This document shows positions 1-64,000 of a stretch of 64,000 nt of DNA, in pieces. The notes beneath the pieces were generated by a model. The model did no database searches. It worked only from the letters and a program-made list of their open reading frames with translations, and was not told where the DNA came from. The stretch's first letter is position 1. Each line of letters opens with the position of its first letter. Position numbers and translations under genes: made by a program. This DNA comes from Aminiphilus circumscriptus DSM 16581 (GTDB lineage: Bacteria; Synergistota; Synergistia; Synergistales; Aminiphilaceae). The stretch is from assembly GCF_000526375.1 (NCBI RefSeq), contig NZ_JAFY01000007.1, positions 682,001-746,000 on the forward strand, written 5' to 3'.

Positions 1-1
1 C

Positions 2-475
2 ATGTCCGCCGTGGTCTATCTTTTTCTTGCCTGGAGTGGAGATGGCATTGATGTTGCAGAAATTCTCATTGCCGTCGCTCTTGGGGCGGTTATGTTCGCT
101 GCAAGTCGCACATGGATCTCCAAAAGCGAGTGGGCTTCGCAGAGCTTGAACCCCCTCCGTTGGGGACATTTTTTAGTCTACTTCTTCGGCCCCTTTCTCC
201 TCGGTTTGACCAAGGCAAATCTAGAGGTGGCCAAACTCGTCATCACCGGGAAGATCAGGCCTGGGATCGTCAAGGTCAACCCAAGGCTGAAAACTCCTGG
301 AGCGTTGACACTTTTGGCCAATTCCATCACGCTCACGCCGGGCACACTGACTGTGGACGTGAACGAGAGCGATGGCTATCTCTACATTCATTGGCTTGAC
401 GTCTCGAATACGTCGCCTTCAGAGGAAGAACTCTACGGATCTTTTGGAAAATGGGCAAGGAGGATTGCGGAATGA
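2..475 (+). CDS. mbhA: Membrane-bound hydrogenase subunit MbhA (MnhE/MrpE-like antiporter subunit), 5' end probably cut
   Basis: This is a small membrane protein of the MnhE/MrpE family, part of the Mrp-type cation/proton antiporter module of a respiratory [NiFe] hydrogenase. The visible product is 157 residues with two hydrophobic N-terminal segments, followed by the soluble MnhE-like C-terminal part (NSITLTPGT near residues 107-115). The first ATG is at base 2, and the first membrane helix looks about 8-10 residues short, so the true start may lie before the window. The stop overlaps the next start (ATGA). First gene of a 14-gene block that follows the Pyrococcus mbhA-N order. Confidence 0.88.
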   Translation: MSAVVYLFLAWSGDGIDVAEILIAVALGAVMFAASRTWISKSEWASQSLNPLRWGHFLVYFFGPFLLGLTKANLEVAKLVITGKIRPGIVKVNPRLKTPGALTLLANSITLTPGTLTVDVNESDGYLYIHWLDVSNTSPSEEELYGSFGKWARRIAE

Positions 476-732
476 GTACCGTCCTGTTCACGTGGGGAGC
501 GGCCCTCTTAGGAATCATGGCCCTTTTCATGTTCGGAAGGCTGATCGCCGGTCCCACGCTTCCTGATCGCGTTGTAGCTCTTGACGCCATGAACACCTTG
601 GCCATTGCCATTATGATCGTTCTCTCCGTGGTGTACGATTCGGTCGTCATGGTGGATGTCGCCATCGTCTATGCGGCCCTTTCCTTTGTGAGTACCCTGT
701 TTCTGGCCCGCTATATCGAAGGGGGGCAGTAG
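472..732 (+). CDS. mbhB: Membrane-bound hydrogenase subunit MbhB (MnhF/MrpF-like)
   Basis: An 86-residue protein with three predicted membrane helices, matching the MnhF/MrpF family of multisubunit Na+/H+ antiporters. The signature region RLIAGPTLPDRVVALD at about residues 22-37 is typical of MrpF. I chose the ATG at 472 because it overlaps the previous stop and has GGAGG a few bases upstream; an upstream in-frame ATG at 451 lies inside mbhA. It acts in the inner membrane as part of the ion-translocating arm of the hydrogenase. Confidence 0.92.
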   Translation: MSTVLFTWGAALLGIMALFMFGRLIAGPTLPDRVVALDAMNTLAIAIMIVLSVVYDSVVMVDVAIVYAALSFVSTLFLARYIEGGQ

Positions 733-734
733 AC

Positions 735-1103
735 GTGAACACTTTGATTGGCCTTCTCCTCGGCATCGGTATCGTTTTTAACTTTCTCGCGACGGTCGCG
801 TTGTATCGTTTTCCCGACGTCTATTCCCGTCTTCACGGAACAACGAAGTGTACTACCTTCGGCACGATCTTTACGTCTCTGTCGGTTCTCCTCTATGGGT
901 TTCTGCGATACGCGACAACGGGAGAACGGCGTTTCCTGACCCTTGGTGTTCACGTGATCATCACCATCCTCGCACTGCTGGTCACGAATGCCACAGGAGC
1001 CCATGCCATTGCACGCTCAGCCTATCGGAGCGGTGTAAGGCCTGTGTGCGCCGTTGTGGACAGGCTTCGTGAGGATGGAAGAAATGGAGGTGCCCTGTCG
1101 TGA
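735..1103 (+). CDS. mbhC: Membrane-bound hydrogenase subunit MbhC (MnhG/MrpG-like)
   Basis: A 122-residue MnhG/MrpG-family membrane protein. The stretch ALYRFPDVYSRLHGTTK at about residues 23-39 is the family hallmark, followed by two further hydrophobic segments. Translation starts at GTG 735, two bases after the mbhB stop, and the stop overlaps the next gene as GTGA. The charged C-terminal tail after about residue 95 is longer than in many MnhG proteins. Together with mbhA, B, F, G and H it makes up the Mrp antiporter half of the complex. Confidence 0.92.
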   Translation: MNTLIGLLLGIGIVFNFLATVALYRFPDVYSRLHGTTKCTTFGTIFTSLSVLLYGFLRYATTGERRFLTLGVHVIITILALLVTNATGAHAIARSAYRSGVRPVCAVVDRLREDGRNGGALS

Positions 1104-1375
1104 GCGAACATCTCGACAGCATCGTGCACCTCTCCGTGTTGTGTCTCATCGGTCTTTCCGGTTTTTTCGCCATATGGTTTCGGGACCTGCTCTCTTCGGT
1201 CATTTCTCTCTCCGTTTTGAGCCTCTTGCTCTCGGTGGAATTTTACATTCTTCAAGCTCCTGATGTCGCTATCGCCGAGGCGGGGATCGGTGCAGGGCTC
1301 AGCATGGCCATTTATGTTCTCGCGCTTCGGGTGATCCGAAAGACGACAGTGCAGCGAAGGGAGGATTCTCGATGA
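1100..1375 (+). CDS. mbhD: Membrane-bound hydrogenase subunit MbhD (DUF4040/MrpA C-terminal-like)
   Basis: A 91-residue protein with three hydrophobic segments. It corresponds to the DUF4040 (MbhD) region that forms part of the C-terminal end of MrpA in conventional Mrp antiporters and is encoded separately in Mbh operons. The conserved core QAPDVAIAEAGIGAG is at about residues 52-66, with its acidic residues in a membrane helix. Start GTG 1100 overlaps the mbhC stop by four bases, which points to coupled translation. It sits directly before mbhE, as in Pyrococcus. Confidence 0.88.
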   Translation: MSEHLDSIVHLSVLCLIGLSGFFAIWFRDLLSSVISLSVLSLLLSVEFYILQAPDVAIAEAGIGAGLSMAIYVLALRVIRKTTVQRREDSR

Positions 1376-1644
1376 GATATCGCATCGTTTTTCTCGTAGC
1401 GGTGCTCGTCATTTCCGGAGTGCTGTGGGGTGCCATGGATGCCGTTCATCCCTTCGGAGAACCCAACGCTCCTCTCATGGACGACTATTTCCTCGGCTCG
1501 GCACAATCTGAGCGGGCAGTCAACAATGTAGTGACGGCCATCGTGTTTGACTACAGGGGATTCGACACTCTCGGAGAGGCGGCTGTCCTCTTCACGGCGG
1601 TCTGTTCCATCGCGATCCTGTTTCGGGGGAAAGGGGAACACTGA
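1372..1644 (+). CDS. mbhE: Membrane-bound hydrogenase subunit MbhE
   Basis: A 90-residue protein with an N-terminal helix, an extracytoplasmic loop and a second helix (AVLFTAVCSIAILF near the C-terminus). The pattern TAIVFDYRGFDTLGE at about residues 55-69 is characteristic of MbhE and of the equivalent C-terminal stretch of MrpA. The start ATG overlaps the mbhD stop (ATGA), and the stop is directly followed by the mbhF start. Identification rests on this motif plus its exact place in the operon. Confidence 0.87.
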   Translation: MRYRIVFLVAVLVISGVLWGAMDAVHPFGEPNAPLMDDYFLGSAQSERAVNNVVTAIVFDYRGFDTLGEAAVLFTAVCSIAILFRGKGEH

Positions 1645-2145
1645 ATGCGCCCTCTTTCCGTCATCGTACGAACCGTCTGTAATGTCTTTGCGTGGTTCAT
1701 GGTAGTGTACGGGACCTATATCATCGTCCACGGGCATCTTTCTCCCGGAGGCGGATTTCAAGGCGGTGCCGTCGTCGCTACCTTCATTGCGTTTCTTCTC
1801 GTCGCCCATGGCGGCGGCAAGGTCTTCGGATGGGTACGCAAGGGAGTGTACACCGCTCTGGAGCAAACCGGACTGCTGCTCTTCATCGGTGCGGGGTTTC
1901 TCGGAATCGGAACGACCTTCTTCTACAATGTCCTCGCAAAGCGGGGAGGGCTGTTTGGAGCGACGGTACCGCTCGGACCCAATGCGGGCGTTCTCAACAG
2001 TTCCGGAACGATTGCCCTGGCGAACATCGCAGTGGGGCTTGAGGTTGTGGGGGGACTCTCGCTCATCCTTCTCTACATGAGCAAGGCGTCGCTTTCTTCT
2101 CCGAAAGAAGAGACGCAGGGAAAGGAGGCCGGTCATGATCGGTAG
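1645..2145 (+). CDS. mbhF: Membrane-bound hydrogenase subunit MbhF (MnhB/MrpB-like)
   Basis: A 166-residue MnhB/MrpB-family membrane protein with four hydrophobic segments. The family signature HGHLSPGGGFQGGAVVA is clear at about residues 30-46. It begins at the base after the mbhE stop and overlaps mbhG by 11 bases. In the known Mbh and Mrp structures this subunit packs against MrpC/MbhG and MbhH and contributes to the ion path; that role is taken from the family. Confidence 0.93.
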   Translation: MRPLSVIVRTVCNVFAWFMVVYGTYIIVHGHLSPGGGFQGGAVVATFIAFLLVAHGGGKVFGWVRKGVYTALEQTGLLLFIGAGFLGIGTTFFYNVLAKRGGLFGATVPLGPNAGVLNSSGTIALANIAVGLEVVGGLSLILLYMSKASLSSPKEETQGKEAGHDR

Positions 2146-2482
2146 CCTTCCCTATCTCATCGTGGGTCTCCTTTTTCTGTTCGGTCTTTATGCGGTGGTT
2201 TTCGAAAGAAATCTGATAAAAATCGCCATCGGTATCTCCGTGATCGAGGCAGCGACGAACATGTTTCTTATCGTTCTCGGCTATCGAACGGGCGGGCGGA
2301 TTCCCGTCTTCACTCTTGCGGGAGAGAGCAAGGTTCTCGTACTCCCAACACCACAGGCGCTGACACTGACGGCTATCGTCATCGGCATGGCCACCACGGC
2401 GCTCATGCTGTCGCTCATCATGGTTCTCTATCGTCATTACGGAACACTCGACGTCAGGGAGATAAGGAGGCTGCGAGGATGA
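2135..2482 (+). CDS. mbhG: Membrane-bound hydrogenase subunit MbhG (MnhC/NuoK-like)
   Basis: A 115-residue protein with three membrane helices, homologous to MrpC/MnhC and to NuoK of complex I. The conserved segment PQALTLTAIVIGMATTAL at about residues 71-88 is the NuoK/MnhC signature. Its ATG lies 11 bases inside mbhF behind AAAGGAGG, and its stop overlaps the mbhH start. It is part of the proton/sodium translocating arm. Confidence 0.93.
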   Translation: MIGSLPYLIVGLLFLFGLYAVVFERNLIKIAIGISVIEAATNMFLIVLGYRTGGRIPVFTLAGESKVLVLPTPQALTLTAIVIGMATTALMLSLIMVLYRHYGTLDVREIRRLRG

Positions 2483-4044
2483 ACTGGTACGATCATCTCC
2501 CCGCTCTGGTGCTTGCCGTTCCCCTTCTGGGAGCCTTCGGCGCACCTGTTCTGGGACTGAGCGGTCGATACGCCCGCAACGCATGGTTTGTCCTCATCTC
2601 CGCCTGTACAGCGGCACTTGCGCTGCTGCTCTGGCAAAAAGCATCCATGAACGGCGTGTTTGTCTACGTTCTCGGAGCAGAGAGCTGGAAACTCGCTCTG
2701 CCATCGGGGATGAGCTTGCCGATCCGGATCATTCTGGAAGTAGATTCATTCAGTGCGCTCATGGCTGTTATCGGCAGCATCGCGTCTTTCGCGGGGACAC
2801 TCTTTTCCCTTCGCTTCATGGAGCGTTTTTCTGGGCTGGACAAGTTCGTTGCCCTTTATTTTCTGCTTACAACAGGCATGTTGGGTATGGAACTCACGGG
2901 TGATCTTTTCAATTTCTTCGTCTTTCTCGAGATTGCCTCCGTTGCCTCGTTCGGTCTCGTGGCTTTCTGGAGGGACCGCCCGGAAGCGGTGGAGGCCAGC
3001 TTCAAGTACATGCTGATCTCCACGGTGGGAGCACTCTTCGTCCTTCTGGCTGTCGGGCTCTTCTACGGAAGATACAACGCGGTGAACATGGCCGCGGTAG
3101 GACAGATGCTCCATTTGGGACTCCCGGAAAAAGCTGCGCTGGCTCTTCTCGTGGCAGCGCTCGCCATGAAGTGCGGTTCCGTACCCATGCACATGTGGAC
3201 CCCCGACGCCTACGCGGAAGCTCCGGCGGGTGTCACTTGCCTTCTCGTTGCCGTGAGCCAGGCATCGCTCTACGGCCTTTTCCGGGTTTGCTTTTCCATT
3301 TATGGCATGAGCATTGGCAGTAGCGTCGTTCCCTGGACCATCATCGTTCTGGGGCTTCTCTCCATGTTCATCGGCGTGACCATGGCGGTGATACAGAAGG
3401 ATGTCAAGCGACTCATGGCATATCATTCCGTCTCCCAGGTCGGTTACATTCTGCTCGGATTGGGAGTGGGCCTGTTGGCCCTGAAAGATGCGAAAGCCAT
3501 GGCGGACTACGGGTTCACCGCCATTCAAGGTGGAATCTTTCATCTCATGAACTACACCATGTACAAGGGACTCCTCTTCCTTGTGGCGGGCGCACTCGCT
3601 TATGCAGCCAAGAGCAGGAATCTCAACGAGCTGGGTGGACTCGCCCACGCCATGCCACATACCACGTTCATGTTCATCATCGCTGCCGCGGCCATTGCCG
3701 GTCTTCCTCCTTTCAACGGATTCGTATCCAAACTGCTCATCTACGAATCCACCTTCGCCGTGCACCCATTTCTTCCTGTAGTGGCCATGGTCACCTCCGT
3801 GCTGACCCTCGCGTCTTTCGTGAAGGTCTTTCAGACGGCGTTCCTGGGACCACGGAGAAGTCGGCTCGCCGAGGTGGAGGAAGTACCGGGTACAATGCTG
3901 CTCGGGATGTTCTCCCTGACGCTCGTCGTCCTCGGGCTCTCTCTTTTTCCGACCTGGTCCATGGCCCATATCATCGAGCCGGCAGCCAAAGCCCTCGTTG
4001 ATCAAGCCGGCTACATTCGGGCAGTTATGGGGGGTGGTCTCTGA
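2479..4044 (+). CDS. mbhH: Membrane-bound hydrogenase subunit MbhH (MnhD/NuoN-like ion-translocating subunit)
   Basis: A 521-residue, roughly 14-helix antiporter-like protein of the MrpD/NuoL/M/N family, the main ion-pumping subunit of the membrane arm. Visible family residues include a membrane glutamate in FLEIASVASF (Glu151), a lysine in MKCGSVPMHMW (Lys231), and the HMWTPDAYAEAP loop. The length matches MbhH/MnhD (about 500). The start ATG overlaps the mbhG stop, and the stop overlaps the mbhI start by one base. No frameshift or missing key residue was seen. Confidence 0.94.
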   Translation: MNWYDHLPALVLAVPLLGAFGAPVLGLSGRYARNAWFVLISACTAALALLLWQKASMNGVFVYVLGAESWKLALPSGMSLPIRIILEVDSFSALMAVIGSIASFAGTLFSLRFMERFSGLDKFVALYFLLTTGMLGMELTGDLFNFFVFLEIASVASFGLVAFWRDRPEAVEASFKYMLISTVGALFVLLAVGLFYGRYNAVNMAAVGQMLHLGLPEKAALALLVAALAMKCGSVPMHMWTPDAYAEAPAGVTCLLVAVSQASLYGLFRVCFSIYGMSIGSSVVPWTIIVLGLLSMFIGVTMAVIQKDVKRLMAYHSVSQVGYILLGLGVGLLALKDAKAMADYGFTAIQGGIFHLMNYTMYKGLLFLVAGALAYAAKSRNLNELGGLAHAMPHTTFMFIIAAAAIAGLPPFNGFVSKLLIYESTFAVHPFLPVVAMVTSVLTLASFVKVFQTAFLGPRRSRLAEVEEVPGTMLLGMFSLTLVVLGLSLFPTWSMAHIIEPAAKALVDQAGYIRAVMGGGL

Positions 4045-4382
4045 TGTGGCCCAAGATCCATTCCGGATTCGGGTATTGGGATGTCGTGAGTTGGCTGGCG
4101 TTCTTTTTCATCGTCTCGGTCTTCGTGTTGTGGTTTCGATCCCAGGGACGCTCGGACTACAAGGAGGGAACGGAGCAAGACGACATCTTTTTCTGCGGCA
4201 ATGACGTCCCGGAAAAAGGGGAGGATTATGCGGTTCCTGCAAGTGGAGCCTATTGGGGGTTCACCAAAGCGCTGTCCGGATTCTACGAACTGCTCACGGC
4301 GTGGCACAGTGGCATTGCCACCGAGTACACGGGCTACCTCGTTGTCTTCACCGCGCTGATGCTTTCTTTGGCGCTCTTGTAG
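4044..4382 (+). CDS. mbhI: Membrane-bound hydrogenase subunit MbhI
   Basis: A 112-residue protein with a helix near the N-terminus (residues about 15-32), a hydrophilic middle and a C-terminal helix. MbhI links the antiporter module to the hydrogenase module in Pyrococcus and is poorly conserved. The hydrophilic stretch with DIFFCGNDVPEKGEDY resembles the loop seen in MbhI/MbxI-type proteins. The assignment leans on its position between mbhH and mbhJ, its size and its two-helix pattern. The start shares a base with the mbhH stop. Confidence 0.8.
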   Translation: MWPKIHSGFGYWDVVSWLAFFFIVSVFVLWFRSQGRSDYKEGTEQDDIFFCGNDVPEKGEDYAVPASGAYWGFTKALSGFYELLTAWHSGIATEYTGYLVVFTALMLSLALL

Positions 4383-4392
4383 GAGGTCGGCA

Positions 4393-4896
4393 ATGAAACC
4401 TGAAAAACATCTCGAAGTGTTGCCAAAGTCAATCTGGGTTTTTCACTGCAACAGCGGCTCCTGTAATGGTTGCGACATTGAAATTGTTGCGACCATCTCA
4501 CCCCGTTATGATATTGAACGTTTCGGCATGAAACTTGTCGGAACGCCTCGTCACGCCGATGCACTCCTCGTCACGGGACCGGTGACGAAATACATGACCG
4601 ATCGTCTGCGTCGTATCTACGCTCAAATTCCCGACCCGAAGGTTGTCATCGTTGTTGGAAACTGCGGCTGCTCCGGGGATGTCTTTTACAAATCCTACAA
4701 TCTGGACGGCCCCGTGGACAACATCATCCCCGTCGATGTCTATGTCAACGGATGCCCACCACGACCGGAAGCGATCATCGAGGGTGTTGCAAAGGCCGTT
4801 CTCAAGCTGGAGAAGATACGGGAAACGCTTACGGTTCCGAAGGAGACTCCGGTCGTTTCCGCGGAACCGGAGGAGGAGTACATTCATGACGCGTAA
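4393..4896 (+). CDS. mbhJ: [NiFe] hydrogenase small subunit MbhJ (NuoB-like)
   Basis: A 167-residue electron-transfer subunit homologous to NuoB/PSST. It holds the proximal [4Fe-4S] cluster next to the NiFe site. Cysteine motifs are visible: C19-x4-C24-x2-C27 (CNSGSCNGCDIE), GNCGC near residue 91, and NGCPPRPE near residue 119. An AGGAGG site precedes ATG 4393. The product is cytoplasmic and membrane-associated. The last 11 bases overlap mbhK. The C-terminal 25 residues are acidic and proline-rich and beyond the usual core. Confidence 0.94.
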   Translation: MKPEKHLEVLPKSIWVFHCNSGSCNGCDIEIVATISPRYDIERFGMKLVGTPRHADALLVTGPVTKYMTDRLRRIYAQIPDPKVVIVVGNCGCSGDVFYKSYNLDGPVDNIIPVDVYVNGCPPRPEAIIEGVAKAVLKLEKIRETLTVPKETPVVSAEPEEEYIHDA

Positions 4897-5443
4897 ATCG
4901 TGGACTTCACACAGCGAAGAAAGTCGTTCCCCTGAAGATGTCCTGGGCATTCTCAAGGAAAAACTTCAGGATCGCCTCGAAGCGTTCGAACTACGGCCGA
5001 AAAAGGAAGCCGGAAGAGAAGAGCACCCTCTGATCCACGACATCTGGATCACGGTACGAAAGGATGCATTTTTGTCCCTTGTGGACGAACTGTTCTTTTT
5101 TGATTTTCCCCACTTTCACGTGCTTTCCACAGACGACTCGGGAGATCACATTCTTTTCGTCTACCATTTTTCCCTTTTCCGCAGTGCAGGGCGAGGGAAA
5201 CACCTTGGAGTCAATGTACGCGTCCGCATTCCCAAAGAAGATCTCACCATGCCCTCACTCTGGGAACGAATTCCAGGAGTCGAATACAGCGAACGAGAGG
5301 CGAGGGAGATACTGGGTGTGGCGTTTGAGGGCCTTCCGAATCAATCGCCGCTTCTCCTTCCCGAGAACTGGGATACATCGATCAAGCCCATGCGGCGCGA
5401 TGAGACCGGCCCCAGGGAAGAACACATCCGCCATCTGTCGTAG
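4886..5443 (+). CDS. mbhK: Hydrogenase subunit MbhK (NuoC/30-kDa-like)
   Basis: A 185-residue protein of the complex I 30-kDa (NuoC) family, a structural partner of the catalytic subunit. The conserved C-terminal block PSLWERIPGVEYSEREAREILGV is at about residues 111-133. I chose ATG 4886, directly behind GGAGGAGG and overlapping mbhJ by 11 bases; the open frame runs further upstream inside mbhJ but without a credible start. The first 45 residues are charged and not family-typical. Confidence 0.9.
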   Translation: MTRKSWTSHSEESRSPEDVLGILKEKLQDRLEAFELRPKKEAGREEHPLIHDIWITVRKDAFLSLVDELFFFDFPHFHVLSTDDSGDHILFVYHFSLFRSAGRGKHLGVNVRVRIPKEDLTMPSLWERIPGVEYSEREAREILGVAFEGLPNQSPLLLPENWDTSIKPMRRDETGPREEHIRHLS

Positions 5444-5463
5444 CAGGGGGAGGGGAATAGCCT

Positions 5464-6699
5464 ATGGCACAAGGAAAGACGACCTATCGGGTTCCCATCG
5501 GCCCCGTGCATGTCGGACTCAAAGAACCCATCACGGCATGGCTTGATGTCGACGGAGAGCGCATCATCCAGGCAACAATCAGACCGGGTGCTATTCATCG
5601 CGGCATCGAATTCATGGCCCGGGATCGGAACCCGATTCAGGTGATCTATCTGGCGGAACGTGTGTGCGGCATTTGTTCATTTTCACACATCACCTGCTTC
5701 GTTCGCGCCGTGGAGGATGCGGCGAAGATCCCCGTACCTCGCCGTGCCCAGTACATCCGGTCTCTTCTTCTGGAGTTAGAACGGGTGCATTCCCACATCC
5801 TCTGGGCGGGAGTCGCCTGTTATACCATCGGGTACGATTCCGCCTTTCATTTGGGGATGCAGCTCCGGGAAAAGGTGATGGATGTCCTTGAAGCCTTGAC
5901 CGGCAACCGCGTGAACTATGGTGTGGGAACAGTGGGTGGTGTGCGCCGCGATATCACACCCGAAGTGGCAAGAGCCATTCGGGACATGTTGGACTATTAC
6001 CGGAGCAACATCGCCACTTTCACCGATGTTGTGTTCGACGACCCCGTGGCGCTTGCACGCATGCGCCATGTTGGGACTCTCTCTCTCCAGGAGGCGATGC
6101 GGTATTGCGCTCTGGGGCCGACGGCCCGAGGATCCGGGCTCAGGATTGATCTCCGCTGGTCCGCTCCCTACGAGGCCTACGGAGATTTGGACGTGATTCC
6201 CATCGTTCCCCAGGATTATCTCGGAAAGAGCCATGGGGATGTCTACGATCGCTTTTTTGTCCGCGCCACGGAGATTCACCAGTCTCTGGATCTTATCGAA
6301 CGCTGCCTCGATGGTCTTCCATCCGGTGAACTTATGTGGGAACCAAAACTGCCGAAGCTACTGAACTATCTGAAGCAGGCCGATGGGGAAGGAATCGGGT
6401 CCATCGAGGCGCCTAGAGGAGACGACACGCATGTCGTACGCCTTACCAAAGGCACGGAAACGATCACGTGGTGGAAAGTGCGGGCTCCCACCTACTCAAA
6501 TGCCATCTCCTGGCCCCTGATGTTCCGGGAACAGGAACTGGCTGATGCACCCCTGATTCTCAACAGTGTCGATCCCTGTATTTCCTGTATGGAGAGGGTT
6601 CTCGTCACCGACCGTGCCGCAGAACGCGAGGAAGTGTTGGTTAAACAGGAATTGACCGAACGCTGTCGGGAAAAGACGAGGAGGCTGATGCGGCAATGA
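5464..6699 (+). CDS. mbhL: [NiFe] hydrogenase catalytic large subunit MbhL (NuoD-like)
   Basis: A 411-residue large subunit of a group 4 [NiFe] hydrogenase that reduces protons with electrons from ferredoxin. Both nickel-binding CxxC pairs are intact: RVCGIC with Cys68 and Cys71, and DPCISC with Cys372 and Cys375. The intact second pair argues for a true hydrogenase rather than the related sulfur reductase (Mbx/Mbs), in which that pair is lost. No C-terminal processing extension is obvious; about 36 residues follow the last cysteine. GGGGAGGGG precedes ATG 5464. The stop overlaps mbhM. Confidence 0.95.
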   Translation: MAQGKTTYRVPIGPVHVGLKEPITAWLDVDGERIIQATIRPGAIHRGIEFMARDRNPIQVIYLAERVCGICSFSHITCFVRAVEDAAKIPVPRRAQYIRSLLLELERVHSHILWAGVACYTIGYDSAFHLGMQLREKVMDVLEALTGNRVNYGVGTVGGVRRDITPEVARAIRDMLDYYRSNIATFTDVVFDDPVALARMRHVGTLSLQEAMRYCALGPTARGSGLRIDLRWSAPYEAYGDLDVIPIVPQDYLGKSHGDVYDRFFVRATEIHQSLDLIERCLDGLPSGELMWEPKLPKLLNYLKQADGEGIGSIEAPRGDDTHVVRLTKGTETITWWKVRAPTYSNAISWPLMFREQELADAPLILNSVDPCISCMERVLVTDRAAEREEVLVKQELTERCREKTRRLMRQ

Positions 6700-7688
6700 C
6701 CCTTTTCTTGATGAAAACCGTCTCGGGAACGGCGTTGATCCTTCTCGCCTCCGTGGTGGCACTGGTATTCGACGGTGTGGACAGAATCGTTCATGCCCGA
6801 ATGCAGAATCGACTCGGACCACCTGTCTTTCAGCCTTTCTACGACCTGCTGAAACTCATGGGAAAAGAAAACATCGTTCCTCGAGCCGCATTGGCGTGGC
6901 TTTTCAACGGAGCTCCGTGGGTGGCCTGCGTGTCCGCCATGATGATTTTCCTTTATATCCCCGTAGGATCCCTTCCTCCCATTCTTGGAGGGGAGGGTGA
7001 TCTTGTGTTGATTCTCTATCTGTTCGCCCTCTCCGCCGTCGCTATGGTGGTGGGCGGCTTCTCCAGCGGTTCTCCCTACGCGAACGTAGGTGCCCAGCGA
7101 GAAATGGTCCTCATGATGAGTTACGAGGCCCCTCTTGCAACGGTCATCTGTACTCTCGCTTGGATCGCCTACAGAACGGGCATGCCCGGCGAACCTTTCA
7201 ATCTGGAATCTTTTGTGGGGATTCCCGTGTGGCAAATGGTGGGAAAAACCGGTTTCCTCGGCCTTCTTGTACTTCTGGGGACGCTTCTTGCCGTCGTGCC
7301 CGCAGAGGTGGGAAAATCACCCATGGATATTCCCGAGGCCAAAACGGAAATCCTGGAGGGGCTCATTGCGGAATATTCGGGGAGAAATCTCGCGCTGCTG
7401 AAGATGACCTTTGCTGTTCGGACGCTTGCCATGTGCGGTGTCGTGGTATCTCTCTTCTTCCCGTGGTCACTGGCCCGCTTTCTCGGCATGAGCAGCATAA
7501 TCGCTTTTGCCGTGGACTTTCTCTGGTTCTGGATGAAGGTCTTTCTCGTGCAGATGGTAAGTGTTACGCTCGTGCGCACCTCGCTGGGACGTCTCAAGAT
7601 CTGGCAAGCCTCCAAATTCTACTGGGTTCACGTTTCGGGCCTCGCGCTGGCAGGTATGCTTCTCGTCTCCCTGGACACTCTGGTGTGA
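6696..7688 (+). CDS. mbhM: Hydrogenase membrane anchor subunit MbhM (NuoH-like)
   Basis: A 330-residue, about eight-helix protein of the NuoH/HyfC/EchB family that anchors the hydrogenase to the membrane. Typical features are RMQNRLGPPVFQPFYDLLK at about residues 34-52 and EVGKSPMDIPEAKTEILEG at about residues 204-222, a loop rich in acidic residues facing the cytoplasm. It overlaps the mbhL stop as ATGA. Length and helix content match the family. Confidence 0.94.
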   Translation: MTLFLMKTVSGTALILLASVVALVFDGVDRIVHARMQNRLGPPVFQPFYDLLKLMGKENIVPRAALAWLFNGAPWVACVSAMMIFLYIPVGSLPPILGGEGDLVLILYLFALSAVAMVVGGFSSGSPYANVGAQREMVLMMSYEAPLATVICTLAWIAYRTGMPGEPFNLESFVGIPVWQMVGKTGFLGLLVLLGTLLAVVPAEVGKSPMDIPEAKTEILEGLIAEYSGRNLALLKMTFAVRTLAMCGVVVSLFFPWSLARFLGMSSIIAFAVDFLWFWMKVFLVQMVSVTLVRTSLGRLKIWQASKFYWVHVSGLALAGMLLVSLDTLV

Positions 7689-7703
7689 GGAGGAAGTTCG
7701 ACC

Positions 7704-8339
7704 ATGTTGAATCGCATGATGCTCCAGGTTCTCCGACAACTGAGCGAACCGACCTTCACGAACCCCTTTCCCTTTCCGCACATGCCGGAGCATCTCGGCC
7801 ATGCCCTGCGTGCGGCAGCAGAGGGGGTAGTGGACATTGTCCCTCCCGTGAGCGTCCCTCCGCGGTTTCGGGGGCGCATTGCCTATGACCGTTCCGCCTG
7901 CATCGGCTGTCGGCTTTGTCAGAAAGTTTGCCCTGCCAACGCCATCACGTTTCTGCCAGAGGAAAAGAAAGTGATCTTCCACGTCGATCGATGTTGTTTT
8001 TGCGAACAGTGCACGGAGATCTGTCCCGTCAACTGTATCTGGATGACTGATGAATGTCTCAACTCTACCTATGATCGCATCGGAGAGATCGTTCGCGATT
8101 CCGGCCCGAGAAATCCTGCCACGCAGGCAACCACTTCGGAGGCGGAGGACGAACAGCCCCGTTCTCCCTACGAGGTAGACTCGGATGCGTGCATTGGCTG
8201 CACGAAATGTGCAAAGGTCTGTCCTACTCAAGCCATCTCGGGAAAAATCAAGGAAAAGCACCGAATTGACGAGGTCAAATGCGTTGGTTGCGCCGCCTGC
8301 GCCGACGCCTGCCCTAAAAACGCCATTCACCCGAAGTGA
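7704..8339 (+). CDS. mbhN: Ferredoxin-type hydrogenase subunit MbhN (NuoI-like) with four [4Fe-4S] motifs
   Basis: A 211-residue iron-sulfur subunit that passes electrons from ferredoxin to MbhJ. The first half is NuoI/MbhN-like with two C-x2-C-x2-C-x3-C motifs (Cys66/69/72/76 and Cys97/100/103/107). A linker of about 50 polar residues then leads to two further complete motifs (Cys163/166/169/173 and Cys193/196/199/203). Archaeal MbhN is about 140 residues with two clusters, so the C-terminal half looks like an added 2[4Fe-4S] ferredoxin domain. Start ATG 7704 has GAGGAGG upstream. Last gene before a terminator. Confidence 0.92.
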   Translation: MLNRMMLQVLRQLSEPTFTNPFPFPHMPEHLGHALRAAAEGVVDIVPPVSVPPRFRGRIAYDRSACIGCRLCQKVCPANAITFLPEEKKVIFHVDRCCFCEQCTEICPVNCIWMTDECLNSTYDRIGEIVRDSGPRNPATQATTSEAEDEQPRSPYEVDSDACIGCTKCAKVCPTQAISGKIKEKHRIDEVKCVGCAACADACPKNAIHPK

Positions 8340-8347
8340 TGTTCTTT

Positions 8348-8386
8348 GTCGGCGGCAGGGGAAATCCTGTCGCCGACCTGTTTTTT
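8348..8386 (+). terminator. Rho-independent terminator after the mbh operon
   Basis: A 12-bp stem (GTCGGCGGCAGG pairing with CCTGTCGCCGAC, one G-T pair) with a 6-base loop is followed by CTGTTTTTT. It lies 8 bases after the mbhN stop and only 16 bases before the asparaginase start, so it may also act as an attenuator for that gene. Confidence 0.88.
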
Positions 8387-8402
8387 GCCGGGAGGGATTG
8401 CC

Positions 8403-9461
8403 GTGCGGCGTGTGTTGGTGGTACTCACGGGAGGGACCATAGCCGGAGCGATGAGGGACGGCAAGGACACTGCGCCGGACACCGGAGCATCCGAAAGACT
8501 CGAGCGCCTTCTTGAAGAATTCTTCGACGACCGAGGCCTTCAGGTCGCCACTGCCGTTCCCTGGGGAGTTCCCGGACTGGACAGTTCCGATCTAAACCCG
8601 CAACACTGGATCCGGCTCACTCGAATCATCATCGAGGAGCTGCAGAAAGGCGATCTTCAGGGTATTATTGTCCTTCACGGAACGGATACCATGGCCTTTA
8701 CCGCAGCGTGGCTCTCTCTTGTTCTCGAAGGAATTCCTCTTCCCGTGGTGCTTACAGGAAGTCAACTGACGCTGGATTACACACCCGAAGACGTGCAGGT
8801 GAACCTTCGAGGCGCCGCGCAGGTCGTCTGTGCCGGCTATCCCGGTGTGTGGGTCTACTTCAACTGGAAGCTGATCCCTGGAAAGCGGGCTCACAAAGCA
8901 AGGGCAATTCATCCCGACGCATTTACCGCGGTCAACGGATTGCCCGTCTTCTTCAGCCCCGAGTGGGGACGTGAAGCGCCGAAGATTCTTCTGCCGGAAT
9001 TACACTGGCGCCCCCCCCAACATCTTCAAAATCTTTTAAGAAAAAAGGAAACGGCGGAGACCATTTCCACACTTGCGAGACAACTTCGTTGGTATCTGTG
9101 CATGCCGGGGTGTGCGCCGCATTTTACGGGGGAAGAAAAAGCTCTCGTCCTTCTGGGATTTGGCGCTGGAAACGCTCCCTCCGAGATTCTGCAAGCCCTT
9201 GTCTCACGTTTTGAGAATGAACCAATGAAACCCATGGTGATCGCTTGCAGCCAGGCCGAAGGAGACACGAAAAATCCCCAGGCCTATAAAGGCGTGGGGA
9301 TCGCTTCTCTCGCCAAGAAAGGTTTTTTCGTGTGGGGTCAGGGCGACGCATCCCTGGAATTTGTTCACGCGCTTCTCTGGTATGCATTTCTCGCGGCTCC
9401 CGATTCTCCCGCTTCGATTCTCGGACACTACCTGAAGGGCTATGCTCCCGGAAATCCATAG
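8403..9461 (+). CDS. L-asparaginase
   Basis: A 352-residue asparaginase that hydrolyses asparagine to aspartate and ammonia. The N-terminal LTGGTIAG carries the nucleophile threonine (about Thr12), and VLHGTDTM carries the second catalytic Thr/Asp pair. No signal peptide is seen, which suggests a cytoplasmic, type I-like enzyme. I chose GTG 8403 behind GGGAGGGA; an upstream in-frame TTG at 8346 would place the start inside the terminator hairpin. It fits an amino-acid-fermenting lifestyle. The last 22 bases overlap the convergent gltX. Confidence 0.86.
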   Translation: MRRVLVVLTGGTIAGAMRDGKDTAPDTGASERLERLLEEFFDDRGLQVATAVPWGVPGLDSSDLNPQHWIRLTRIIIEELQKGDLQGIIVLHGTDTMAFTAAWLSLVLEGIPLPVVLTGSQLTLDYTPEDVQVNLRGAAQVVCAGYPGVWVYFNWKLIPGKRAHKARAIHPDAFTAVNGLPVFFSPEWGREAPKILLPELHWRPPQHLQNLLRKKETAETISTLARQLRWYLCMPGCAPHFTGEEKALVLLGFGAGNAPSEILQALVSRFENEPMKPMVIACSQAEGDTKNPQAYKGVGIASLAKKGFFVWGQGDASLEFVHALLWYAFLAAPDSPASILGHYLKGYAPGNP

Positions 9462-10759
9462 TGTGCGAGGCGTTTCGCGACCTCGTCCCTACCCAAAAGC
9501 TCCGCCACCTCGAAAATGCCCGGACTGACTTTTCGCCCCGTCAGAATCCAACGGAATGCCATTGCCACGTCTTTCATCTTGACGCCATTCGCCTCGACCC
9601 ATCGTCGCGTCATTTCTTCCATGGAGGAAACGTTCCACACATCAAGGACCAGGAGTTTTCGGAAAAAATCGTCGAGCAACGCTCGCTTGCCGGGGTCGAG
9701 ATCGGAGGCGGTATATCTGGAGATCACCGGAGCGAAGGAAAGAAAGTAATCGCTGTATTCGGCAAGTTCTCTCGTGGTTTGACCGCGCCCGCCCATGAGG
9801 ACCAGGGCCTTCTCGAGAAAGGCGCGGGAATGGCTTTCCACGGGAAGCCCGAGTTCTTTCCAAAAAGGCGAGACAAGTTCGAAAAGCGTCTCCGGAGAAC
9901 ATCGCTTGAGATGCTCCTGATTGATGTGGTGGCACTTGTTCATGTCGAAGACTGCTGCTTTTTTCGTTACCCTGGAGAGTTCGAAGAGGGACACTGCCTC
10001 TTTCCGATCGAACACTTCCCGCTCGTCGCCGGGGTTCCACCCGAGAAGCGCCAGGAAGTTGAACACTCCGTCGGGAAGGAAGCCGAGATCACGGTATTCG
10101 TACACGCTTGTCGCTCCGTGGCGTTTGGAGAGTTTCTTCTTGTCCGTGCCGAGGATCATGGGAAGGTGTGCAAAACGGGGCAGGCGCCATCCAAAAGCAT
10201 CGTACAGAAGAATCTGTTTCGGTGTGTTCATGATGTGATCTTCACCACGTATGACCCATGTAATATCCATGGTGTAGTCGTCCACCACGGCGGCAAAGTT
10301 GTACGTGGGAAAACCGTCGCTCTTCAAAAGAACGATGTCCTTGTAGGTCTCGCTCTGCATGGTGATGTTTCCATACACGGCATCGTCAAAGGAAATGGTT
10401 TTCCCTTGCGGAACCCGGAAAATCACGGCCTCTCCATCCCGGTAGGCGCACCCCTCGCTCAAAAGGAGTTCCGCATGGGTACGATACATTTCCAACCGTT
10501 CCGATTGGCGGTAGGGGCCAAAATCACCGCCGCGATCGGGGCCCTCATCCCAATCCAAGCCGAGCCATTGCATTCCGGACATGATTGTTTTTTCGTATTC
10601 CACGGTCGAGCGCTGGCGGTCCGTGTCCTCTATGCGAAGGACAAAGGTTCCTCCAGTGTGTCTTGCCCAGAGCCAATTGAACAACGCGGTATGACCGCCT
10701 CCGATGTGCAACGCCCCCGTAGGGCTAGGGGCGAATCGCACGCGTACATGCTCTGTCAT
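9440..10759 (-). CDS. gltX: Glutamate--tRNA ligase
   Basis: A 439-residue class I aminoacyl-tRNA synthetase that charges tRNA-Glu. The HIGH-type motif is PSPTGALHIGG near the N-terminus and the KMSKS-type motif is KKLSKRH near residue 240; IRGEDHIMNTPKQ precedes it as usual. It is somewhat short (commonly 470-490), the anticodon-binding C-terminal region being compact. The start on the minus strand at 10759 is preceded by TGGAGGGAT. The open frame extends far upstream without an initiation site and overlaps polA antisense, so I rejected the longer version. Charging of tRNA-Gln as well (non-discriminating type) is possible but cannot be told here. Confidence 0.93.
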   Translation of the reverse strand: MTEHVRVRFAPSPTGALHIGGGHTALFNWLWARHTGGTFVLRIEDTDRQRSTVEYEKTIMSGMQWLGLDWDEGPDRGGDFGPYRQSERLEMYRTHAELLLSEGCAYRDGEAVIFRVPQGKTISFDDAVYGNITMQSETYKDIVLLKSDGFPTYNFAAVVDDYTMDITWVIRGEDHIMNTPKQILLYDAFGWRLPRFAHLPMILGTDKKKLSKRHGATSVYEYRDLGFLPDGVFNFLALLGWNPGDEREVFDRKEAVSLFELSRVTKKAAVFDMNKCHHINQEHLKRCSPETLFELVSPFWKELGLPVESHSRAFLEKALVLMGGRGQTTRELAEYSDYFLSFAPVISRYTASDLDPGKRALLDDFFRKLLVLDVWNVSSMEEMTRRWVEANGVKMKDVAMAFRWILTGRKVSPGIFEVAELLGRDEVAKRLAHYGFPGA

Positions 10760-10891
10760 CGGTAATCCCTCCACATGTCGATTCGGAAAAATTGTTACGG
10801 CGCTTACGAGAAGCCTTATATTACCATCACATGAGGGATCTCGAAAACGCACGATGTCTTTCGGAAGCGCTTCCCATCTTCCCGAATGGGG

Positions 10892-10897
10892 TATACT
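10892..10897 (+). promoter_or_regulatory. Possible -10 element for polA
   Basis: TATACT lies about 35 bases upstream of the polA start in the 171-base divergent gap between gltX and polA. No good -35 hexamer is seen at the right distance, so this is weak. Confidence 0.3.
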
Positions 10898-10930
10898 GAG
10901 CGAAACAGGAATCGGAGGATGGAAAAGGCA

Positions 10931-13588
10931 ATGAAAAAAACACTCGCACTCCTTATCGACGGTCACGGGCTCGCCTTTCGCGCCTTCTACGCACTGCCGG
11001 AACTCAACGCTCCCGACGGTACACCAACAAACGCTATCGTGGGGTTTTTGAACATGTTCCAGAAAATTCTCGAGGAATGGACCCCATCCCACGTGGGCAT
11101 CGTCTTCGATGCGAAGGGGCCCACGTTTCGTCATGAAATCTATGCCGCATACAAAGAGGGACGCGTTCCCACCCCGCCGAACTTTTCCAGGCAACTTCCG
11201 CTTTTGAAATCGATACTTCACGCATCGGGATACTGTGTCACCGCACTCGAGGGCATCGAGGCAGACGACGTCCTTGCCGGGACTGCACTCCGTGTGGCCG
11301 CCGAAGGGGCCGAGGTCCTTCTCGTCTCTGCGGACAAGGATATCCTCCAGGTTCTTGGAAACCGAATCCGTGTTCTTCGTCCGAAAAAAGGTGTCTCTTC
11401 CTTTGCCCTGTTCGATGAGGAGATTTTTGTCCGGGAGTATGGATTTCGTCCGGATGCCATGCGAGATTATCTCGCCATAGTGGGGGACGCTGTGGACAAC
11501 ATTCCGGGAATTCCTGGTGTAGGCGATAAAACGGCGCGAAAACTTCTCGGGCACTATGGGTCCTTGGAAAACATCTATTTGTCCCTTTCCGAACTCTCTC
11601 CGACCCTGAAGGGGCGTTTTCTGGAACATCAGGCAACTGTGTGGGCCAGCAGAGATCTCGTGACGCTCTCCATGAAAGAGGCACTTGCCCTTGAGACACT
11701 TCTGCCGCGAAGCGCCGATGAAAAGGGACTGAGGGACCTCTGCTCACGGTTGGGCATGGAACGCTTTTCAGCAAAGATTCTTACTCTGGGAAACGCTTCT
11801 TCGGGAAAAGAAAAAGAATCGGGAGAGACTCCTTCCGAAAACCAGGCTCCGAAAGATGAAAGGACAACACAGGAAAAAGGCGGACTGAAAACGCGTTCTC
11901 TTTCCGAAGAGGTGGAGAACCGAGCCTATCGGACAGTCCCTCTGGACGAATTGTTCCGCGAGGACGAGCTGGCTGTCCATTGGTTTCCAGAGAACGAGGA
12001 ACTTTTCCGAGGCAAGTGTCCAACGCTCTTTCTCGCTTCCAGGGACGGACGCTGCTGGTCCGGATCCCCTGAAAGCGAAGCCTTTTTCGTTCCTTTTTCG
12101 AAATGGGCGGAAAAGGGAACGCTCCTGACGCTTCGCTACAAGACCCTCTGTTCTATTCTTCGTGGAAGAGTGACGTTTTCCCCTGAACGGATCTGGGATG
12201 CCGAGACATCCTTCTATCTGCTACACCCGGACAGAGCATCCATGTCACTGCGAAACACCCTGGAAAGCCAAGGAGTCCCCGCCGATACCACGCCTTTGGC
12301 TGTAACGGAAGCGCTTTGGCGTACTCGTTCCGTTATTCGTCCACAGTTGGAGGAGTTCGGACTGGAGAAACTCCAGCGCTCCATCGACCTGCCTCTCTGT
12401 CCCGTGTTGGTGAGCATGGAACAACACGGCCTCGGCGTACACGAGGCCGCTTTCCTTGAGCTTGAAAAGGATTTGCAACAACGCATCGATGTCATTGAAG
12501 AAGAGCTTACGCAGAACGCGGGTACACAGGTAAACCTGAATTCTCCAAAACAAGTGGGATGGCTCCTTTTCGAAAAGCTTGGCCTTCCTCCGCTGAAGAA
12601 AACAAAAACCGGTTATTCCACGGACGTTTCAGTCCTGCAAATGCTTGCGTCCCGTCCAGGTGGCGACGTTCCCTCGCTGCTCCTCGAACATCGAGAATTG
12701 AGCAAAATGCTCACGGGCTTTGTTCACCCTTTTCTCAAGGCCAGAAATGAAACGACCGGGTGTGTCCATTCCACTTTCGAGCATGTCGTGACCGGAACGG
12801 GACGCCTTTCCAGCACAAATCCAAACGTGCAGAATCTTCCCGTCTTCGGCGAGTGGGCAGGACGTTTTCGAGGCGCACTCGTCCCCAGAGAAAAGGAACA
12901 TCTTTTCGTCGCCGCGGATTATGCCCAGATTGAGCTTCGCATTCTCGGGCATCTTTCTGGAGAAGAACGTCTTCGCACTCTCTTCGTCGAAGAACGAGAC
13001 GTCCACACGGAAACAGCCTCATGGGTCTTTTCCGTCTCACCGGAGAATGTTACCCCGGAGCTTCGGCGCAAGGCGAAAGTCGTGAACTTCGGTCTTCTCT
13101 ACGGAATGAGCGCTTTTGGCCTTGCAGAGCGGCTCGCCGTCGGGAATGAAGAGGCGCAGGAACTGGTTCGACGCTACTTCCAGGTGTTTCCGGGCGTCCG
13201 GGAATACATGGAGGAAACATCCCGGGAGGCTCTCCGCCGAGGATATACGAAAACACTTTTTGGGCGGATCCGCCCTCTGGACGAAGTCGCCACCGTCGAA
13301 GGGCGGGGGAGTGGCGCGTTGAAACGAGTCGCCATCAACACGCCGATTCAAGGAACGGCAGCGGATATCGCCAAGTTGGCCATGATCCGCTTCCACAATC
13401 TGGCCATAAAAAATCTCCCTGAGGCGACGCTCGTTCTCCAGGTTCACGATTCCCTGGTGGTGGAGACGCCTTCCGTCGCCGTTCAAGAAACAGAAAAGGT
13501 TCTTCTCGAAGCGATGCAAGGTGCCGCAGATCTTTCTATCCCGCTCAAAGCCCAACCGAAGCGAGGAAGTTCCATGCGGGATGTCTGA
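10931..13588 (+). CDS. polA: DNA polymerase I
   Basis: An 885-residue family A DNA polymerase for repair and Okazaki fragment processing. Residues 1 to about 290 form the 5'-3' exonuclease (GIEADDVLA, VGDAVDNIPGIPGVG). The C-terminal half has polymerase motif A (AADYAQIELR), the O-helix (AKVVNFGLLYGMSAFG) and motif C (QVHDSLVVE). The middle region lacks the Asp-x-Glu pair of the 3'-5' exonuclease, so proofreading is probably absent, as in several thermophile and Firmicute enzymes. I prefer ATG 10931; an in-frame ATG at 10919 directly abuts the GGAGG site. Confidence 0.95.
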   Translation: MKKTLALLIDGHGLAFRAFYALPELNAPDGTPTNAIVGFLNMFQKILEEWTPSHVGIVFDAKGPTFRHEIYAAYKEGRVPTPPNFSRQLPLLKSILHASGYCVTALEGIEADDVLAGTALRVAAEGAEVLLVSADKDILQVLGNRIRVLRPKKGVSSFALFDEEIFVREYGFRPDAMRDYLAIVGDAVDNIPGIPGVGDKTARKLLGHYGSLENIYLSLSELSPTLKGRFLEHQATVWASRDLVTLSMKEALALETLLPRSADEKGLRDLCSRLGMERFSAKILTLGNASSGKEKESGETPSENQAPKDERTTQEKGGLKTRSLSEEVENRAYRTVPLDELFREDELAVHWFPENEELFRGKCPTLFLASRDGRCWSGSPESEAFFVPFSKWAEKGTLLTLRYKTLCSILRGRVTFSPERIWDAETSFYLLHPDRASMSLRNTLESQGVPADTTPLAVTEALWRTRSVIRPQLEEFGLEKLQRSIDLPLCPVLVSMEQHGLGVHEAAFLELEKDLQQRIDVIEEELTQNAGTQVNLNSPKQVGWLLFEKLGLPPLKKTKTGYSTDVSVLQMLASRPGGDVPSLLLEHRELSKMLTGFVHPFLKARNETTGCVHSTFEHVVTGTGRLSSTNPNVQNLPVFGEWAGRFRGALVPREKEHLFVAADYAQIELRILGHLSGEERLRTLFVEERDVHTETASWVFSVSPENVTPELRRKAKVVNFGLLYGMSAFGLAERLAVGNEEAQELVRRYFQVFPGVREYMEETSREALRRGYTKTLFGRIRPLDEVATVEGRGSGALKRVAINTPIQGTAADIAKLAMIRFHNLAIKNLPEATLVLQVHDSLVVETPSVAVQETEKVLLEAMQGAADLSIPLKAQPKRGSSMRDV

Positions 13589-13807
13589 GTTTTTCGGAAT
13601 CCTACTCCGAGGATGGGAAAACGTGAGTGATCCGGAGCGACAGCCAGGACTACGCCTTTCCAGAGTCCTCCGTCCTCGCACGAACTGACCCCTTTTTTCG
13701 AAAGAATGGACCTTTGACACCTTCCGGTATCGACCGTATCATATGTGACGCTGCCGCAAAATGGCACGAGGAAACGGAAACACGAAAGGGGACGGTTTGC
13801 CTTGTTC

Positions 13808-14887
13808 ATGAAGACACTGCGCACCCAGGTGAAGGGAATCATGATCAGTGTGGTGATTCTTTTCGTCATCTCTATTTTCGCTGGTTACGGCATGTACACC
13901 CGTTCCGGCGGAGGCGGAAGGGCGGAAGGCGACTATGCCGTCGCCGAAATCAACGGGAACAAGGTCATGCGTTCCCAGCTCGAACGAGGTGTGGCGGACC
14001 TCGCGGAACGGAGCGGGATGAAGGATGTCACAGAGGCGGACGTCGTGCGTCTCCGGCGCCAGTTCATCGATAATCTCGCCATCGGTCAGGAATTCCGCAA
14101 GGAAGTCGCGGCTCGCAAGATCGATGTTTCCGACGCGGAGATTGACATCGCGCTGAAGAATATCCAAAACCAGTTTCCCACGATCGAGGCATACCGGGAG
14201 TACATCCAACAGCAACAGATCAACGAAAAAGTTCTGCGCAAGGAGATCGCCGACAATATCGCGCAGCAAAAGATTCTCGAAATGGAAGTCTCCGGCGTGA
14301 CGATTTCGGGCGACGAGGACGTTCAGTTCTACGATACGCTCAAAGAACTTTTCTTCACTCGCCCGGAGACGATTCTGGTCCGTGCGGCACATCTCAAGGA
14401 CCGGGACAAGGCGCAGCGTTTTTCCGAGGAACTCCTCGCCGGCGCCTCCTGGAACGATTTGGGACGCACGTTCTCGGATGACTTGGTATATCCCGTCTCC
14501 GAGGACAGCACGGTTACCCTTGCGAAAGGGCGGGTCCCAGAGGAGATTTGGACCGCCGTAGTCTCTCTCGAAGATGGCGCCGCGACATCCCCTGTGGTGC
14601 TCAGTGAGGATGTTTATGTTCTGGAGCGAATCAGCAGAGACGAGGGCGGCATCGTTCCCTTCGAGGATGTCAGTGCAGACGTGCGTGAACTCATTCTCGG
14701 AGAAAAGCGTAGGGAAGCTCAGAATGCCTATTTTGCATCCCTGCGGCAGCGTGCCACCGTTCGCCTTCTTGATGCATCGCTTTTCGCCGATCCTGTTACG
14801 GAAACCGCGTCGCCGGACATGACGCCGGCATCTCCGGAGGTCGTACCGCTCTCACCTGACCTCACATCGCCGGACAGCAATTCCTGA
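13808..14887 (+). CDS. Membrane-anchored SurA/PpiC-like peptidyl-prolyl isomerase family protein
   Basis: About 359 residues: one N-terminal membrane helix (about residues 10-27), a SurA-N-like helical chaperone region, and a weak parvulin-like domain at about residues 195-300 (VRAAHLKDRDKAQRF through VVLSEDVYVLERIS). The parvulin part lacks the usual GGdLG core, so it may be a chaperone without isomerase activity. The C-terminus is a Pro/Ser-rich tail. The predicted place is the inner membrane facing the periplasm. The start is uncertain: AGGGG at 13787-13791 suits TTG 13802 (spacing 10) better than ATG 13808. Related to SurA, PrsA or PpiD. Confidence 0.75.
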   Translation: MKTLRTQVKGIMISVVILFVISIFAGYGMYTRSGGGGRAEGDYAVAEINGNKVMRSQLERGVADLAERSGMKDVTEADVVRLRRQFIDNLAIGQEFRKEVAARKIDVSDAEIDIALKNIQNQFPTIEAYREYIQQQQINEKVLRKEIADNIAQQKILEMEVSGVTISGDEDVQFYDTLKELFFTRPETILVRAAHLKDRDKAQRFSEELLAGASWNDLGRTFSDDLVYPVSEDSTVTLAKGRVPEEIWTAVVSLEDGAATSPVVLSEDVYVLERISRDEGGIVPFEDVSADVRELILGEKRREAQNAYFASLRQRATVRLLDASLFADPVTETASPDMTPASPEVVPLSPDLTSPDSNS

Positions 14888-15004
14888 GGCGGCACAAGAG
14901 CAAAGTCCCTTGACGGGCCTAGCGGTCGGAGAAAGACAAGGGGAAATTTGTGATACGGGGGACGTCGCCTCGAAAGATCTGGCAAAACTCGTGGCTTTAC
15001 GGTA

Positions 15005-15033
15005 TTGACAGAAAGAGTGAGCCTTAATAGAAT
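15005..15033 (+). promoter_or_regulatory. Sigma-70 type promoter of the tRNA unit
   Basis: TTGACA at 15005-15010 (perfect -35), a 17-base spacer and TAGAAT at 15028-15033 (five of six). Transcription would start near 15040, about ten bases before tRNA-Ser. Confidence 0.85.
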
Positions 15034-15050
15034 ATACCCCGCGTCGTTGG

Positions 15051-15145
15051 GGTGGGATGGCCGAGTCGGTTGAAGGCGCTCGCCTGCTAAGCGGGTAGGG
15101 GGGCAAAAACCTCCCTCGAGGGTTCGAATCCCTCTCCCACCGCCA
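15051..15145 (+). tRNA. tRNA-Ser (anticodon GCT)
   Basis: A 95-base class II tRNA. The acceptor arms GGTGGGA and TCCCACC pair, the anticodon loop reads CTGCTAA (anticodon GCT, codons AGC/AGU), there is a long variable arm, the T arm contains GGTTCGAATCC, and CCA is encoded. Confidence 0.97.
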
Positions 15146-15159
15146 GAAGTGCCTTTTGT

Positions 15160-15236
15160 GCGCCGGTAGCTCAACTGGATAGAGCATCGGACTACGGATC
15201 CGAAGGTTACGGGTTCAAATCCTGTCCGGCGCGCCA
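15160..15236 (+). tRNA. tRNA-Arg (anticodon ACG)
   Basis: A 77-base tRNA with acceptor arms GCGCCGG/CCGGCGC, anticodon loop CTACGGA (anticodon ACG), T loop GGTTCAAATCC and encoded CCA. A34 implies conversion to inosine by a TadA deaminase elsewhere in the genome. Confidence 0.97.
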
Positions 15237-15374
15237 AGTTTTTCTCGGTCCCCCTAGGAGGGGTTTCCCAGGGGAATCGTTTTTAGCACAGTCCTCGTTA
15301 TTGAAAATCGTGGGGAATGTGCAAAAGCCTGAGTGAACGCAAGCAAAAACGGTAATTCAAGTACAAGTGAGAAC

Positions 15375-15450
15375 GGATCGTTAGCTCAACTGGCAGAGCA
15401 CCTGACTCTTAATCAGGGGGTTGCAGGTTCGATTCCTGCACGGTCCACCA
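15375..15450 (+). tRNA. tRNA-Lys (anticodon CTT)
   Basis: A 76-base tRNA with acceptor arms GGATCGT/ACGGTCC (one T-G pair), anticodon loop CTCTTAA (anticodon CTT), and encoded CCA. A 138-base spacer separates it from tRNA-Arg; I see no gene in the spacer. Confidence 0.97.
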
Positions 15451-15463
15451 GAAATTTCAGTCT

Positions 15464-15546
15464 GCGAGAGTGGTGGAACTGGTAGACACGTAGGACTTAG
15501 GATCCTATGCTTCGGCGTGGGGGTTCGAGTCCCCCCTCTCGCACCA
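15464..15546 (+). tRNA. tRNA-Leu (anticodon TAG)
   Basis: An 83-base class II tRNA with acceptor arms GCGAGAG/CTCTCGC, anticodon loop CTTAGGA (anticodon TAG), a variable arm, and encoded CCA. Confidence 0.97.
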
Positions 15547-15571
15547 CGTTTCAGGTTAGAAGACTGAGAAA

Positions 15572-15601
15572 CCTCGGTGGGCTTTCCATCGAGGTCTTTT
15601 T
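15572..15601 (+). terminator. Rho-independent terminator of the tRNA unit
   Basis: A 9-bp stem (CCTCGGTGG with CCATCGAGG, one G-T pair), 5-base loop GCTTT, followed by TCTTTTT. It lies 25 bases after tRNA-Leu. Confidence 0.88.
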
Positions 15602-15618
15602 ATGTATTACATTGACCG

Positions 15619-15627
15619 TGTTATACT
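15619..15627 (+). promoter_or_regulatory. Extended -10 promoter before tig
   Basis: TGTTATACT matches an extended -10 element (TGn then TATACT). It sits after the tRNA terminator and about 45 bases before the trigger factor start. The -35 region is poor, as is common for extended -10 promoters. Confidence 0.55.
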
Positions 15628-15672
15628 ACGAGCAAAGTACGAAAACCGTCTCGGCGAAAGGGGTTGTCCTTC

Positions 15673-17043
15673 TTGCGTTCAGAAATTCTTTCCCAGGAGA
15701 AGAACAAAACGGTCATTCATGTGGAAATCGACGCGGAAGAATTCGAACGCGAGGTTGCCAATGCCGTTCGAGAATTAAGCAAATCTGCAAACATCAAAGG
15801 ATTTCGGAAAGGGCACATCCCACGTCGTGTTCTCGAGATGGTGGTGGGTAAAAAGGCCATCCACACGGAGGCTCTGGAAAATCTCGTCCCGAAGATTGTC
15901 GATACACTCATCGAGGAGTACGAGTTGGTTCTCCTGGAAAGACCCCAGATTTCCTTCACGCAAGTCGATGAAGGAAAACCTCTTGTCATGGACATGACCT
16001 TCGAGGTTCGCCCTGAAGTCGCTCTTGTGGATCCCAAGGACCTTGTTGTGGAAAAACCTGTCTTCACCTTCACGGACGAAGATATCGACAGGGCCGTGGA
16101 GGGTTTCCGCAAGGAACACGCGTCTCTCGTTTCCGTTGATGGACGGAGTGCCGTGGAGTCGGACACGGTGAAGGTTCACTACAGTGCCGTTCTTGCCGGA
16201 GAAGAGGTTCCCTTCACCGAAGAGGATGCCCACATTCACCTCCACTCCCCTGAACTCCGGAACGAGATTCGCAGTGCCCTTTTAGGAGCCGAACCGGGGG
16301 CGGATGTCTCCGTGACCATTCACATGGAAGACGACTACAAGGATGAACGTTTCGCCGGAAAAGACGTGACCTATCGATTCAACGTCCTCGAAGTTCAGGA
16401 AGAGATACTGCCCGAACTCGATGCCGACCGTATTTCCGAGTGGACGCAAGGGAAAGCCTCTTCTCTCGAAGAGCTACGTTCACTTCTCCGGGACCGTATG
16501 GTCAAGGAAATGGAGTACCGATCCGCCGAGGCCGTCAAGAACGGCGCCTTCGCAAAACTCGTGGAAGCAGCCTCCGTTGAGCTTCTTCCGGAGACGCTCG
16601 TTTCCCGAGAAGAGGCATCCCTCAGGGAAAAAGAGAGGGAATATCTCGAACAACAACTCTCCACGACGCTTGAGGCTTTTCTGGAACAAAGCGGGCAGAG
16701 CCTGGAGGCGTACGAGGCGGAGCTTCGTGAACGGGCCGAGAAAAACGTCAGAAACAGTCTGATCCTCGAGGCGTATGCGGATAAGGCGGAGATTGAGGTC
16801 GGCAATGAAGACGTGGAAAGAGAGATGCGTCTTCTTGCTTTTCGCGAAAGAGTTCCCCTCAAGAAAGTGTATGAGCTGTACGGAAAAAACCAGCAGGCTC
16901 TCGCCGCACTGGTGCACAATGTTCGCATGGGAAAGGCCCTCGCTCATCTCGCCTCCTGTGTGACCGTGAAGGAAATTCCCGCCGGTGGAGACGAAACGCG
17001 GGCGGAATCGGAACAACCTGCTGAAGACAGCGCGGCCAAGTGA
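15673..17043 (+). CDS. tig: Trigger factor
   Basis: A ribosome-associated chaperone of about 456 residues. The N-terminal ribosome-binding domain carries the signature [13 protein letters not shown] (near residue 43). The FKBP-like middle domain is present in outline ([14 protein letters not shown] to [17 protein letters not shown]) but its usual catalytic-site residues are poorly conserved, so isomerase activity is doubtful. The C-terminal helical arms are complete. I chose TTG 15673, nine bases after AAAGGGG; TTG 15664 is in frame but abuts the ribosome site. First gene of the tig-clpP-clpX-lon run. Confidence 0.92.
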
Positions 17044-17054
17044 GAGGTGACCTC

Positions 17055-17636
17055 ATGTACACCATACCTTATGTCATCGAACAAACCGGACGGGGGGAGC
17101 GCTCCTACGACATTTACAGCCGGTTGCTCAAGGACCGCATCGTCTTCATCGGTGATGCCATAGAGGACCATCTGGCAAACCTCGTCGTAGCACAGCTCCT
17201 TTTTCTCGAAAGCGAAGATCCCGACAAGGACGTGCATCTCTACATCAACAGCCCCGGAGGCGTCATCACGGCAGGGATGGCCATCTACGACACCATGCAG
17301 TACATCAAGTGTCCCGTATCGACGATTTGCGTCGGGCAGGCGGCGAGCATGGCGGCGGTCTTGCTCTGCGGCGGCACTGCGGGCAAACGGTACTCTCTTC
17401 CTCACGCCCGGATCATGATCCATCAGCCTTCCGGAGGTGCGCAGGGGCAGGCGGCGGATATCGAAATCCAGGCGAGGGAAATTCTCAGGATGAAGGAGTT
17501 CCTCGGCAAGATCCTGGCGGAACACACGGGACAGAGCATCAAAAAAATCGCCGCAGACATGGACAGGGATTATTACATGTCCGCAGAAGAAGCCCAGCGT
17601 TACGGAATTGTCGACAAGGTCATCGAAAAACGCTGA
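17055..17636 (+). CDS. clpP: ATP-dependent Clp protease proteolytic subunit
   Basis: A 193-residue serine peptidase that forms the ClpXP barrel. The catalytic triad is visible as Ser98 (GQAASMAA), His123 (MIHQPSGG) and Asp172 (DRDYYMSA). Start ATG 17055 follows GAGGTGA by five bases; an in-frame GTG at 17040 overlaps the tig stop but has no ribosome site. A strong terminator follows, so clpX is probably transcribed partly on its own. Confidence 0.97.
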
Positions 17637-17690
17637 CGGAAGGGGAACGACCCCGGCGGACACCTTTTCGCGGAGGGGCTGATACCTGCG

Positions 17691-17723
17691 ACAAGGGAGC
17701 GATTGCTCCCTTGTTTGTTTTTT
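17691..17723 (+). terminator. Rho-independent terminator between clpP and clpX
   Basis: A perfect 10-bp stem ACAAGGGAGC/GCTCCCTTGT with loop GATT, followed by TTGTTTTTT-like T-rich sequence. Confidence 0.92.
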
Positions 17724-17800
17724 GAAGTGAATTGCGGTAACATCAATGATTGATTCCCATAGGAGTTTCGATGGAGTACGTCTCCACAAGGAGGGGCCAC

Positions 17801-19081
17801 ATGTTTCGATTCGATGGAGGAGACAACAAGGACGGAAAGCGACGGGGCATTCGCTGCTCTTTCTGCGGCAAGGGGCAGAAAGAAGTGTTGAAGATCATCG
17901 CGGGTCCCGGCGTTTACATTTGTAACGAATGCGTAAACCTTTGCAACCTCATTCTCAAGGAAGAAAAAACGCCTCAGGAGGACTTGGCGCTTCCGGAGCC
18001 GAAGGAAACTCCCAGGCCTCACGAAATCAAGGAGTTTCTCGACCAATATGTGATCGGCCAGGACGCGGCAAAGAAAGTACTCGCTGTTGCAGTGTACAAT
18101 CACTTTAAACGCATTGCCTCCATGCAGGAGCCTGATCCTGAGGTGGAACTCTACAAAAGTAACGTTCTTCTCATCGGTCCCACGGGATCGGGCAAGACAC
18201 TTCTTGCACAGAGCCTGGCGAAAAAACTGCAGGTGCCTTTCGCAATGGCCGATGCCACGACACTCACCGAGGCGGGATATGTGGGGGAAGACGTGGAGAA
18301 CATTCTCGTGCGTCTCCTTCAGGCCGCCGATTACGACGTGCAAAGCGCGGAACGGGGGATCATCTACCTCGACGAGGTGGATAAGGTAGGGCGAAAATCC
18401 GAATCCGTGTCCATCACGAGGGATGTCTCCGGAGAAGGAGTGCAGCAGGCATTGCTTCGCATTCTCGAGGGAACTGTCGCCAACGTACCGCCCAAGGGCG
18501 GACGCAAGCACCCCCATCAGGATTTCGTGCAATTGAACACCACGAATATCCTCTTCATCTGTGGAGGTGCCTTCGAGGGAATCGAAAACATTATTGCCCG
18601 GAGAGTCAACAAAAAAGTCATTGGATTCGGCGGACAGGTGCTGAGCAATTCTCGTTCGGACCGCTATTCTCTTCTCAAGGAAGCGCAGCCGGAAGATCTC
18701 ATGGCTTACGGATTCATTCCGGAATTCGTGGGACGTCTTCCCATCATCGCACCTCTCGAGGAGTTGGACACAGAAGCGCTCATGCGCATCCTCGTGGAAC
18801 CCAAAAATGCCCTCGTCAAGCAGTATGTCAAATCCTTCGAAATGGAAGGTGTGACCCTGGAGTTCTCGGAAGAGGCCATTCAGGCCGTGGCTGCCAAGGC
18901 CGCCGCACGCAACACCGGTGCGCGGGGGTTGCGAAGCATCATGGAATCCATCATGTTGGATCTCATGTACATCGTTCCCTCCAGGGCTGAGAAACTCAAG
19001 AAAATCCTTGTCACGAAGGAGACCGTCGAGGACGGAGTCCATCCCGTCGAGATTCGCAAGGACGACAAGGAGGTCGCTTAA
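17801..19081 (+). CDS. clpX: ATP-dependent Clp protease ATP-binding subunit ClpX
   Basis: A 426-residue AAA+ unfoldase partner of ClpP. The N-terminal zinc-binding domain has CSFCGK and CNECVNLC; Walker A is GPTGSGKT; Walker B is IIYLDEVDK; the ClpP-binding loop region and sensor motifs follow in order. Two starts are plausible: ATG 17801 behind AAGGAGGGG (chosen) and ATG 17771 behind AGGAG, which would add ten residues. The end is three bases before lon, and the lon ribosome site lies inside clpX. Confidence 0.95.
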
Positions 19082-19083
19082 AC

Positions 19084-21426
19084 ATGGGATCCGATTCGCT
19101 CCGGCGTATTCCCGTCCTTCCCGTGCGGGATCTCGTGTTGTTCCCCGGAATTATCGCGCCCCTTTTCGTGGGGCGCCCACGGTCGCTCAAGGCTCTGGAA
19201 GAAGCCATGCTGCGGGACAAGAACATCCTCGTCGTCGCCCAGAAGGAGATGTACGTGGACGACCCCTCCGCTGAGGATCTGTATCACGTGGGAACCCTCT
19301 GCCACGTGCTGCAGATGGTCCGCGTTCCCGACGGGACAACGAAAGCACTCGTGGAAGGCATCGCCAGGGTTGGCGTGGACCGGTATTCTCTCGAGAGGGA
19401 TTATTTCGAAGCGGAGATCAGCCGGATAGAGACGAGCGTGATCCAAACGGACAGGATCGAGGCTCTCCGGCGAAGCATTCTTGAGCAGTTCGAACATTAT
19501 GTAACACTTCATCCGAAAATTCCCAGTGAAGTGGTCATGTCCGTTATGTCCGTCGAAGACCCGGGACAAATGGCAGACCTCATCTCCTCCCATCTGCTCG
19601 TGAAGGTCGCGGAAAAACAGCAGCTTCTTGAGATCCTGGACCCGGAACAGAGAATGGAACACCTCCTGAAGATACTCCTCGGGGAAATCGAGATCCTCGA
19701 GCTGGAGCATGACATTCATGACCGAGTGCGGCGAGAGATGGAACGAAGCCACCGGGAATACTACCTCAAGGAACAGCTCCGGGTCATTCAGGACGAGTTG
19801 GGTAATGGTGAGGGCTCTTCCGAATACGAGGAGTTCACCGACAAAATCACTAAGGCGCGCATGCCCAAGGACGTGGAGAAACGGGCACTGAAAGAGTTGG
19901 AACGTTTCACCAAAATGCCTCCCATGTCGGCGGAAGCCACGGTGGTACGGGCCTATATCGACTGGCTCGTTTCCCTGCCGTGGCAAAAGCAGTCCAAGGA
20001 TCGACTCGATCTTGCCCTCGCGAAGAATGTGCTCGAGGAAGACCATTACGGGCTCGAAGAGGTGAAGGAGAGAATTCTCGAGTTCCTCGCCGTTCGCAAG
20101 AGAGCGCGCCAGGACGTGCGAGGACAGGTCCTTTGCTTCGTCGGACCTCCCGGCGTGGGAAAGACGTCCCTTGGACGCTCCATCGCAAGGGCGTTGAACA
20201 GGAAATTCGTCAACATGTCTCTTGGAGGCATGCGCGACGAGGCAGAGATTCGCGGACATCGGCGAACCTATGTGGGAGCGCTTCCCGGACGGATCATTCA
20301 AAAAATTCGGAGTTGCGGCACCAAAAATCCCGTGATGCTTCTCGACGAGATCGACAAAATCGGCGTGGATTTTCGCGGTGACCCCGCAGCGGCCTTACTG
20401 GAAGTACTCGATCCGGAACAGAACCATCTCTTCACCGATCATTTTCTGGAGGTCCCTTTCGATCTCAGCAGAGTTCTTTTTCTGACCACCGCAAATGTGG
20501 CGCACACCATTCCGCGTCCACTGCTCGACAGAATGGAAGTGATTCACATTCCCGGCTATGTCATGGAAGAAAAGCTTTACATCGCCCGGAGGCACCTCCT
20601 GCCGAAGGTGCTCCATGAACACGGCCTGACGAAGGATGATGTTCTCGTCTACGACAAGGCGATCAAGAAAATCGTCAGCGAATATACTCGTGAGGCAGGG
20701 GTGCGGAACCTGGAGCGACAGCTCTCGAAGCTTGCCAGAAAGGCTACGAGGGAGATCGTCGAAGCAGATGAGAGAAAAGAGCAAAAGACGCTTCCCGTGA
20801 GGGTCACCGCCGCGCAGATCAAGACTTATCTGGGACCTCCTCTCACGAAGGACACCCGTATTCCCAAGGAACCCAGCGAAGGAACCGTCATCGGTCTCGC
20901 CTGGACTGAAACGGGTGGGGACGTTCTGGTCATCGAAACGGTGACGATGAAAGGGAAGGGGAACATCACACTCACCGGAAACCTGGGAAATATCATGCAG
21001 GAATCGGCTCGAACAGCCCTTGGCTACATCAAGGCCAATGCCGACGCCCTCGGCATTCCGGAGATTGCCTGGGATGAAACGGACCTCCATGTGCATGTTC
21101 CGGAAGGTGCCATCCCCAAAGACGGTCCCTCCGCCGGAGTGACACTCGCCACGGGCATTCTTTCGGCTCTCTCCCACAGGCAAGTCCGACACGAGTTCGC
21201 TATGACAGGCGAGATCACGCTTCGGGGAAACGTCCTCCCTGTGGGAGGCATCCGGGAAAAAGTTCTCGCGGCAAAGCGACAGGGTATCCGACAGGTCATC
21301 CTCCCCGAGGGGAACAGGGTTGACCTTGAAAGTCTCGCTCCCTGGGTGCGACGCGGGCTTGACTTCATTCTGGTGCAGCATGTTTCGGAAGTGCTCCGTA
21401 CGGCACTCTTGGAAGAAAAAGCATGA
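19084..21426 (+). CDS. lon: ATP-dependent protease Lon (LonA)
   Basis: A 780-residue Lon protease: N-terminal substrate-binding domain, AAA+ module with Walker [10 protein letters not shown] starting near residue 354 and Walker B MLLDEIDK, then the peptidase domain with the Ser683 (DGPSAGV) and Lys726 ([12 protein letters not shown]) dyad. The length matches LonA (about 780). AAGGAGG in the clpX tail supports ATG 19084. The stop overlaps engB as ATGA, so translation is coupled. Confidence 0.97.
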
Positions 21427-22046
21427 TCCTCTGGAAAGCCGGCCTTTTGTCCACGTGTTACACGCCAGCGCAGTTCCCTCCGGCTCGTCTTCGGGAAATC
21501 GCGCTGGTCGGGCGATCCAATGTGGGCAAATCGACACTCGTGAACAAGCTTCTCGGACAACGTCTCGCTCACGTGAGCAACACGCCCGGAAAAACTCGAA
21601 GCATCAATTTTTTCTCCATCATCTGCGAGTCCGAGAACGTCTCATTTCTGCTGGTGGATCTTCCCGGGTATGGTTTTGCGAAACGGGGGAAGAGCGAGCA
21701 GCAGAAGTGGAAGATGCTTGTCGAGGAATACCTGCTCCGAAGAGAATCCCTCGCTCTCGTGCTCCAGCTCGTCGATTTTCGGCACGGACTCTTGGATAAC
21801 GACCGGATTTTCCAGCAATGGGCCCGCGGAAACGACATTCCGGTTCAGGTAGTTTTCACGAAAGCCGACAAGATCGCCCGGGGAAAGCACAGAGAATACC
21901 TGGAGCGCTATCTTTCTCGGAGCGTTTTTACGAGGACGGTACCACACATTACCGGTGCCGCCTCCGGACTGGGTGTGGAAGAATTGAAACTGTTCCTCAC
22001 GGCTTTTTCGAGCCAAAACGCTTCCGGTCAAGCCACCGAGGCTTGA
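21423..22046 (+). CDS. engB: Ribosome biogenesis GTP-binding protein EngB/YsxC
   Basis: A 207-residue GTPase needed for large ribosomal subunit assembly. G1 is GRSNVGKST near residue 30, G3 is DLPGYGFA, and G4 is FTKADK. The clpX-lon-engB order is conserved in many bacteria. ATG 21423 overlaps the lon stop. The C-terminal tail is short and polar. Confidence 0.95.
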
Positions 22047-22067
22047 TATGACAGAGGAGGGTATACG

Positions 22068-24761
22068 GTGGACGCAACGCGAGAAATCGGCAAAGCCTAC
22101 GATCCAGATCCCATCGAAGATAAATGGTACGCCTGGTGGACGGCGCGAGGACTCTTCCACGGTGAAGCCGACGCCGAAGGCGAAGCTTTCAGCATTGTCA
22201 TCCCTCCTCCCAATGTAACCGGCTCACTCCACATGGGACACGCCCTGAACAACACGCTTCAGGACATTATCTGTCGTTACAAACGTATGTGCGGATGCAA
22301 CGTTCTCTGGCTTCCTGGAACGGACCATGCGGGCATCGCCACGCAAAACGTGGTGGAGCGACACTTGTCCCAGGAGGGACTTTCTCGTCACGACATAGGA
22401 AGAGAGGCCTTTGAACAGCGGGTTTGGTCGTGGAAGGAGCAGTACGGAAGCCGGATCATCCGCCAGCTCCAGAAGCTCGGCGCCTCCTGCGACTGGAGGC
22501 GAGAGCGCTTCACCATGGACGAAGGACTTTCCAGGGCTGTCCGTGAGGTTTTCGTAAAACTTTACGAAAAAGATCTGATTTACAAAGGGAAATACATCAT
22601 CAACTGGTGTCCCCGATGCAACACGGCTCTTTCCGATCTCGAAGTGGAACACGAGGAAACGTCCGGCAAGCTCTATTTCGTGACCTATCCCTTCGCCGAC
22701 GGTGGACGGGAAGAGGATGGCGCATCCTTCGGTGTCACCATTGCGACGACGAGGCCCGAAACGATCCTCGGCGACGTCGCGATTGCCGTGCATCCCAGAG
22801 ATGAGCGAAATCGCCACCTCATCGGTAGAACCGTCCTCGTGCCTCTTGTGGACAGGCCTGTCCCCGTCATCGAGGACAACATGGTGGATCCCGAGTTCGG
22901 AACGGGATGTGTGAAGATCACACCTGCCCATGACCCGAACGATTTCCTGGTGGGATTGCGGCACGGTCTCGAACAGATCCAGGTCGTGGACGACAAGGGA
23001 ATCATGAACGACAGCGCGGGGAGATACGCCGGGCTTGATCGCTTCGAGGCCAGGGCCGCCGTCGTCCGCGATCTTGAGGCGAAGAATCTGTTGCTGCGGA
23101 TGGAGGAACATGATCACGCGGTGGGGCACTGCTACCGCTGTCGGACAATCATCGAACCCTATCTTTCCGAACAGTGGTTCGTCCGCACCAAACCCCTCGC
23201 AGAGGCTGGAGTTCAGGCGGTCAAGGACGGACGTATCCGCTGGGTGCCCGAGCAGTGGGTAAACACATATTACCAGTGGATGGAGAATATTCGGGACTGG
23301 TGCATCTCCAGGCAACTCTGGTGGGGACATCGAATTCCCGCTTGGACGTGCGAAGAGTGTGGTACCCTTGTCGTGGCGAACGAGACGCCGAAAAAGTGCG
23401 GAAAATGTGGTGGCACACAGCTTACCCAGGAAGAGGATGTGCTCGACACGTGGTTCAGCAGTGCGCTCTGGCCTTTTTCCACATTCGGCTGGCCCGAGCG
23501 GACGAAGGAGTTATCTCGCTATTATCCCACATCTCTTCTCATCACCGGATTCGACATCATCTTCTTCTGGGTGTCACGCATGATCATGATGGGGCTGGAG
23601 TTCATGAATGACGTTCCTTTCCGGGACGTGTACATCCACGCTCTCGTCCGGGATGAACAGGGACAGAAAATGAGCAAGTCCAAGGGAAACGTGATCGACC
23701 CGTTGGACGTCATCGAGCAATACGGTGCGGACTCGCTTCGGCTCACGCTCGCGGCACTCACGACGCAAGGTCGGGATATCTTCCTGAGCGCTTCCAGGAT
23801 CGAAACGTATCGCTTTTTTCTGAACAAGCTCTGGAATGCTTCCAGGTTCGCCCTCATGAACCTGGAGGACGAAACATCTTCTTTTGAGAAACGCGATCTC
23901 CTTTCTCTGGAAAAGTCCACCGGACTCCGCTTTCACGACCGTTGGATCCTTTCAAGAACAAGGGAAATGGTGACGTCGACGACACGGCATTTCGACGGTT
24001 ATTTCTTCGGAGAAGCCGCACGCGGGCTTTACGAGTTCGTCTGGGGCGAGCTTTGCGATTGGTATCTGGAGATGGCGAAACCGGCATTGCGCGGCGAAGA
24101 GGGGCCGGAGAGGAAACGCGCTACCCGGGAGGTTCTGCGGGAAGTCTTCTCCGTGACACTGCAGCTGCTTCATCCCGTCATTCCCTTTGTCACGGAAGAA
24201 CTCTGGCATGCCTTCGGATTCGGCGAGGCTTCCATTGAGGAATCGCACTGGCCGAAACCGGAGCATATCCCTCTCCACCTCGACAAAGACGACGACATGG
24301 CGTTTTTCCAGGATTTAGTGAAGAATATTCGTAATCTCCGGGCAGAGGCGCGCCTTTCTCCCCAAACCGTGGCACCTCGGGTGGTTCTGGTCGTACCCGA
24401 GAAAAAGGACCGGTGCTTTCTCGCTTCCTGCGAGGACCTTGTCCGTTTGCTCACCCGGGTAGAGACACTGCTCATTCTTGGAGAGGCAACAAATCTTCCC
24501 CGTTCACTCTCCGCCGTCCTGCCGAAGGCAGTGGCCTATTTGGAGGTGTCGGAATTCTTGGACGTTGACGCGGAGATCGCCCGCCTCGCACAGGAACTGG
24601 AGAAGCTCGACAAGGATATGGCCATGAGCGAAAAGAAACTCTCCAATGAAAGTTTCCTCCTTCGGGCACCTCAGGATGTTGTTGAAAAGGAGAGAGCCCG
24701 CCTTGCCGAGTCGGAGAACAGAAAGCGACGGATTCTCGAAAATCTCGAGAGTCTCCGGTAG
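22068..24761 (+). CDS. valS: Valine--tRNA ligase
   Basis: An 897-residue class I synthetase. The HIGH-type motif is PPNVTGSLHMGHA (near residue 46), followed by the CP1 editing domain, the tryptophan-rich catalytic segment (CISRQLWWGHRIPAW), KMSKSKGN, an anticodon-binding domain, and a C-terminal coiled-coil arm of about 65 residues with many Glu, Lys and Leu. GTG 22068 is behind GAGGAGGG. Domain order is complete. Confidence 0.96.
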   Translation: MDATREIGKAYDPDPIEDKWYAWWTARGLFHGEADAEGEAFSIVIPPPNVTGSLHMGHALNNTLQDIICRYKRMCGCNVLWLPGTDHAGIATQNVVERHLSQEGLSRHDIGREAFEQRVWSWKEQYGSRIIRQLQKLGASCDWRRERFTMDEGLSRAVREVFVKLYEKDLIYKGKYIINWCPRCNTALSDLEVEHEETSGKLYFVTYPFADGGREEDGASFGVTIATTRPETILGDVAIAVHPRDERNRHLIGRTVLVPLVDRPVPVIEDNMVDPEFGTGCVKITPAHDPNDFLVGLRHGLEQIQVVDDKGIMNDSAGRYAGLDRFEARAAVVRDLEAKNLLLRMEEHDHAVGHCYRCRTIIEPYLSEQWFVRTKPLAEAGVQAVKDGRIRWVPEQWVNTYYQWMENIRDWCISRQLWWGHRIPAWTCEECGTLVVANETPKKCGKCGGTQLTQEEDVLDTWFSSALWPFSTFGWPERTKELSRYYPTSLLITGFDIIFFWVSRMIMMGLEFMNDVPFRDVYIHALVRDEQGQKMSKSKGNVIDPLDVIEQYGADSLRLTLAALTTQGRDIFLSASRIETYRFFLNKLWNASRFALMNLEDETSSFEKRDLLSLEKSTGLRFHDRWILSRTREMVTSTTRHFDGYFFGEAARGLYEFVWGELCDWYLEMAKPALRGEEGPERKRATREVLREVFSVTLQLLHPVIPFVTEELWHAFGFGEASIEESHWPKPEHIPLHLDKDDDMAFFQDLVKNIRNLRAEARLSPQTVAPRVVLVVPEKKDRCFLASCEDLVRLLTRVETLLILGEATNLPRSLSAVLPKAVAYLEVSEFLDVDAEIARLAQELEKLDKDMAMSEKKLSNESFLLRAPQDVVEKERARLAESENRKRRILENLESLR

Positions 24762-24770
24762 CGTCGAGCA

Positions 24771-26102
24771 GTGAAGAACGGAATCCGAGCGGCTTTTGCC
24801 GCCATTGAGACGCGCCTTTTGAAAGCGGCAAGCCCGGGCATCCGTCCGGGCTTGTCCCGTTTGGCCCGCCTGCTCCGCCGCCTAGGGAATCCGGAAAACG
24901 ATTTTCCGGCCATTCATGTAGTGGGAACCAACGGGAAGGGATCCACCGCAGCATCTCTGGACGCGATTTTTCGCTGCTCAGGCAGACGATCCGCACTGTA
25001 CACGAGTCCTCATCTCGACATTCTCGGGGAACGTCTCCGAATGAACGGAACGAGTGTTTCTCCAACACTCTGGGAGGCGGAAGAGGACATGCTTTATCGT
25101 GCGCTGCGGGAAGATCCGTTTCTCCGGCAGATGCCACCGACCTTTTTTGAACTTCTCACCGCACTTTGTTTCTGTGTTCTCCGGAGCGCAGCTCCCGACG
25201 TGGTTGTCATGGAAGCCGGCATGGGGGGTAGACTCGATGCCACGAACGCAGCGAAACAGGTTCTACTGTCCGTTATCACACCAGTCGCCCTCGATCACGA
25301 GGAATATCTCGGCACATCACTCCATTCCATAGGGATGGAAAAATTCGCCGTTGTCCGCCCGAGGACCCCTGCACTCTATTCCGGAGAACCCCCCGAACTC
25401 GAAGAACTCTTCCTCGAGCGGTGCTCCCTCGCAAAGGCTGAACCCTACGTGTTTCGCCGCACCTGGCACGTGGAGCATCCTGTGGTTGAGGAAGAGGGGT
25501 GTTCCTACGAGCTTTTCGGCCCGGGATTTGACGGAAAGGTGCTCAAGACGTCTCTCGTAGGAAGGCATCAGATCAACAACAGCGCACTCGCTGCCGCTGG
25601 GGCCATTCTCCTTGGACAACGCATACCGGGAATCACGTCTTCCAGTATCCAGGCCGGTCTCAAGGCAACGGACTGGCCTGGCAGAGGAGAATTGCTGCCC
25701 GGATCCCCCCCGATTCTCCTTGATGGGGCACATAATCCTCACGGCGCCCGTGCGCTTGCCTCTCTACTCCGGGATGTCTGGGGAAAAACGCAGCCAAAGA
25801 CGATCCTCTTTGCCGCCATGCGGGACAAAGATTCGAAGAGTTCCCTGGAACTCCTGCGCCCGGTGGCGGATCGTCTGATTTGTACCTCCGTTCCCGGCAT
25901 GTCCCGCTGTGAAACCTCCGCCGTTCTCGTCGAAATGGCCAAAGCGGCGGGATGGACCTCGCCCGTCAGTGAGGAGGATCCTCTCCGTGCTCTTGCCATG
26001 GCCGAACAAAGTGCGTCGATGGTAGTGGTGTGCGGCAGCCTTTATCTTGTCGGTTGGATGCGCAGCCGGCTCGTTCCGGAGAGGAGGATCGACTTTGCCT
26101 GA
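24771..26102 (+). CDS. folC: Folylpolyglutamate synthase / dihydrofolate synthase
   Basis: A 443-residue Mur-ligase-like ATPase that adds glutamate to folates. P-loop GTNGKGSTA near residue 50, the MEAGMGGRLDATN segment, and DGAHNPHGA near residue 322 are family hallmarks. Start GTG 24771 is nine bases after the valS stop. The ribosome site is weak (GTCGAGCAG), but the downstream N-terminus is family-like. valS-folC order is common in Firmicutes and Synergistota. Confidence 0.93.
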   Translation: MKNGIRAAFAAIETRLLKAASPGIRPGLSRLARLLRRLGNPENDFPAIHVVGTNGKGSTAASLDAIFRCSGRRSALYTSPHLDILGERLRMNGTSVSPTLWEAEEDMLYRALREDPFLRQMPPTFFELLTALCFCVLRSAAPDVVVMEAGMGGRLDATNAAKQVLLSVITPVALDHEEYLGTSLHSIGMEKFAVVRPRTPALYSGEPPELEELFLERCSLAKAEPYVFRRTWHVEHPVVEEEGCSYELFGPGFDGKVLKTSLVGRHQINNSALAAAGAILLGQRIPGITSSSIQAGLKATDWPGRGELLPGSPPILLDGAHNPHGARALASLLRDVWGKTQPKTILFAAMRDKDSKSSLELLRPVADRLICTSVPGMSRCETSAVLVEMAKAAGWTSPVSEEDPLRALAMAEQSASMVVVCGSLYLVGWMRSRLVPERRIDFA

Positions 26103-26910
26103 CTTTCTCATCACCTGGAGGCAGGAAAAAGGCACATGGATCCTCGACTGGTTTCCCGGAAAGACCTTTGCGAATGTTCAGGTGCATCTCTTTGCGAAAG
26201 GCCCTGTGACAGAGTCCGCGGAGGGCGACCCTCAACGAATTTGGCATGCCCTTTCGGGAAAAGATTCGTCTCCTCTTCTGGCACCGAGACAGGTTCACGG
26301 TGCGGCTGTCGTCGATGCACTTCCGCTTTGGAGCCTTCCACATCGCCCGAGAGCGGACGGCATCTTCCTGAACAGACCCGGAATCTGGGGCAGCCTCCGT
26401 TTTGCCGACTGCCTCCCCGTAGTCGTGGTCGGCAGTGTTCCGTCACTCTGGTGTCTACTTCTCCATTCAGGCTACGGAGGAACTGTGGCGAACATGGCGG
26501 GCAGAGCCGTGCGTCGCCTCGTGACAAAACACGGTTCGGAGATCCTTGAAGATGCGGTAGTGCTGCTCGCTCCATCCATCGGGCGCTGCTGCTATTGCAG
26601 AGACGAGAATGACCCGATGACGAGACGAGGCATGGAGCTTCTTCCTTCCGAGGGATGGGATAGGCGCGGGGAAAAGATCTTTTTCGATCTGAGACGAATC
26701 GTCGCGTTTCAACTCACCGCTGAGGGAATACGCACGGCGAATATCCATGATGTGGATTGCTGTACCAAGTGCTCTCCAGAGAGGCTTCACTCCTACCGAG
26801 GAGGCGATCTGCATTCACGTTCGTTTCTCCTGGCGGGAATTTCCGAAGGAGTCCACAAAAGGCGATACTGGTGGGAGAACAGTAATAGCGGGAATTTACC
26901 CGTTCAGTAG
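26095..26910 (+). CDS. pgeF: YfiH/PgeF-family purine nucleoside phosphorylase or laccase-domain protein
   Basis: A 271-residue protein of the YfiH (DUF152, multicopper polyphenol oxidase-like) family. Bacterial members act on purine nucleosides, or correct muropeptide errors (PgeF). Motifs seen: FADCLPVV (metal-binding Cys), LHSGYGGT (HAGWRG-type with His) and CCYCRDEN. I chose TTG 26095 behind GAGAGGAGG; this overlaps folC by eight bases. The C-terminal CCTKCSPERLHSYR is the usual ending block. Which of the proposed activities applies cannot be told from sequence. Confidence 0.85.
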   Translation: MPDFLITWRQEKGTWILDWFPGKTFANVQVHLFAKGPVTESAEGDPQRIWHALSGKDSSPLLAPRQVHGAAVVDALPLWSLPHRPRADGIFLNRPGIWGSLRFADCLPVVVVGSVPSLWCLLLHSGYGGTVANMAGRAVRRLVTKHGSEILEDAVVLLAPSIGRCCYCRDENDPMTRRGMELLPSEGWDRRGEKIFFDLRRIVAFQLTAEGIRTANIHDVDCCTKCSPERLHSYRGGDLHSRSFLLAGISEGVHKRRYWWENSNSGNLPVQ

Positions 26911-26930
26911 AAGATCGAAGGAGATGGAGC

Positions 26931-27905
26931 GTGGTCGGTATGGGTCCGGTACGTGTCGGCGTCGTCGGAGTGGGGCACCTCGGTTGCCATCATGCCCGCG
27001 TATATACGGAAATCCTGGGAACGCAGCTCGTCGGTGTCGTGGACACTAACGAAGAACGGGCCTGTGCTGTCGGCGAAACGCTGCGGGTACCTCATTTCTT
27101 CAGTTTCGAGGAATTTGCCGCCGCCGCGCAGCCCGATGCGGTCAGTATCGTGGTACCCACTCATGCCCACTACAATGTCACCCGACAGGCTCTTGAAAAA
27201 GGCATTCACGTGCTCGTCGAAAAGCCCGTCACTTCCACGGTCGAGGAAGCCGAAGTCCTTCTGCGAATCGCAGCGGAAAGAAACCTGGTCCTTCAGGTGG
27301 GACACATTGAGCGTTTTAACAGCGCGATGCAGCATGTAGCCAATATCGTGCATGCGCCTCTCTTTCTCCAGTCTCGGAGACTCGGCCCCTTTTCCCCTCG
27401 GATAAGCGACGTGGGAGTCGTCCTTGATCTCATGATCCACGATATCGACATCATCCTCTCTCTCGTCCACTCGGAAATCGTCGACATTTCCGCAATGGGA
27501 AGTTCCGTACGTTCCAACTTCGAAGACGTGGCCTCCGCCCAGATCCGCTTCGCCAACGGAGCGATGGCGCACATCCTTGTGAGCCGGGTCTCCGAAAGGC
27601 GTCTCCGTCAACTTGAGATCATGGAGGCAGAGCGCTATATTTCCGTCAACTATGAGACGCAGGACGTGTCCATTCATCATTGCGTTCGGGAAAACGGAAG
27701 CGGCCTTGTGGAAGTGGTGGAGCATCCCGTCTTTCCGAAAAAGGAACCTCTCAAGCTTGAATTGCAGCATTTCGTTTCGTGTGTTCGGGAAGGACGCCAA
27801 CCTCTCGTCGGTATCAGCGACGGCAAACGCGCCCTTGAAGTGGCAATAGCAGTGCTTCGACAAATTTCCACTCCCGAGAAAAATCTTTCGGAGGCTGCAG
27901 TCTGA
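26931..27905 (+). CDS. Gfo/Idh/MocA-family NAD(P)-dependent oxidoreductase
   Basis: A 324-residue oxidoreductase. The N-terminal Rossmann fold has GVVGVGHLGCHHARVY (about residues 9-24), and the EKPV motif near residue 97 is the usual catalytic and cofactor-binding element. A C-terminal alpha/beta substrate domain follows. It resembles sugar or inositol dehydrogenases of this family, including UDP-GlcNAc 3-dehydrogenase types, but no partner aminotransferase is next to it, so the substrate is left open. Start GTG 26931 is 10 bases after AAGGAG; ATG 26940 is an alternative. A strong terminator follows. Confidence 0.82.
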   Translation: MVGMGPVRVGVVGVGHLGCHHARVYTEILGTQLVGVVDTNEERACAVGETLRVPHFFSFEEFAAAAQPDAVSIVVPTHAHYNVTRQALEKGIHVLVEKPVTSTVEEAEVLLRIAAERNLVLQVGHIERFNSAMQHVANIVHAPLFLQSRRLGPFSPRISDVGVVLDLMIHDIDIILSLVHSEIVDISAMGSSVRSNFEDVASAQIRFANGAMAHILVSRVSERRLRQLEIMEAERYISVNYETQDVSIHHCVRENGSGLVEVVEHPVFPKKEPLKLELQHFVSCVREGRQPLVGISDGKRALEVAIAVLRQISTPEKNLSEAAV

Positions 27906-27960
27906 CCCACCTGATTTCTCCCGATCCCACTCGCGAAAGAAAAGCATCCAAGTCGTCCGA

Positions 27961-27993
27961 AAAAAGAGGAGAAGCGTTTCTCCTCTTTTTTTT
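27961..27993 (+). terminator. Rho-independent terminator
   Basis: A 10-bp perfect stem AAGAGGAGAA/TTCTCCTCTT with loop GCGT, extended by A-T pairs, and an eight-T tail. It ends the tig-to-oxidoreductase run. Confidence 0.92.
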
Positions 27994-28004
27994 ATGCTTT
28001 TTTT

Positions 28005-28013
28005 TGGTATGCT
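28005..28013 (+). promoter_or_regulatory. Possible extended -10 promoter
   Basis: TGGTATGCT fits an extended -10 (TGn plus TATGCT), 26 bases before the small membrane protein gene and right after a terminator. There is no clear -35. Confidence 0.4.
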
Positions 28014-28039
28014 CTTGAAGGAAGTGGAGGTGCTTCACC

Positions 28040-28255
28040 ATGCCCAGTGTGAACGTCCAAGCTCTTCTGTCCATCGGCCTTTTTCTTCTTGCATTGCTTC
28101 TTGCCCGAAGTGTCAATAACATCAATCGAGGAATCTGGCCCGGAGGTTCTGTCTGGGTTTTTTATTTACGTGTCCTTCTGGGGTTTGTCTTCACTGCTTC
28201 CATCGCATTCGCCTTTTACGCGTTTGCGGGAATCGACATTCTGGGCAGAAGGTAG
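28040..28255 (+). CDS. Small two-helix membrane protein of unknown function
   Basis: A 71-residue protein with two predicted membrane helices (about residues 7-22 and 39-62) joined by a short polar loop with NNINRGIWPGGS. GGAGGTG lies about ten bases before ATG 28040. I do not recognise the family. It is eight bases upstream of the exported TPR/propeller gene, is probably co-transcribed with it, and may work with it at the membrane (inference). Confidence 0.7.
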   Translation: MPSVNVQALLSIGLFLLALLLARSVNNINRGIWPGGSVWVFYLRVLLGFVFTASIAFAFYAFAGIDILGRR

Positions 28256-28263
28256 GTCTCAGC

Positions 28264-30174
28264 GTGGTACGACGATGTGTTCTGTCTGCGGTAATCTTCT
28301 TACTGTCGCTTTCCTCGGTGCTCTTTGAACTCCCCCTTGTTCTCCACGGGGATCACGGTATGGCGCAAGCAGTTCCTCAGACCCTACCGGGAGCGAAACG
28401 CGAGGAAGCGGAGCGTCATCTTCTCGCTGCCTATTCCTTCATGGTGCAGCAGCGCTACTGGAAAGCACTGGATTCACTTGAAGTGGCACTGCAGAACAAC
28501 ACCTACCTGGTGGATTATTACCTCATGAAAGGGCTCATTTTGCGGCGGCTTGGAGAAACTGCCGCAGCAGCAGAAGCGTTGTCACATTACCTCGAGGTTC
28601 GCCCTGCCGAACACGCTCCCTCCCGTATTTTTGAAGCTCTTGTCGAAGAGGTGCGTTTTCTGGAACAAGCTCTTGACGGCGACGTCCAGGGGGAGCGTTT
28701 CAGCATTTTTCGCCACACCTCCGAAAGGGCGTTCGCCTTTCCCGGATGGGCTCCTTTTACGCCTCTCGGAATGGGAAAGATGACGGCCGCAGGCTCCCTG
28801 TTCTTCCTCGCAGACACGGAGGGCAACAAGACTTGGATCGTGCGGGAAGGAGGAGGATTCCGCCCTCAAATCCTCTCTTCGGACAGACCCGTCACGGTCA
28901 TCCCGAGAAACGGGGGATCTTTCCTCGTGGTAGGAAGAAGCGGAGATATCGGAGAAGCCTCTCTGGACGCAACAGGACACCTCTCAGGCGATGTGACACC
29001 CATGGGCAGTTTGGGAACATTGGTCGCCGATGCCGTTTCTCTTTCGGGAAACACGTTTTGCGTCGCTGATTGGGGGGAGCGAAAACTCTCCTTTATCGAT
29101 TTTCCCTCTCTCCAAGTGCTTTGGAACTGGTCGCCTGGGACGGAGACTCTTCTCCAACCTTTCGAACCCGTTGCACTGGCTGGACTGGGAGAACTACTGG
29201 CCATAGCGGACCGGGGAAGGGGACGTGTCCTCCTTCTGAATACACGCGCCAGGGCGGTCGAGGCTGAGATCGATGGATTGGAAACGCCCAGGGACATCGC
29301 ATGGACCCCCTGGGGCAGTCTTCTCATCCTCGACGAGCGTGGGGATCTTTACACATGGAAATCCGGAACGCCTCCAGAACGCCTCGTTCGGTTAGAAGGC
29401 GCATGGACCCTGGATGTTCTCGACGGAAAGCCCTTCGTTCTCCACGTATCGGGGAAGTACCTCTGGGAAGGAAAGCCTTTTCCGCCTGTCAACGCGGGAC
29501 TTTTCATGCTCAATCTTTTTACTCCCTCCGTGACTCAAGGCTCCGATCCTGAAGCCATTTTACAGGGATACGTGGGATTTCCCGCTCAAGAGATCCTTCG
29601 TAGACAACGCACCTACACATCTGCCGCTTGGATGGGAAAACAGCTGCAAGGAAACGTGCGCTTTCTTCATCGCTCAGCAATTACACCGTTGGTCCTCCTT
29701 GCTCCGGGGAAGACGCTTGATCATCCCGGAAGTGCTGTCCTTCAGGACGGAGGAGTTCTGCTCCCTGTCCTGCGGCGTTCCGGATGGGATATGGGCATTG
29801 TTCCCACGGACATTATCCTGGACACGGGAATACCTTTTTCCAGGGATGACCTGCGCCGTCTTCTGGCGCTTGCCCTTCACAACGGAATTCGGATACACCT
29901 CTGGGCGCCTTCACAAATTCCGTCACGTTTCCTTGCACGACTCATGCTTCTGACCGGCGGAAGATTGCTCGTCTCGGAAACGCTCGATACCATTGTCACA
30001 CCGGATCCATTCGTGCTCGAAATGCGTTTCCCCCTGCCCGTCGACGCCTTCCCTTCGGGATATCCAAGCGGATCCATGCTTTCCGTTTTCGTCGACAGCG
30101 GTGAACACATCCTCCGGGATTGGTTTCCCTTCTGGCCATCGGGTCTTCGAAGCGCAGAAAATCCCCAAGAATAG
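28264..30174 (+). CDS. Exported TPR and beta-propeller-like protein of unknown function
   Basis: A 636-residue protein that I do not recognise as a named family. It has an N-terminal signal or anchor helix (about residues 5-27), two TPR-like repeats (about 50-118), then repeated blade-like segments rich in NHL/WD-type patterns (about 165-400; for example FCVADWGERKLSFID and LLAIADRGRGRVLLLN). The last part (about 520-590) has a helix-strand-helix pattern (IRIHLWAPSQIP, LTGGRLLVSETLD) that faintly recalls the second half of a vWA fold. Start GTG 28264. The predicted place is the periplasm or cell surface. It is probably transcribed with the small membrane protein before it. Confidence 0.75.
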   Translation: MVRRCVLSAVIFLLSLSSVLFELPLVLHGDHGMAQAVPQTLPGAKREEAERHLLAAYSFMVQQRYWKALDSLEVALQNNTYLVDYYLMKGLILRRLGETAAAAEALSHYLEVRPAEHAPSRIFEALVEEVRFLEQALDGDVQGERFSIFRHTSERAFAFPGWAPFTPLGMGKMTAAGSLFFLADTEGNKTWIVREGGGFRPQILSSDRPVTVIPRNGGSFLVVGRSGDIGEASLDATGHLSGDVTPMGSLGTLVADAVSLSGNTFCVADWGERKLSFIDFPSLQVLWNWSPGTETLLQPFEPVALAGLGELLAIADRGRGRVLLLNTRARAVEAEIDGLETPRDIAWTPWGSLLILDERGDLYTWKSGTPPERLVRLEGAWTLDVLDGKPFVLHVSGKYLWEGKPFPPVNAGLFMLNLFTPSVTQGSDPEAILQGYVGFPAQEILRRQRTYTSAAWMGKQLQGNVRFLHRSAITPLVLLAPGKTLDHPGSAVLQDGGVLLPVLRRSGWDMGIVPTDIILDTGIPFSRDDLRRLLALALHNGIRIHLWAPSQIPSRFLARLMLLTGGRLLVSETLDTIVTPDPFVLEMRFPLPVDAFPSGYPSGSMLSVFVDSGEHILRDWFPFWPSGLRSAENPQE

Positions 30175-30254
30175 GGGGCTCTCTTGATATCTCGTGCCCT
30201 TGCCGAAGACGGAGAGTAGAGGGAACACCCCTCATTGGGAAAGGAGAGACTCTG

Positions 30255-31187
30255 TTGAACACGTTGGTGCAAAAAGCACTCGAAGGGGATGCAAGATCCA
30301 TCGCAAGGCTCATCAGCATTATCGAAAGTGAAGCATCCTCTGCTGAAAGTATTATGCGTTCCATCTACCCCCACACGGGGAAAGCGCAGATTCTCGGCAT
30401 CACTGGCAGTCCAGGCGCAGGGAAAAGCACGCTCACCGACAAAATCATCACATCACTCCGTGATGCAGGAAAAACTGTCGGAATCATCGCAGTCGATCCT
30501 TCCAGTCCCTTCACCGGAGGTGCCATTCTTGGAGACCGCCTTCGGATGCAACAACATGCCACGGAGAGCGGTGTTTTCATTCGAAGCATGGGAACGAGAG
30601 GTTCCCTCGGGGGCGTGAGCCGCGCCACATACGAGGCCGCGCTGATTCTTGATGCCTGCGGCAAGGATGTCGTCCTCATCGAAACGGTTGGGGTGGGACA
30701 GTCCGAAGTCGACATCATGCGCATTGCCGACACGGTGTGTCTTGTCCTCGTCCCGGGCATGGGAGACGACATCCAAATCATGAAAGCGGGCATTATGGAA
30801 ATCGCAGATCTTTTTGTCGTCAACAAGGCGGACAGGGACGGAGCTGAACGGGTGGTTCGCGAAGTGGAAATGATGCTCGACCTCTTGGGAGAAAAGGCAT
30901 GGAGACCGCCCGTCCTCAAGACCGTGGCCGAACGTGGCGAAGGGGTTCCAGAAGTGGTGGAAGCCATTGCCAAGCACAGGGATTTCCTCCTCCGCAGTGA
31001 AGAGGGACGTCGGCGTCGCTGGGCAAGATTGGAGATGGAAGTAGAAGAAATCCTCCGTCGGGAAGTCGCCGGAATGGTTGAGCGTTCCTGGGAAAAATTG
31101 AAATCGCCCGATCTCCTTCTTGCCTTGGAAGAACGGAGAACCACACCCTATGCTGTGGCGGATGCCGTCTTCGAGGAGATGTTTTAA
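30255..31187 (+). CDS. MeaB/ArgK-family G3E GTPase
   Basis: A 310-residue P-loop GTPase of the MeaB (methylmalonyl-CoA mutase chaperone, formerly LAO/AO transport ATPase) family. Walker A is GSPGAGKST (51-59), followed by DPSSPFTGGAILGDR and METVGVGQSE-type segments, and NKAD near residue 190. It usually protects or loads a B12-dependent acyl-CoA mutase. No mutase gene lies in this window. I chose TTG 30255 behind AAAGGAGAG; the frame runs upstream into the previous gene without a good start. Confidence 0.9.
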   Translation: MNTLVQKALEGDARSIARLISIIESEASSAESIMRSIYPHTGKAQILGITGSPGAGKSTLTDKIITSLRDAGKTVGIIAVDPSSPFTGGAILGDRLRMQQHATESGVFIRSMGTRGSLGGVSRATYEAALILDACGKDVVLIETVGVGQSEVDIMRIADTVCLVLVPGMGDDIQIMKAGIMEIADLFVVNKADRDGAERVVREVEMMLDLLGEKAWRPPVLKTVAERGEGVPEVVEAIAKHRDFLLRSEEGRRRRWARLEMEVEEILRREVAGMVERSWEKLKSPDLLLALEERRTTPYAVADAVFEEMF

Positions 31188-32342
<1,155 letters not shown>

Positions 32343-32350
32343 CCGTTTTC

Positions 32351-33253
32351 ATGGCACAGATGATCGTACGGACTCTTTTTGCCGGCACCATTCTTTTCGG
32401 CTTGTTTTGGGGGATCGCGTTTACCCCCATGACGATTCGATTGGCTGCCCGTTATCGAATCATCGATCGTCCTGGAGAGCGAAAGACCCACCCCGAGGAT
32501 ATTCCTCGGGGTGGAGGACTCGCTCTTTGGTCCGGTCTCATGCTCTGGAGCCTCGTTGCCTGGGGGAACGGTACCATGTCCGTCCCTCTCGCAACCGGAG
32601 CAAGCCTCGTTTTCTTCGTAGGCTACATAGACGATATGCGTCCTTTACCTCCGCTTTTTCGTCTCGCCCTTCATCTCGTGGCCGCGTTTCTCGTTCTTCT
32701 CCCGCTTCCGCTGCCTTACGGAATACGCCTGCTCCTCCTCTTTTGGATAGCGGGATGCACAAGTGCCTTCAATCTCATCGACGGCATGAATGGTCTGTGC
32801 CTGACTCTCTCCATGAGCAGCTTCGCCATTGGAGCAGCCACCGGGTTCGGCAGTTTCTGGGGACTGCTCCTCGGTATTTCCGCAGGAATTCTCTTTTGGA
32901 ATTTTCCCAAGGCAAAGACCTTCCTTGGTGACGGAGGAAGCACCCTCCTCGGATTTCTCTGGAGCGCTCTTCTGGCAGAAGAAACGGGAGCGATTTTGCA
33001 GGGAATGCCGTTTCACATGGTGGTGTTGCTCTTGCTCCTTTTGGGTGGGGTCCCTATACTCGACACATCCTACTCCATCGTGCGACGTATTCTGCACGGG
33101 CGTTCTCCCTTTTCCCCCGACAGGGGGCATTTTCACCACAGACTCCTCGATGCGGGACTTCATGGATGGGGTGTGTTGGCTATTCTCAACCTTTTGCACA
33201 TCGCTCTTGTCGCCAGCGGAATCTACCTTCTCGGAGGAGGCCCTGCCTTGTGA
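32351..33253 (+). CDS. WecA/TagO-type undecaprenyl-phosphate sugar-1-phosphate transferase
   Basis: A 300-residue polytopic membrane protein of the polyprenyl-phosphate N-acetylhexosamine-1-phosphate transferase family. Catalytic motifs seen: YIDDMRPL, FNLIDGMNG, FLGDGGSTLLG and the HFHHRLLD loop. It would load GlcNAc-1-P (or a similar sugar) onto undecaprenyl phosphate to start a surface glycan. Start ATG 32351 is eight bases after the rpiB-upp stop with only a weak ribosome site. It overlaps wecB by four bases. Confidence 0.9.
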   Translation: MAQMIVRTLFAGTILFGLFWGIAFTPMTIRLAARYRIIDRPGERKTHPEDIPRGGGLALWSGLMLWSLVAWGNGTMSVPLATGASLVFFVGYIDDMRPLPPLFRLALHLVAAFLVLLPLPLPYGIRLLLLFWIAGCTSAFNLIDGMNGLCLTLSMSSFAIGAATGFGSFWGLLLGISAGILFWNFPKAKTFLGDGGSTLLGFLWSALLAEETGAILQGMPFHMVVLLLLLLGGVPILDTSYSIVRRILHGRSPFSPDRGHFHHRLLDAGLHGWGVLAILNLLHIALVASGIYLLGGGPAL

Positions 33254-34407
33254 AGCGGAGAAAAATTGTCTGTGTCGTTGTGGGAACGCGGCCGGAAGCA
33301 ATCAAGATGGCCCCGATCGCACTCGCCCTGAAACATGACGAGACATTTCAACTCCATTTACTCGCCACGGGACAACACGCGGAAATGCTCCTTAACCCGC
33401 TTGCATTCTTTGATCTCGTTCCCGACGATTATCTGGGAATCATGAAGGAACGACAGAGCCTCGATCACGTCACGGCAACGGTCATCACCGGAGTGGGCGA
33501 CGTACTGGATCGTCTGCGTCCCTCTCTTGTCCTTGTCCATGGAGATACGACCTCTACCTTAAGCGCGACTCTCGCGGCGTTCTACAGGAAAATTCCCGTG
33601 GGGCACGTGGAGGCGGGACTTCGGAGTCGTGATCTTCAGAGCCCCTTTCCGGAAGAGATGAATCGACTCCTCACGGATCGACTTGCCACATACTGGTTCG
33701 CACCAACCCCATTGGCGAGAGAAAATCTTCTCCGAGAGGACTGCGATGCCGAGCGTATTTGGGTTACGGGCAACACTGTCATTGATGCGCTCCGTGTTGC
33801 CGTTTCAAGAGTCGACGAACCATCGCTCGCTGAACTGAGACGCATTCCTGCGACGTGCCGGCTCGTGCTCGTCACCGCTCATCGGAGGGAATCCTGGGGG
33901 AAGGGACTCCGAGAGATTTGTACAGCCATACGACATCTCACCGAGAAGATCCCGGAGCTTTGGTTTCTTGTTCCCATGCACAGAAACCCAGAGGTTCGTT
34001 CTGTCTTCATGGAAGAACTCGGTGCATTTGACCGTGTCGCCCTCTGCGAACCACTGGAATATCCTGATTTTGTCTGGGCGATGAAACGGAGTACGCTCAT
34101 CCTCAGTGACAGCGGAGGTATTCAGGAAGAGGCGCCTTTTCTCAAGAAGCCGGTGTTGGTGCTCCGCGAGGTGACGGAACGCCCGGAAGCAGTTCTTGAA
34201 GGAACTGCTCTTCTTGTTGGTACGGAATCTTCGCGCATCGTTCGTGAAAGTGTACGCTTGCTCACGAACCCTCAAGAATACGCGAAACTTGTAGAAAAAC
34301 GACGCAACCCCTTTGGAGATGGAAACGCTTCGGAACGTATCCTAGAGGCACTTAAAAAAAGCTTGACGACAATTTCGCGGCATTCCGAACCACGCCGAAA
34401 TCGATGA
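33250..34407 (+). CDS. wecB: UDP-N-acetylglucosamine 2-epimerase (non-hydrolysing)
   Basis: A 385-residue cytoplasmic epimerase that makes UDP-ManNAc from UDP-GlcNAc. Signature blocks: GTRPEAIKMAPI, HGDTTST, GHVEAGLRS and SDSGGIQEEA. GTG 33250 overlaps the previous stop and has GGAGGAGG about ten bases upstream. It is coupled with the WecA-type gene, and both feed surface polysaccharide synthesis. The frame extends upstream inside wecA; that part is not used. Confidence 0.93.
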   Translation: MKRRKIVCVVVGTRPEAIKMAPIALALKHDETFQLHLLATGQHAEMLLNPLAFFDLVPDDYLGIMKERQSLDHVTATVITGVGDVLDRLRPSLVLVHGDTTSTLSATLAAFYRKIPVGHVEAGLRSRDLQSPFPEEMNRLLTDRLATYWFAPTPLARENLLREDCDAERIWVTGNTVIDALRVAVSRVDEPSLAELRRIPATCRLVLVTAHRRESWGKGLREICTAIRHLTEKIPELWFLVPMHRNPEVRSVFMEELGAFDRVALCEPLEYPDFVWAMKRSTLILSDSGGIQEEAPFLKKPVLVLREVTERPEAVLEGTALLVGTESSRIVRESVRLLTNPQEYAKLVEKRRNPFGDGNASERILEALKKSLTTISRHSEPRRNR

Positions 34408-34418
34408 GGAGGTTCATC

Positions 34419-35702
34419 GTGACCACACAACGGCAAAAAATGCTTATCAGAGGTGCCACCCCCCTGAGAGGCTCCATCTCGGCTCAGGGGGCGAAAAACG
34501 CAGCCCTTCCGATTATGGCGGCCTCGCTGCTCCTTTCCCGGGAACAATTAATCATCGATCGTATTCCTGATCTTCAGGACACTCGGACCATGGCGGATCT
34601 TCTGGGACATCTCGGAGCCCAGACAACCTTTGAGAAGGGGACAATGATTATAGCGGCTCCGGAAGAGCCGGACTGGGAGACACCGGCACACCTCGTCCGG
34701 AAAATGCGAGCGTCTTCCCTGGCTCTCGGCCCCCTCCTCGCACGCTGCGGCAGGGCTGTTCTTCCCCTTCCAGGGGGGTGCGCCATCGGAGGCAGACCGA
34801 TTGACCTCCACCTCAAAGGACTGGCAAAAATGGGCGCCCAGATCGAACTCGTCCATGGATCTGTCCATGCAAAAGCCAAGGGTCTCAGAGGGTGTCGTAT
34901 TTATCTCGATTTTCCCTCCGTCGGCGCGACGGAGAACCTCATGATGGCAGCAGTCTTTGCCCGCGGACAAACCATTCTGGAAAACGTGGCACGAGAACCG
35001 GAAATTACGAACCTCGCCGAAGTGCTTCGCGCCATGGGGGCAAAAATTGAAGGAGAGGGAACCGGCACAATACGAATCACGGGAGTGAAGGAGCTCTCCG
35101 GAACACGTATCACCGTCATTCCCGATCGCGTCGAGGCAAGTACCTATCTCCTCGCGGGAATCATGACCGGAGGTGAGATCACAGTCCATCAGGTCATCCC
35201 ACAACACATGGATGCCCTGCTTGCCAAACTCGAGGAAGCGGGGGCGGAAGTCTTCTGCACGGAAGAGACCGTTTCCGCCCGAGCCCCCCAGAGGTTAAGA
35301 GGCATCTCGGTGAAAACACTTCCTTTTCCAGGATTCCCGACGGACTTGCAGCCCCAGATGATGGCTCTTCTCTCCATCGCCGAGGGAAGTAGTATCGTTC
35401 AGGAAGGCATTTTCGAATCGCGATTTCTTCACGTCCCGGAGCTGCAGCGTATGGGTGCACATATAGAAGTTCAGGGAAATTCTGCGGTCGTCACCGGAGT
35501 TCCTGCCCTTCACGGAACAGATGTACGAGCCACGGATCTTCGCGCCGGAGCGGCTCTCATCTTGGCCGGACTTTCCGCGTCCGACCAGACTGAGATGTTT
35601 GGTGTGGAACATGTAGCAAGAGGATATGAGAAAATCGTCGAAAAGCTCGGTCATGTCGGAGCTCGGGTGGAAATAATTCCGTGTCCTGACGAGGATGCCT
35701 GA
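34419..35702 (+). CDS. murA: UDP-N-acetylglucosamine 1-carboxyvinyltransferase
   Basis: A 427-residue enzyme for the first committed step of peptidoglycan synthesis (enolpyruvyl transfer from PEP). The PEP-binding cysteine is Cys121 in PGGCAIGGRP, so it would be expected to be fosfomycin-sensitive. KNAALPIMAASLL near the N-terminus is also typical. I chose GTG 34419, six bases after GAGGAGG; ATG 34404 is in frame but lies before the ribosome site. Confidence 0.94.
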   Translation: MTTQRQKMLIRGATPLRGSISAQGAKNAALPIMAASLLLSREQLIIDRIPDLQDTRTMADLLGHLGAQTTFEKGTMIIAAPEEPDWETPAHLVRKMRASSLALGPLLARCGRAVLPLPGGCAIGGRPIDLHLKGLAKMGAQIELVHGSVHAKAKGLRGCRIYLDFPSVGATENLMMAAVFARGQTILENVAREPEITNLAEVLRAMGAKIEGEGTGTIRITGVKELSGTRITVIPDRVEASTYLLAGIMTGGEITVHQVIPQHMDALLAKLEEAGAEVFCTEETVSARAPQRLRGISVKTLPFPGFPTDLQPQMMALLSIAEGSSIVQEGIFESRFLHVPELQRMGAHIEVQGNSAVVTGVPALHGTDVRATDLRAGAALILAGLSASDQTEMFGVEHVARGYEKIVEKLGHVGARVEIIPCPDEDA

Positions 35703-35740
35703 CTTTTCGAACGCTCCTCGCCTCGAAAGGAGGAACTGAA

Positions 35741-36856
35741 GTGGCTTGGTTGGAAAGACTCGTCCGGAAGGCTCTTGCCGATGTCGAACCCTACAGACCC
35801 GGCAAACCCATCAGTGATGTACAACGGGAACTCGGACTGCGGGAAATCGTTCGCCTCTGTTCAAACGAAAACCCTTGGCCCATTCCGGAAGCGGTCAGTA
35901 CAGCAATCCAAAGCGCTGCGAAGGAAGTGAACAGATATCCAGACCCCGGAGCATATTACCTGAAACGCGCCTTGGCGCGAAAGTGGGGCGTCTCTCCTTC
36001 GGAGATCATCGTCGGAGCCGGAACGGAAGGTGTCGTTTACGCCCTCTTTCAGGCCATAATCGATGAGGGGGATCATGTCGTCCACTGCATGCCCACCTAT
36101 CCTCTCCATATTCTCGCCGCGAAAGCCGCGGGGGCGACATGTGTGGCCGTTCCTCTCACGGATAGTTTCACTCCCACTGCGGACATGATCATCGCCGCGT
36201 GCAGTGAACGGACGAAAGTCGTGATCATGTGCAATCCGAACAATCCGACGGGAACGATCATGTCTCGTAGCGAACTCCTGAGTTTGGCCGCACATCTGGA
36301 GGGCATGCAGACTCTCCTCGTCGTCGACGAAGCCTACGCCGAATATGTCATCGACCCTCGTTACGTCTCCGGCGTGGAGTTGTTCCGCCAGCTCGGCAAC
36401 ATCGTCATCCTCCGTACCTTTTCAAAAATTTACGGCCTTGCCGCATTGCGTATCGGTTATGGCATCGCTCCCAAGCCAGTAGTGGAATCCTTCAGCAAGG
36501 TCAAAAGATTCTTCGAAGTGAACAAGATCGCCCAACACGCCGCCGTGGCAGCACTGGAACAAACCGCATATATCGAGGAAATCCGTGACAGAACCCTCAT
36601 TGAGCGGGAAAAAATGCTTTCCGTGCTTTCCGATTTGGGGGTAAAAGTATATCCGACGCATACGAACTTCCTGCTCCTCCGCGTGGAAGATGCGGATCTT
36701 GTGGCCGAAGATCTCCTTCGGGAAGGAATCATTGTCAGGCCAGGAAGCGACATGGGCATGCAGGGATTTCTGAGAGTCAGCATCGGACTTCCCGAGGAAA
36801 ACGAGCGGTTTGCCGCATCATTGCGAAAGGTGATGAAGCGCGCTGGAAGACGCTAA
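35741..36856 (+). CDS. hisC: Histidinol-phosphate aminotransferase family protein
   Basis: A 371-residue PLP-dependent class I/II aminotransferase. It matches HisC: LCSNENPWPIPEAV at about residues 39-52, CNPNNPTGT near 165, DEAYAEYV, and the PLP lysine in TFSKIYGLAALRIGYG near residue 230. No other his genes are adjacent, so a broader aromatic or histidinol-phosphate substrate range is possible. GTG 35741 is preceded by AAAGGAGGA. Confidence 0.87.
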   Translation: MAWLERLVRKALADVEPYRPGKPISDVQRELGLREIVRLCSNENPWPIPEAVSTAIQSAAKEVNRYPDPGAYYLKRALARKWGVSPSEIIVGAGTEGVVYALFQAIIDEGDHVVHCMPTYPLHILAAKAAGATCVAVPLTDSFTPTADMIIAACSERTKVVIMCNPNNPTGTIMSRSELLSLAAHLEGMQTLLVVDEAYAEYVIDPRYVSGVELFRQLGNIVILRTFSKIYGLAALRIGYGIAPKPVVESFSKVKRFFEVNKIAQHAAVAALEQTAYIEEIRDRTLIEREKMLSVLSDLGVKVYPTHTNFLLLRVEDADLVAEDLLREGIIVRPGSDMGMQGFLRVSIGLPEENERFAASLRKVMKRAGRR

Positions 36857-36881
36857 CAGGGAAACAACGACCACTGCGGAC

Positions 36882-37706
36882 GTGCGAACGCTGCTCTCCC
36901 GCTTTTCCGTGACCGCTTTCGTCGGAGCTGCAGGTACCGGGAAAAGCCAGCGAGCGCAGCTAGTGGCGCGGAATCGTAGGATTGACATCATCATTGATGA
37001 TGGGCTTTTGATCCGCAAGGGCCAGATTGCCTGCGGGAAAAGCGCAAAGTCGGAACGGAATCAGGTTCGGGCCATTCGTCGTGCGCTTTTTCAATTTTCC
37101 GACCATCGACGGGAAGTACGCAATTTTCTCGTTGCAATGCGTCCATGTCGCATTATGCTCGTTGCCACCTCGGAAGAGATGGCAGTGCGCATCGCCCGAA
37201 GACTGGGCCTGCCGTTTCCCGACGAGATTGTGCATATTCAGGACGTCGCATCGGAAGAGGAGATAAGCCGAGCCAGAAAGGAACGGATGCAGAAAAAGCA
37301 GCATGTGATTCCCGTTTCCCATGTCCAGGTACGGAGAAACTTCGCCGGGAAACTGGTCGGAGGATTCAAGGTCTTCTGGCACAAAGACAGACATCAGGGT
37401 GAAAAAACGATCGTCAGACCTCCTTTCAGTTTCCGGGGTGAACTGCACATCGAGAAAGAAGCCATAGCCCAAATTGCCACGAAAATCAGCGAACGGACGA
37501 AACAAGTGGCAAAGGTTCTTGATGTGCACGTGGGGGAAAGCGACGAAAAACTCGACATCAAGGTTCACGTGCGCCTTGCAGGGGGCAAGAGAAATTTCCT
37601 GGAGGTCGCACACTTTCTGCAGCAACGACTTTGGTCGACTATCCGGTATTTTTCCGGCATTGACGTGGGAAATGTTGACGTGAACGTTGACGAGGTGCAG
37701 CCATGA
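36882..37706 (+). CDS. P-loop NTPase fused to an Asp23/Gls24-like domain
   Basis: A 274-residue protein. A Walker A motif GAAGTGKS sits at residues 15-22, followed by a distinctive conserved stretch (IDDGLLIRKGQIACGKSAKSE, about 37-57). Residues about 186-271 match the Asp23/Gls24 (YloU-like) fold, ending in GIDVGNVDVNVDEV. Similar proteins are annotated as Asp23 envelope stress proteins in anaerobes, with no established function. The start is uncertain: GTG 36882 has no good ribosome site. It overlaps the uracil-DNA glycosylase start (ATGA). Confidence 0.78.
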   Translation: MRTLLSRFSVTAFVGAAGTGKSQRAQLVARNRRIDIIIDDGLLIRKGQIACGKSAKSERNQVRAIRRALFQFSDHRREVRNFLVAMRPCRIMLVATSEEMAVRIARRLGLPFPDEIVHIQDVASEEEISRARKERMQKKQHVIPVSHVQVRRNFAGKLVGGFKVFWHKDRHQGEKTIVRPPFSFRGELHIEKEAIAQIATKISERTKQVAKVLDVHVGESDEKLDIKVHVRLAGGKRNFLEVAHFLQQRLWSTIRYFSGIDVGNVDVNVDEVQP

Positions 37707-38350
37707 CATCTTGGATATCCCTTTCACCTTCCGGGAATGAGCAAGAACAGAAAAAGGAAGAACTCTGGAGAGACTTGCAAGCCCAGGTGGCACAATGCAC
37801 ACGATGCCCCCTCGCTTCCACCAGGACCCGAACCGTCTTCGGCGAGGGACCTCGGAAAACCACCATCCTTTTCATAGGCGAGGGACCGGGAGCTGATGAA
37901 GACGCATCGGGAAAGCCTTTCGTGGGCAAGGCGGGACAGTTGCTCACGAAAATTCTCGAAGCAGCGGGTATTCCACGACAGGACGTCTTCATCACCAACA
38001 TCGTGAAATGTCGCCCCCCCGGAAACAGGGTCCCCACCCTTGAGGAAACCTTTGCCTGCGACCGATTCCTTCAGGCGCAGATCGCTCTTGTGAGTCCCCG
38101 CATTCTGATCTGCCTCGGCAACACGCCTACCAAGTGGATCCTCAAGACGAGCGAAGGAATCACGAAAACTCGTGGAAAATGGTTCAACTGGAAAGGTATT
38201 TTCGTCATGCCCTTGTTTCACCCCAGTTATCTTCTGCGGTATCAGTCGTCCACTGTAGGCAGCCCCAAACACCTGACCTGGACGGACATCAAGGCCGTCA
38301 AGGAAAAATGGCTTGCCTTGGAAAAGGGAGGCGTTGCGGAAGATGCCTGA
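37703..38350 (+). CDS. Family 4 uracil-DNA glycosylase (iron-sulfur type)
   Basis: A 215-residue DNA repair enzyme that removes uracil. Motif A GEGPGADED and motif B HPSYLLR are typical of family 4 (UDGa). Cys32 and Cys35 (QCTRCPLA) and later cysteines in KCRPPGNR and ICLGNT should bind a [4Fe-4S] cluster. This type is common in thermophiles and anaerobes. Its start overlaps the previous stop and its end overlaps uppS. Confidence 0.93.
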   Translation: MTSWISLSPSGNEQEQKKEELWRDLQAQVAQCTRCPLASTRTRTVFGEGPRKTTILFIGEGPGADEDASGKPFVGKAGQLLTKILEAAGIPRQDVFITNIVKCRPPGNRVPTLEETFACDRFLQAQIALVSPRILICLGNTPTKWILKTSEGITKTRGKWFNWKGIFVMPLFHPSYLLRYQSSTVGSPKHLTWTDIKAVKEKWLALEKGGVAEDA

Positions 38351-39065
38351 GGAAAATGTTTCCGTACCGAAACACGTGGCAATTATCATGGACGGAAACG
38401 GCAGATGGGCAAAAAAACGCCATTTACCCCGCGTCATGGGACACCATGAAGGTGTTCGCGCGGTAGAGCGGACTGTTCGGGCCGCCCGAGATGCGGGAAT
38501 CGCACATCTTTCCCTCTATGCGTTTTCCACGGAAAACTGGAAACGATCTCCCTCGGAAGTGGGGGGGCTCATGGGACTCTTCCGGTATTATGTCTCCAGC
38601 AAGATCGATGCCCTCAAGGCAGAAGGGGCCAGGATCCGTTTCGCCGGAAACCTCGCCGCTCTTCCCGAAGACATACGACAACTTCTTCGGAAAGCGGAGG
38701 GAGAAACAGCCTCGTGCACTGCCATTGACATGGTGGTCTGCCTGAACTACGGAGGACGCCAGGAGATCTTGGAGGCAATCAATGCGTTTCTGGAGGACCG
38801 CTCCAGAAACACCCTCTCTGACTCCGAACGGCCTTACCTTACGGAAGAGTTGTTACGGCGCTATTTTTACCTTTCTGACCTTCCCGATCCGGATCTCATC
38901 ATTCGAACCAGCGGGGAACTGCGAATGAGCAATTTCTGGCTTTGGCAAGGTGCATACAGTGAATTATATTTCTGTGACACCTTCTGGCCGGATTTTGGCG
39001 AAGAAGAACTCGAAAAAGCCCTTCGATCTTATGCGGAAAGAGAGCGCCGTTATGGCGGTGCTTAG
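38343..39065 (+). CDS. uppS: Undecaprenyl diphosphate synthase (cis-prenyltransferase)
   Basis: A 240-residue enzyme that makes the C55 lipid carrier for peptidoglycan and surface glycans. Signature motifs: IMDGNGRWAKKR near residue 16 and DLIIRTSGELRMSNFWLWQ near residue 192. ATG 38343 is eight bases before the end of the preceding gene with AGGGAGG upstream. It leads an uppS-cdsA-dxr-rseP-ispG run, a widespread order. Confidence 0.95.
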   Translation: MPEENVSVPKHVAIIMDGNGRWAKKRHLPRVMGHHEGVRAVERTVRAARDAGIAHLSLYAFSTENWKRSPSEVGGLMGLFRYYVSSKIDALKAEGARIRFAGNLAALPEDIRQLLRKAEGETASCTAIDMVVCLNYGGRQEILEAINAFLEDRSRNTLSDSERPYLTEELLRRYFYLSDLPDPDLIIRTSGELRMSNFWLWQGAYSELYFCDTFWPDFGEEELEKALRSYAERERRYGGA

Positions 39066-39876
39066 TTCAAGGGTCAGCGATCTTTTCCCCCGCGCTCTGA
39101 GCGGCTTTGCCGTTGTGCTCATCGTCTCCGCCGCCCTCTACCTCGGCGCATGGTGGTGGGCCGGCATTGTTTCGTGCATCGCCCTCGTGTCTCTCTGGGA
39201 ATTCTACGGAATGCTCGAACGAGAATTTCACGTCTCCCGTGGAATCGGCATTCTTGTCGGTATCGTGACGCTGGTTTTCACAGGATTGAGTTCACCTCTC
39301 GAATACTCGGTAGTCATTCTTCCTGCGTCGGTATTGCTCGTTCTGGCCATCGAGGTTCTGCGGAGACAGCTCGCAGGAACAAGCAATGCCATCCGCAATG
39401 CAGGAGGCACGCTTGCAGGTGTTCTCTACATCGTCTATCCTTGGTCTTTTCTCATCGAGATGCGCACGCGTGAATGGGGACTTCTGCTCACCGGGGCACT
39501 TTTGCTCTGTACTTGGAGTTGTGATGTCATGGCCTACCTTGTGGGCAACCGTTGGGGAAGGTTCTTGCTCTGCGAAAAAGTGAGTCCCAAGAAAACATGG
39601 GAAGGCGCTCTCGGAGGGTTTTGCGGAAGCCTGTTTACTGCGGGACTTCTTGCCTATATTTCCGGGGTCCCGCCTCTACCGCTGCTTTTCATCGGGTTGA
39701 TCTGCGGTTTGGTGGGACAACTCGGTGATCTTGCAGAATCAGTCCTAAAAAGAGAAACCGGAGTGAAAGACAGTGGATCCATCATTCCTGGACATGGGGG
39801 TATGCTGGACAGATTCGACAGCATTCTTTTCAGCGCCTCTTGTGTGTACATGCTTTTCGAGGTGATCTGGAATTGA
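39052..39876 (+). CDS. cdsA: Phosphatidate cytidylyltransferase
   Basis: A 274-residue integral membrane enzyme that makes CDP-diacylglycerol for phospholipid synthesis. The CDP-alcohol signature is KDSGSIIPGHGGMLDRFDS near the C-terminus, preceded by SPKKTWEGALGG. Several membrane helices cover the first two-thirds. ATG 39052 overlaps uppS by 14 bases; ATG 39031 is an in-frame alternative. Confidence 0.94.
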   Translation: MAVLSSRVSDLFPRALSGFAVVLIVSAALYLGAWWWAGIVSCIALVSLWEFYGMLEREFHVSRGIGILVGIVTLVFTGLSSPLEYSVVILPASVLLVLAIEVLRRQLAGTSNAIRNAGGTLAGVLYIVYPWSFLIEMRTREWGLLLTGALLLCTWSCDVMAYLVGNRWGRFLLCEKVSPKKTWEGALGGFCGSLFTAGLLAYISGVPPLPLLFIGLICGLVGQLGDLAESVLKRETGVKDSGSIIPGHGGMLDRFDSILFSASCVYMLFEVIWN

Positions 39877-41084
39877 TCGGGAATGGGTTTTCCAAGGGGA
39901 TAGCCATCATCGGTGCGACGGGTGCTGTGGGAAGGGCTGCTCTCTGGGTTTGCGAGACCTATGCGGATCGTTTCCCGGTTGTAGCCCTTGCAGCGCAAAG
40001 CAACGTCGAGGCCATGGAACAACTTGTCGTCAAGTTCCGACCGAAACTCGCGGCACTGACCGAACCTAAAGCAGGTCGCCGGCTTTCCGAAAAACTTTTC
40101 GGGACAAGTGTTTCCGTGGCGAGCGGTGCTGACGCTCTCCTCGATGTGGTCCGACATCCCGAGGTGGAACATGTCGTGTTCGCATCCTCGGGGACGATGG
40201 CTATTCCGGCATTGCAGGAAACACTCCGTCTGAAAAAAGAAGCTTCGCTCGCAAACAAGGAGAGCATCGTCGTCGCAGGACCGTGGGTCATGCCTCTGAT
40301 TGATCACCCTTTGCAGCTCCGTCCGGTTGACAGCGAGCACAACGCGGTCTGGCAGGCTCTCATGGGCGAAATGGGACATGAGAGAGAAAAAACAGCACCT
40401 TCAACAAGAATCGATCGTGTTTATCTCACAGCATCCGGGGGTCCTTTCCGTTCTTTTTCCTCGGAGGAACTCCGCCGGGTGACACCGGAGATGGCACTGA
40501 AACATCCCGTGTGGGCAATGGGAGCGAAGATCACCATTGACAGCGCAACGCTCATGAACAAGGGGATTGAACTCCTTGAAGCCATGTCTCTGTTCGACCT
40601 CGATGCCGCACAGGTGTCCGCGCTGATCCATCCCGGATCCAAAGCCCATGCGATTGTCCGTTTCCGAGACGGCTGCAGCAAAATGCTTCTCTCCGCACCG
40701 GATATGCGGATCCCCGCAGCCATTGCAATGAGTTGGCCCATCAGGCTTCCCCTGGCGGAGGAAACGGCACTGCCGTGTTTCGACATGGAGAACTCTTTCG
40801 AGCTGCGCTTTGAGCCTCCCGACACGAAGCGCTTTCCCTGCCTCGCCCTCGCTCAGGAAACGGCTCGGCGCGGTGGTGCTTTCCCTACTCTACTCGTAGG
40901 CGCTGACGAGATCGCGGTGGAGGCTTTTCTTGCCCATCGCATCGCCTTCCCCGATATTGCCGGTGTTGTTGCACGCGTTCTCGACTCATGGCACGACGGT
41001 GCGCCGTCTTCCCTGGAGGACGCACTGTCCGTCCTCCAGGAAGGACGGCGACGGGCCGCGATAGCATGCCGGTCTTGCAACTGA
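39873..41084 (+). CDS. dxr: 1-deoxy-D-xylulose-5-phosphate reductoisomerase
   Basis: A 403-residue NADPH enzyme, the committed step of the non-mevalonate isoprenoid pathway. IGATGAVGRAAL near the N-terminus is the nucleotide-binding loop; LANKESIV, PVDSEHNAVWQ and ATLMNKGIELLEA are family blocks with metal ligands. TTG 39873 is six bases after GAGGTGAT and overlaps the cdsA stop. The presence of dxr and ispG here shows the MEP route. Confidence 0.94.
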   Translation: MIGNGFSKGIAIIGATGAVGRAALWVCETYADRFPVVALAAQSNVEAMEQLVVKFRPKLAALTEPKAGRRLSEKLFGTSVSVASGADALLDVVRHPEVEHVVFASSGTMAIPALQETLRLKKEASLANKESIVVAGPWVMPLIDHPLQLRPVDSEHNAVWQALMGEMGHEREKTAPSTRIDRVYLTASGGPFRSFSSEELRRVTPEMALKHPVWAMGAKITIDSATLMNKGIELLEAMSLFDLDAAQVSALIHPGSKAHAIVRFRDGCSKMLLSAPDMRIPAAIAMSWPIRLPLAEETALPCFDMENSFELRFEPPDTKRFPCLALAQETARRGGAFPTLLVGADEIAVEAFLAHRIAFPDIAGVVARVLDSWHDGAPSSLEDALSVLQEGRRRAAIACRSCN

Positions 41085-41102
41085 TCAAGGAGGTACATAT
41101 TT

Positions 41103-42137
41103 ATGACGATCCTTGCGTTTCTTTTCGTCATCGCGATCTGTGTGATCTCCCACGAATGGGGGCACTATATCACCGCACGGCTTTTCGGCGTCCAGGTCCA
41201 TGAGTTCGCCTTCGGAATGGGACCGGTTTTGTTCAGCAGAAAACGATGGAACACCCTTTGGACCTTTCGAATTTTTCCCGTCGGAGGCTTCGTTCGCCTC
41301 GCGGGCATGGGAGAGGAACGGGACAACGAAGAACTCCTTCCCGGAGGTGGATTTTTCGAAAAATCCGCATGGCAACGCTTCCTGATCCTCTCCGCCGGAG
41401 CAGCGTTGAATATTCTCCTCGCGGTTGGCATCACGGCATTCCTGCTCATGACCCGCGGTGTCATGGATTTGAAATCAACAACGATCGGCGAAATTATGAC
41501 CGAATACCCCGCAGCAGAAGCAGGATTGCGACAAGGAGACACCATTCTCGCCGTGAACGATGAACCCACGACGTCTTGGGAGTTCATGGCCAAGGCGCTT
41601 CGGGAGGCAGGACACCAAGGCACCGTACGAATTCTCGTGGAGCGGGGAAGTGATCGTTTCATCGTGGAAACCGCACTGCGAAAAGATCCCCAATCCGGAG
41701 CTTTCCTTTTCGGCATCCGTCCCAGGATCATTACCTATCCCTTTTTTGAAGCTCTGGGACGCTCTTTCGGCTATATTTTCGAAATGAGTCGGGACATCCT
41801 GTCGGGTATTCTCTCGTGGCTTTTTGGAAAGCAAAAGATGGACGTTACCGGTCCAGTCGGAATCGCCACCATGGCCGGCGAAGCGGTAAAACAGGGACTC
41901 TGGTCTTTTCTTTCCTTTCTCGCGGTGATCAATCTCAATCTCGGCATTTTGAATCTGCTTCCCTTCCCAGCCTTGGACGGAGGACGGTTGATTTTTCTGC
42001 TGGGAGAAATGCTCACGGGAAGAAAATTTCCGGAGCGTTGGGAATACTATGTCCATCTCGCTGGTTTCGTCGTGCTCATTTCCTTGATCCTTCTGGTGAC
42101 ATGGAAGGATATTGTGACCCTTGTAGGTTCTCAATGA
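41103..42137 (+). CDS. rseP: Site-2 zinc metalloprotease RseP family
   Basis: A 344-residue intramembrane protease. The HEWGH zinc motif (His17-His21) lies in the first helix, a single PDZ domain spans about residues 125-195, and NLLPFPALDGGR near residue 285 carries the third zinc ligand. The family cuts membrane-bound anti-sigma factors or signal remnants; the target here is unknown. A single PDZ instead of two matches the shorter B. subtilis-like RasP form. GGAGG precedes ATG 41103. Confidence 0.93.
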   Translation: MTILAFLFVIAICVISHEWGHYITARLFGVQVHEFAFGMGPVLFSRKRWNTLWTFRIFPVGGFVRLAGMGEERDNEELLPGGGFFEKSAWQRFLILSAGAALNILLAVGITAFLLMTRGVMDLKSTTIGEIMTEYPAAEAGLRQGDTILAVNDEPTTSWEFMAKALREAGHQGTVRILVERGSDRFIVETALRKDPQSGAFLFGIRPRIITYPFFEALGRSFGYIFEMSRDILSGILSWLFGKQKMDVTGPVGIATMAGEAVKQGLWSFLSFLAVINLNLGILNLLPFPALDGGRLIFLLGEMLTGRKFPERWEYYVHLAGFVVLISLILLVTWKDIVTLVGSQ

Positions 42138-42150
42138 GCGGAGGTATCCT

Positions 42151-43191
42151 ATGCACACCGTGGTGATCGGAGGACTTACCATCGGAGGCGACGCTCCCGT
42201 TCGCGTGGAAAGCATGCTGAAAACACCGGTGGCGGACGTGGCTGGATGCCGAAAAGAGCTGGAGGCGCTCCGAAAAGGTGGCTGTGAACTCGTTCGAGTC
42301 GCTTTTCCCACGAAGGAAACGGCACCGATGCTGGAAGTCCTCCTCCGTGACGCGACGCTTCCCCTCATGGCGGACATCCACTTTGACGCAGATCTGGCTC
42401 TGCGTGCGTTGGATATGGGATGTCCTTCCGTACGCATCAATCCGGGCAACATGCCCAAGAGAGACCTTGCCCGGATCACGGCCACTGCGGTTGCTTCCAA
42501 GGCAGTGATCCGGATCGGCGCGAACAGTGGTTCCCTCAACAACAAACAGATCGAAGACGCCCAGGGGGACAGAGGCAGGGCACTCGTAGAAGCCGTGAAA
42601 GAACAGGCCCGCCTTCTTCTGGATCATGGATTCCAAGACATCATTCTCTCAGCGAAAAGCACATCCGTCCGAGAGACCGTTGTGGCCAACACGCTCCTCG
42701 CGCAAACCTATCCCAGCTTGCCAATGCATGTCGGTGTGACGGAAGCCGGATCGGGCATGGATGGACTTGTGCGGAGTACTGCGGGGCTTTCCCTTCTCCT
42801 GGCTCAAGGAATAGGCGACACCTTGCGCGTCAGCCTGACCGGACCCTCGATTGAGGAGGTAAAGGCAGGATTTTCCATTCTCCGGGCACTGGAGTTACGG
42901 ATGTCCGGAGTGACTCTTATTTCCTGCCCCACCTGTGGCCGGAAACGGGTGGACGTAGCGGCGATCGTGGAAGCCCTTCGCAGGGAACTCGACTCATTCC
43001 CCGAGGGACTCACCTTGGCCGTCATGGGGTGCGAAGTCAACGGACCACGTGAGGCGAGCCACGCAGACTTAGGTATTGCCGGCGCACCGAAAGGAGTCGT
43101 TCTCTTTCGCCGCGGAGAGAAGATCGCGGAGTGTTCTTCTCTGGATATTTCCCGTATTGTGGAGGAACTCAAGAGAGTTCTTGAAAAGTGA
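42151..43191 (+). CDS. ispG: 4-hydroxy-3-methylbut-2-en-1-yl diphosphate synthase (GcpE)
   Basis: A 346-residue [4Fe-4S] enzyme of the non-mevalonate pathway. Cluster cysteines are seen in ISCPTCGRKRVD and MGCEVNGPREASHAD; the latter usually reads NGPGEA, so the Arg is a small deviation. SVRINPGN is another family block. GGAGG precedes ATG 42151. It completes the uppS-cdsA-dxr-rseP-ispG set. Confidence 0.94.
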   Translation: MHTVVIGGLTIGGDAPVRVESMLKTPVADVAGCRKELEALRKGGCELVRVAFPTKETAPMLEVLLRDATLPLMADIHFDADLALRALDMGCPSVRINPGNMPKRDLARITATAVASKAVIRIGANSGSLNNKQIEDAQGDRGRALVEAVKEQARLLLDHGFQDIILSAKSTSVRETVVANTLLAQTYPSLPMHVGVTEAGSGMDGLVRSTAGLSLLLAQGIGDTLRVSLTGPSIEEVKAGFSILRALELRMSGVTLISCPTCGRKRVDVAAIVEALRRELDSFPEGLTLAVMGCEVNGPREASHADLGIAGAPKGVVLFRRGEKIAECSSLDISRIVEELKRVLEK

Positions 43192-43276
43192 GAGGTGACG
43201 TTGCTCAGAGAATTTCGAGGAGGAGCGGTCTGCAAAACACTTACCTGGAGCAGGCGAAAAGCAAGGAGGAGCACGC

Positions 43277-44131
43277 ATGGAAATTATGGAAAAACGTCCC
43301 ATGGACATCTGGTTTACCGAATATTCCACGCCGAATCTACGACTCGGCCTTCGGATCACGGAGATTCTCCGCAACAGCAAGACACCGTATCAGGAACTGC
43401 TCGTGGCACAAACCAAGCAGTATGGGCGTATGTTGGCGCTTGACGGAGCCATTCAGCTTACGGAAAAGGATGAGTTCACCTACCACGAGATGATGGCTCA
43501 CATCCTTTTGTGCTCCCATCCAGCCCCTCGTCAGGTTCTTGTCGTGGGAGGCGGTGACGGCGGTATCGTTCGAGAGGTGGTTCGCCACGAAATCGTCGAG
43601 AGGGTTGTTCTTTGCGAGATCGATGAGGAGGTGATTCAGGCCTCCAGAGAGTTTTTCCCCACGGTGAGCTGTGCTCTCGACCACCCAAAGGTACAGATCA
43701 AACCCATGGACGCCCTTGTCTTCATCAAGGAAAACAGCAACGCCTTCGACATCATCATTGTTGACAGTACCGACCCGGTGGATTTCGCTGTCGGTCTTTT
43801 CGGGGAACCTTTTTTCCGTGACGTTTTCACGGCCCTTCGACCGGACGGAATGATGATTATCCAAACCGAGTCCCCTTTCGTTGAACCCATTCTCGTCGGA
43901 GACAGCCGCCGCGCCATGGCAAAGGTGTTTCAGAAAAGCGCTGTTTGTTGGGGAGCAATGCCTACTTATCCGACGGGTATGTGGACATACACCATCGGCT
44001 CAAAATCTTACGACACGCATCGCCCTCTGCGAAATGCACCGGAGGGTGTCAGGTATTACAGTTCGGCCCTGCACGAAGCAGCCTTTGTCCTTCCTCCGTT
44101 TCTACAGAAGATGGTGGAGATCGAAGAATAA
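43277..44131 (+). CDS. speE: Polyamine aminopropyltransferase (spermidine synthase)
   Basis: A 284-residue enzyme that transfers an aminopropyl group from decarboxylated SAM to putrescine. Motifs: VVGGGDGGIVREVVRH (about residues 88-103), the acidic CEIDEEVI, and VDSTDPVDFAVGLF with the catalytic Asp. AAGGAGG sits ten bases before ATG 43277; a later in-frame ATG at 43286 is possible. The 85-base gap before it holds two ribosome-site-like GAGG runs but no credible gene. Confidence 0.94.
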   Translation: MEIMEKRPMDIWFTEYSTPNLRLGLRITEILRNSKTPYQELLVAQTKQYGRMLALDGAIQLTEKDEFTYHEMMAHILLCSHPAPRQVLVVGGGDGGIVREVVRHEIVERVVLCEIDEEVIQASREFFPTVSCALDHPKVQIKPMDALVFIKENSNAFDIIIVDSTDPVDFAVGLFGEPFFRDVFTALRPDGMMIIQTESPFVEPILVGDSRRAMAKVFQKSAVCWGAMPTYPTGMWTYTIGSKSYDTHRPLRNAPEGVRYYSSALHEAAFVLPPFLQKMVEIEE

Positions 44132-44138
44132 AAACCGA

Positions 44139-44167
44139 TTGGCAGACAGATCGAAATGTGCTATAAC
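44139..44167 (+). promoter_or_regulatory. Sigma-70 type promoter of the arginine deiminase unit
   Basis: TTGGCA (44139-44144), a 17-base spacer and TATAAC (44162-44167) with an extended TG at -15. It starts 8 bases after the speE stop and about 45 bases before the arcA ribosome site GGGGAGG. Confidence 0.85.
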
Positions 44168-44219
44168 ACATCTTGTAAACTGACACAAAAATAGAGTTTA
44201 TTTCGGGGAGGCACATGCG

Positions 44220-45467
44220 ATGGAGAGTGAAAACCGCCCCTTTTTCGTCGACTCCGAAGTGGCACGTCTGAAGAGAGTGATGCTCCACAGACCTGGAAAA
44301 GAACTCGAGCGGCTTACCATCGACAACAAGGACGATCTCCTCTTCGACGATATTCTCTGGGTTGAAGAGGCCCAGAAGGAACACGACGCATTCGCCGAGA
44401 TGCTGCGCGATGACGGCGTGGAGGTCGTCTATTTCAAGAACTGCCTCGCTCAAATTCTTCGCGACGAAGAAGTCCGTTCCGCACTCCTTGATGAAGTGTT
44501 GGCGCTTGAAGCACTAGATGTCCCCTTGAGCGAAGCGCTAAAACGTTTCCTCATGGAAATGCCCGGTTCAGACCTGGCAGAGATTCTCATCGCGGGAATC
44601 ACGAAAAAAGAGACCCAAGCACTTCTGGGAGATCTGAACAGCCTCGTTCTCCGTGTTGCAAATGCCAACGATTTCTTCATTCGCCCTCTCCCGAACCTTT
44701 ACTTTCAGCGGGATCCCTATGTCTTTGTTCGCGATGGGGTCATCATCAGCGTCATGACGTTCAGCGCCCGTCGACGCGAACCACTTTACGCACGATACAT
44801 CTTCGAACACCATCCGTACTTTAAAGGAATCACCATGATTTTCGGCGGTGAAACCACCGATACCTACCCATACAATATTGAGGGCGGAGATGTCCTGGTC
44901 CTTTCCGAGGATACCGTTGCCATCGGCCTGAGCCAGAGAACGAGCCCGGGAGCGGCACAGATCGTGGGGCGGCGCCTTGCCCAACGGGTGGGTATCAAAA
45001 ACATCCTTGCAGTGGATATTCCCAAAGCCAGGACCTATATGCACCTGGACACGGTATTCACCATGGTCGATCGAGATGCCTTCACGATCTACCCCGGCAT
45101 CCGCAACGTCCTCGGCGTCTGGAAACTTACCTATGATGCAGGAGGCAACCTCGCGGAAATCACTCGCTTTGACGATCTCGGAGAAGCACTGAAGCGCACT
45201 TTGCACCTCGAGAATATCCGCTTCATCGAAACCGGTGGAGGCGATCCCGTGGCTGCCGCGAGGGACCAATGGAACGACGGTACCAATACGTTGTCTATCG
45301 CCCCAGGAAAAGTAGTGACGTATAGAAGAAATGTTGTCTCCAATCAGTGCCTCCGGGAACACGGCATCAAGGTTCTCGAAATCCGAGGCGCCGAACTCGG
45401 ACGAGGGCGAGGGGGGCCTCGCTGCATGAGTATGCCGCTGCTCCGAGAAGAGTTGAAAAACTCCTAA
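44220..45467 (+). CDS. arcA: Arginine deiminase
   Basis: A 415-residue enzyme that turns arginine into citrulline and ammonia, the first step of the ADI energy pathway. The catalytic cysteine is Cys402 in GGPRCMSMP; FQRDPYVF and the HLDTVFTMVD motif (His/Asp) complete the active site. GGGGAGG is eight bases before ATG 44220. It has its own strong promoter and is followed by arcB. Carbamate kinase and an arginine/ornithine antiporter are not in the window. Confidence 0.96.
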   Translation: MESENRPFFVDSEVARLKRVMLHRPGKELERLTIDNKDDLLFDDILWVEEAQKEHDAFAEMLRDDGVEVVYFKNCLAQILRDEEVRSALLDEVLALEALDVPLSEALKRFLMEMPGSDLAEILIAGITKKETQALLGDLNSLVLRVANANDFFIRPLPNLYFQRDPYVFVRDGVIISVMTFSARRREPLYARYIFEHHPYFKGITMIFGGETTDTYPYNIEGGDVLVLSEDTVAIGLSQRTSPGAAQIVGRRLAQRVGIKNILAVDIPKARTYMHLDTVFTMVDRDAFTIYPGIRNVLGVWKLTYDAGGNLAEITRFDDLGEALKRTLHLENIRFIETGGGDPVAAARDQWNDGTNTLSIAPGKVVTYRRNVVSNQCLREHGIKVLEIRGAELGRGRGGPRCMSMPLLREELKNS

Positions 45468-45554
45468 GGAACACTTCCGTCTCGTGGGAAATTCTCTCAA
45501 TTCTCCCTCGGGGCAAATACAGAAATGAGATCGAAAACGAGGAGGAGATGTCTC

Positions 45555-46502
45555 ATGCCACAAAACCTGAAGGGGCGCAGTTTTTTGACGTTGAAAGACT
45601 TCACGTCCCAGGAGATCGCCTATTTGCTCACACTCTCCGCAGACCTCAAGGCGAAGAAACGAGCGGGGATCCGTGGAGAATTGCTGAAGGGGAAAAATAT
45701 CGCTCTCATTTTTGAGAAACCCTCCACGAGAACGCGTTGTGCTTTCACTGTCGCCTGCATTGACGAAGGAGCACACCCCGAATACCTCGGGAAAAACGAT
45801 ATCCAGCTCGGCCACAAGGAAGATGTAAAAGATACGGCACGGGTGCTGGGGCGCATGTTCGACGGAATCGAATTCCGCGGTTTTAAACAATCCGTCGTGG
45901 AGGAACTTGCTGCCTTTGCGGGCGTTCCCGTGTGGAACGGCCTCACCGATAGATACCATCCTACCCAGATCCTTGCTGATTTTCTCACCCTTCAGGAAAA
46001 CTTCGGCTGCTTGAAAGGACTTAAGCTCGTGTATTGCGGAGATGGGCGCAATAATATGGGAAACTCTCTCATGATCGGATCTGCGAAAATGGGGATACAC
46101 TTTACGATTGCGGCACCGGAAAGCCTTTTCCCCGAGAAAGGACTTATTGAAGAATGTCGCGGTATTGCGGCCCAGACGGGAGCGGTGCTTGAATTTGAGA
46201 CAAACGCAAAAAAAGCCGTCGCGGGTGCTCATGCACTGTATACAGATGTATGGGCCTCCATGGGCGAGGAGGACAAACTCGCCGAGCGGAAGGCACTTCT
46301 CGGAAGCTATCAGATCAATGCGGAACTTATGGCATCGACGGGCAGAAGCGACACAATCTTTCTCCATTGCCTTCCTGCAGTGAAGGGAAACGAAGTTACC
46401 GAGGACGTGTTCGAATCCGCGGCATCGAAAGTTTTCGACGAGGCGGAGAATCGGCTGCACACGATTAAGGCCGTTATGGTCGCAACCATCGGCAACATCT
46501 GA
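45555..46502 (+). CDS. arcB: Ornithine carbamoyltransferase
   Basis: A 315-residue enzyme that in this setting splits citrulline to ornithine and carbamoyl phosphate (catabolic direction, inferred from the arcA neighbour). Carbamoyl phosphate site [12 protein letters not shown] near residue 48; ornithine site HCLPA near residue 263. ATG 45555 is behind GAGGAGGAG; an upstream in-frame ATG at 45525 lacks a ribosome site. The 87-base arcA-arcB gap has no visible terminator. Confidence 0.94.
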
Positions 46503-46529
46503 AAAAACCAGAGCCTCCGAAACAAATCC

Positions 46530-46574
46530 TTGATCCAATATGCACCCCTGGGGTATAATTCAATCCCGGGGGTG
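46530..46574 (+). promoter_or_regulatory. Promoter with a GC-rich inverted repeat around the -10 box
   Basis: TTGATC (46530-46535), an 18-base spacer and a perfect TATAAT (46554-46559). A 10-base inverted repeat, CACCCCTGGG (46543-46552) and CCCGGGGGTG (46565-46574), one mismatch, flanks the -10 box symmetrically. This looks like an operator that would block RNA polymerase, or an early transcript hairpin. The regulated gene would be the zinc-ribbon protein. Confidence 0.7.
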
Positions 46575-46650
46575 TTGTTGTGGTTTCTCCTGGAAACCTC
46601 GTGAAAAATTTACGCAACATCGACATTTCCTGAAGAAGAGAGGTGAGTTT

Positions 46651-46815
46651 ATGACCGAGGCAAGGAAATTTCGCTGCGCGTCTTGCGGATATGTTTTCGA
46701 AGAGAGCACTGCCTCCACGTCCAAATGTCCGCATTGCCGAGAGCGTGTGCTCATTCTCCTTGAAGGCGAGCGCACACGAAAAAAACAGCAGTCCGGTTCC
46801 TGTTCCAGCGGGTGA
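46651..46815 (+). CDS. Small zinc-ribbon protein
   Basis: A 54-residue protein with two CxxC knuckles, CASCGY and CPHCRE, spaced 17 residues, as in FmdB/rubredoxin-like zinc ribbons, and a basic C-terminal tail ending in Ser/Cys/Gly. AGAGGTGA lies just before ATG 46651. The open frame extends upstream to 46540, but that would start before the likely transcription start. Function unknown; nucleic-acid binding or a regulatory role is possible. Confidence 0.72.
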   Translation: MTEARKFRCASCGYVFEESTASTSKCPHCRERVLILLEGERTRKKQQSGSCSSG

Positions 46816-46827
46816 GGTGTCTGACGC

Positions 46828-46852
46828 AGCGACCGTTGGTCGCTCGTTTTTT
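46828..46852 (+). terminator. Rho-independent terminator after the zinc-ribbon gene
   Basis: A 7-bp stem AGCGACC/GGTCGCT with loop GTT, then CGTTTTTT. It lies in the 41-base gap between the convergent zinc-ribbon gene and nikR. Confidence 0.85.
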
Positions 46853-46856
46853 ATTG

Positions 46857-47261
46857 TCAAATCGAGACAAAAGAGGGAGACACGCTCGCGAGAGATTTAA
46901 ACCCAGCTGCAGCCTCAAGAAATGTCTTTATCTGATTTACATCTCCTTTAAGAATAACGACCTCGAGGCAGCGCGCCTCATCCATGTGCACATGGGTGGT
47001 ACAGACAATAATGTCACCGAATTTATGCTGAAGATGGGTAAGTTCGTGAGCGACGTCGTGGTTGTGGTGGTTGTAGATCACCGTGAAGGCACCGCACACA
47101 TTACCAATGCCCTGCTCCCATTTTGCCTCGCTAACAAATGCACGAACTATTTGGCGAATGGCCTCTGACCTATTGGGATATCCTTTTCGGGCAATCCAAT
47201 CGTCCAGTTCGGTCAAAAGATCTTCCGTCATGGATACGCCGAATCGTACAGTCTGCCCCAT
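46857..47261 (-). CDS. nikR: Nickel-responsive transcriptional regulator NikR
   Basis: A 134-residue regulator: an N-terminal ribbon-helix-helix (TVRFGVSMTEDLLTELDDW) and a C-terminal ACT-like nickel-binding domain. Ni ligands are visible in YNHHNHD and THVHMDEARCLEVV, matching the His/His/His/Cys set of E. coli NikR. The start at 47261 is chosen at MGQTVRF, behind AAAGGGG; the frame extends upstream without family similarity. It likely represses nickel import when Ni is enough, which matters for the [NiFe] hydrogenase at the window start. No nickel transporter is adjacent. Confidence 0.92.
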   Translation of the reverse strand: MGQTVRFGVSMTEDLLTELDDWIARKGYPNRSEAIRQIVRAFVSEAKWEQGIGNVCGAFTVIYNHHNHDVAHELTHLQHKFGDIIVCTTHVHMDEARCLEVVILKGDVNQIKTFLEAAAGFKSLASVSPSFVSI

Positions 47262-47921
47262 TCTTCTGCTTCCCCTTTCGTCACTTTTCCCCGATAATGG
47301 CGAGAGCAAGTCGTGCAACAGGTTGGGCTTGTCTCTTGGCGGATCTTCTCCTCGAAATAACAACCACATCAAAGAGCCACCGAAGAAAAAGCTCGTGCTC
47401 TGTCTTGAAAACTACATTTGCTTCACAGAAATACATTTCTCATCTTTTCGTGTCTTTTTCTCTAGGTGCTGTGCGAAGAAAAACAAAAGAAAACGGAATA
47501 TGCAAGTCCTGTGGCAAGAAAAGACCCTTCTTGGAGATAGATTTCGAGAAGTAAAACCTAAATTTTTATGATATTTTTCGCAAGAAAAGCTCAGCTCAAT
47601 TGTTCAGGCCTCTTCATTTCTTCTTTTTTTTGGCATAAGGAATCTCTGAATAAGGCTGCGTCAGCCCCGCAGGGGGCCTCGCAGAGCCTGATGCGACCCG
47701 AGTCAAGAGAAAGGCCTTTATTCAGAGCTTCCATAAACAAAAGTACATATCGAACCACCCGTTGTCGAGAAAAACTGTAGAATTGTTTCTTTTTTAATTA
47801 ATTAGACATGCTTTTTAATGCCTTTTATCTCTTCTGAAAAATTTCACGAAATGCCTCAATGTTCGAGAGTGAAAAAGCTCCTGAAAGAGCAAGAGACAAT
47901 GAGAGAAGGGATGCGAGAAAA
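47262..47921 (+). other. 660-base gene-poor stretch with one MITE-like repeat
   Basis: Between the divergent nikR and deoxynucleoside kinase genes. It is more AT-rich than its surroundings. It holds repeat copy A (47639-47732). Short open frames here have no ribosome site or family similarity. One frame near 47490-47553 ends with a CKSCGKK motif and might be a gene remnant, but this is weak. Confidence 0.6.
47639..47732 (+). repeat. MITE-like repeat, copy A
   Basis: A 94-base element with terminal inverted repeats GGAATCTCTGAATAAGGC and (reverse complement of the right end) GGAAGCTCTGAATAAAGGCC. It is flanked by the direct repeat ATAA (47635-47638 and 47733-47736), as expected of a 4-base target duplication. 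The interior has a second palindrome (GCGTCAG with CTGATGC). It has no coding capacity. Confidence 0.85.
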
Positions 47922-48545
47922 ATGGGACAGGTACAGATAGTTGTGGAAGGCATGACCGCAAGTGGAAAATCCACTGCAGTACGTCTTCTCTCCGATGCGC
48001 TTGGCTTGGAAATCATGCAGGAACAGGCAAAAGACCATTTCGACCTCATGGGGCGTTTCAGCAGAGACCGCCGCTGGGCTTTTCCCATGCAGCTCAATTT
48101 TCTCACTACGCGCTTTGCCCATTATCTGATCGCGTCGGAGAGTGAAAACGCCATTCTCGATCGCAGCATTTTCGGCGACAGGGTTTACGCCTCTCTGTAC
48201 TTCAACCTTCGCTTTTTCCCGGAGAGCCAATACCAAATGTATGTGAGTCTTTTCGATTTCCTTCTCAGCTACATCAAACTCCCCAAGCTCCTTGTCTTCA
48301 CGAGATGCTCTTTCGACGAGACCATGCGTCGCCTCCGCTTGCGCAACGTGGCAAGCGAACTCGGAGCTGGAGAGGAGTATTGGAGCACACTTCACGAAAG
48401 TTATGAAAAATTGCTATACTCGCTTGAAAAAAACTCCAAGATTCCTTCCCTTCTCGTGGTGGACAGCGAAAGAATGAACCTGGTGGAATCCGAGAAAGAC
48501 AAGGAAGTTTTTCTTAACGATGTCAGAAACCGCTTGGGGCGTTGA
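47922..48545 (+). CDS. Deoxynucleoside kinase family protein
   Basis: A 207-residue kinase of the deoxyadenosine/deoxyguanosine kinase family for nucleoside salvage. P-loop EGMTASGKST (residues 9-18) and DRSIFGDRVYA (about 86-96) are the family signatures. ATG 47922 is about 12 bases after GAGAAGGGA; an upstream in-frame ATG (47859) adds a charged, non-homologous stretch. It stands alone between two repeat copies. Confidence 0.86.
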   Translation: MGQVQIVVEGMTASGKSTAVRLLSDALGLEIMQEQAKDHFDLMGRFSRDRRWAFPMQLNFLTTRFAHYLIASESENAILDRSIFGDRVYASLYFNLRFFPESQYQMYVSLFDFLLSYIKLPKLLVFTRCSFDETMRRLRLRNVASELGAGEEYWSTLHESYEKLLYSLEKNSKIPSLLVVDSERMNLVESEKDKEVFLNDVRNRLGR

Positions 48546-48634
48546 AAAACCGAAGCACTCTCTTTACTTCAGTGCTACAAAGTTTTTTCTGGTTTCCGAA
48601 ACCCAACAAAGCGAAGAGAAGAACAAAAAACCTT

Positions 48635-48737
48635 GGAAATCTCTGAATAAGGCTGCGTCAGCCCCGCAGGGCGCCTTGCAGAGCCTGATGCGACCTGAGT
48701 CAAGGGAAAGCCAAAGGTCTTATCCAGAGCTGGCTCC
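48635..48737 (+). repeat. MITE-like repeat, copy B (degenerate right end)
   Basis: Same orientation and interior as copy A with scattered substitutions. The left end GGAAATCTCTGAATAAGGC is good; the right end (TTATCCAGAGCTGGCTCC) has drifted, so the last few bases are approximate. No clear target duplication remains. It is likely the oldest of the three copies. Confidence 0.75.
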
Positions 48738-48839
48738 ACTTCCGTTGCGTTTGACTTGACAATCCAAGGACGAAAAAGTCTGCCTGCAAAATCATTACGG
48801 AAGAGCGTCGCGCAACGGCATCTCCGAAGCAGAGAAGCG

Positions 48840-49628
48840 TTACACCGCTTTCACCATGCCTCCGTCAGCAAGAATGGTCTGACCTGTAATATACGTGTTT
48901 GCTTCCGAACAGAGAAAAACAGCAAGACGCGCATACTCTTCCGGGTTGCCGTATCTTCCCAGGGGGATTTCCCTGCATGTGGCCGCATGGATTTCCTCGG
49001 GAGAAACACCGGCCTTTTTCGCCCGAACGCCGTCAAGATACTCGATCCGCTCCGTGGAGAACCGTCCCGGTCCAATGACGTTGACAAGGATTCCATCTTT
49101 GCCCACCTCTTGGGCAAGCGTTTTCGTGAGTCCGAGTACGCTCAGGCGAATGGAATTCGACAAAATCAGATTGTCAATGACCTGCTTCACGGAACTCGAT
49201 GTAGAATTCACAATGCGTCCCCAGTGCTGTTTTCGCATGAACGGTAAGACCGCCCGTATCGTTCTCACGTAGCTCAAAAAATCGAGTTCGAACGCATGTT
49301 GCCATGCCGCATCGTCAAAAAGATCGAATCCTCCGGCAGGCGGCCCGCCTGCGTTGTTCACGAGCACATGAATCGTACCGTGAAGCTGCGTAGTTTCCTC
49401 AACAGCGCTTATAATGTCTTTCGCATTGGTGAGATCACACCGGATTGTGTGCACGCTATTCCCCGTCGTTTCCTGTATCTCTTTTCTCGCCGCTTCCAAT
49501 TTTGTCTCGTTCGTCGCACAGAGGACGACCTTGGCTCCCTCAAAAGCAAACTCCTTGGCCATCGCTTTCCCGAGACCAGAACTCGATGCCATGGCAAGCA
49601 CGACTTTTCCCTTCAATCCGAGTTCCAT
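48840..49628 (-). CDS. Divergent short-chain dehydrogenase/reductase (SDR) family protein
   Basis: A 262-residue Rossmann-fold protein. ASSSGLGKAMA near residue 14 matches the cofactor loop, and NNAGGPPAG near residue 90 is typical. The usual catalytic YxxxK is missing: the place after SVKQVIDN reads LILSNSIRLSV. That is a known divergent SDR subgroup, so the reaction is uncertain. The C-terminal ITGQTILADGGM is standard. The start at 49628 is behind GGAGGTGGAG on the minus strand. It lies between repeat copies B and C. Confidence 0.85.
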   Translation of the reverse strand: MELGLKGKVVLAMASSSGLGKAMAKEFAFEGAKVVLCATNETKLEAARKEIQETTGNSVHTIRCDLTNAKDIISAVEETTQLHGTIHVLVNNAGGPPAGGFDLFDDAAWQHAFELDFLSYVRTIRAVLPFMRKQHWGRIVNSTSSSVKQVIDNLILSNSIRLSVLGLTKTLAQEVGKDGILVNVIGPGRFSTERIEYLDGVRAKKAGVSPEEIHAATCREIPLGRYGNPEEYARLAVFLCSEANTYITGQTILADGGMVKAV

Positions 49629-49831
49629 TGTTTCTCCACCTCCCATTGGTGCTTTCTTAATGCATACGCTTTCTGAATAACGCATTTCATACACTTTTAT
49701 CGGAACTTGAGCCCGAAGTAGACTCCTTGATCTATGGAAGCTCTGAATAAAGGCCTTTCGCTTTCCCTTGACTCGGGTCACATCAGGCTCTGCGAGGCGC
49801 CCTGCGGGGCTGACGCAGCTTTAATTCAGAG

Positions 49832-51211
49832 TTGTGTGCGTCAAGTTGTGCAAAAAGGTTTTCATGGTGTTTGGCGGCCGTCTGCGGCGATTAGCCACAC
49901 TTTTCCAAGAGTGCCTTTTTGTGTTCGATCAACAGGTCCATGTTGAGGTAGCGACTGGACTCCAGCCACGCCTCGTGGGTTTCGACGCACAGTGCCCGTA
50001 TCAGGCGCTGACATGCATCGGTGTTTGGGAAGATACGGACGACCCGGGTCCTTCTCTTGATCTCTTCGTTGAGCCGTTCCAGCATATTGGTTGACTTCAG
50101 ATGCTTGTGATGTGCTCTGGGAAGCCGGTAGAAGGTCAGCGTCTCCTCTATGTTCTCCTCCACCCAGTCAACAAGCTTCGGATATTTCCTCTGCCATTTG
50201 GTGATCCAGGACGTCAGATCCCGGTGGGCCTCCATAATGTCCCGGCGGTCGTAGATCCAGCGGAGTTCCTGGAGACAGTCGTCATCGGCCTTACGGGGCA
50301 GATGATCCAGAGCATTCCGCAGAAAATGGACGTAGCAACGCTGCCAAGATGCTTCGAGCAGGGTCTCTCCGATGGCCGAACGAAGTCCTGCGTGGTCGTC
50401 GGATACCACGAATTCGACACCGCGCAAACCCCGTAGCTTGAGCCCGAGAAGAAACTCTTTCCAACTGCTTGCCGTTTCACGGGGAGCCAATTCCACCGCC
50501 AAGATCTGCCGCTGCCCCTCCCGGTTGATTCCGATGGCGATCTGTACCGCCTGGGAACGGATAACTCCGTTCTCGCGAACTTTCTCGTAGCGGGCATCCA
50601 GAATCAAATACGGGTACTCTTCGTCAAGGGGACGGTTCGCAAAACGAGACAGGGCTTCATCGAGACCTTTGTTGATGGCGCTGATGCTGCTCGCGGAAAA
50701 ACGATGTCCGCACAATTCCTCGGTGATCGCCGTCACTTTGCGCGTGGACACGCCCTGCACATACATTTCTGCCAGAGCCGCCACCAATGCCTTCTCACTG
50801 CGCTGATAACGCTCGAACAGTGCCGTGGAGAATTCTCCGTTGCGGTCTCTGGGAATCCGCAGTTCCAGCTTGCCGATTCGCGTGACCAGACTTCGGGTAT
50901 AGTAGCCTGACCGATAACCCGTACGTTCTGTGTTGCGCTCATGTCGTTCGGCTCCAAGGAGTTCCGTCATTTCCCCGTCAAGGATTTCTTGCAGCACTTC
51001 CTTCATCAGGGTCTTCAGGGCGTCCGTTTCGTTCCCGAAAAGGGCTTTCATTCCAGCGAAACGACTGCTATGCTTCTTTCCGGTCATGGTGTATCGCCTC
51101 CTAAGGGCTCGGGTTGCTTGTGCGCTGCAGACAACCTACATACACCATGACCTTCTTTTTTTGAATCCCCCTCCGCAAGCACTTTTTGCACACTCTTTAG
51201 AGCATAATCTT
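49832..51211 (-). mobile_element. IS256-family insertion sequence
   Basis: About 1380 bases with one transposase gene. Both ends carry an inward TGTGCAAAAAG in imperfect terminal inverted repeats. ATTCAGAG lies directly outside both ends (49824-49831 and 51212-51219), as expected of an 8-base target duplication. The inverted repeats are offset by four bases under this placing, so the ends are uncertain by a few bases. Confidence 0.85.
49891..51087 (-). CDS. IS256-family transposase
   Basis: A 398-residue mutator-type DDE transposase that looks intact. Catalytic residues: Asp164 (LILDARYEKV), Asp230 (VVSDDHAGL) and Glu337 (STNMLERLNEE). The C(x2)H-like CYVHFLRN motif, typical of this family, is near residue 251. 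The length fits IS256-type enzymes (about 390-410). The upstream ribosome site on the minus strand is AGGAGGCGA. It may still be active because the frame is complete. Confidence 0.95.
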   Translation of the reverse strand: MTGKKHSSRFAGMKALFGNETDALKTLMKEVLQEILDGEMTELLGAERHERNTERTGYRSGYYTRSLVTRIGKLELRIPRDRNGEFSTALFERYQRSEKALVAALAEMYVQGVSTRKVTAITEELCGHRFSASSISAINKGLDEALSRFANRPLDEEYPYLILDARYEKVRENGVIRSQAVQIAIGINREGQRQILAVELAPRETASSWKEFLLGLKLRGLRGVEFVVSDDHAGLRSAIGETLLEASWQRCYVHFLRNALDHLPRKADDDCLQELRWIYDRRDIMEAHRDLTSWITKWQRKYPKLVDWVEENIEETLTFYRLPRAHHKHLKSTNMLERLNEEIKRRTRVVRIFPNTDACQRLIRALCVETHEAWLESSRYLNMDLLIEHKKALLEKCG

Positions 51212-51373
51212 ATTCAGAGATTCCCTATGATTGATATCCGAGAGAACGGGCACGGTCTCGGAGCATAAAAGATTACCGAAAGACACGTATAAAAGATTGT
51301 TCGAGGAAACGCTCCGTTCCTTTTTCGCGGACAAACACGCTCTCAACGAGAAAGAGCAAAACTCGTCCCTAGG

Positions 51374-53056
51374 TCATTTTTCGAGAAAATAAGGAAAAAG
51401 TGCCTCCGCAACACGGGGGTCGTCAAGAAGCATCGTGAGGTTTCGAATCGCTCCTACCGGCCTGGCTTCAAGGATGCGGGAAACCCTTGCCTTTCCAAGA
51501 CCTGGGAGAGCGGAAAGGCTGCTGCGCGAACACCGTTCAATATCAAGCGGATAGGGGACGGCTGTCAGTGAGCGCCCCCCCCAATCGCAGACGGCCACAT
51601 CGAGAACATCATCCGGTTTCACGTCGTCGCAGACGATTCCCACCAAGAGCGGATAGCTTCCCAGACTTCTGCCGAATCCCACATGGCCAAGACGCTCTTC
51701 GATCCTTACGTTTCGAAGTATCGTCCCTTGAGGTGCCACTCGCATGAGCATAAGGGGATCCACCTCGGTCCGCACCCATTCTTTCCATCTCCGAAAGGCC
51801 CTCTCGTGGATGCGTGAGGGGGAGTGGCGGAGGAGTTCCGAGAGCTTTGTTCCGGGAAAAACCATGACCTTACGAATGTTGATGCGACGCACCGCATAGG
51901 CACTGTCCAGAAGTCGTCGCAGGAAACGCTGATTAGGTTCGAGATCCTCATCTCTTTCTTCCGCAAGTCCTACGAGAAAATTGAGTCCCGGCAAAAGAGA
52001 GGGAAGTCCCCTGGGGCGTTTCCGGTAGCCCCCAGCTTCGTTGACGATGCGCACGGCCAGGAGAGCACCCTCTTCATCAACCTTGAGATTGTTCGCCCCG
52101 CGAACTCTTTCGGAAAGGCTTTCCAATCCCAAGGAAAGGACATCACCCTCGGTGTTGTTCGCTGCAATGGCTGCAATCGCTTCGGCAGCGGCATCGGGAA
52201 AGCTTACAATAGACGCGGGGTTGGCATTGTCTGTGTGAAGGATTTCCAGACCCGGGCAAACCTGTCGGAATTCCCGGTAGAGCGTTTGAAGTATTTCCGG
52301 GGATGGCCGCCTGCCACCGGAAGCGGTAAACGATCCGCCATAGGCAAGAATATTTGCACACCTGCCAAACCGAAAGGCTTTCGCTCCCCATCGATTGAGC
52401 GCCCTCGCCTCCTCGATGACATGTTCCAGAGGCCGCTCCTCATAGGAAATTCCAGATCCTTCGGTACAAAAGCTACACCGTCCGTCACATCGGTCGCACC
52501 CTCTCGAAAGCTCCATTTCCACCATAACCCAAGGATACGAGGGATGGCGGGGAAGAAGAGCCGCTCCGGCACATGCCCACGGAAATAAATTCTCGTAGCT
52601 TCTCGTGAGAGAGGGATCGATTTCTCCGGTTCTCGCAAAATGAGCAATCGTGGCCTCCGGATCCCCCATGCAAATGCAATCTACGGAAAGCTCTTGGAGC
52701 AAGCGGGCGTTCTCGCCGCCCCTTAGAGCATAACCCGCCTTGATGGGACCACCAAGGAAAAGAACCCCCTCTCTCGGCAAGGCTGTCAATTTCCGGAGCA
52801 TGTCCAGGGAAAGGGGCACGCCTCCGCGGTAACGTCCGGGAACCGTCATTCCTGAGATCACACAGACCGCGTCGGCGGAACGCCAGAGATCCGTTCTGGG
52901 CTGTTTTCTCCATTGGTCGCAGGTGATGTATTCCACCTCCCATCCTTCTTCGGCGAATGCACCAAAGACATAACGCACGTAGGGAGAAATATAGGGAGGA
53001 ACTCCGAAACAAGCAGGCTCATCCACATATCCGTCGAAAAGCAACGCTCGCGCCAA
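51374..53056 (-). CDS. Radical SAM protein with C-terminal helix-hairpin-helix
   Basis: About 560 residues. An N-terminal B12-binding-like segment (residues about 40-130, VLFLGGPIKAGYA) precedes the radical SAM core with Cys190-x3-Cys194-x2-Cys197 (CDGRCSFC). The end has a helix-hairpin-helix DNA-binding-like motif (LSALPGLGKARVSRILEARP, about 513-532). Similar proteins occur mostly in archaea and anaerobes, with no known reaction. TTG 53056 is chosen, behind AAGGGGAGG; ATG 53086 lies before that site. Divergent from nadE. Confidence 0.82.
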   Translation of the reverse strand: MARALLFDGYVDEPACFGVPPYISPYVRYVFGAFAEEGWEVEYITCDQWRKQPRTDLWRSADAVCVISGMTVPGRYRGGVPLSLDMLRKLTALPREGVLFLGGPIKAGYALRGGENARLLQELSVDCICMGDPEATIAHFARTGEIDPSLTRSYENLFPWACAGAALLPRHPSYPWVMVEMELSRGCDRCDGRCSFCTEGSGISYEERPLEHVIEEARALNRWGAKAFRFGRCANILAYGGSFTASGGRRPSPEILQTLYREFRQVCPGLEILHTDNANPASIVSFPDAAAEAIAAIAANNTEGDVLSLGLESLSERVRGANNLKVDEEGALLAVRIVNEAGGYRKRPRGLPSLLPGLNFLVGLAEERDEDLEPNQRFLRRLLDSAYAVRRINIRKVMVFPGTKLSELLRHSPSRIHERAFRRWKEWVRTEVDPLMLMRVAPQGTILRNVRIEERLGHVGFGRSLGSYPLLVGIVCDDVKPDDVLDVAVCDWGGRSLTAVPYPLDIERCSRSSLSALPGLGKARVSRILEARPVGAIRNLTMLLDDPRVAEALFPYFLEK

Positions 53057-53102
53057 AGTCACACCTCCCCTTCTCTTGCATATCATGAAGAGCCTTCCGA
53101 TG

Positions 53103-53111
53103 TGCTACAAT
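53103..53111 (+). promoter_or_regulatory. Extended -10 promoter of nadE
   Basis: TGCTACAAT (extended TGn plus TACAAT) in the 101-base divergent gap between the radical SAM gene and nadE. The same nine bases recur before the LigB-like gene at 59957. There is no clear -35. Confidence 0.5.
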
Positions 53112-53157
53112 ATGCCCCGTATCGAAATCGACCCCCTGCGGAGGTGTGGTAGTCGCC

Positions 53158-53910
53158 ATGAGTGCTGAACGTTTTCCCGATCTTTCGCGACTCGAACGAC
53201 ATATCGTAGAATGGCTCCGCAGGACTGTCAACGATGCAAAGGCCTGCGGATGCGTCCTCGGTCTCAGCGGTGGCATTGACTCCGCCGTCGTTTCCGTTCT
53301 TTGCCAACGAGCTTTCGGAGAGGACATGCTGACCGTGATTATGCCGTGCCACAGCACTCCTGACGACGAGGCCGATGCGGCTCGCATGGTGGAATTGTTC
53401 CGTTTTCCCTCGATCCGGGTGGACTTGAGCGCCATCTATGATACCGTTTCGAACAGTCTTTCCCAATATCTGGGAACACATTCTCCCGAACTTGCCCTGG
53501 CGAATATCAAGCCCAGGTTGCGCATGATCACGCTCTATTCACTTGCTCAATCGAGAAACTACCTCGTCTGCGGCACGGGGAACAAGGTGGAACTTACAGT
53601 GGGTTACTTCACCAAGTATGGCGATGCCGGTGTCGATCTCCTTCCCATCGGAGACCTCCTCAAGGGCGATGTCCGCCGTCTCGCCCGTTACCTCGGCATT
53701 CCCGCTCAAATAATCGACAAGCCTCCTTCCGCAGGTTTGTGGTCGGGACAGACCGACGAGGGCGAAATGGGTGTTACTTACGAAGAGCTCGATTCGTTTA
53801 TCCTTTCCGGCAAAGGCAGTGAGAAAGTGCGTGCGTTCGTCAATGAGGCCAACGCACGTTCGGAGCATAAACGAAAGGTCCCTCCTGTCTGCGATACCAC
53901 TGGTCTGTAG
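53158..53910 (+). CDS. nadE: NH3-dependent NAD+ synthetase
   Basis: A 250-residue enzyme that amidates deamido-NAD using ammonia. The PP-loop SGGIDSAVV is near residue 40; GTGNKVELTVGYFTKYGD is the second family block. There is no glutaminase domain, so it uses free ammonia, which fits an ammonia-producing organism. GGAGG lies 13 bases before ATG 53158; GTG 53146 would be too close to it. Confidence 0.94.
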   Translation: MSAERFPDLSRLERHIVEWLRRTVNDAKACGCVLGLSGGIDSAVVSVLCQRAFGEDMLTVIMPCHSTPDDEADAARMVELFRFPSIRVDLSAIYDTVSNSLSQYLGTHSPELALANIKPRLRMITLYSLAQSRNYLVCGTGNKVELTVGYFTKYGDAGVDLLPIGDLLKGDVRRLARYLGIPAQIIDKPPSAGLWSGQTDEGEMGVTYEELDSFILSGKGSEKVRAFVNEANARSEHKRKVPPVCDTTGL

Positions 53911-53944
53911 TTTTTATTCATTTATATGACACGAGGTGAAGTCT

Positions 53945-54694
53945 ATGTCAGGGCATTCGAAATGGGCAAATATCAAACACCGGAAGGCAGCACAGGATTC
54001 CAAGCGGGGGGCGCTCTTCCAGAAACTCGTCAAGGCCATTATCATCGCGGCCAAAGAAGGCGGTGGAGATCCGGGAGCCAACATGCGTCTGAAAGCCGCT
54101 ATTGAACGAGCCAAAGCAGTTTCTGTCCCCGCCGAGAACATTGAGCGTGCCATCAAGAGAGGCACCGGGGAGATTGAAGGTGCCATTTATGAGGAAGTCC
54201 TTTATGAAGCCTACGGTCCCGGAGGTATTGCCGTTATCATTGAAGCCACAACGGACAACAAGAATCGAACCACTCCCGAGATCAGAGCACTCCTTACGCG
54301 GAACGGAGGCTCTCTCGGCGAAGCGGGGTGCGTGTCCTGGAACTTTTCCAGGCGCGGGGTCATCACCATCGAAGGAGGAGTGGACGAGGACGAACTGCTT
54401 CTCGCCGTTCTCGATGCGGGAGGCGAGGACCTGGCAAACGAAGGCGACACGTTCTCGGTGTACACCGATCCCTCAGCGGTGCACACCGTCGCGGAGGCGC
54501 TCAAAAAACAGGGATATCCCGTAGCGAACGCAGAGTCTCAGCTTCTTCCCAAGACCACAGTCTCCGTGTCGGAAAAGAATATGGCGGCAAAAATTATGAA
54601 ACTTCTCGACGCGCTCGAAGAACACGACGATGTACAGAATGTCGCCTGCAACGTGGATATACCAGACGATGTCCTTGAATCCCTCGACGAGTGA
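53945..54694 (+). CDS. YebC/PmpR family DNA-binding regulatory protein
   Basis: A 249-residue protein of the YebC/TACO1 family, proposed to act as a transcription regulator or a translation factor for proline-rich stretches. The N-terminus MSGHSKWANIKHRKAAQD is diagnostic. Three-domain length is complete. GAGGTGAA precedes ATG 53945. It heads the classical yebC-ruvC-ruvA-ruvB cluster. Confidence 0.95.
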   Translation: MSGHSKWANIKHRKAAQDSKRGALFQKLVKAIIIAAKEGGGDPGANMRLKAAIERAKAVSVPAENIERAIKRGTGEIEGAIYEEVLYEAYGPGGIAVIIEATTDNKNRTTPEIRALLTRNGGSLGEAGCVSWNFSRRGVITIEGGVDEDELLLAVLDAGGEDLANEGDTFSVYTDPSAVHTVAEALKKQGYPVANAESQLLPKTTVSVSEKNMAAKIMKLLDALEEHDDVQNVACNVDIPDDVLESLDE

Positions 54695-54697
54695 TCC

Positions 54698-55201
54698 GTG
54701 AAATTTCGCTGTCTCGGTGTCGATCCAGGACTTGGAAGACTTGGTTTCGGCGTAATAGCCCAAGAGCGCTCGACTCTGAGGGTAGAACGCTTTGGTTGCA
54801 TTGAGACACCTCCTCATTCGGTTCTTCCGGGACGTTTGTTGTTGTTATATGAAGAATTGCACAAGATTTTCGAAGAACGCACGATCCATTTGGTTGCAGT
54901 GGAACAGCTCTTCTTCGGCCGCAATACCACGACTGCCGCGATGGTCTGGCAGGCCAGAGGAGTTGTTCTTCTCTCCGCTGCACAGGCAGGTATTCCCACA
55001 GTGGAGCCCAAACCTTCGGAAGTGAAACTCGCCGTGTGCGGCAACGGGAATGCCGAGAAGAAGCAGGTCCAGGGAATGATTCGGTATCTTCTCGGCCTCT
55101 CGGCTCCGCCAAAACCTGATGATGCCGCGGATGCCCTGGCTGTGGCGATTGCCGGGATCGCCCTGTGGCGTTGGAATAGTGGAGAAACTCCATCACCGTA
55201 G
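54698..55201 (+). CDS. ruvC: Crossover junction endodeoxyribonuclease RuvC
   Basis: A 167-residue Holliday junction resolvase. Acidic active-site residues are visible: Asp in LGVDPGLGRLGFG, Glu in VAVEQLFFGRN, and the Asp pair in PDDAADALAVA. GTG 54698 is three bases after the yebC stop; the weak site GACGAG precedes it, so translational coupling is likely. Confidence 0.95.
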   Translation: MKFRCLGVDPGLGRLGFGVIAQERSTLRVERFGCIETPPHSVLPGRLLLLYEELHKIFEERTIHLVAVEQLFFGRNTTTAAMVWQARGVVLLSAAQAGIPTVEPKPSEVKLAVCGNGNAEKKQVQGMIRYLLGLSAPPKPDDAADALAVAIAGIALWRWNSGETPSP

Positions 55202-55302
55202 ACGTTACAGGGAAATCACCGTTCAGCGGAAGAAGTGGTGCCGCAGAGTGCGAAGCCTCTCGCAAAAACGGACCTTGAATGACGCCGAAGTCGGAGGAAA
55301 CC

Positions 55303-55914
55303 ATGCTGCAACATCTTCAGGGAATTGTCGATTCCATTGAAAACCAGTACGTCGTTCTCGACGTGGGCGGCCTCGGTTTTGCACTTCTTTGCTCCAGGAG
55401 CGTTCTTGCCAGAGCCCAACGAGGGGGAAACCTTCGTCTTTACACGTCCCTGTCCGTCGCAGAGGGAGGCATTCTTTCTCTTTTCGGTTTTTCTACCCCC
55501 GAGGAACGAAAACTTTTCGACATGTTGACTTCCGTCAAAGGAATCGGCGGAAAGATGGCCATGGGGCTTCTCGGCACACTTGAAATGGAGACAATTCTCC
55601 ACGCCATTCTCTCGGGATCGCCGGTTTTGCTCGCGTCCGCTCCGGGAATCGGGCGAAAGACAGCAGAACGCATCTGTTTCGAATTGCAAGAGAAGATCAA
55701 AAAGACGCCCTTGCTCTCCCAAACCATAGTTGTTCCCGAACTTTCCGGTCAGTCCACAGTGGCGGCTGCTGTTCTTCAAGCTTTGGAATCTCTTGGCTTC
55801 TCTCTTGCCGAGTCTCGGGAAGGACTTCAAGAAGCTTTGAAGAAAACGGTTCCGCCCGACTCTGAGGAACAACTGCTCCAGGCGGCACTGCAATCCCTCA
55901 CGCGAAGGAGGTGA
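55303..55914 (+). CDS. ruvA: Holliday junction branch migration subunit RuvA
   Basis: A 203-residue DNA-binding subunit with an OB-fold N-terminus ([22 protein letters not shown]), two helix-hairpin-helix motifs ([15 protein letters not shown] and [14 protein letters not shown]) and a C-terminal RuvB-binding domain. ATG 55303 is behind CGGAGGA. The stop overlaps the upstream end of the ruvB region. Confidence 0.95.
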
Positions 55915-55922
55915 CGACTCGT

Positions 55923-57059
55923 ATGTTTTCCTCCGAAGAACCCTCTTTTTCTGCGCTCGAATCGAGAAACATCCCCGATCGACCTTCAGCGAAAGAGACA
56001 CAACGTCTCGTCACACCTCCACGGCAAACCGAAGGGGACGATTTCGTCCATCTCCGCCCCAAAAATTTGCGAGATTTTGTCGGACAAGAAGCGCTCCGGC
56101 AAAAGTTGTCCATTTTCGTCACCGCCGCAAGGCAAAGAGGTGAACCGCTCGACCACGTCCTTTTCTACGGCCCTCCTGGCTTGGGAAAGACCACACTGGC
56201 AGGCATCATCTCCCGGGAAATGGGTGGAGAATTGCGCATCACAACCGGACCGGCGCTTGAGAGGGCAGGGGATTTAGCGGCGATCCTCTCCAACCTGCAG
56301 CCGAAAGACGTTCTCTTTATCGACGAAATTCACCGACTCAGTCCATCCGTGGAAGAAATTCTCTATTCCAGCATGGAGGATTTCGCCCTCGATATCGTGG
56401 TTGGAAAGGGACCTCTCGCACGTACCATACGTCTTCAACTTCCCCCGTTCACTCTTGTGGGAGCAACCACCCGTCTCGGCCTGCTCACCTCACCCCTCCG
56501 GAGCCGTTTCGGTATCGTCGAGCAACTTGATCTTTACACACCCGAGGAATTGGCCACCATTGCCATTCGTGCGGCCGGGACTTTCGGCGTTGCCATCGAC
56601 GAGAACGCCGCTCTGGAAATGGGGCGCCGCTCTCGGGGAACACCCCGGATCGCCCTACGCCTCCTCCGAAGGATCCGCGACGTTGCGGAAGTACGCGGCG
56701 CCTCGGCCATAGATCTTCCAATGTCGAGACTAGCCTTGGAAATGCTCGGTGTGGATGACCTCGGCCTCGATGAAGGAGATCGGAAGTTGCTTCGCGCTCT
56801 GGTCGAACTCTTCGGCGGAGGTCCTGTCGGCCTGACAACGCTTGCTGCCGCGCTCAATGAGGAAAGCCAAACCATTGAGGACATCTACGAGCCTTTTTTG
56901 ATTAGGAAGGGACTCCTGGAGCGCACTCCCCGCGGAAGAAAAGCGACGTCCGGTACCTTTGCCTACCTGGGGAAAAATCCACCAAGGGAGTTCGAGCAGC
57001 TTTCCTTCGCCGCTACGCTTGAGGAGGAAGAGAGATACGTCTCAAAGGAAGGGGGATGA
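55923..57059 (+). CDS. ruvB: Holliday junction branch migration ATPase RuvB
   Basis: A 378-residue AAA+ helicase motor. Walker [12 protein letters not shown], Walker [10 protein letters not shown], sensor [18 protein letters not shown], and the winged-helix C-terminus ([17 protein letters not shown]) are all present. An N-terminal extension of about 40 residues is unusual but polar. ATG 55923 is nine bases after GGAGGTGA; GTG 55911 is an in-frame alternative that overlaps ruvA. Confidence 0.95.
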
Positions 57060-57289
57060 TGTCTGTGAATACGATTGCGAAACTTTTTCTCGTCGCGGGA
57101 GTTCTTCTGCTTTCTCTCGGTCTGCTTTTGCTTCTTTTCGAAAAATGTTCGATCCCTTTCGGAAAACTCCCGGGAGATTTCGTTTTCCGTCGAAAGAACA
57201 TTACAATCGCATTCCCGTTTATGACAATGCTCATCATAAGTCTCCTGCTCACTGTAGGAATTAATATATTTTGGCGCTGGTTCCGTTGA
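57056..57289 (+). CDS. DUF2905 family small membrane protein
   Basis: A 77-residue protein with two membrane helices around the family pattern [21 protein letters not shown]. Function unknown; it often follows ruvB. It overlaps the ruvB stop; ATG 57056 or 57059 both follow GGAAGGGGG. Confidence 0.88.
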
Positions 57290-57385
57290 AAAGCATTTCC
57301 TGCCTGGAAGAAATAGGGGTATTTCTATGCAGCGTCAAAACTTCACGATGAACTTGTTCTGGAAAACATGATGTGGAGGTCTTCC

Positions 57386-58786
57386 ATGATGTACGCACAT
57401 CGCACCTTCCGAAACGTGCTCCTTGTGGCTTCTTTTGTCTTTATCGTCGTCCTCGCTCCTTTCGCCGAAGGGGCGGAAAAAACGCTCACCGTAGGTGTCG
57501 CTCTGGACGTTACCCAAGGAACGCTGTCTTCCAGAAGCGCTTTCATTCTGACGGACAGAAACGGCAAAAAGCTCAGTGTGCCACGTTCCGTAGTTTTTTC
57601 CGTACCCAAACCGGGAACGATCCTCGTGGGAAAAACTTCCCTAGCCCTTCCCGTGAACATATCCGGCAAATCTCCGTTGACGTTCGAGAAAACTGCGTAT
57701 CGGGGTTCACTGCGTCTTACTCAAAACAAATCAGGCGTTAATGTTATCAACGTGATCGGAGTCGAGGGCTATCTCCGAGGAGTTCTGAAAATGGAGGTCA
57801 ATCCGCAATGGCCCTTCGAGACACTCAAAGCTCAGGCGATCATTGCCCGAACCTACGCGCTGAAGCATGTCGGACGACATAGAGACCAGGGTTTCGATCT
57901 TTGTGCGACGCAACACTGTCAGGTCTACAGAGGTGTGAACGCCGAGGATCCTCGAAGCGACAAGGCCATTTCGGTGACGAAAGGCATGGTTCTTACCTAT
58001 AGAGGTGAGCTTGCTTTGACTCCGTATCATTCCGACAGTGGCGGTGTCACTGCGGATGTTTCCAGTGTCTGGGGAGGAAGTCACGAGTACCTTCAGGCGC
58101 GGGAGGAACCGTTCGCCTCCGGATCCCCCTATGCATCCTGGGAGAGCAGTTTCAGCGAGAGAGAGCTCGCCGATGCCATAAGAAGCCTCGGCGTGAATGT
58201 GGGAAGTATCATCTCTCTCATTCCGGAAAACAAAGATCCCCGAGGAAGAGTACCGCGTCTGCTCGTAGAGGGCACGACCGGCAAAGCGTCCGTTTCAACA
58301 CATCAGCTCCGCATGGCCCTTGGACCGACCGTTCTTCGAAGTACCGTGTTCGAAATTTCCGCCAGTCCCCGAGGAAACGACGTACCTTCGGCAACATCCA
58401 CTTTTCCCGCGCCTACTCCGGCGAGTCCGCCGACGGGAAGCGATACAAACCGTTCCCTCACCTCGGGAGAGGATCTGGTTATCGCCCTTACGCAAGAAGG
58501 GGCTTTTTCCACGGAAGAACTCATGGACATGCTCCTCCATCCGGAGAAAAGACAGGACTATGTCCAGAAAGCTCTCTCCAGGAGCAAGCGCCCTTCCCTG
58601 CCGGTCGTTCCAGTGCCTGAAGCGCCGGCTATGCCGGGGAAAACGTTCCATTTCAAGGGCAGGGGATGGGGACACGGGGTGGGTCTCTCCCAATGGGGGG
58701 CGAAAAGCATGGCCGACAGGGGATGGACCTGTACCCAGATCCTCGATCACTACTATCCCGGAACCTCGACGAAGAAAGTGTATTGA
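57386..58786 (+). CDS. SpoIID/LytB domain protein
   Basis: A 466-residue exported protein with a signal peptide (about residues 1-31, FAEGAE cleavage region). The SpoIID core is present: VEGYLRGVLKMEVNPQWPFETLKAQAIIARTYA with the catalytic Glu at the start of MEVNPQWP, and YHSDSGGVTADVS; the core resumes with GRGWGHGVGLSQWGAKSMA near the C-terminus. Between them lies a Pro/Ser/Thr-rich insert of about 120 residues (about 325-435). SpoIID is a peptidoglycan lytic transglycosylase. No sporulation gene is nearby. GGAGG precedes ATG 57386. Confidence 0.9.
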   Translation: MMYAHRTFRNVLLVASFVFIVVLAPFAEGAEKTLTVGVALDVTQGTLSSRSAFILTDRNGKKLSVPRSVVFSVPKPGTILVGKTSLALPVNISGKSPLTFEKTAYRGSLRLTQNKSGVNVINVIGVEGYLRGVLKMEVNPQWPFETLKAQAIIARTYALKHVGRHRDQGFDLCATQHCQVYRGVNAEDPRSDKAISVTKGMVLTYRGELALTPYHSDSGGVTADVSSVWGGSHEYLQAREEPFASGSPYASWESSFSERELADAIRSLGVNVGSIISLIPENKDPRGRVPRLLVEGTTGKASVSTHQLRMALGPTVLRSTVFEISASPRGNDVPSATSTFPAPTPASPPTGSDTNRSLTSGEDLVIALTQEGAFSTEELMDMLLHPEKRQDYVQKALSRSKRPSLPVVPVPEAPAMPGKTFHFKGRGWGHGVGLSQWGAKSMADRGWTCTQILDHYYPGTSTKKVY

Positions 58787-58793
58787 AGCCCGA

Positions 58794-59867
58794 ATGACGA
58801 GAGACGACTCAACGAAATACGCGCTGCCTGCTCCGTCCCTTTTTGCGGCAGACTCCTACGAGTATGTCTTGCCCAAAGAGCAAATCGCCCAGAATCCGGT
58901 GGAACCGAGGGATCACTCGAAACTCCTTGTGCTGCAGCGAGGGACCGAAAAATGCGAACATCGTCATTTCTTTGACCTTCCCGATTATCTTGAAGCAGGG
59001 GATCTTCTGGTTTTGAACAACACGAGGGTTCTCCCCGCACGGCTTCTGGGCGAAAAAGTTTCCTCGGGAGCACATGTTGAAATCCTTCTCCTTCGCCCCG
59101 TATGCGATGACTGGACATACTGGGAAGCTCTCGTCCGCCCCGGGAAAAAGCTTCGAGAAGGACACGAAGTCCGTCTTGTCGACGGGACCTTTCTTTATGT
59201 GGAGAAAGTCCAGGAAGAAGGCATCAGGCTCATCCGTTTTCCACGGAACGTGAATGTGCGTGCAGTTCTCGACAGAGCGGGTGAAATTCCTCTTCCCCCT
59301 TATATCACGGACACCTCCGCGGAACGGGAGCGTTACCAGACGGTCTATGCGGAAAAAGAAGGATCCGTCGCTGCACCCACAGCGGGATTGCACTTTACAC
59401 GGACATTACTTGAGACGCTCCATACAAAGGGAATCGAGATAGCATTCCTCACGCTCCATGTCGGACTCGGAACGTTTCGCCCCGTTTCCTCATCTGATAT
59501 CCGGGAACATGCCATGCACAGGGAGTATTATTCCGTACCTCCCTCCACGGCAGAAGCACTGAAACAAGTCCGCCACAAAGGCAAAAGAGTCATCGCCGTG
59601 GGAACGACCGTTGTTCGCTGCCTGGAGAGCGCTTCCGAAACGACCCTCTCTTGCGGAGGAGACGGAGACACGGACATTTTTATCTACCCCGGATTCCGTT
59701 TTCGTGTCATTGACGGTATGGTGACGAACTTTCACCTCCCTCGAAGCACGCTGCTCATGCTTGTAGCCGCGTTCGCGGGATACGAGAAGACATTGAACGC
59801 CTACGCGCTTGCAGTCGCTGAAAAGTACCGTTTTTTCTCTTTCGGAGACGCAATGCTCGTGCTCTAG
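58794..59867 (+). CDS. queA: S-adenosylmethionine:tRNA ribosyltransferase-isomerase
   Basis: A 357-residue enzyme of queuosine synthesis. It adds the epoxy-cyclopentane ring from SAM to preQ1 in tRNA. Blocks: NNTRVLPARLLG near residue 75, EGSVAAPTAGLHFT near 185, HVGLGTFRPV, and GMVTNFHLPRSTLLMLV. The ribosome site at ATG 58794 is poor. ruvB-queA proximity is common. About 20 extra N-terminal residues precede the family core. Confidence 0.94.
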   Translation: MTRDDSTKYALPAPSLFAADSYEYVLPKEQIAQNPVEPRDHSKLLVLQRGTEKCEHRHFFDLPDYLEAGDLLVLNNTRVLPARLLGEKVSSGAHVEILLLRPVCDDWTYWEALVRPGKKLREGHEVRLVDGTFLYVEKVQEEGIRLIRFPRNVNVRAVLDRAGEIPLPPYITDTSAERERYQTVYAEKEGSVAAPTAGLHFTRTLLETLHTKGIEIAFLTLHVGLGTFRPVSSSDIREHAMHREYYSVPPSTAEALKQVRHKGKRVIAVGTTVVRCLESASETTLSCGGDGDTDIFIYPGFRFRVIDGMVTNFHLPRSTLLMLVAAFAGYEKTLNAYALAVAEKYRFFSFGDAMLVL

Positions 59868-59956
59868 CTTTTAAGCAAGTGTCGCTGCGTTGCCACACCC
59901 TTTTTCCCACAGGGGGATCAACAAAGAATCTCAAGCGGGCCCACGGTTCGAAATCT

Positions 59957-59965
59957 TGCTACAAT
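59957..59965 (+). promoter_or_regulatory. Extended -10 promoter of the AmmeMemoRadiSam cluster
   Basis: TGCTACAAT, identical to the nadE -10 region, about 30 bases before the ribosome site AGGAGG of the first gene. The -35 is weak. Confidence 0.5.
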
Positions 59966-60008
59966 ATCCTTGAAAGGATACGACCCAATCCCGAGAGGAG
60001 GTTGTGTT

Positions 60009-60812
60009 GTGTGGACCTGGAGTGCCCTTGTGCCACACCCTCCCGTTCTCATTCCTCAAGTGGGACGAGGCAGAGAGCGGAAGGCCCTGAAGACGCTGGA
60101 GGGTATGGCCGGTGTGGCGGAACTCTCCAGAAGGAACGTTCCGGACGTGCTTTTCCTCCTCACACCTCATCATGCGATGGAGAAAGGAATCACCATCATT
60201 CGAGGAAAATCTTTCCATGGTGACCTGCGGCGCTTTGGAGCCCCCGAAGTGGGGCTTTCTTTGACCGGGGAAACGATCCGCGTGGAGGAATTGTCTCGGA
60301 CCCTTTCGACTTCCTTTCCTGTCACCGTGCTGGAAGGCGAACAGGTTGCGCTGGATCACGCAAGCCTGGTGCCGCTCCTGTTTCTTTCGCAAACCTGGGG
60401 CCAGGTTCCGCCGCGTCTGCTCCTTGCCAATCCCCTCGGACTCACTCTCCAACAAGCCTTCAACGCGGGAAAGCTCCTGAGAGACATACGTTTTCCTGAA
60501 AAATGGGCCTTGGTAGCCAGTGGAGATCTCTCCCATTGTCTTTCCCAGGATGCTCCCGGTGGATTCAACCCCCAGGGGGCAATCCACGATCAGGCGGCCC
60601 AAAACGCTCTTGAAATGTCCTCGCCTGCGCCAATCTTCGCTCTTTCAACATCGCAGGTCGAACAGGCAGGCGAGTGTGGGCTGCGTTCCTTACTCGTCTT
60701 TCTGGGATTTGCCCGCGGTGAACCCATACACACTCTGTCTTACGAAGCGCCTTTCGGCGTGGGATACTGTACAGCCTTCTGGCATGGAGAAGAGACACGA
60801 AAGGGGGGATGA
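60009..60812 (+). CDS. LigB-like class III extradiol dioxygenase domain protein of an AmmeMemoRadiSam cluster
   Basis: A 267-residue protein of the LigB/MEMO-related fold. Likely metal ligands are in LVPHPPVLIP (near residue 10), TPHHAM (near 56) and SGDLSHCL (near 178). In many anaerobes this domain is fused to AMMECR1; here it is a separate gene directly upstream. Whether it is a real dioxygenase is doubtful in an anaerobe. GTG 60009 is chosen, seven bases after AGGAGG. Confidence 0.82.
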   Translation: MWTWSALVPHPPVLIPQVGRGRERKALKTLEGMAGVAELSRRNVPDVLFLLTPHHAMEKGITIIRGKSFHGDLRRFGAPEVGLSLTGETIRVEELSRTLSTSFPVTVLEGEQVALDHASLVPLLFLSQTWGQVPPRLLLANPLGLTLQQAFNAGKLLRDIRFPEKWALVASGDLSHCLSQDAPGGFNPQGAIHDQAAQNALEMSSPAPIFALSTSQVEQAGECGLRSLLVFLGFARGEPIHTLSYEAPFGVGYCTAFWHGEETRKGG

Positions 60813-60816
60813 GAGC

Positions 60817-61392
60817 ATGACCGTCTCCGGATATGAGGTACCGCACCCCTACGTTCGTTTGGCACGAAAACAGATTGAAGCCTACGTGATGCACAAAAAG
60901 CTTCTTTCTGCAGAAGAGGCATTGCTTCTTTGCGCGGACTCGGCAATCTGGACTCCTCGACGAGCCTGCTTCGTTTCCATCAAGACAACGAAGGGACATC
61001 TGCGGGGGTGTATCGGCACCATACTTCCAAGTCGTTCCACTCTCGCGGAAGAGCTTCTCGCCAACGCCGTGGCCGCCGCCTCCAGAGATCCTCGTTTTCC
61101 TCCCCTGACCGAGGAAGAGTTGCCGCATATCCGCGTCTCCGTAGATATTCTTTCTCTCCCAGAGCTGGTCCGGTCTGAAAGCGAACTGGACCCGAAACGT
61201 TACGGTGTTATTGTGGAAAAAGGTAATTCTCGAGGTGTGCTCCTCCCGAATCTGGAGGGCGTGGAAAGCACTTCGGAGCAACTTGCCATCGCCTGTGCCA
61301 AGGCTGGGATCCGCACTCTCGAGGGAACGACGCTGTATCGTTTCATTGTCGAGAGGTACCTTGAAAGAGGCATACCCGATGAAAGCGTCTGA
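60817..61392 (+). CDS. AmmeMemoRadiSam system protein A (AMMECR1 domain)
   Basis: A 191-residue AMMECR1-domain protein. The family signature LRGCIGTI is near residue 64, with FPPLTEEELPHIRVSVDILS further on. It forms a conserved but unexplained system with a MEMO/LigB protein and a radical SAM enzyme. ATG 60817 is behind AAGGGGGGA, four bases after the previous stop. It overlaps the radical SAM gene by 14 bases, so translation is coupled. Confidence 0.92.
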   Translation: MTVSGYEVPHPYVRLARKQIEAYVMHKKLLSAEEALLLCADSAIWTPRRACFVSIKTTKGHLRGCIGTILPSRSTLAEELLANAVAAASRDPRFPPLTEEELPHIRVSVDILSLPELVRSESELDPKRYGVIVEKGNSRGVLLPNLEGVESTSEQLAIACAKAGIRTLEGTTLYRFIVERYLERGIPDESV

Positions 61393-62419
61393 GGAAGAAC
61401 GGAGAAGCAAGTCTTTGCCACACCGGAGCTGCCTTTGGTACGAGCGTGCCGGAGAGGACGCCTTGTGTCGCCTGTGCCCTCATGCCTGCCGTATTTCTCC
61501 GGGTGGTGTCGGACGCTGTCTTGTCAGAAAAAATGACCCGCATCACGGATTCATTTCCCTCAATGACGGACAAGCCGCGGCCATCGCGGTAGATCCTATG
61601 GAAAAGAAGCCCTTATATCACTTTCACCCGGGGACACACATTCTCTCCCTGGGAACCGTGGGATGTAACATGGGATGCCCTTTTTGCCAGAACTGGCCCC
61701 TCGCCACCAGCGTCCCCTCAGTGGAACTCGTTCCGATCGAGCCACCCGATGTGGAGCAAATCTTGCAGCGCCATTCCCTCCGATCCGTCGCCTTCACGTA
61801 CAATGAACCCAGCGTTTGGTACGAGTTCGTGTTACGCTGCGCACAGTATTTGAAGGAACGGGGATATTTTGTTGTGCTCGTCACGAACGGTATGATGTGT
61901 TCCGCTCCTCTCAGAGCACTCCTTCCTTACATTGATGCCGCCAATGTGGACGTGAAGGCCTTTTCCGAGGAACACTACACATTCTTGGGTGGCAGCCTCC
62001 AATCCGTTCTTTCCTTCGTGGAAACACTTTTTTCAGGAGGTGTCCATGTGGAGTTGACGCATCTCCTCGTTCCGGGATTCAACGACTCGGAAGAAGAATT
62101 TGAATCCCTTCTTCGCTGGATCGCCGCTCTCTCGCCTTCGATCCCTCTCCACGTGAGTCGCTCCTTCCCGCAGCACCGCTGGCCGGGCCCCTCTCCATCC
62201 CTCGAACAGATGCAACGGAGAGAAAAACTTGCAAAAACCCACCTCTTCTACGTATATCTCGGCAATGTTCCCTCCATGGCAACAACCATCTGCCGCCACT
62301 GCGGGCATGACATTCTTACAAGGGAATGTTATAATATAAAAATGATGGAATTAGATGCATTTGGAAAGTGCAACTTTTGCGGAGGGAACAATTTTTTCCG
62401 CCTGCCTGGTTCCGTCTGA
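61379..62419 (+). CDS. AmmeMemoRadiSam system radical SAM enzyme
   Basis: A 346-residue radical SAM protein close to pyruvate formate-lyase activases. The cluster motif is Cys96-x3-Cys100-x2-Cys103 (CNMGCPFCQ). An N-terminal four-Cys region (CRLCPHAC, GRCLVR) and a C-terminal four-Cys zinc-like module (CRHCGHD, CNFCGGN) frame the core. Its substrate is unknown; a link to peptide or cofactor modification is only inferred. ATG 61379 lies eight bases after GAAAGAGG. Confidence 0.92.
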   Translation: MKASEEERRSKSLPHRSCLWYERAGEDALCRLCPHACRISPGGVGRCLVRKNDPHHGFISLNDGQAAAIAVDPMEKKPLYHFHPGTHILSLGTVGCNMGCPFCQNWPLATSVPSVELVPIEPPDVEQILQRHSLRSVAFTYNEPSVWYEFVLRCAQYLKERGYFVVLVTNGMMCSAPLRALLPYIDAANVDVKAFSEEHYTFLGGSLQSVLSFVETLFSGGVHVELTHLLVPGFNDSEEEFESLLRWIAALSPSIPLHVSRSFPQHRWPGPSPSLEQMQRREKLAKTHLFYVYLGNVPSMATTICRHCGHDILTRECYNIKMMELDAFGKCNFCGGNNFFRLPGSV

Positions 62420-62567
62420 GTGAGAAAAGTGTTTCCGAAGACGGACGCGTGTGGGGTTTCGTTTGCACTTGCGACAGAGAGGGAAAACTTCGAAAAGTAT
62501 AACAGAAGACAAACCGCGTGAGGGCCCATTCACCTACATCGAAGAAGAGAAAGAAGGGGACGGAAAG

Positions 62568-64000
62568 ATGAGCATGCAGAGCATCGAACTGAACGGCCAC
62601 TCCCTGACCCTGCAGGATGTCGTGCGTGTTTCCAGGGAGGATTTCCCCGTGTCGCTCGATCCCGCCGCTGTAGCCTTCGTGGAGCGAGGTGCAAACATGG
62701 TTGCCTCCTGGGTTCGTGACGGAAGAGTCATCTACGGAATCACCACGGGGTTCGGAGATCTCGCTTCGGTAGTCATCCCCCAGGAGAAAAGCGAACTGCT
62801 TCAGCACAACCTGCTCGTTAGCCATGCCTGTGGCGTAGGCGAACCCTTTCCCGAGGATGTGGTCCGAGCGATCATGCTTCTGCGGATCAACACATTGATC
62901 CGCGGCTTTTCCGGCATCAGCCTCCCCACGCTCACCCTTCTGCTGAACATGCTCAATCTCGGCATTCATCCGATCATTCCCTGTCAAGGCTCCGTCGGAG
63001 CCAGCGGAGATCTCTGTCCTCTTTCACATCTCGCCATAGCGCTTCTTGGTCTGGGAGAAGCCATGTACAAGGGAAAACGCCTTCCCGTCGCCGATGCGTT
63101 CGCTCAGACAGGGCTGGAAGCGGTGGCACTCAAGCCCAAGGAAGGACTTGCTCTCAACAATGGAACAACTGTGTTGACTGCAGTGGGAGCGTTGACGGTA
63201 TACGATGCACTTCATACGGCAAAGGTCGCGGACATTGCCGCGGCACTTTCGCTTGAAGCGCTCCGAGGCGTTCCCTACGCGTTTGACCCTCGAACACACG
63301 AATTGCGCCCCCACATCGGCCAGAGACAGGTCGCGTCGAATATGCGCCGTCTCATCGAAGCCAGCGAAATCATCGAAAAATACAAACATGACCGTGTCCA
63401 GGACGCTTATTCCCTGCGCTGCGTCCCCCAAGTCCACGGAGCAAGCCGGGATGCGGTGGAGTATGTACGCCAGAAGATCGCGGTAGAGATTAACTCCGTG
63501 ACGGACAATCCTCTCATCTTTCCCGCCGAGGAAGAAGCTATCAGCGGAGGTAATTTCCATGGCCAACCCATCGCCATCGCCATGGATTTCTTCGGTATCG
63601 CCGCTGCGGAACTGGCAAGCATTTCCGAGAGACGGGTGGCTCGCCTGGTGGATGCGAAGCTCTCCGGACTTCCTCCGTTTCTCGTGAGCAACAGCGGCCT
63701 GAACAGCGGGTTCATGATCCCGCAATATGTCTGCGCCGCACTCGTGTCCGAGAACAAGGTCCTCGCTCACCCCTCTTCCGTGGACAGTATTCCCACGTCT
63801 GCAAACCAGGAAGATCATGTCTCCATGGGGATGTATTCTTCCAGAAAGGGAAGAGCGATCCTTGAGAACGCCGAGAAGGTTCTCGCCGTGGAACTTCTCT
63901 GCGCTGCCCAGGGGGTGGAGTTTCACAAACCCCTTCAGCCAGGAAGAGGAACCCGTGTCGCCCGGCGCCTGATTCGGGAGCACGTACCCTTTGTTCAAGA
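62568..64000 (+). CDS. hutH: Histidine ammonia-lyase (3' end cut by the window)
   Basis: 477 residues are visible of a usual 500-515. It releases ammonia from histidine to give urocanate, the first step of histidine breakdown. The MIO cofactor triad Ala145-Ser146-Gly147 (GASGDLCPL) is intact; YGITTGFGD near residue 60 has the catalytic Tyr; QEDHVSMG and NNGTTVLTA are further family blocks. AAGGGGA is seven bases before ATG 62568. The frame is open to the window end. A TATAAC at 62498 may be the -10. Other hut genes would be expected downstream. Confidence 0.94.
   Translation, partial: MSMQSIELNGHSLTLQDVVRVSREDFPVSLDPAAVAFVERGANMVASWVRDGRVIYGITTGFGDLASVVIPQEKSELLQHNLLVSHACGVGEPFPEDVVRAIMLLRINTLIRGFSGISLPTLTLLLNMLNLGIHPIIPCQGSVGASGDLCPLSHLAIALLGLGEAMYKGKRLPVADAFAQTGLEAVALKPKEGLALNNGTTVLTAVGALTVYDALHTAKVADIAAALSLEALRGVPYAFDPRTHELRPHIGQRQVASNMRRLIEASEIIEKYKHDRVQDAYSLRCVPQVHGASRDAVEYVRQKIAVEINSVTDNPLIFPAEEEAISGGNFHGQPIAIAMDFFGIAAAELASISERRVARLVDAKLSGLPPFLVSNSGLNSGFMIPQYVCAALVSENKVLAHPSSVDSIPTSANQEDHVSMGMYSSRKGRAILENAEKVLAVELLCAAQGVEFHKPLQPGRGTRVARRLIREHVPFVQ

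Follow-up and report, generated by a model that had tools for sequence, protein, structure and literature searches.

A putatively exported TPR and beta-propeller protein linked to the flagellum in Synergistota

A protein of 636 residues encoded in the genome of Aminiphilus circumscriptus DSM 16581, here called BIG, is linked to the flagellum by its co-occurrence with flagellar genes across Synergistota, by parallel decay and, in one clade, by gene order. Since BIG is kept with flagella and lost with them, it is probably an undescribed flagellar motor protein of Synergistota, exported to the periplasm and soluble there, for which we infer a structural part. Its gene, which begins with GTG, occupies 28264..30174 on the plus strand of the window, by which we mean the whole stretch of 64,000 nucleotides analysed (contig NZ_JAFY01000007.1, positions 682,001 to 746,000). 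It starts 8 bases after a second plus-strand gene, SMALL (28040..28255, ATG start), encoding a two-helix membrane protein of 71 residues with the motif PGG..W..YLR.LLGF. The positions and lengths of the two reading frames and the gap between them, as given by a first-pass annotation of this DNA, were borne out. Both are real genes with relatives across Synergistota, single-sequence searches of 185 genomes giving matches to BIG in 122 and to SMALL in 117. A terminator-like hairpin of 15 pairs with a T-run lies upstream of SMALL (27959..27992, plus strand), and the terminator scan of the window found no such site on the plus strand directly 3' of BIG, so that transcription may continue into the gene that follows; the proposal that the two genes form a small unit of their own thus holds at its upstream end only. 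The 16 named relatives of BIG found in one scan of genome contigs are all labelled Synergistaceae or Fretibacterium, and tblastn against plasmid records gave zero matches.

The annotation had recognised neither protein family, and Pfam and NCBIfam likewise place neither protein in a named family over cut-off. SMALL gave no match at all, and BIG gave only weak TPR matches below the cut-off, among them TPR_9 with an E-value of 0.00024, a model also found at E <= 0.01 in nine of the 16 members of alignment A4. The Pfam NHL model gave no match to the BIG of the window, and PDB sequence searches returned only generic TPR and propeller proteins among the matches listed.

Co-occurrence with flagella was assessed in the same 185 Synergistota genomes, those not listed in the match tables being taken as without a match; the sizes of the presence sets agree with the tallies of the searches. 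A profile search gave 130 hits to BIG, 122 of them strong. The tally leaves out six weak matches (G001-G004, G117, G183) and two truncated remnants (G013, G016), except that G001-G003, which carry the orthologues of family f11 described below, were added back after a search of 28 chosen genomes; weak TPR-type matches from that search (G116, G182) were also left uncounted. Genomes were scored as flagella-positive if they had FlhA or an undecayed FlgI, partial FlgI (for example in G071) counting as present. FlhA was found in 127 of the 185 genomes and FlgI in 123, two of the latter being decayed fragments (G013, G016).

BIG and flagella occurred together in 123 genomes, BIG alone in 2, flagella alone in 10 and neither in 50, giving a phi of 0.85, a value that overstates independence because the genomes are related (120, 2, 13 and 50 without the f11 orthologues, phi 0.82). 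The association is tighter among more complete genomes: the corresponding counts are 86, 0, 3 and 32 for the 121 genomes at least 90% complete (phi 0.94; 84, 0, 5 and 32 without the f11 orthologues, phi 0.90), and 69, 0, 1 and 25 for the 95 genomes at least 95% complete (phi 0.97; 67, 0, 3 and 25, phi 0.92). As a yardstick, FlhA and FlgI, both genuine flagellar genes, track each other with a phi of 0.78, 0.90 and 0.92 in the sets of 185, 121 and 95 genomes, respectively. Two controls were negatively associated with flagella, namely SMALL (phi -0.40 for 185 and -0.36 for 95 genomes) and methylmalonyl-CoA mutase (-0.23 and -0.29). Some genomes have mutase genes in the block shared with BIG and SMALL, and for this reason the family served both as a control and as a candidate neighbour; as the latter it was rejected, since its occurrence does not follow that of BIG (phi -0.30). 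Both genomes with BIG alone are drafts with a completeness of 64 and 65%, and nine of the ten with flagella alone are 77-92% complete. The tenth, G004, is 98% complete and has flhA and flgI with BIG not detected; neither G004 nor G005 gave a BIG match in the search of 28 genomes.

Losses of BIG and of flagella coincide in eight separate places on the taxonomy, within the genera g4, g5, g7 and g8 and within the families f6, f7, f8 and f10. Two genomes of genus g5 (G013, G016) retain FlgI fragments and only positions 390-614 of the 621 positions of the BIG profile, which looks like joint decay of flgI and BIG. These observations weigh on the alternative that BIG is an envelope protein which swimming lineages retain on other grounds, a mere correlate of the flagellum. 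Such a protein might well be encoded outside flagellar gene clusters, as BIG is in most of the families looked at, and the relatedness of the genomes would favour a correlation of this kind. Set against this are the eight coincident losses, the remnants of both genes in G013 and G016, the membership of BIG in a flagellar operon in one clade, and the finding that every BIG-bearing genome of at least 90% completeness has flagellar genes as well; we regard a mere correlate as improbable.

Gene order supports the flagellar link in part of the order. In all five BIG-bearing genomes of families f2, f7 and f10 (G010, G119, G179, G180 and G181) BIG lies 3.25-3.37 kb from flhA, and the four of these five proteins that were included in a tree of 30 proteins form one clade with a support of 100, so that the placement represents a single inherited arrangement. 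The remaining seven families of the order show no BIG close to flhA among the genomes compared, and in the A. circumscriptus genome (G000), which has both flhA and flgI, BIG and flhA are 570 kb apart. The neighbours of BIG look flagellar in some loci; the gene names in L118, L120, L121 and L123 are our reading by eye from the sequence. For one f10 operon (L119, from G179) ten neighbours were tested with Pfam, giving the order flhA, motB, a gene for 151 residues, cheA, BIG and, on the opposite strand, motA, beyond which lie a gene for 221 residues, a gene for a protein with an MgtE_N match and three rod-type genes. The supporting matches are FHIPEP for FlhA, MotB_plug and OmpA for MotB, the CheA domain set, MotA_ExbB and MotA_N for MotA, and Flg_bb_rod in all three rod-type proteins, which by place and length are FlgB, FlgC and FlgG. 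The MgtE_N match, about 2 kb after BIG, scores 25.4 bits, just under the cut-off of 25.9, and the protein is a possible candidate for an E-ring gene product on this sequence match. Two of the ten neighbours had no Pfam match: the 151-residue protein between motB and cheA (L119 5583-6035), and the 221-residue protein between motA and the MgtE_N gene (10877-11539), which is possibly the product of a further undescribed motility gene. The genome of A. circumscriptus itself was searched with the f10 MgtE_N protein without a match; the Pfam model finds in it one MgtE_N protein over the cut-off, 15 kb before flhA, in a stretch that, read by eye, includes hook-type genes.

The position of BIG directly after cheA in the L119 operon would suit a component of chemotaxis or sensing in the periplasm that gives input to CheA and is no part of the motor, as would a 4-base overlap between the reading frames of BIG and a presumed cheA (named by eye) in L121, which arises if the longest frame start is used. 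Yet the same operon mixes cheA with motor, rod and export genes, and apart from its N-terminal signal BIG shows no clear membrane-spanning connection with the cytoplasm. A chemosensory role therefore seems to us very improbable, and a place in the motor remains the preferred reading.

The predicted structure of BIG is that of a multidomain protein. An AlphaFold2 model built from an alignment of 16 sequences (mean pLDDT 81, pTM 0.81) shows an N-terminal hydrophobic helix followed by TPR-type helices, propeller strands and an alpha/beta tail. The N-terminus, modelled with low confidence, would be a putative signal peptide covering residues 1-36, with A-Q-A before residue 37 (28264..28371, plus strand). 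A hydrophobic N-terminal stretch is present in all 29 rows of the BIG alignment A1, and in 27 of the 29 (with row L060 partly masked in this count) no later window of 19 residues exceeds 1.6 on the Kyte-Doolittle scale, the exceptions being L043 (1.75) and L044 (1.64). A hydrophobic start with mostly no later hydrophobic window fits a soluble, putatively exported protein. Five TPR-type helices (43-61, 65-78, 84-95, 99-112 and 117-136) span residues 43-136 (28390..28671, plus strand), the region of the TPR_9 match below cut-off. They are followed at residues 145-406 (28696..29481, plus strand) by a six-bladed NHL-type beta-propeller, which VIA-align superimposes on the designed protein Pizza6 with a Z-score of 24.8 and an rmsd of 2.5 over 238 residues, on the NHL domain of TRIM71 (Z 24.6) and on PknD (Z 24.4). 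The exported protein with TPR repeats and a propeller that the annotation had described was thus upheld by the model, the fold matches and the sequence profile, its export being putative.

The tail of BIG is less clearly assigned. It has a core at residues 471-584 (29674..30015, plus strand) that is completed by flanking strands, and the tail was folded separately with AlphaFold2 (pLDDT 79.6). The best VIA-align match is TFIIH p34 (Z 8.7), with the vWA domains of CLCA1 (7.2) and ITIH1 (6.9) further down; the pilus protein CpaE (7.6) and CheY-like receivers (7.4 and below) score nearly equally, which makes a vWA assignment tentative. Foldseek gave no match to the tail at E <= 0.001; the sole flagellar entry listed, a C-ring structure (8wiw_4, E 0.027), stands among CheY-type matches. 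The DxSxS metal-site pattern is absent from the tail of the window's BIG and occurs in 5 of the 29 rows of A1, scattered and without a single conserved place. Given this lack of conservation and the mixed fold matches, the tail can be called a degenerate vWA domain at most: the possibility of a vWA-like tail raised by the annotation survives as a weak likeness in the models, and the metal site does not. For the whole BIG model, no flagellar structural component was among the 50 PDB matches listed by Foldseek and VIA-align, an absence that says little because these listings are filled by propellers.

The annotation had further proposed that SMALL is the membrane partner of BIG, and this did not survive comparison of the genomes. 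The two genes are not kept together in relatives, and the pair therefore fails as a unit, on the very point by which the annotation had asked to be judged: among the 185 genomes 66 have both, 51 only SMALL and 56 only BIG (phi -0.26). A functional unit of two genes could appeal to their adjacency in 49 of the 66 genomes carrying both, a count that includes a BIG cut by a contig end (G035, G101, G148) or split over two contigs (G028, G157); in the other 17 they lie apart. Genus g16 (43 genomes), however, has BIG with no match to SMALL, and SMALL keeps its surroundings in genomes without BIG or flagella, so that we give the two-gene unit almost no credence. SMALL looks like a separate gene of a conserved block and a mere neighbour of BIG. 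Reading by eye, we take this block to run folC, a pgeF-like gene, Gfo/Idh, SMALL, then BIG, mutase genes or nothing, then meaB, followed presumably by rpiB/upp, a wecA-like gene, wecB and murA. In 12 of 20 fetched loci the surroundings of SMALL were examined, and nine of these loci showed the block, whole or in recognisable part, seven from genomes without BIG (L075, L076, L078, L084, L088, L090, L094) and two from genomes whose BIG sits in the flagellar operon (L077, L079); in L080, L081 and L082 SMALL is placed elsewhere.

Several features of this block are recorded here in their own right. SMALL, with matches in 53 of the 62 genera of Synergistota, represents a compact and well-conserved family of two-helix membrane proteins found mostly in a fixed gene block. 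The interval between SMALL and meaB holds methylmalonyl-CoA mutase-type genes, nothing, or BIG (compare L078, L079 and L090 with L075, L076 and L077), and is an insertion-prone spot within an otherwise stable gene order. In G013 and G016 SMALL is followed directly by the C-terminal third of BIG (L092 4982-5937; G013:C19:250085-250992). The SMALL homologues of genus g37 contain one in-frame TGA in both listed genomes (G135:C80:24207-24419 and G136:C111:8303-8512).

The outgroup family f11 has BIG orthologues of 675-688 residues in three loci. They carry NHL repeats (PF01436, E-values of 9e-23 and 5e-23) and TPR repeats over the Pfam cut-off, and hhalign joins them to alignment A1 with a probability of 99.2 and an E-value of 7e-20 over 478 columns. 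In two of the three loci the orthologue lies beside what we take by eye to be a stretch containing Gfo/Idh. The NCBIfam FlcA model touches the f11 orthologue in its TPR part only (E 0.03), and no FlcD model is among its NCBIfam matches.

The flagellar link of BIG is new here, the annotation having given no function. It supplies a likely function class for a so far unnamed protein present in roughly two thirds of the Synergistota genomes sampled (185), and nominates an undescribed motor component in a diderm lineage. How BIG might act can be proposed from its architecture and company. The short TPR region may attach to a ring encircling the rotor, of the E-ring type formed by FlbB, FlgY or MotE, or on stator-associated proteins, and the propeller and vWA-like tail would then be protein-binding plates that hold or position MotAB stator units. 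This proposal, with BIG as a stator-holding scaffold seated on the E-ring, follows from the likeness of BIG to the spirochete protein FlcD in architecture and company and from the MgtE_N-type E-ring proteins. E-rings are described as formed by FlbB, FlgY and MotE, with an MgtE_N-type domain, in the accessible text of PMC13023049, and PflA as binding the E-ring protein FlgY, with spokes that reach the stators (PMC13023049, PMC11870540, accessible parts). The string 'Synergist' has no occurrence in these two papers; a paper on FliO, by its listing, names Synergistota once (PMC12248157), and a limited literature search, with subscription papers outside it, gave no paper on Synergistota motor structure among its top-ranked results.

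The co-occurrence and gene-order data would also fit a flagellar assembly helper or periplasmic chaperone that stays outside the finished motor, and a 2020 review, in its accessible part, took BB0236, which is FlcD, as a chaperone aiding collar formation (PMC7693769). FlcD has since been placed in the collar by fitting (PMC11750108, accessible part), which argues against a helper role and bears on FlcD, not on BIG. We consider an assembly helper unlikely, and a structural part in the motor the better reading.

BIG can be set beside several known systems. Its propeller has the same six-bladed fold as the PknD sensor domain, TRIM71 and Pizza6 (Z 24-25 over about 240 residues), a likeness to NHL propellers in fold only, with identities of 8-16% among the matches listed. 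The vWA domains of TFIIH p34, CLCA1 and ITIH1 match the core of its tail weakly (Z 6.9-8.7), and BIG is without their conserved metal-site motif. PflA and PflB of Campylobacterota and MotC and MotK of alphaproteobacteria are, like BIG on the reading proposed here, periplasmic motor scaffolds with TPRs, and are rich in them; the accessible parts of the two papers describing them mention no propeller, whereas BIG has one and its TPR region comprises only five helices (PMC13023049, PMC11870540). The nearest known analogue by architecture appears to be FlcD (BB0236) of Borrelia burgdorferi. In the accessible text of a 2025 study FlcD is a beta-propeller protein of the collar, placed by fitting with 16-fold symmetry, that adjoins FlbB and FliL at the collar base (PMC11750108), and the title of a paper cited in PMC8609358 reports BB0236 to be a TPR-domain protein. 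FlcD would thus share with BIG a TPR region and a beta-propeller, a likeness of architecture as described in these papers, whose accessible parts mention neither an NHL type for the FlcD propeller nor a vWA-like tail; the PDB matches listed for BIG include no collar protein. FlcD contacts FlbB of the E-ring, and BIG has a candidate E-ring-type gene nearby in the f10 operon; the role proposed for FlcD at the collar base is, by analogy, the one proposed here for BIG. A difference lies in distribution: the collar, in one of these papers together with its proteins, is called spirochete-specific (PMC8609358, PMC11750108, accessible parts), and BIG comes from Synergistota. We put forward, tentatively and at somewhat less than even odds, that flagellated Synergistota possess a collar-like scaffold on the E-ring with a TPR-propeller base of the FlcD type, and that the collar base is an older part of the motor. 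Should BIG prove to be related to FlcD, ideas on how the spirochete collar arose could be tested outside the spirochetes; were the reading true, the collar base would not be a spirochete invention, and the Synergistota version would add to it a vWA-like tail.
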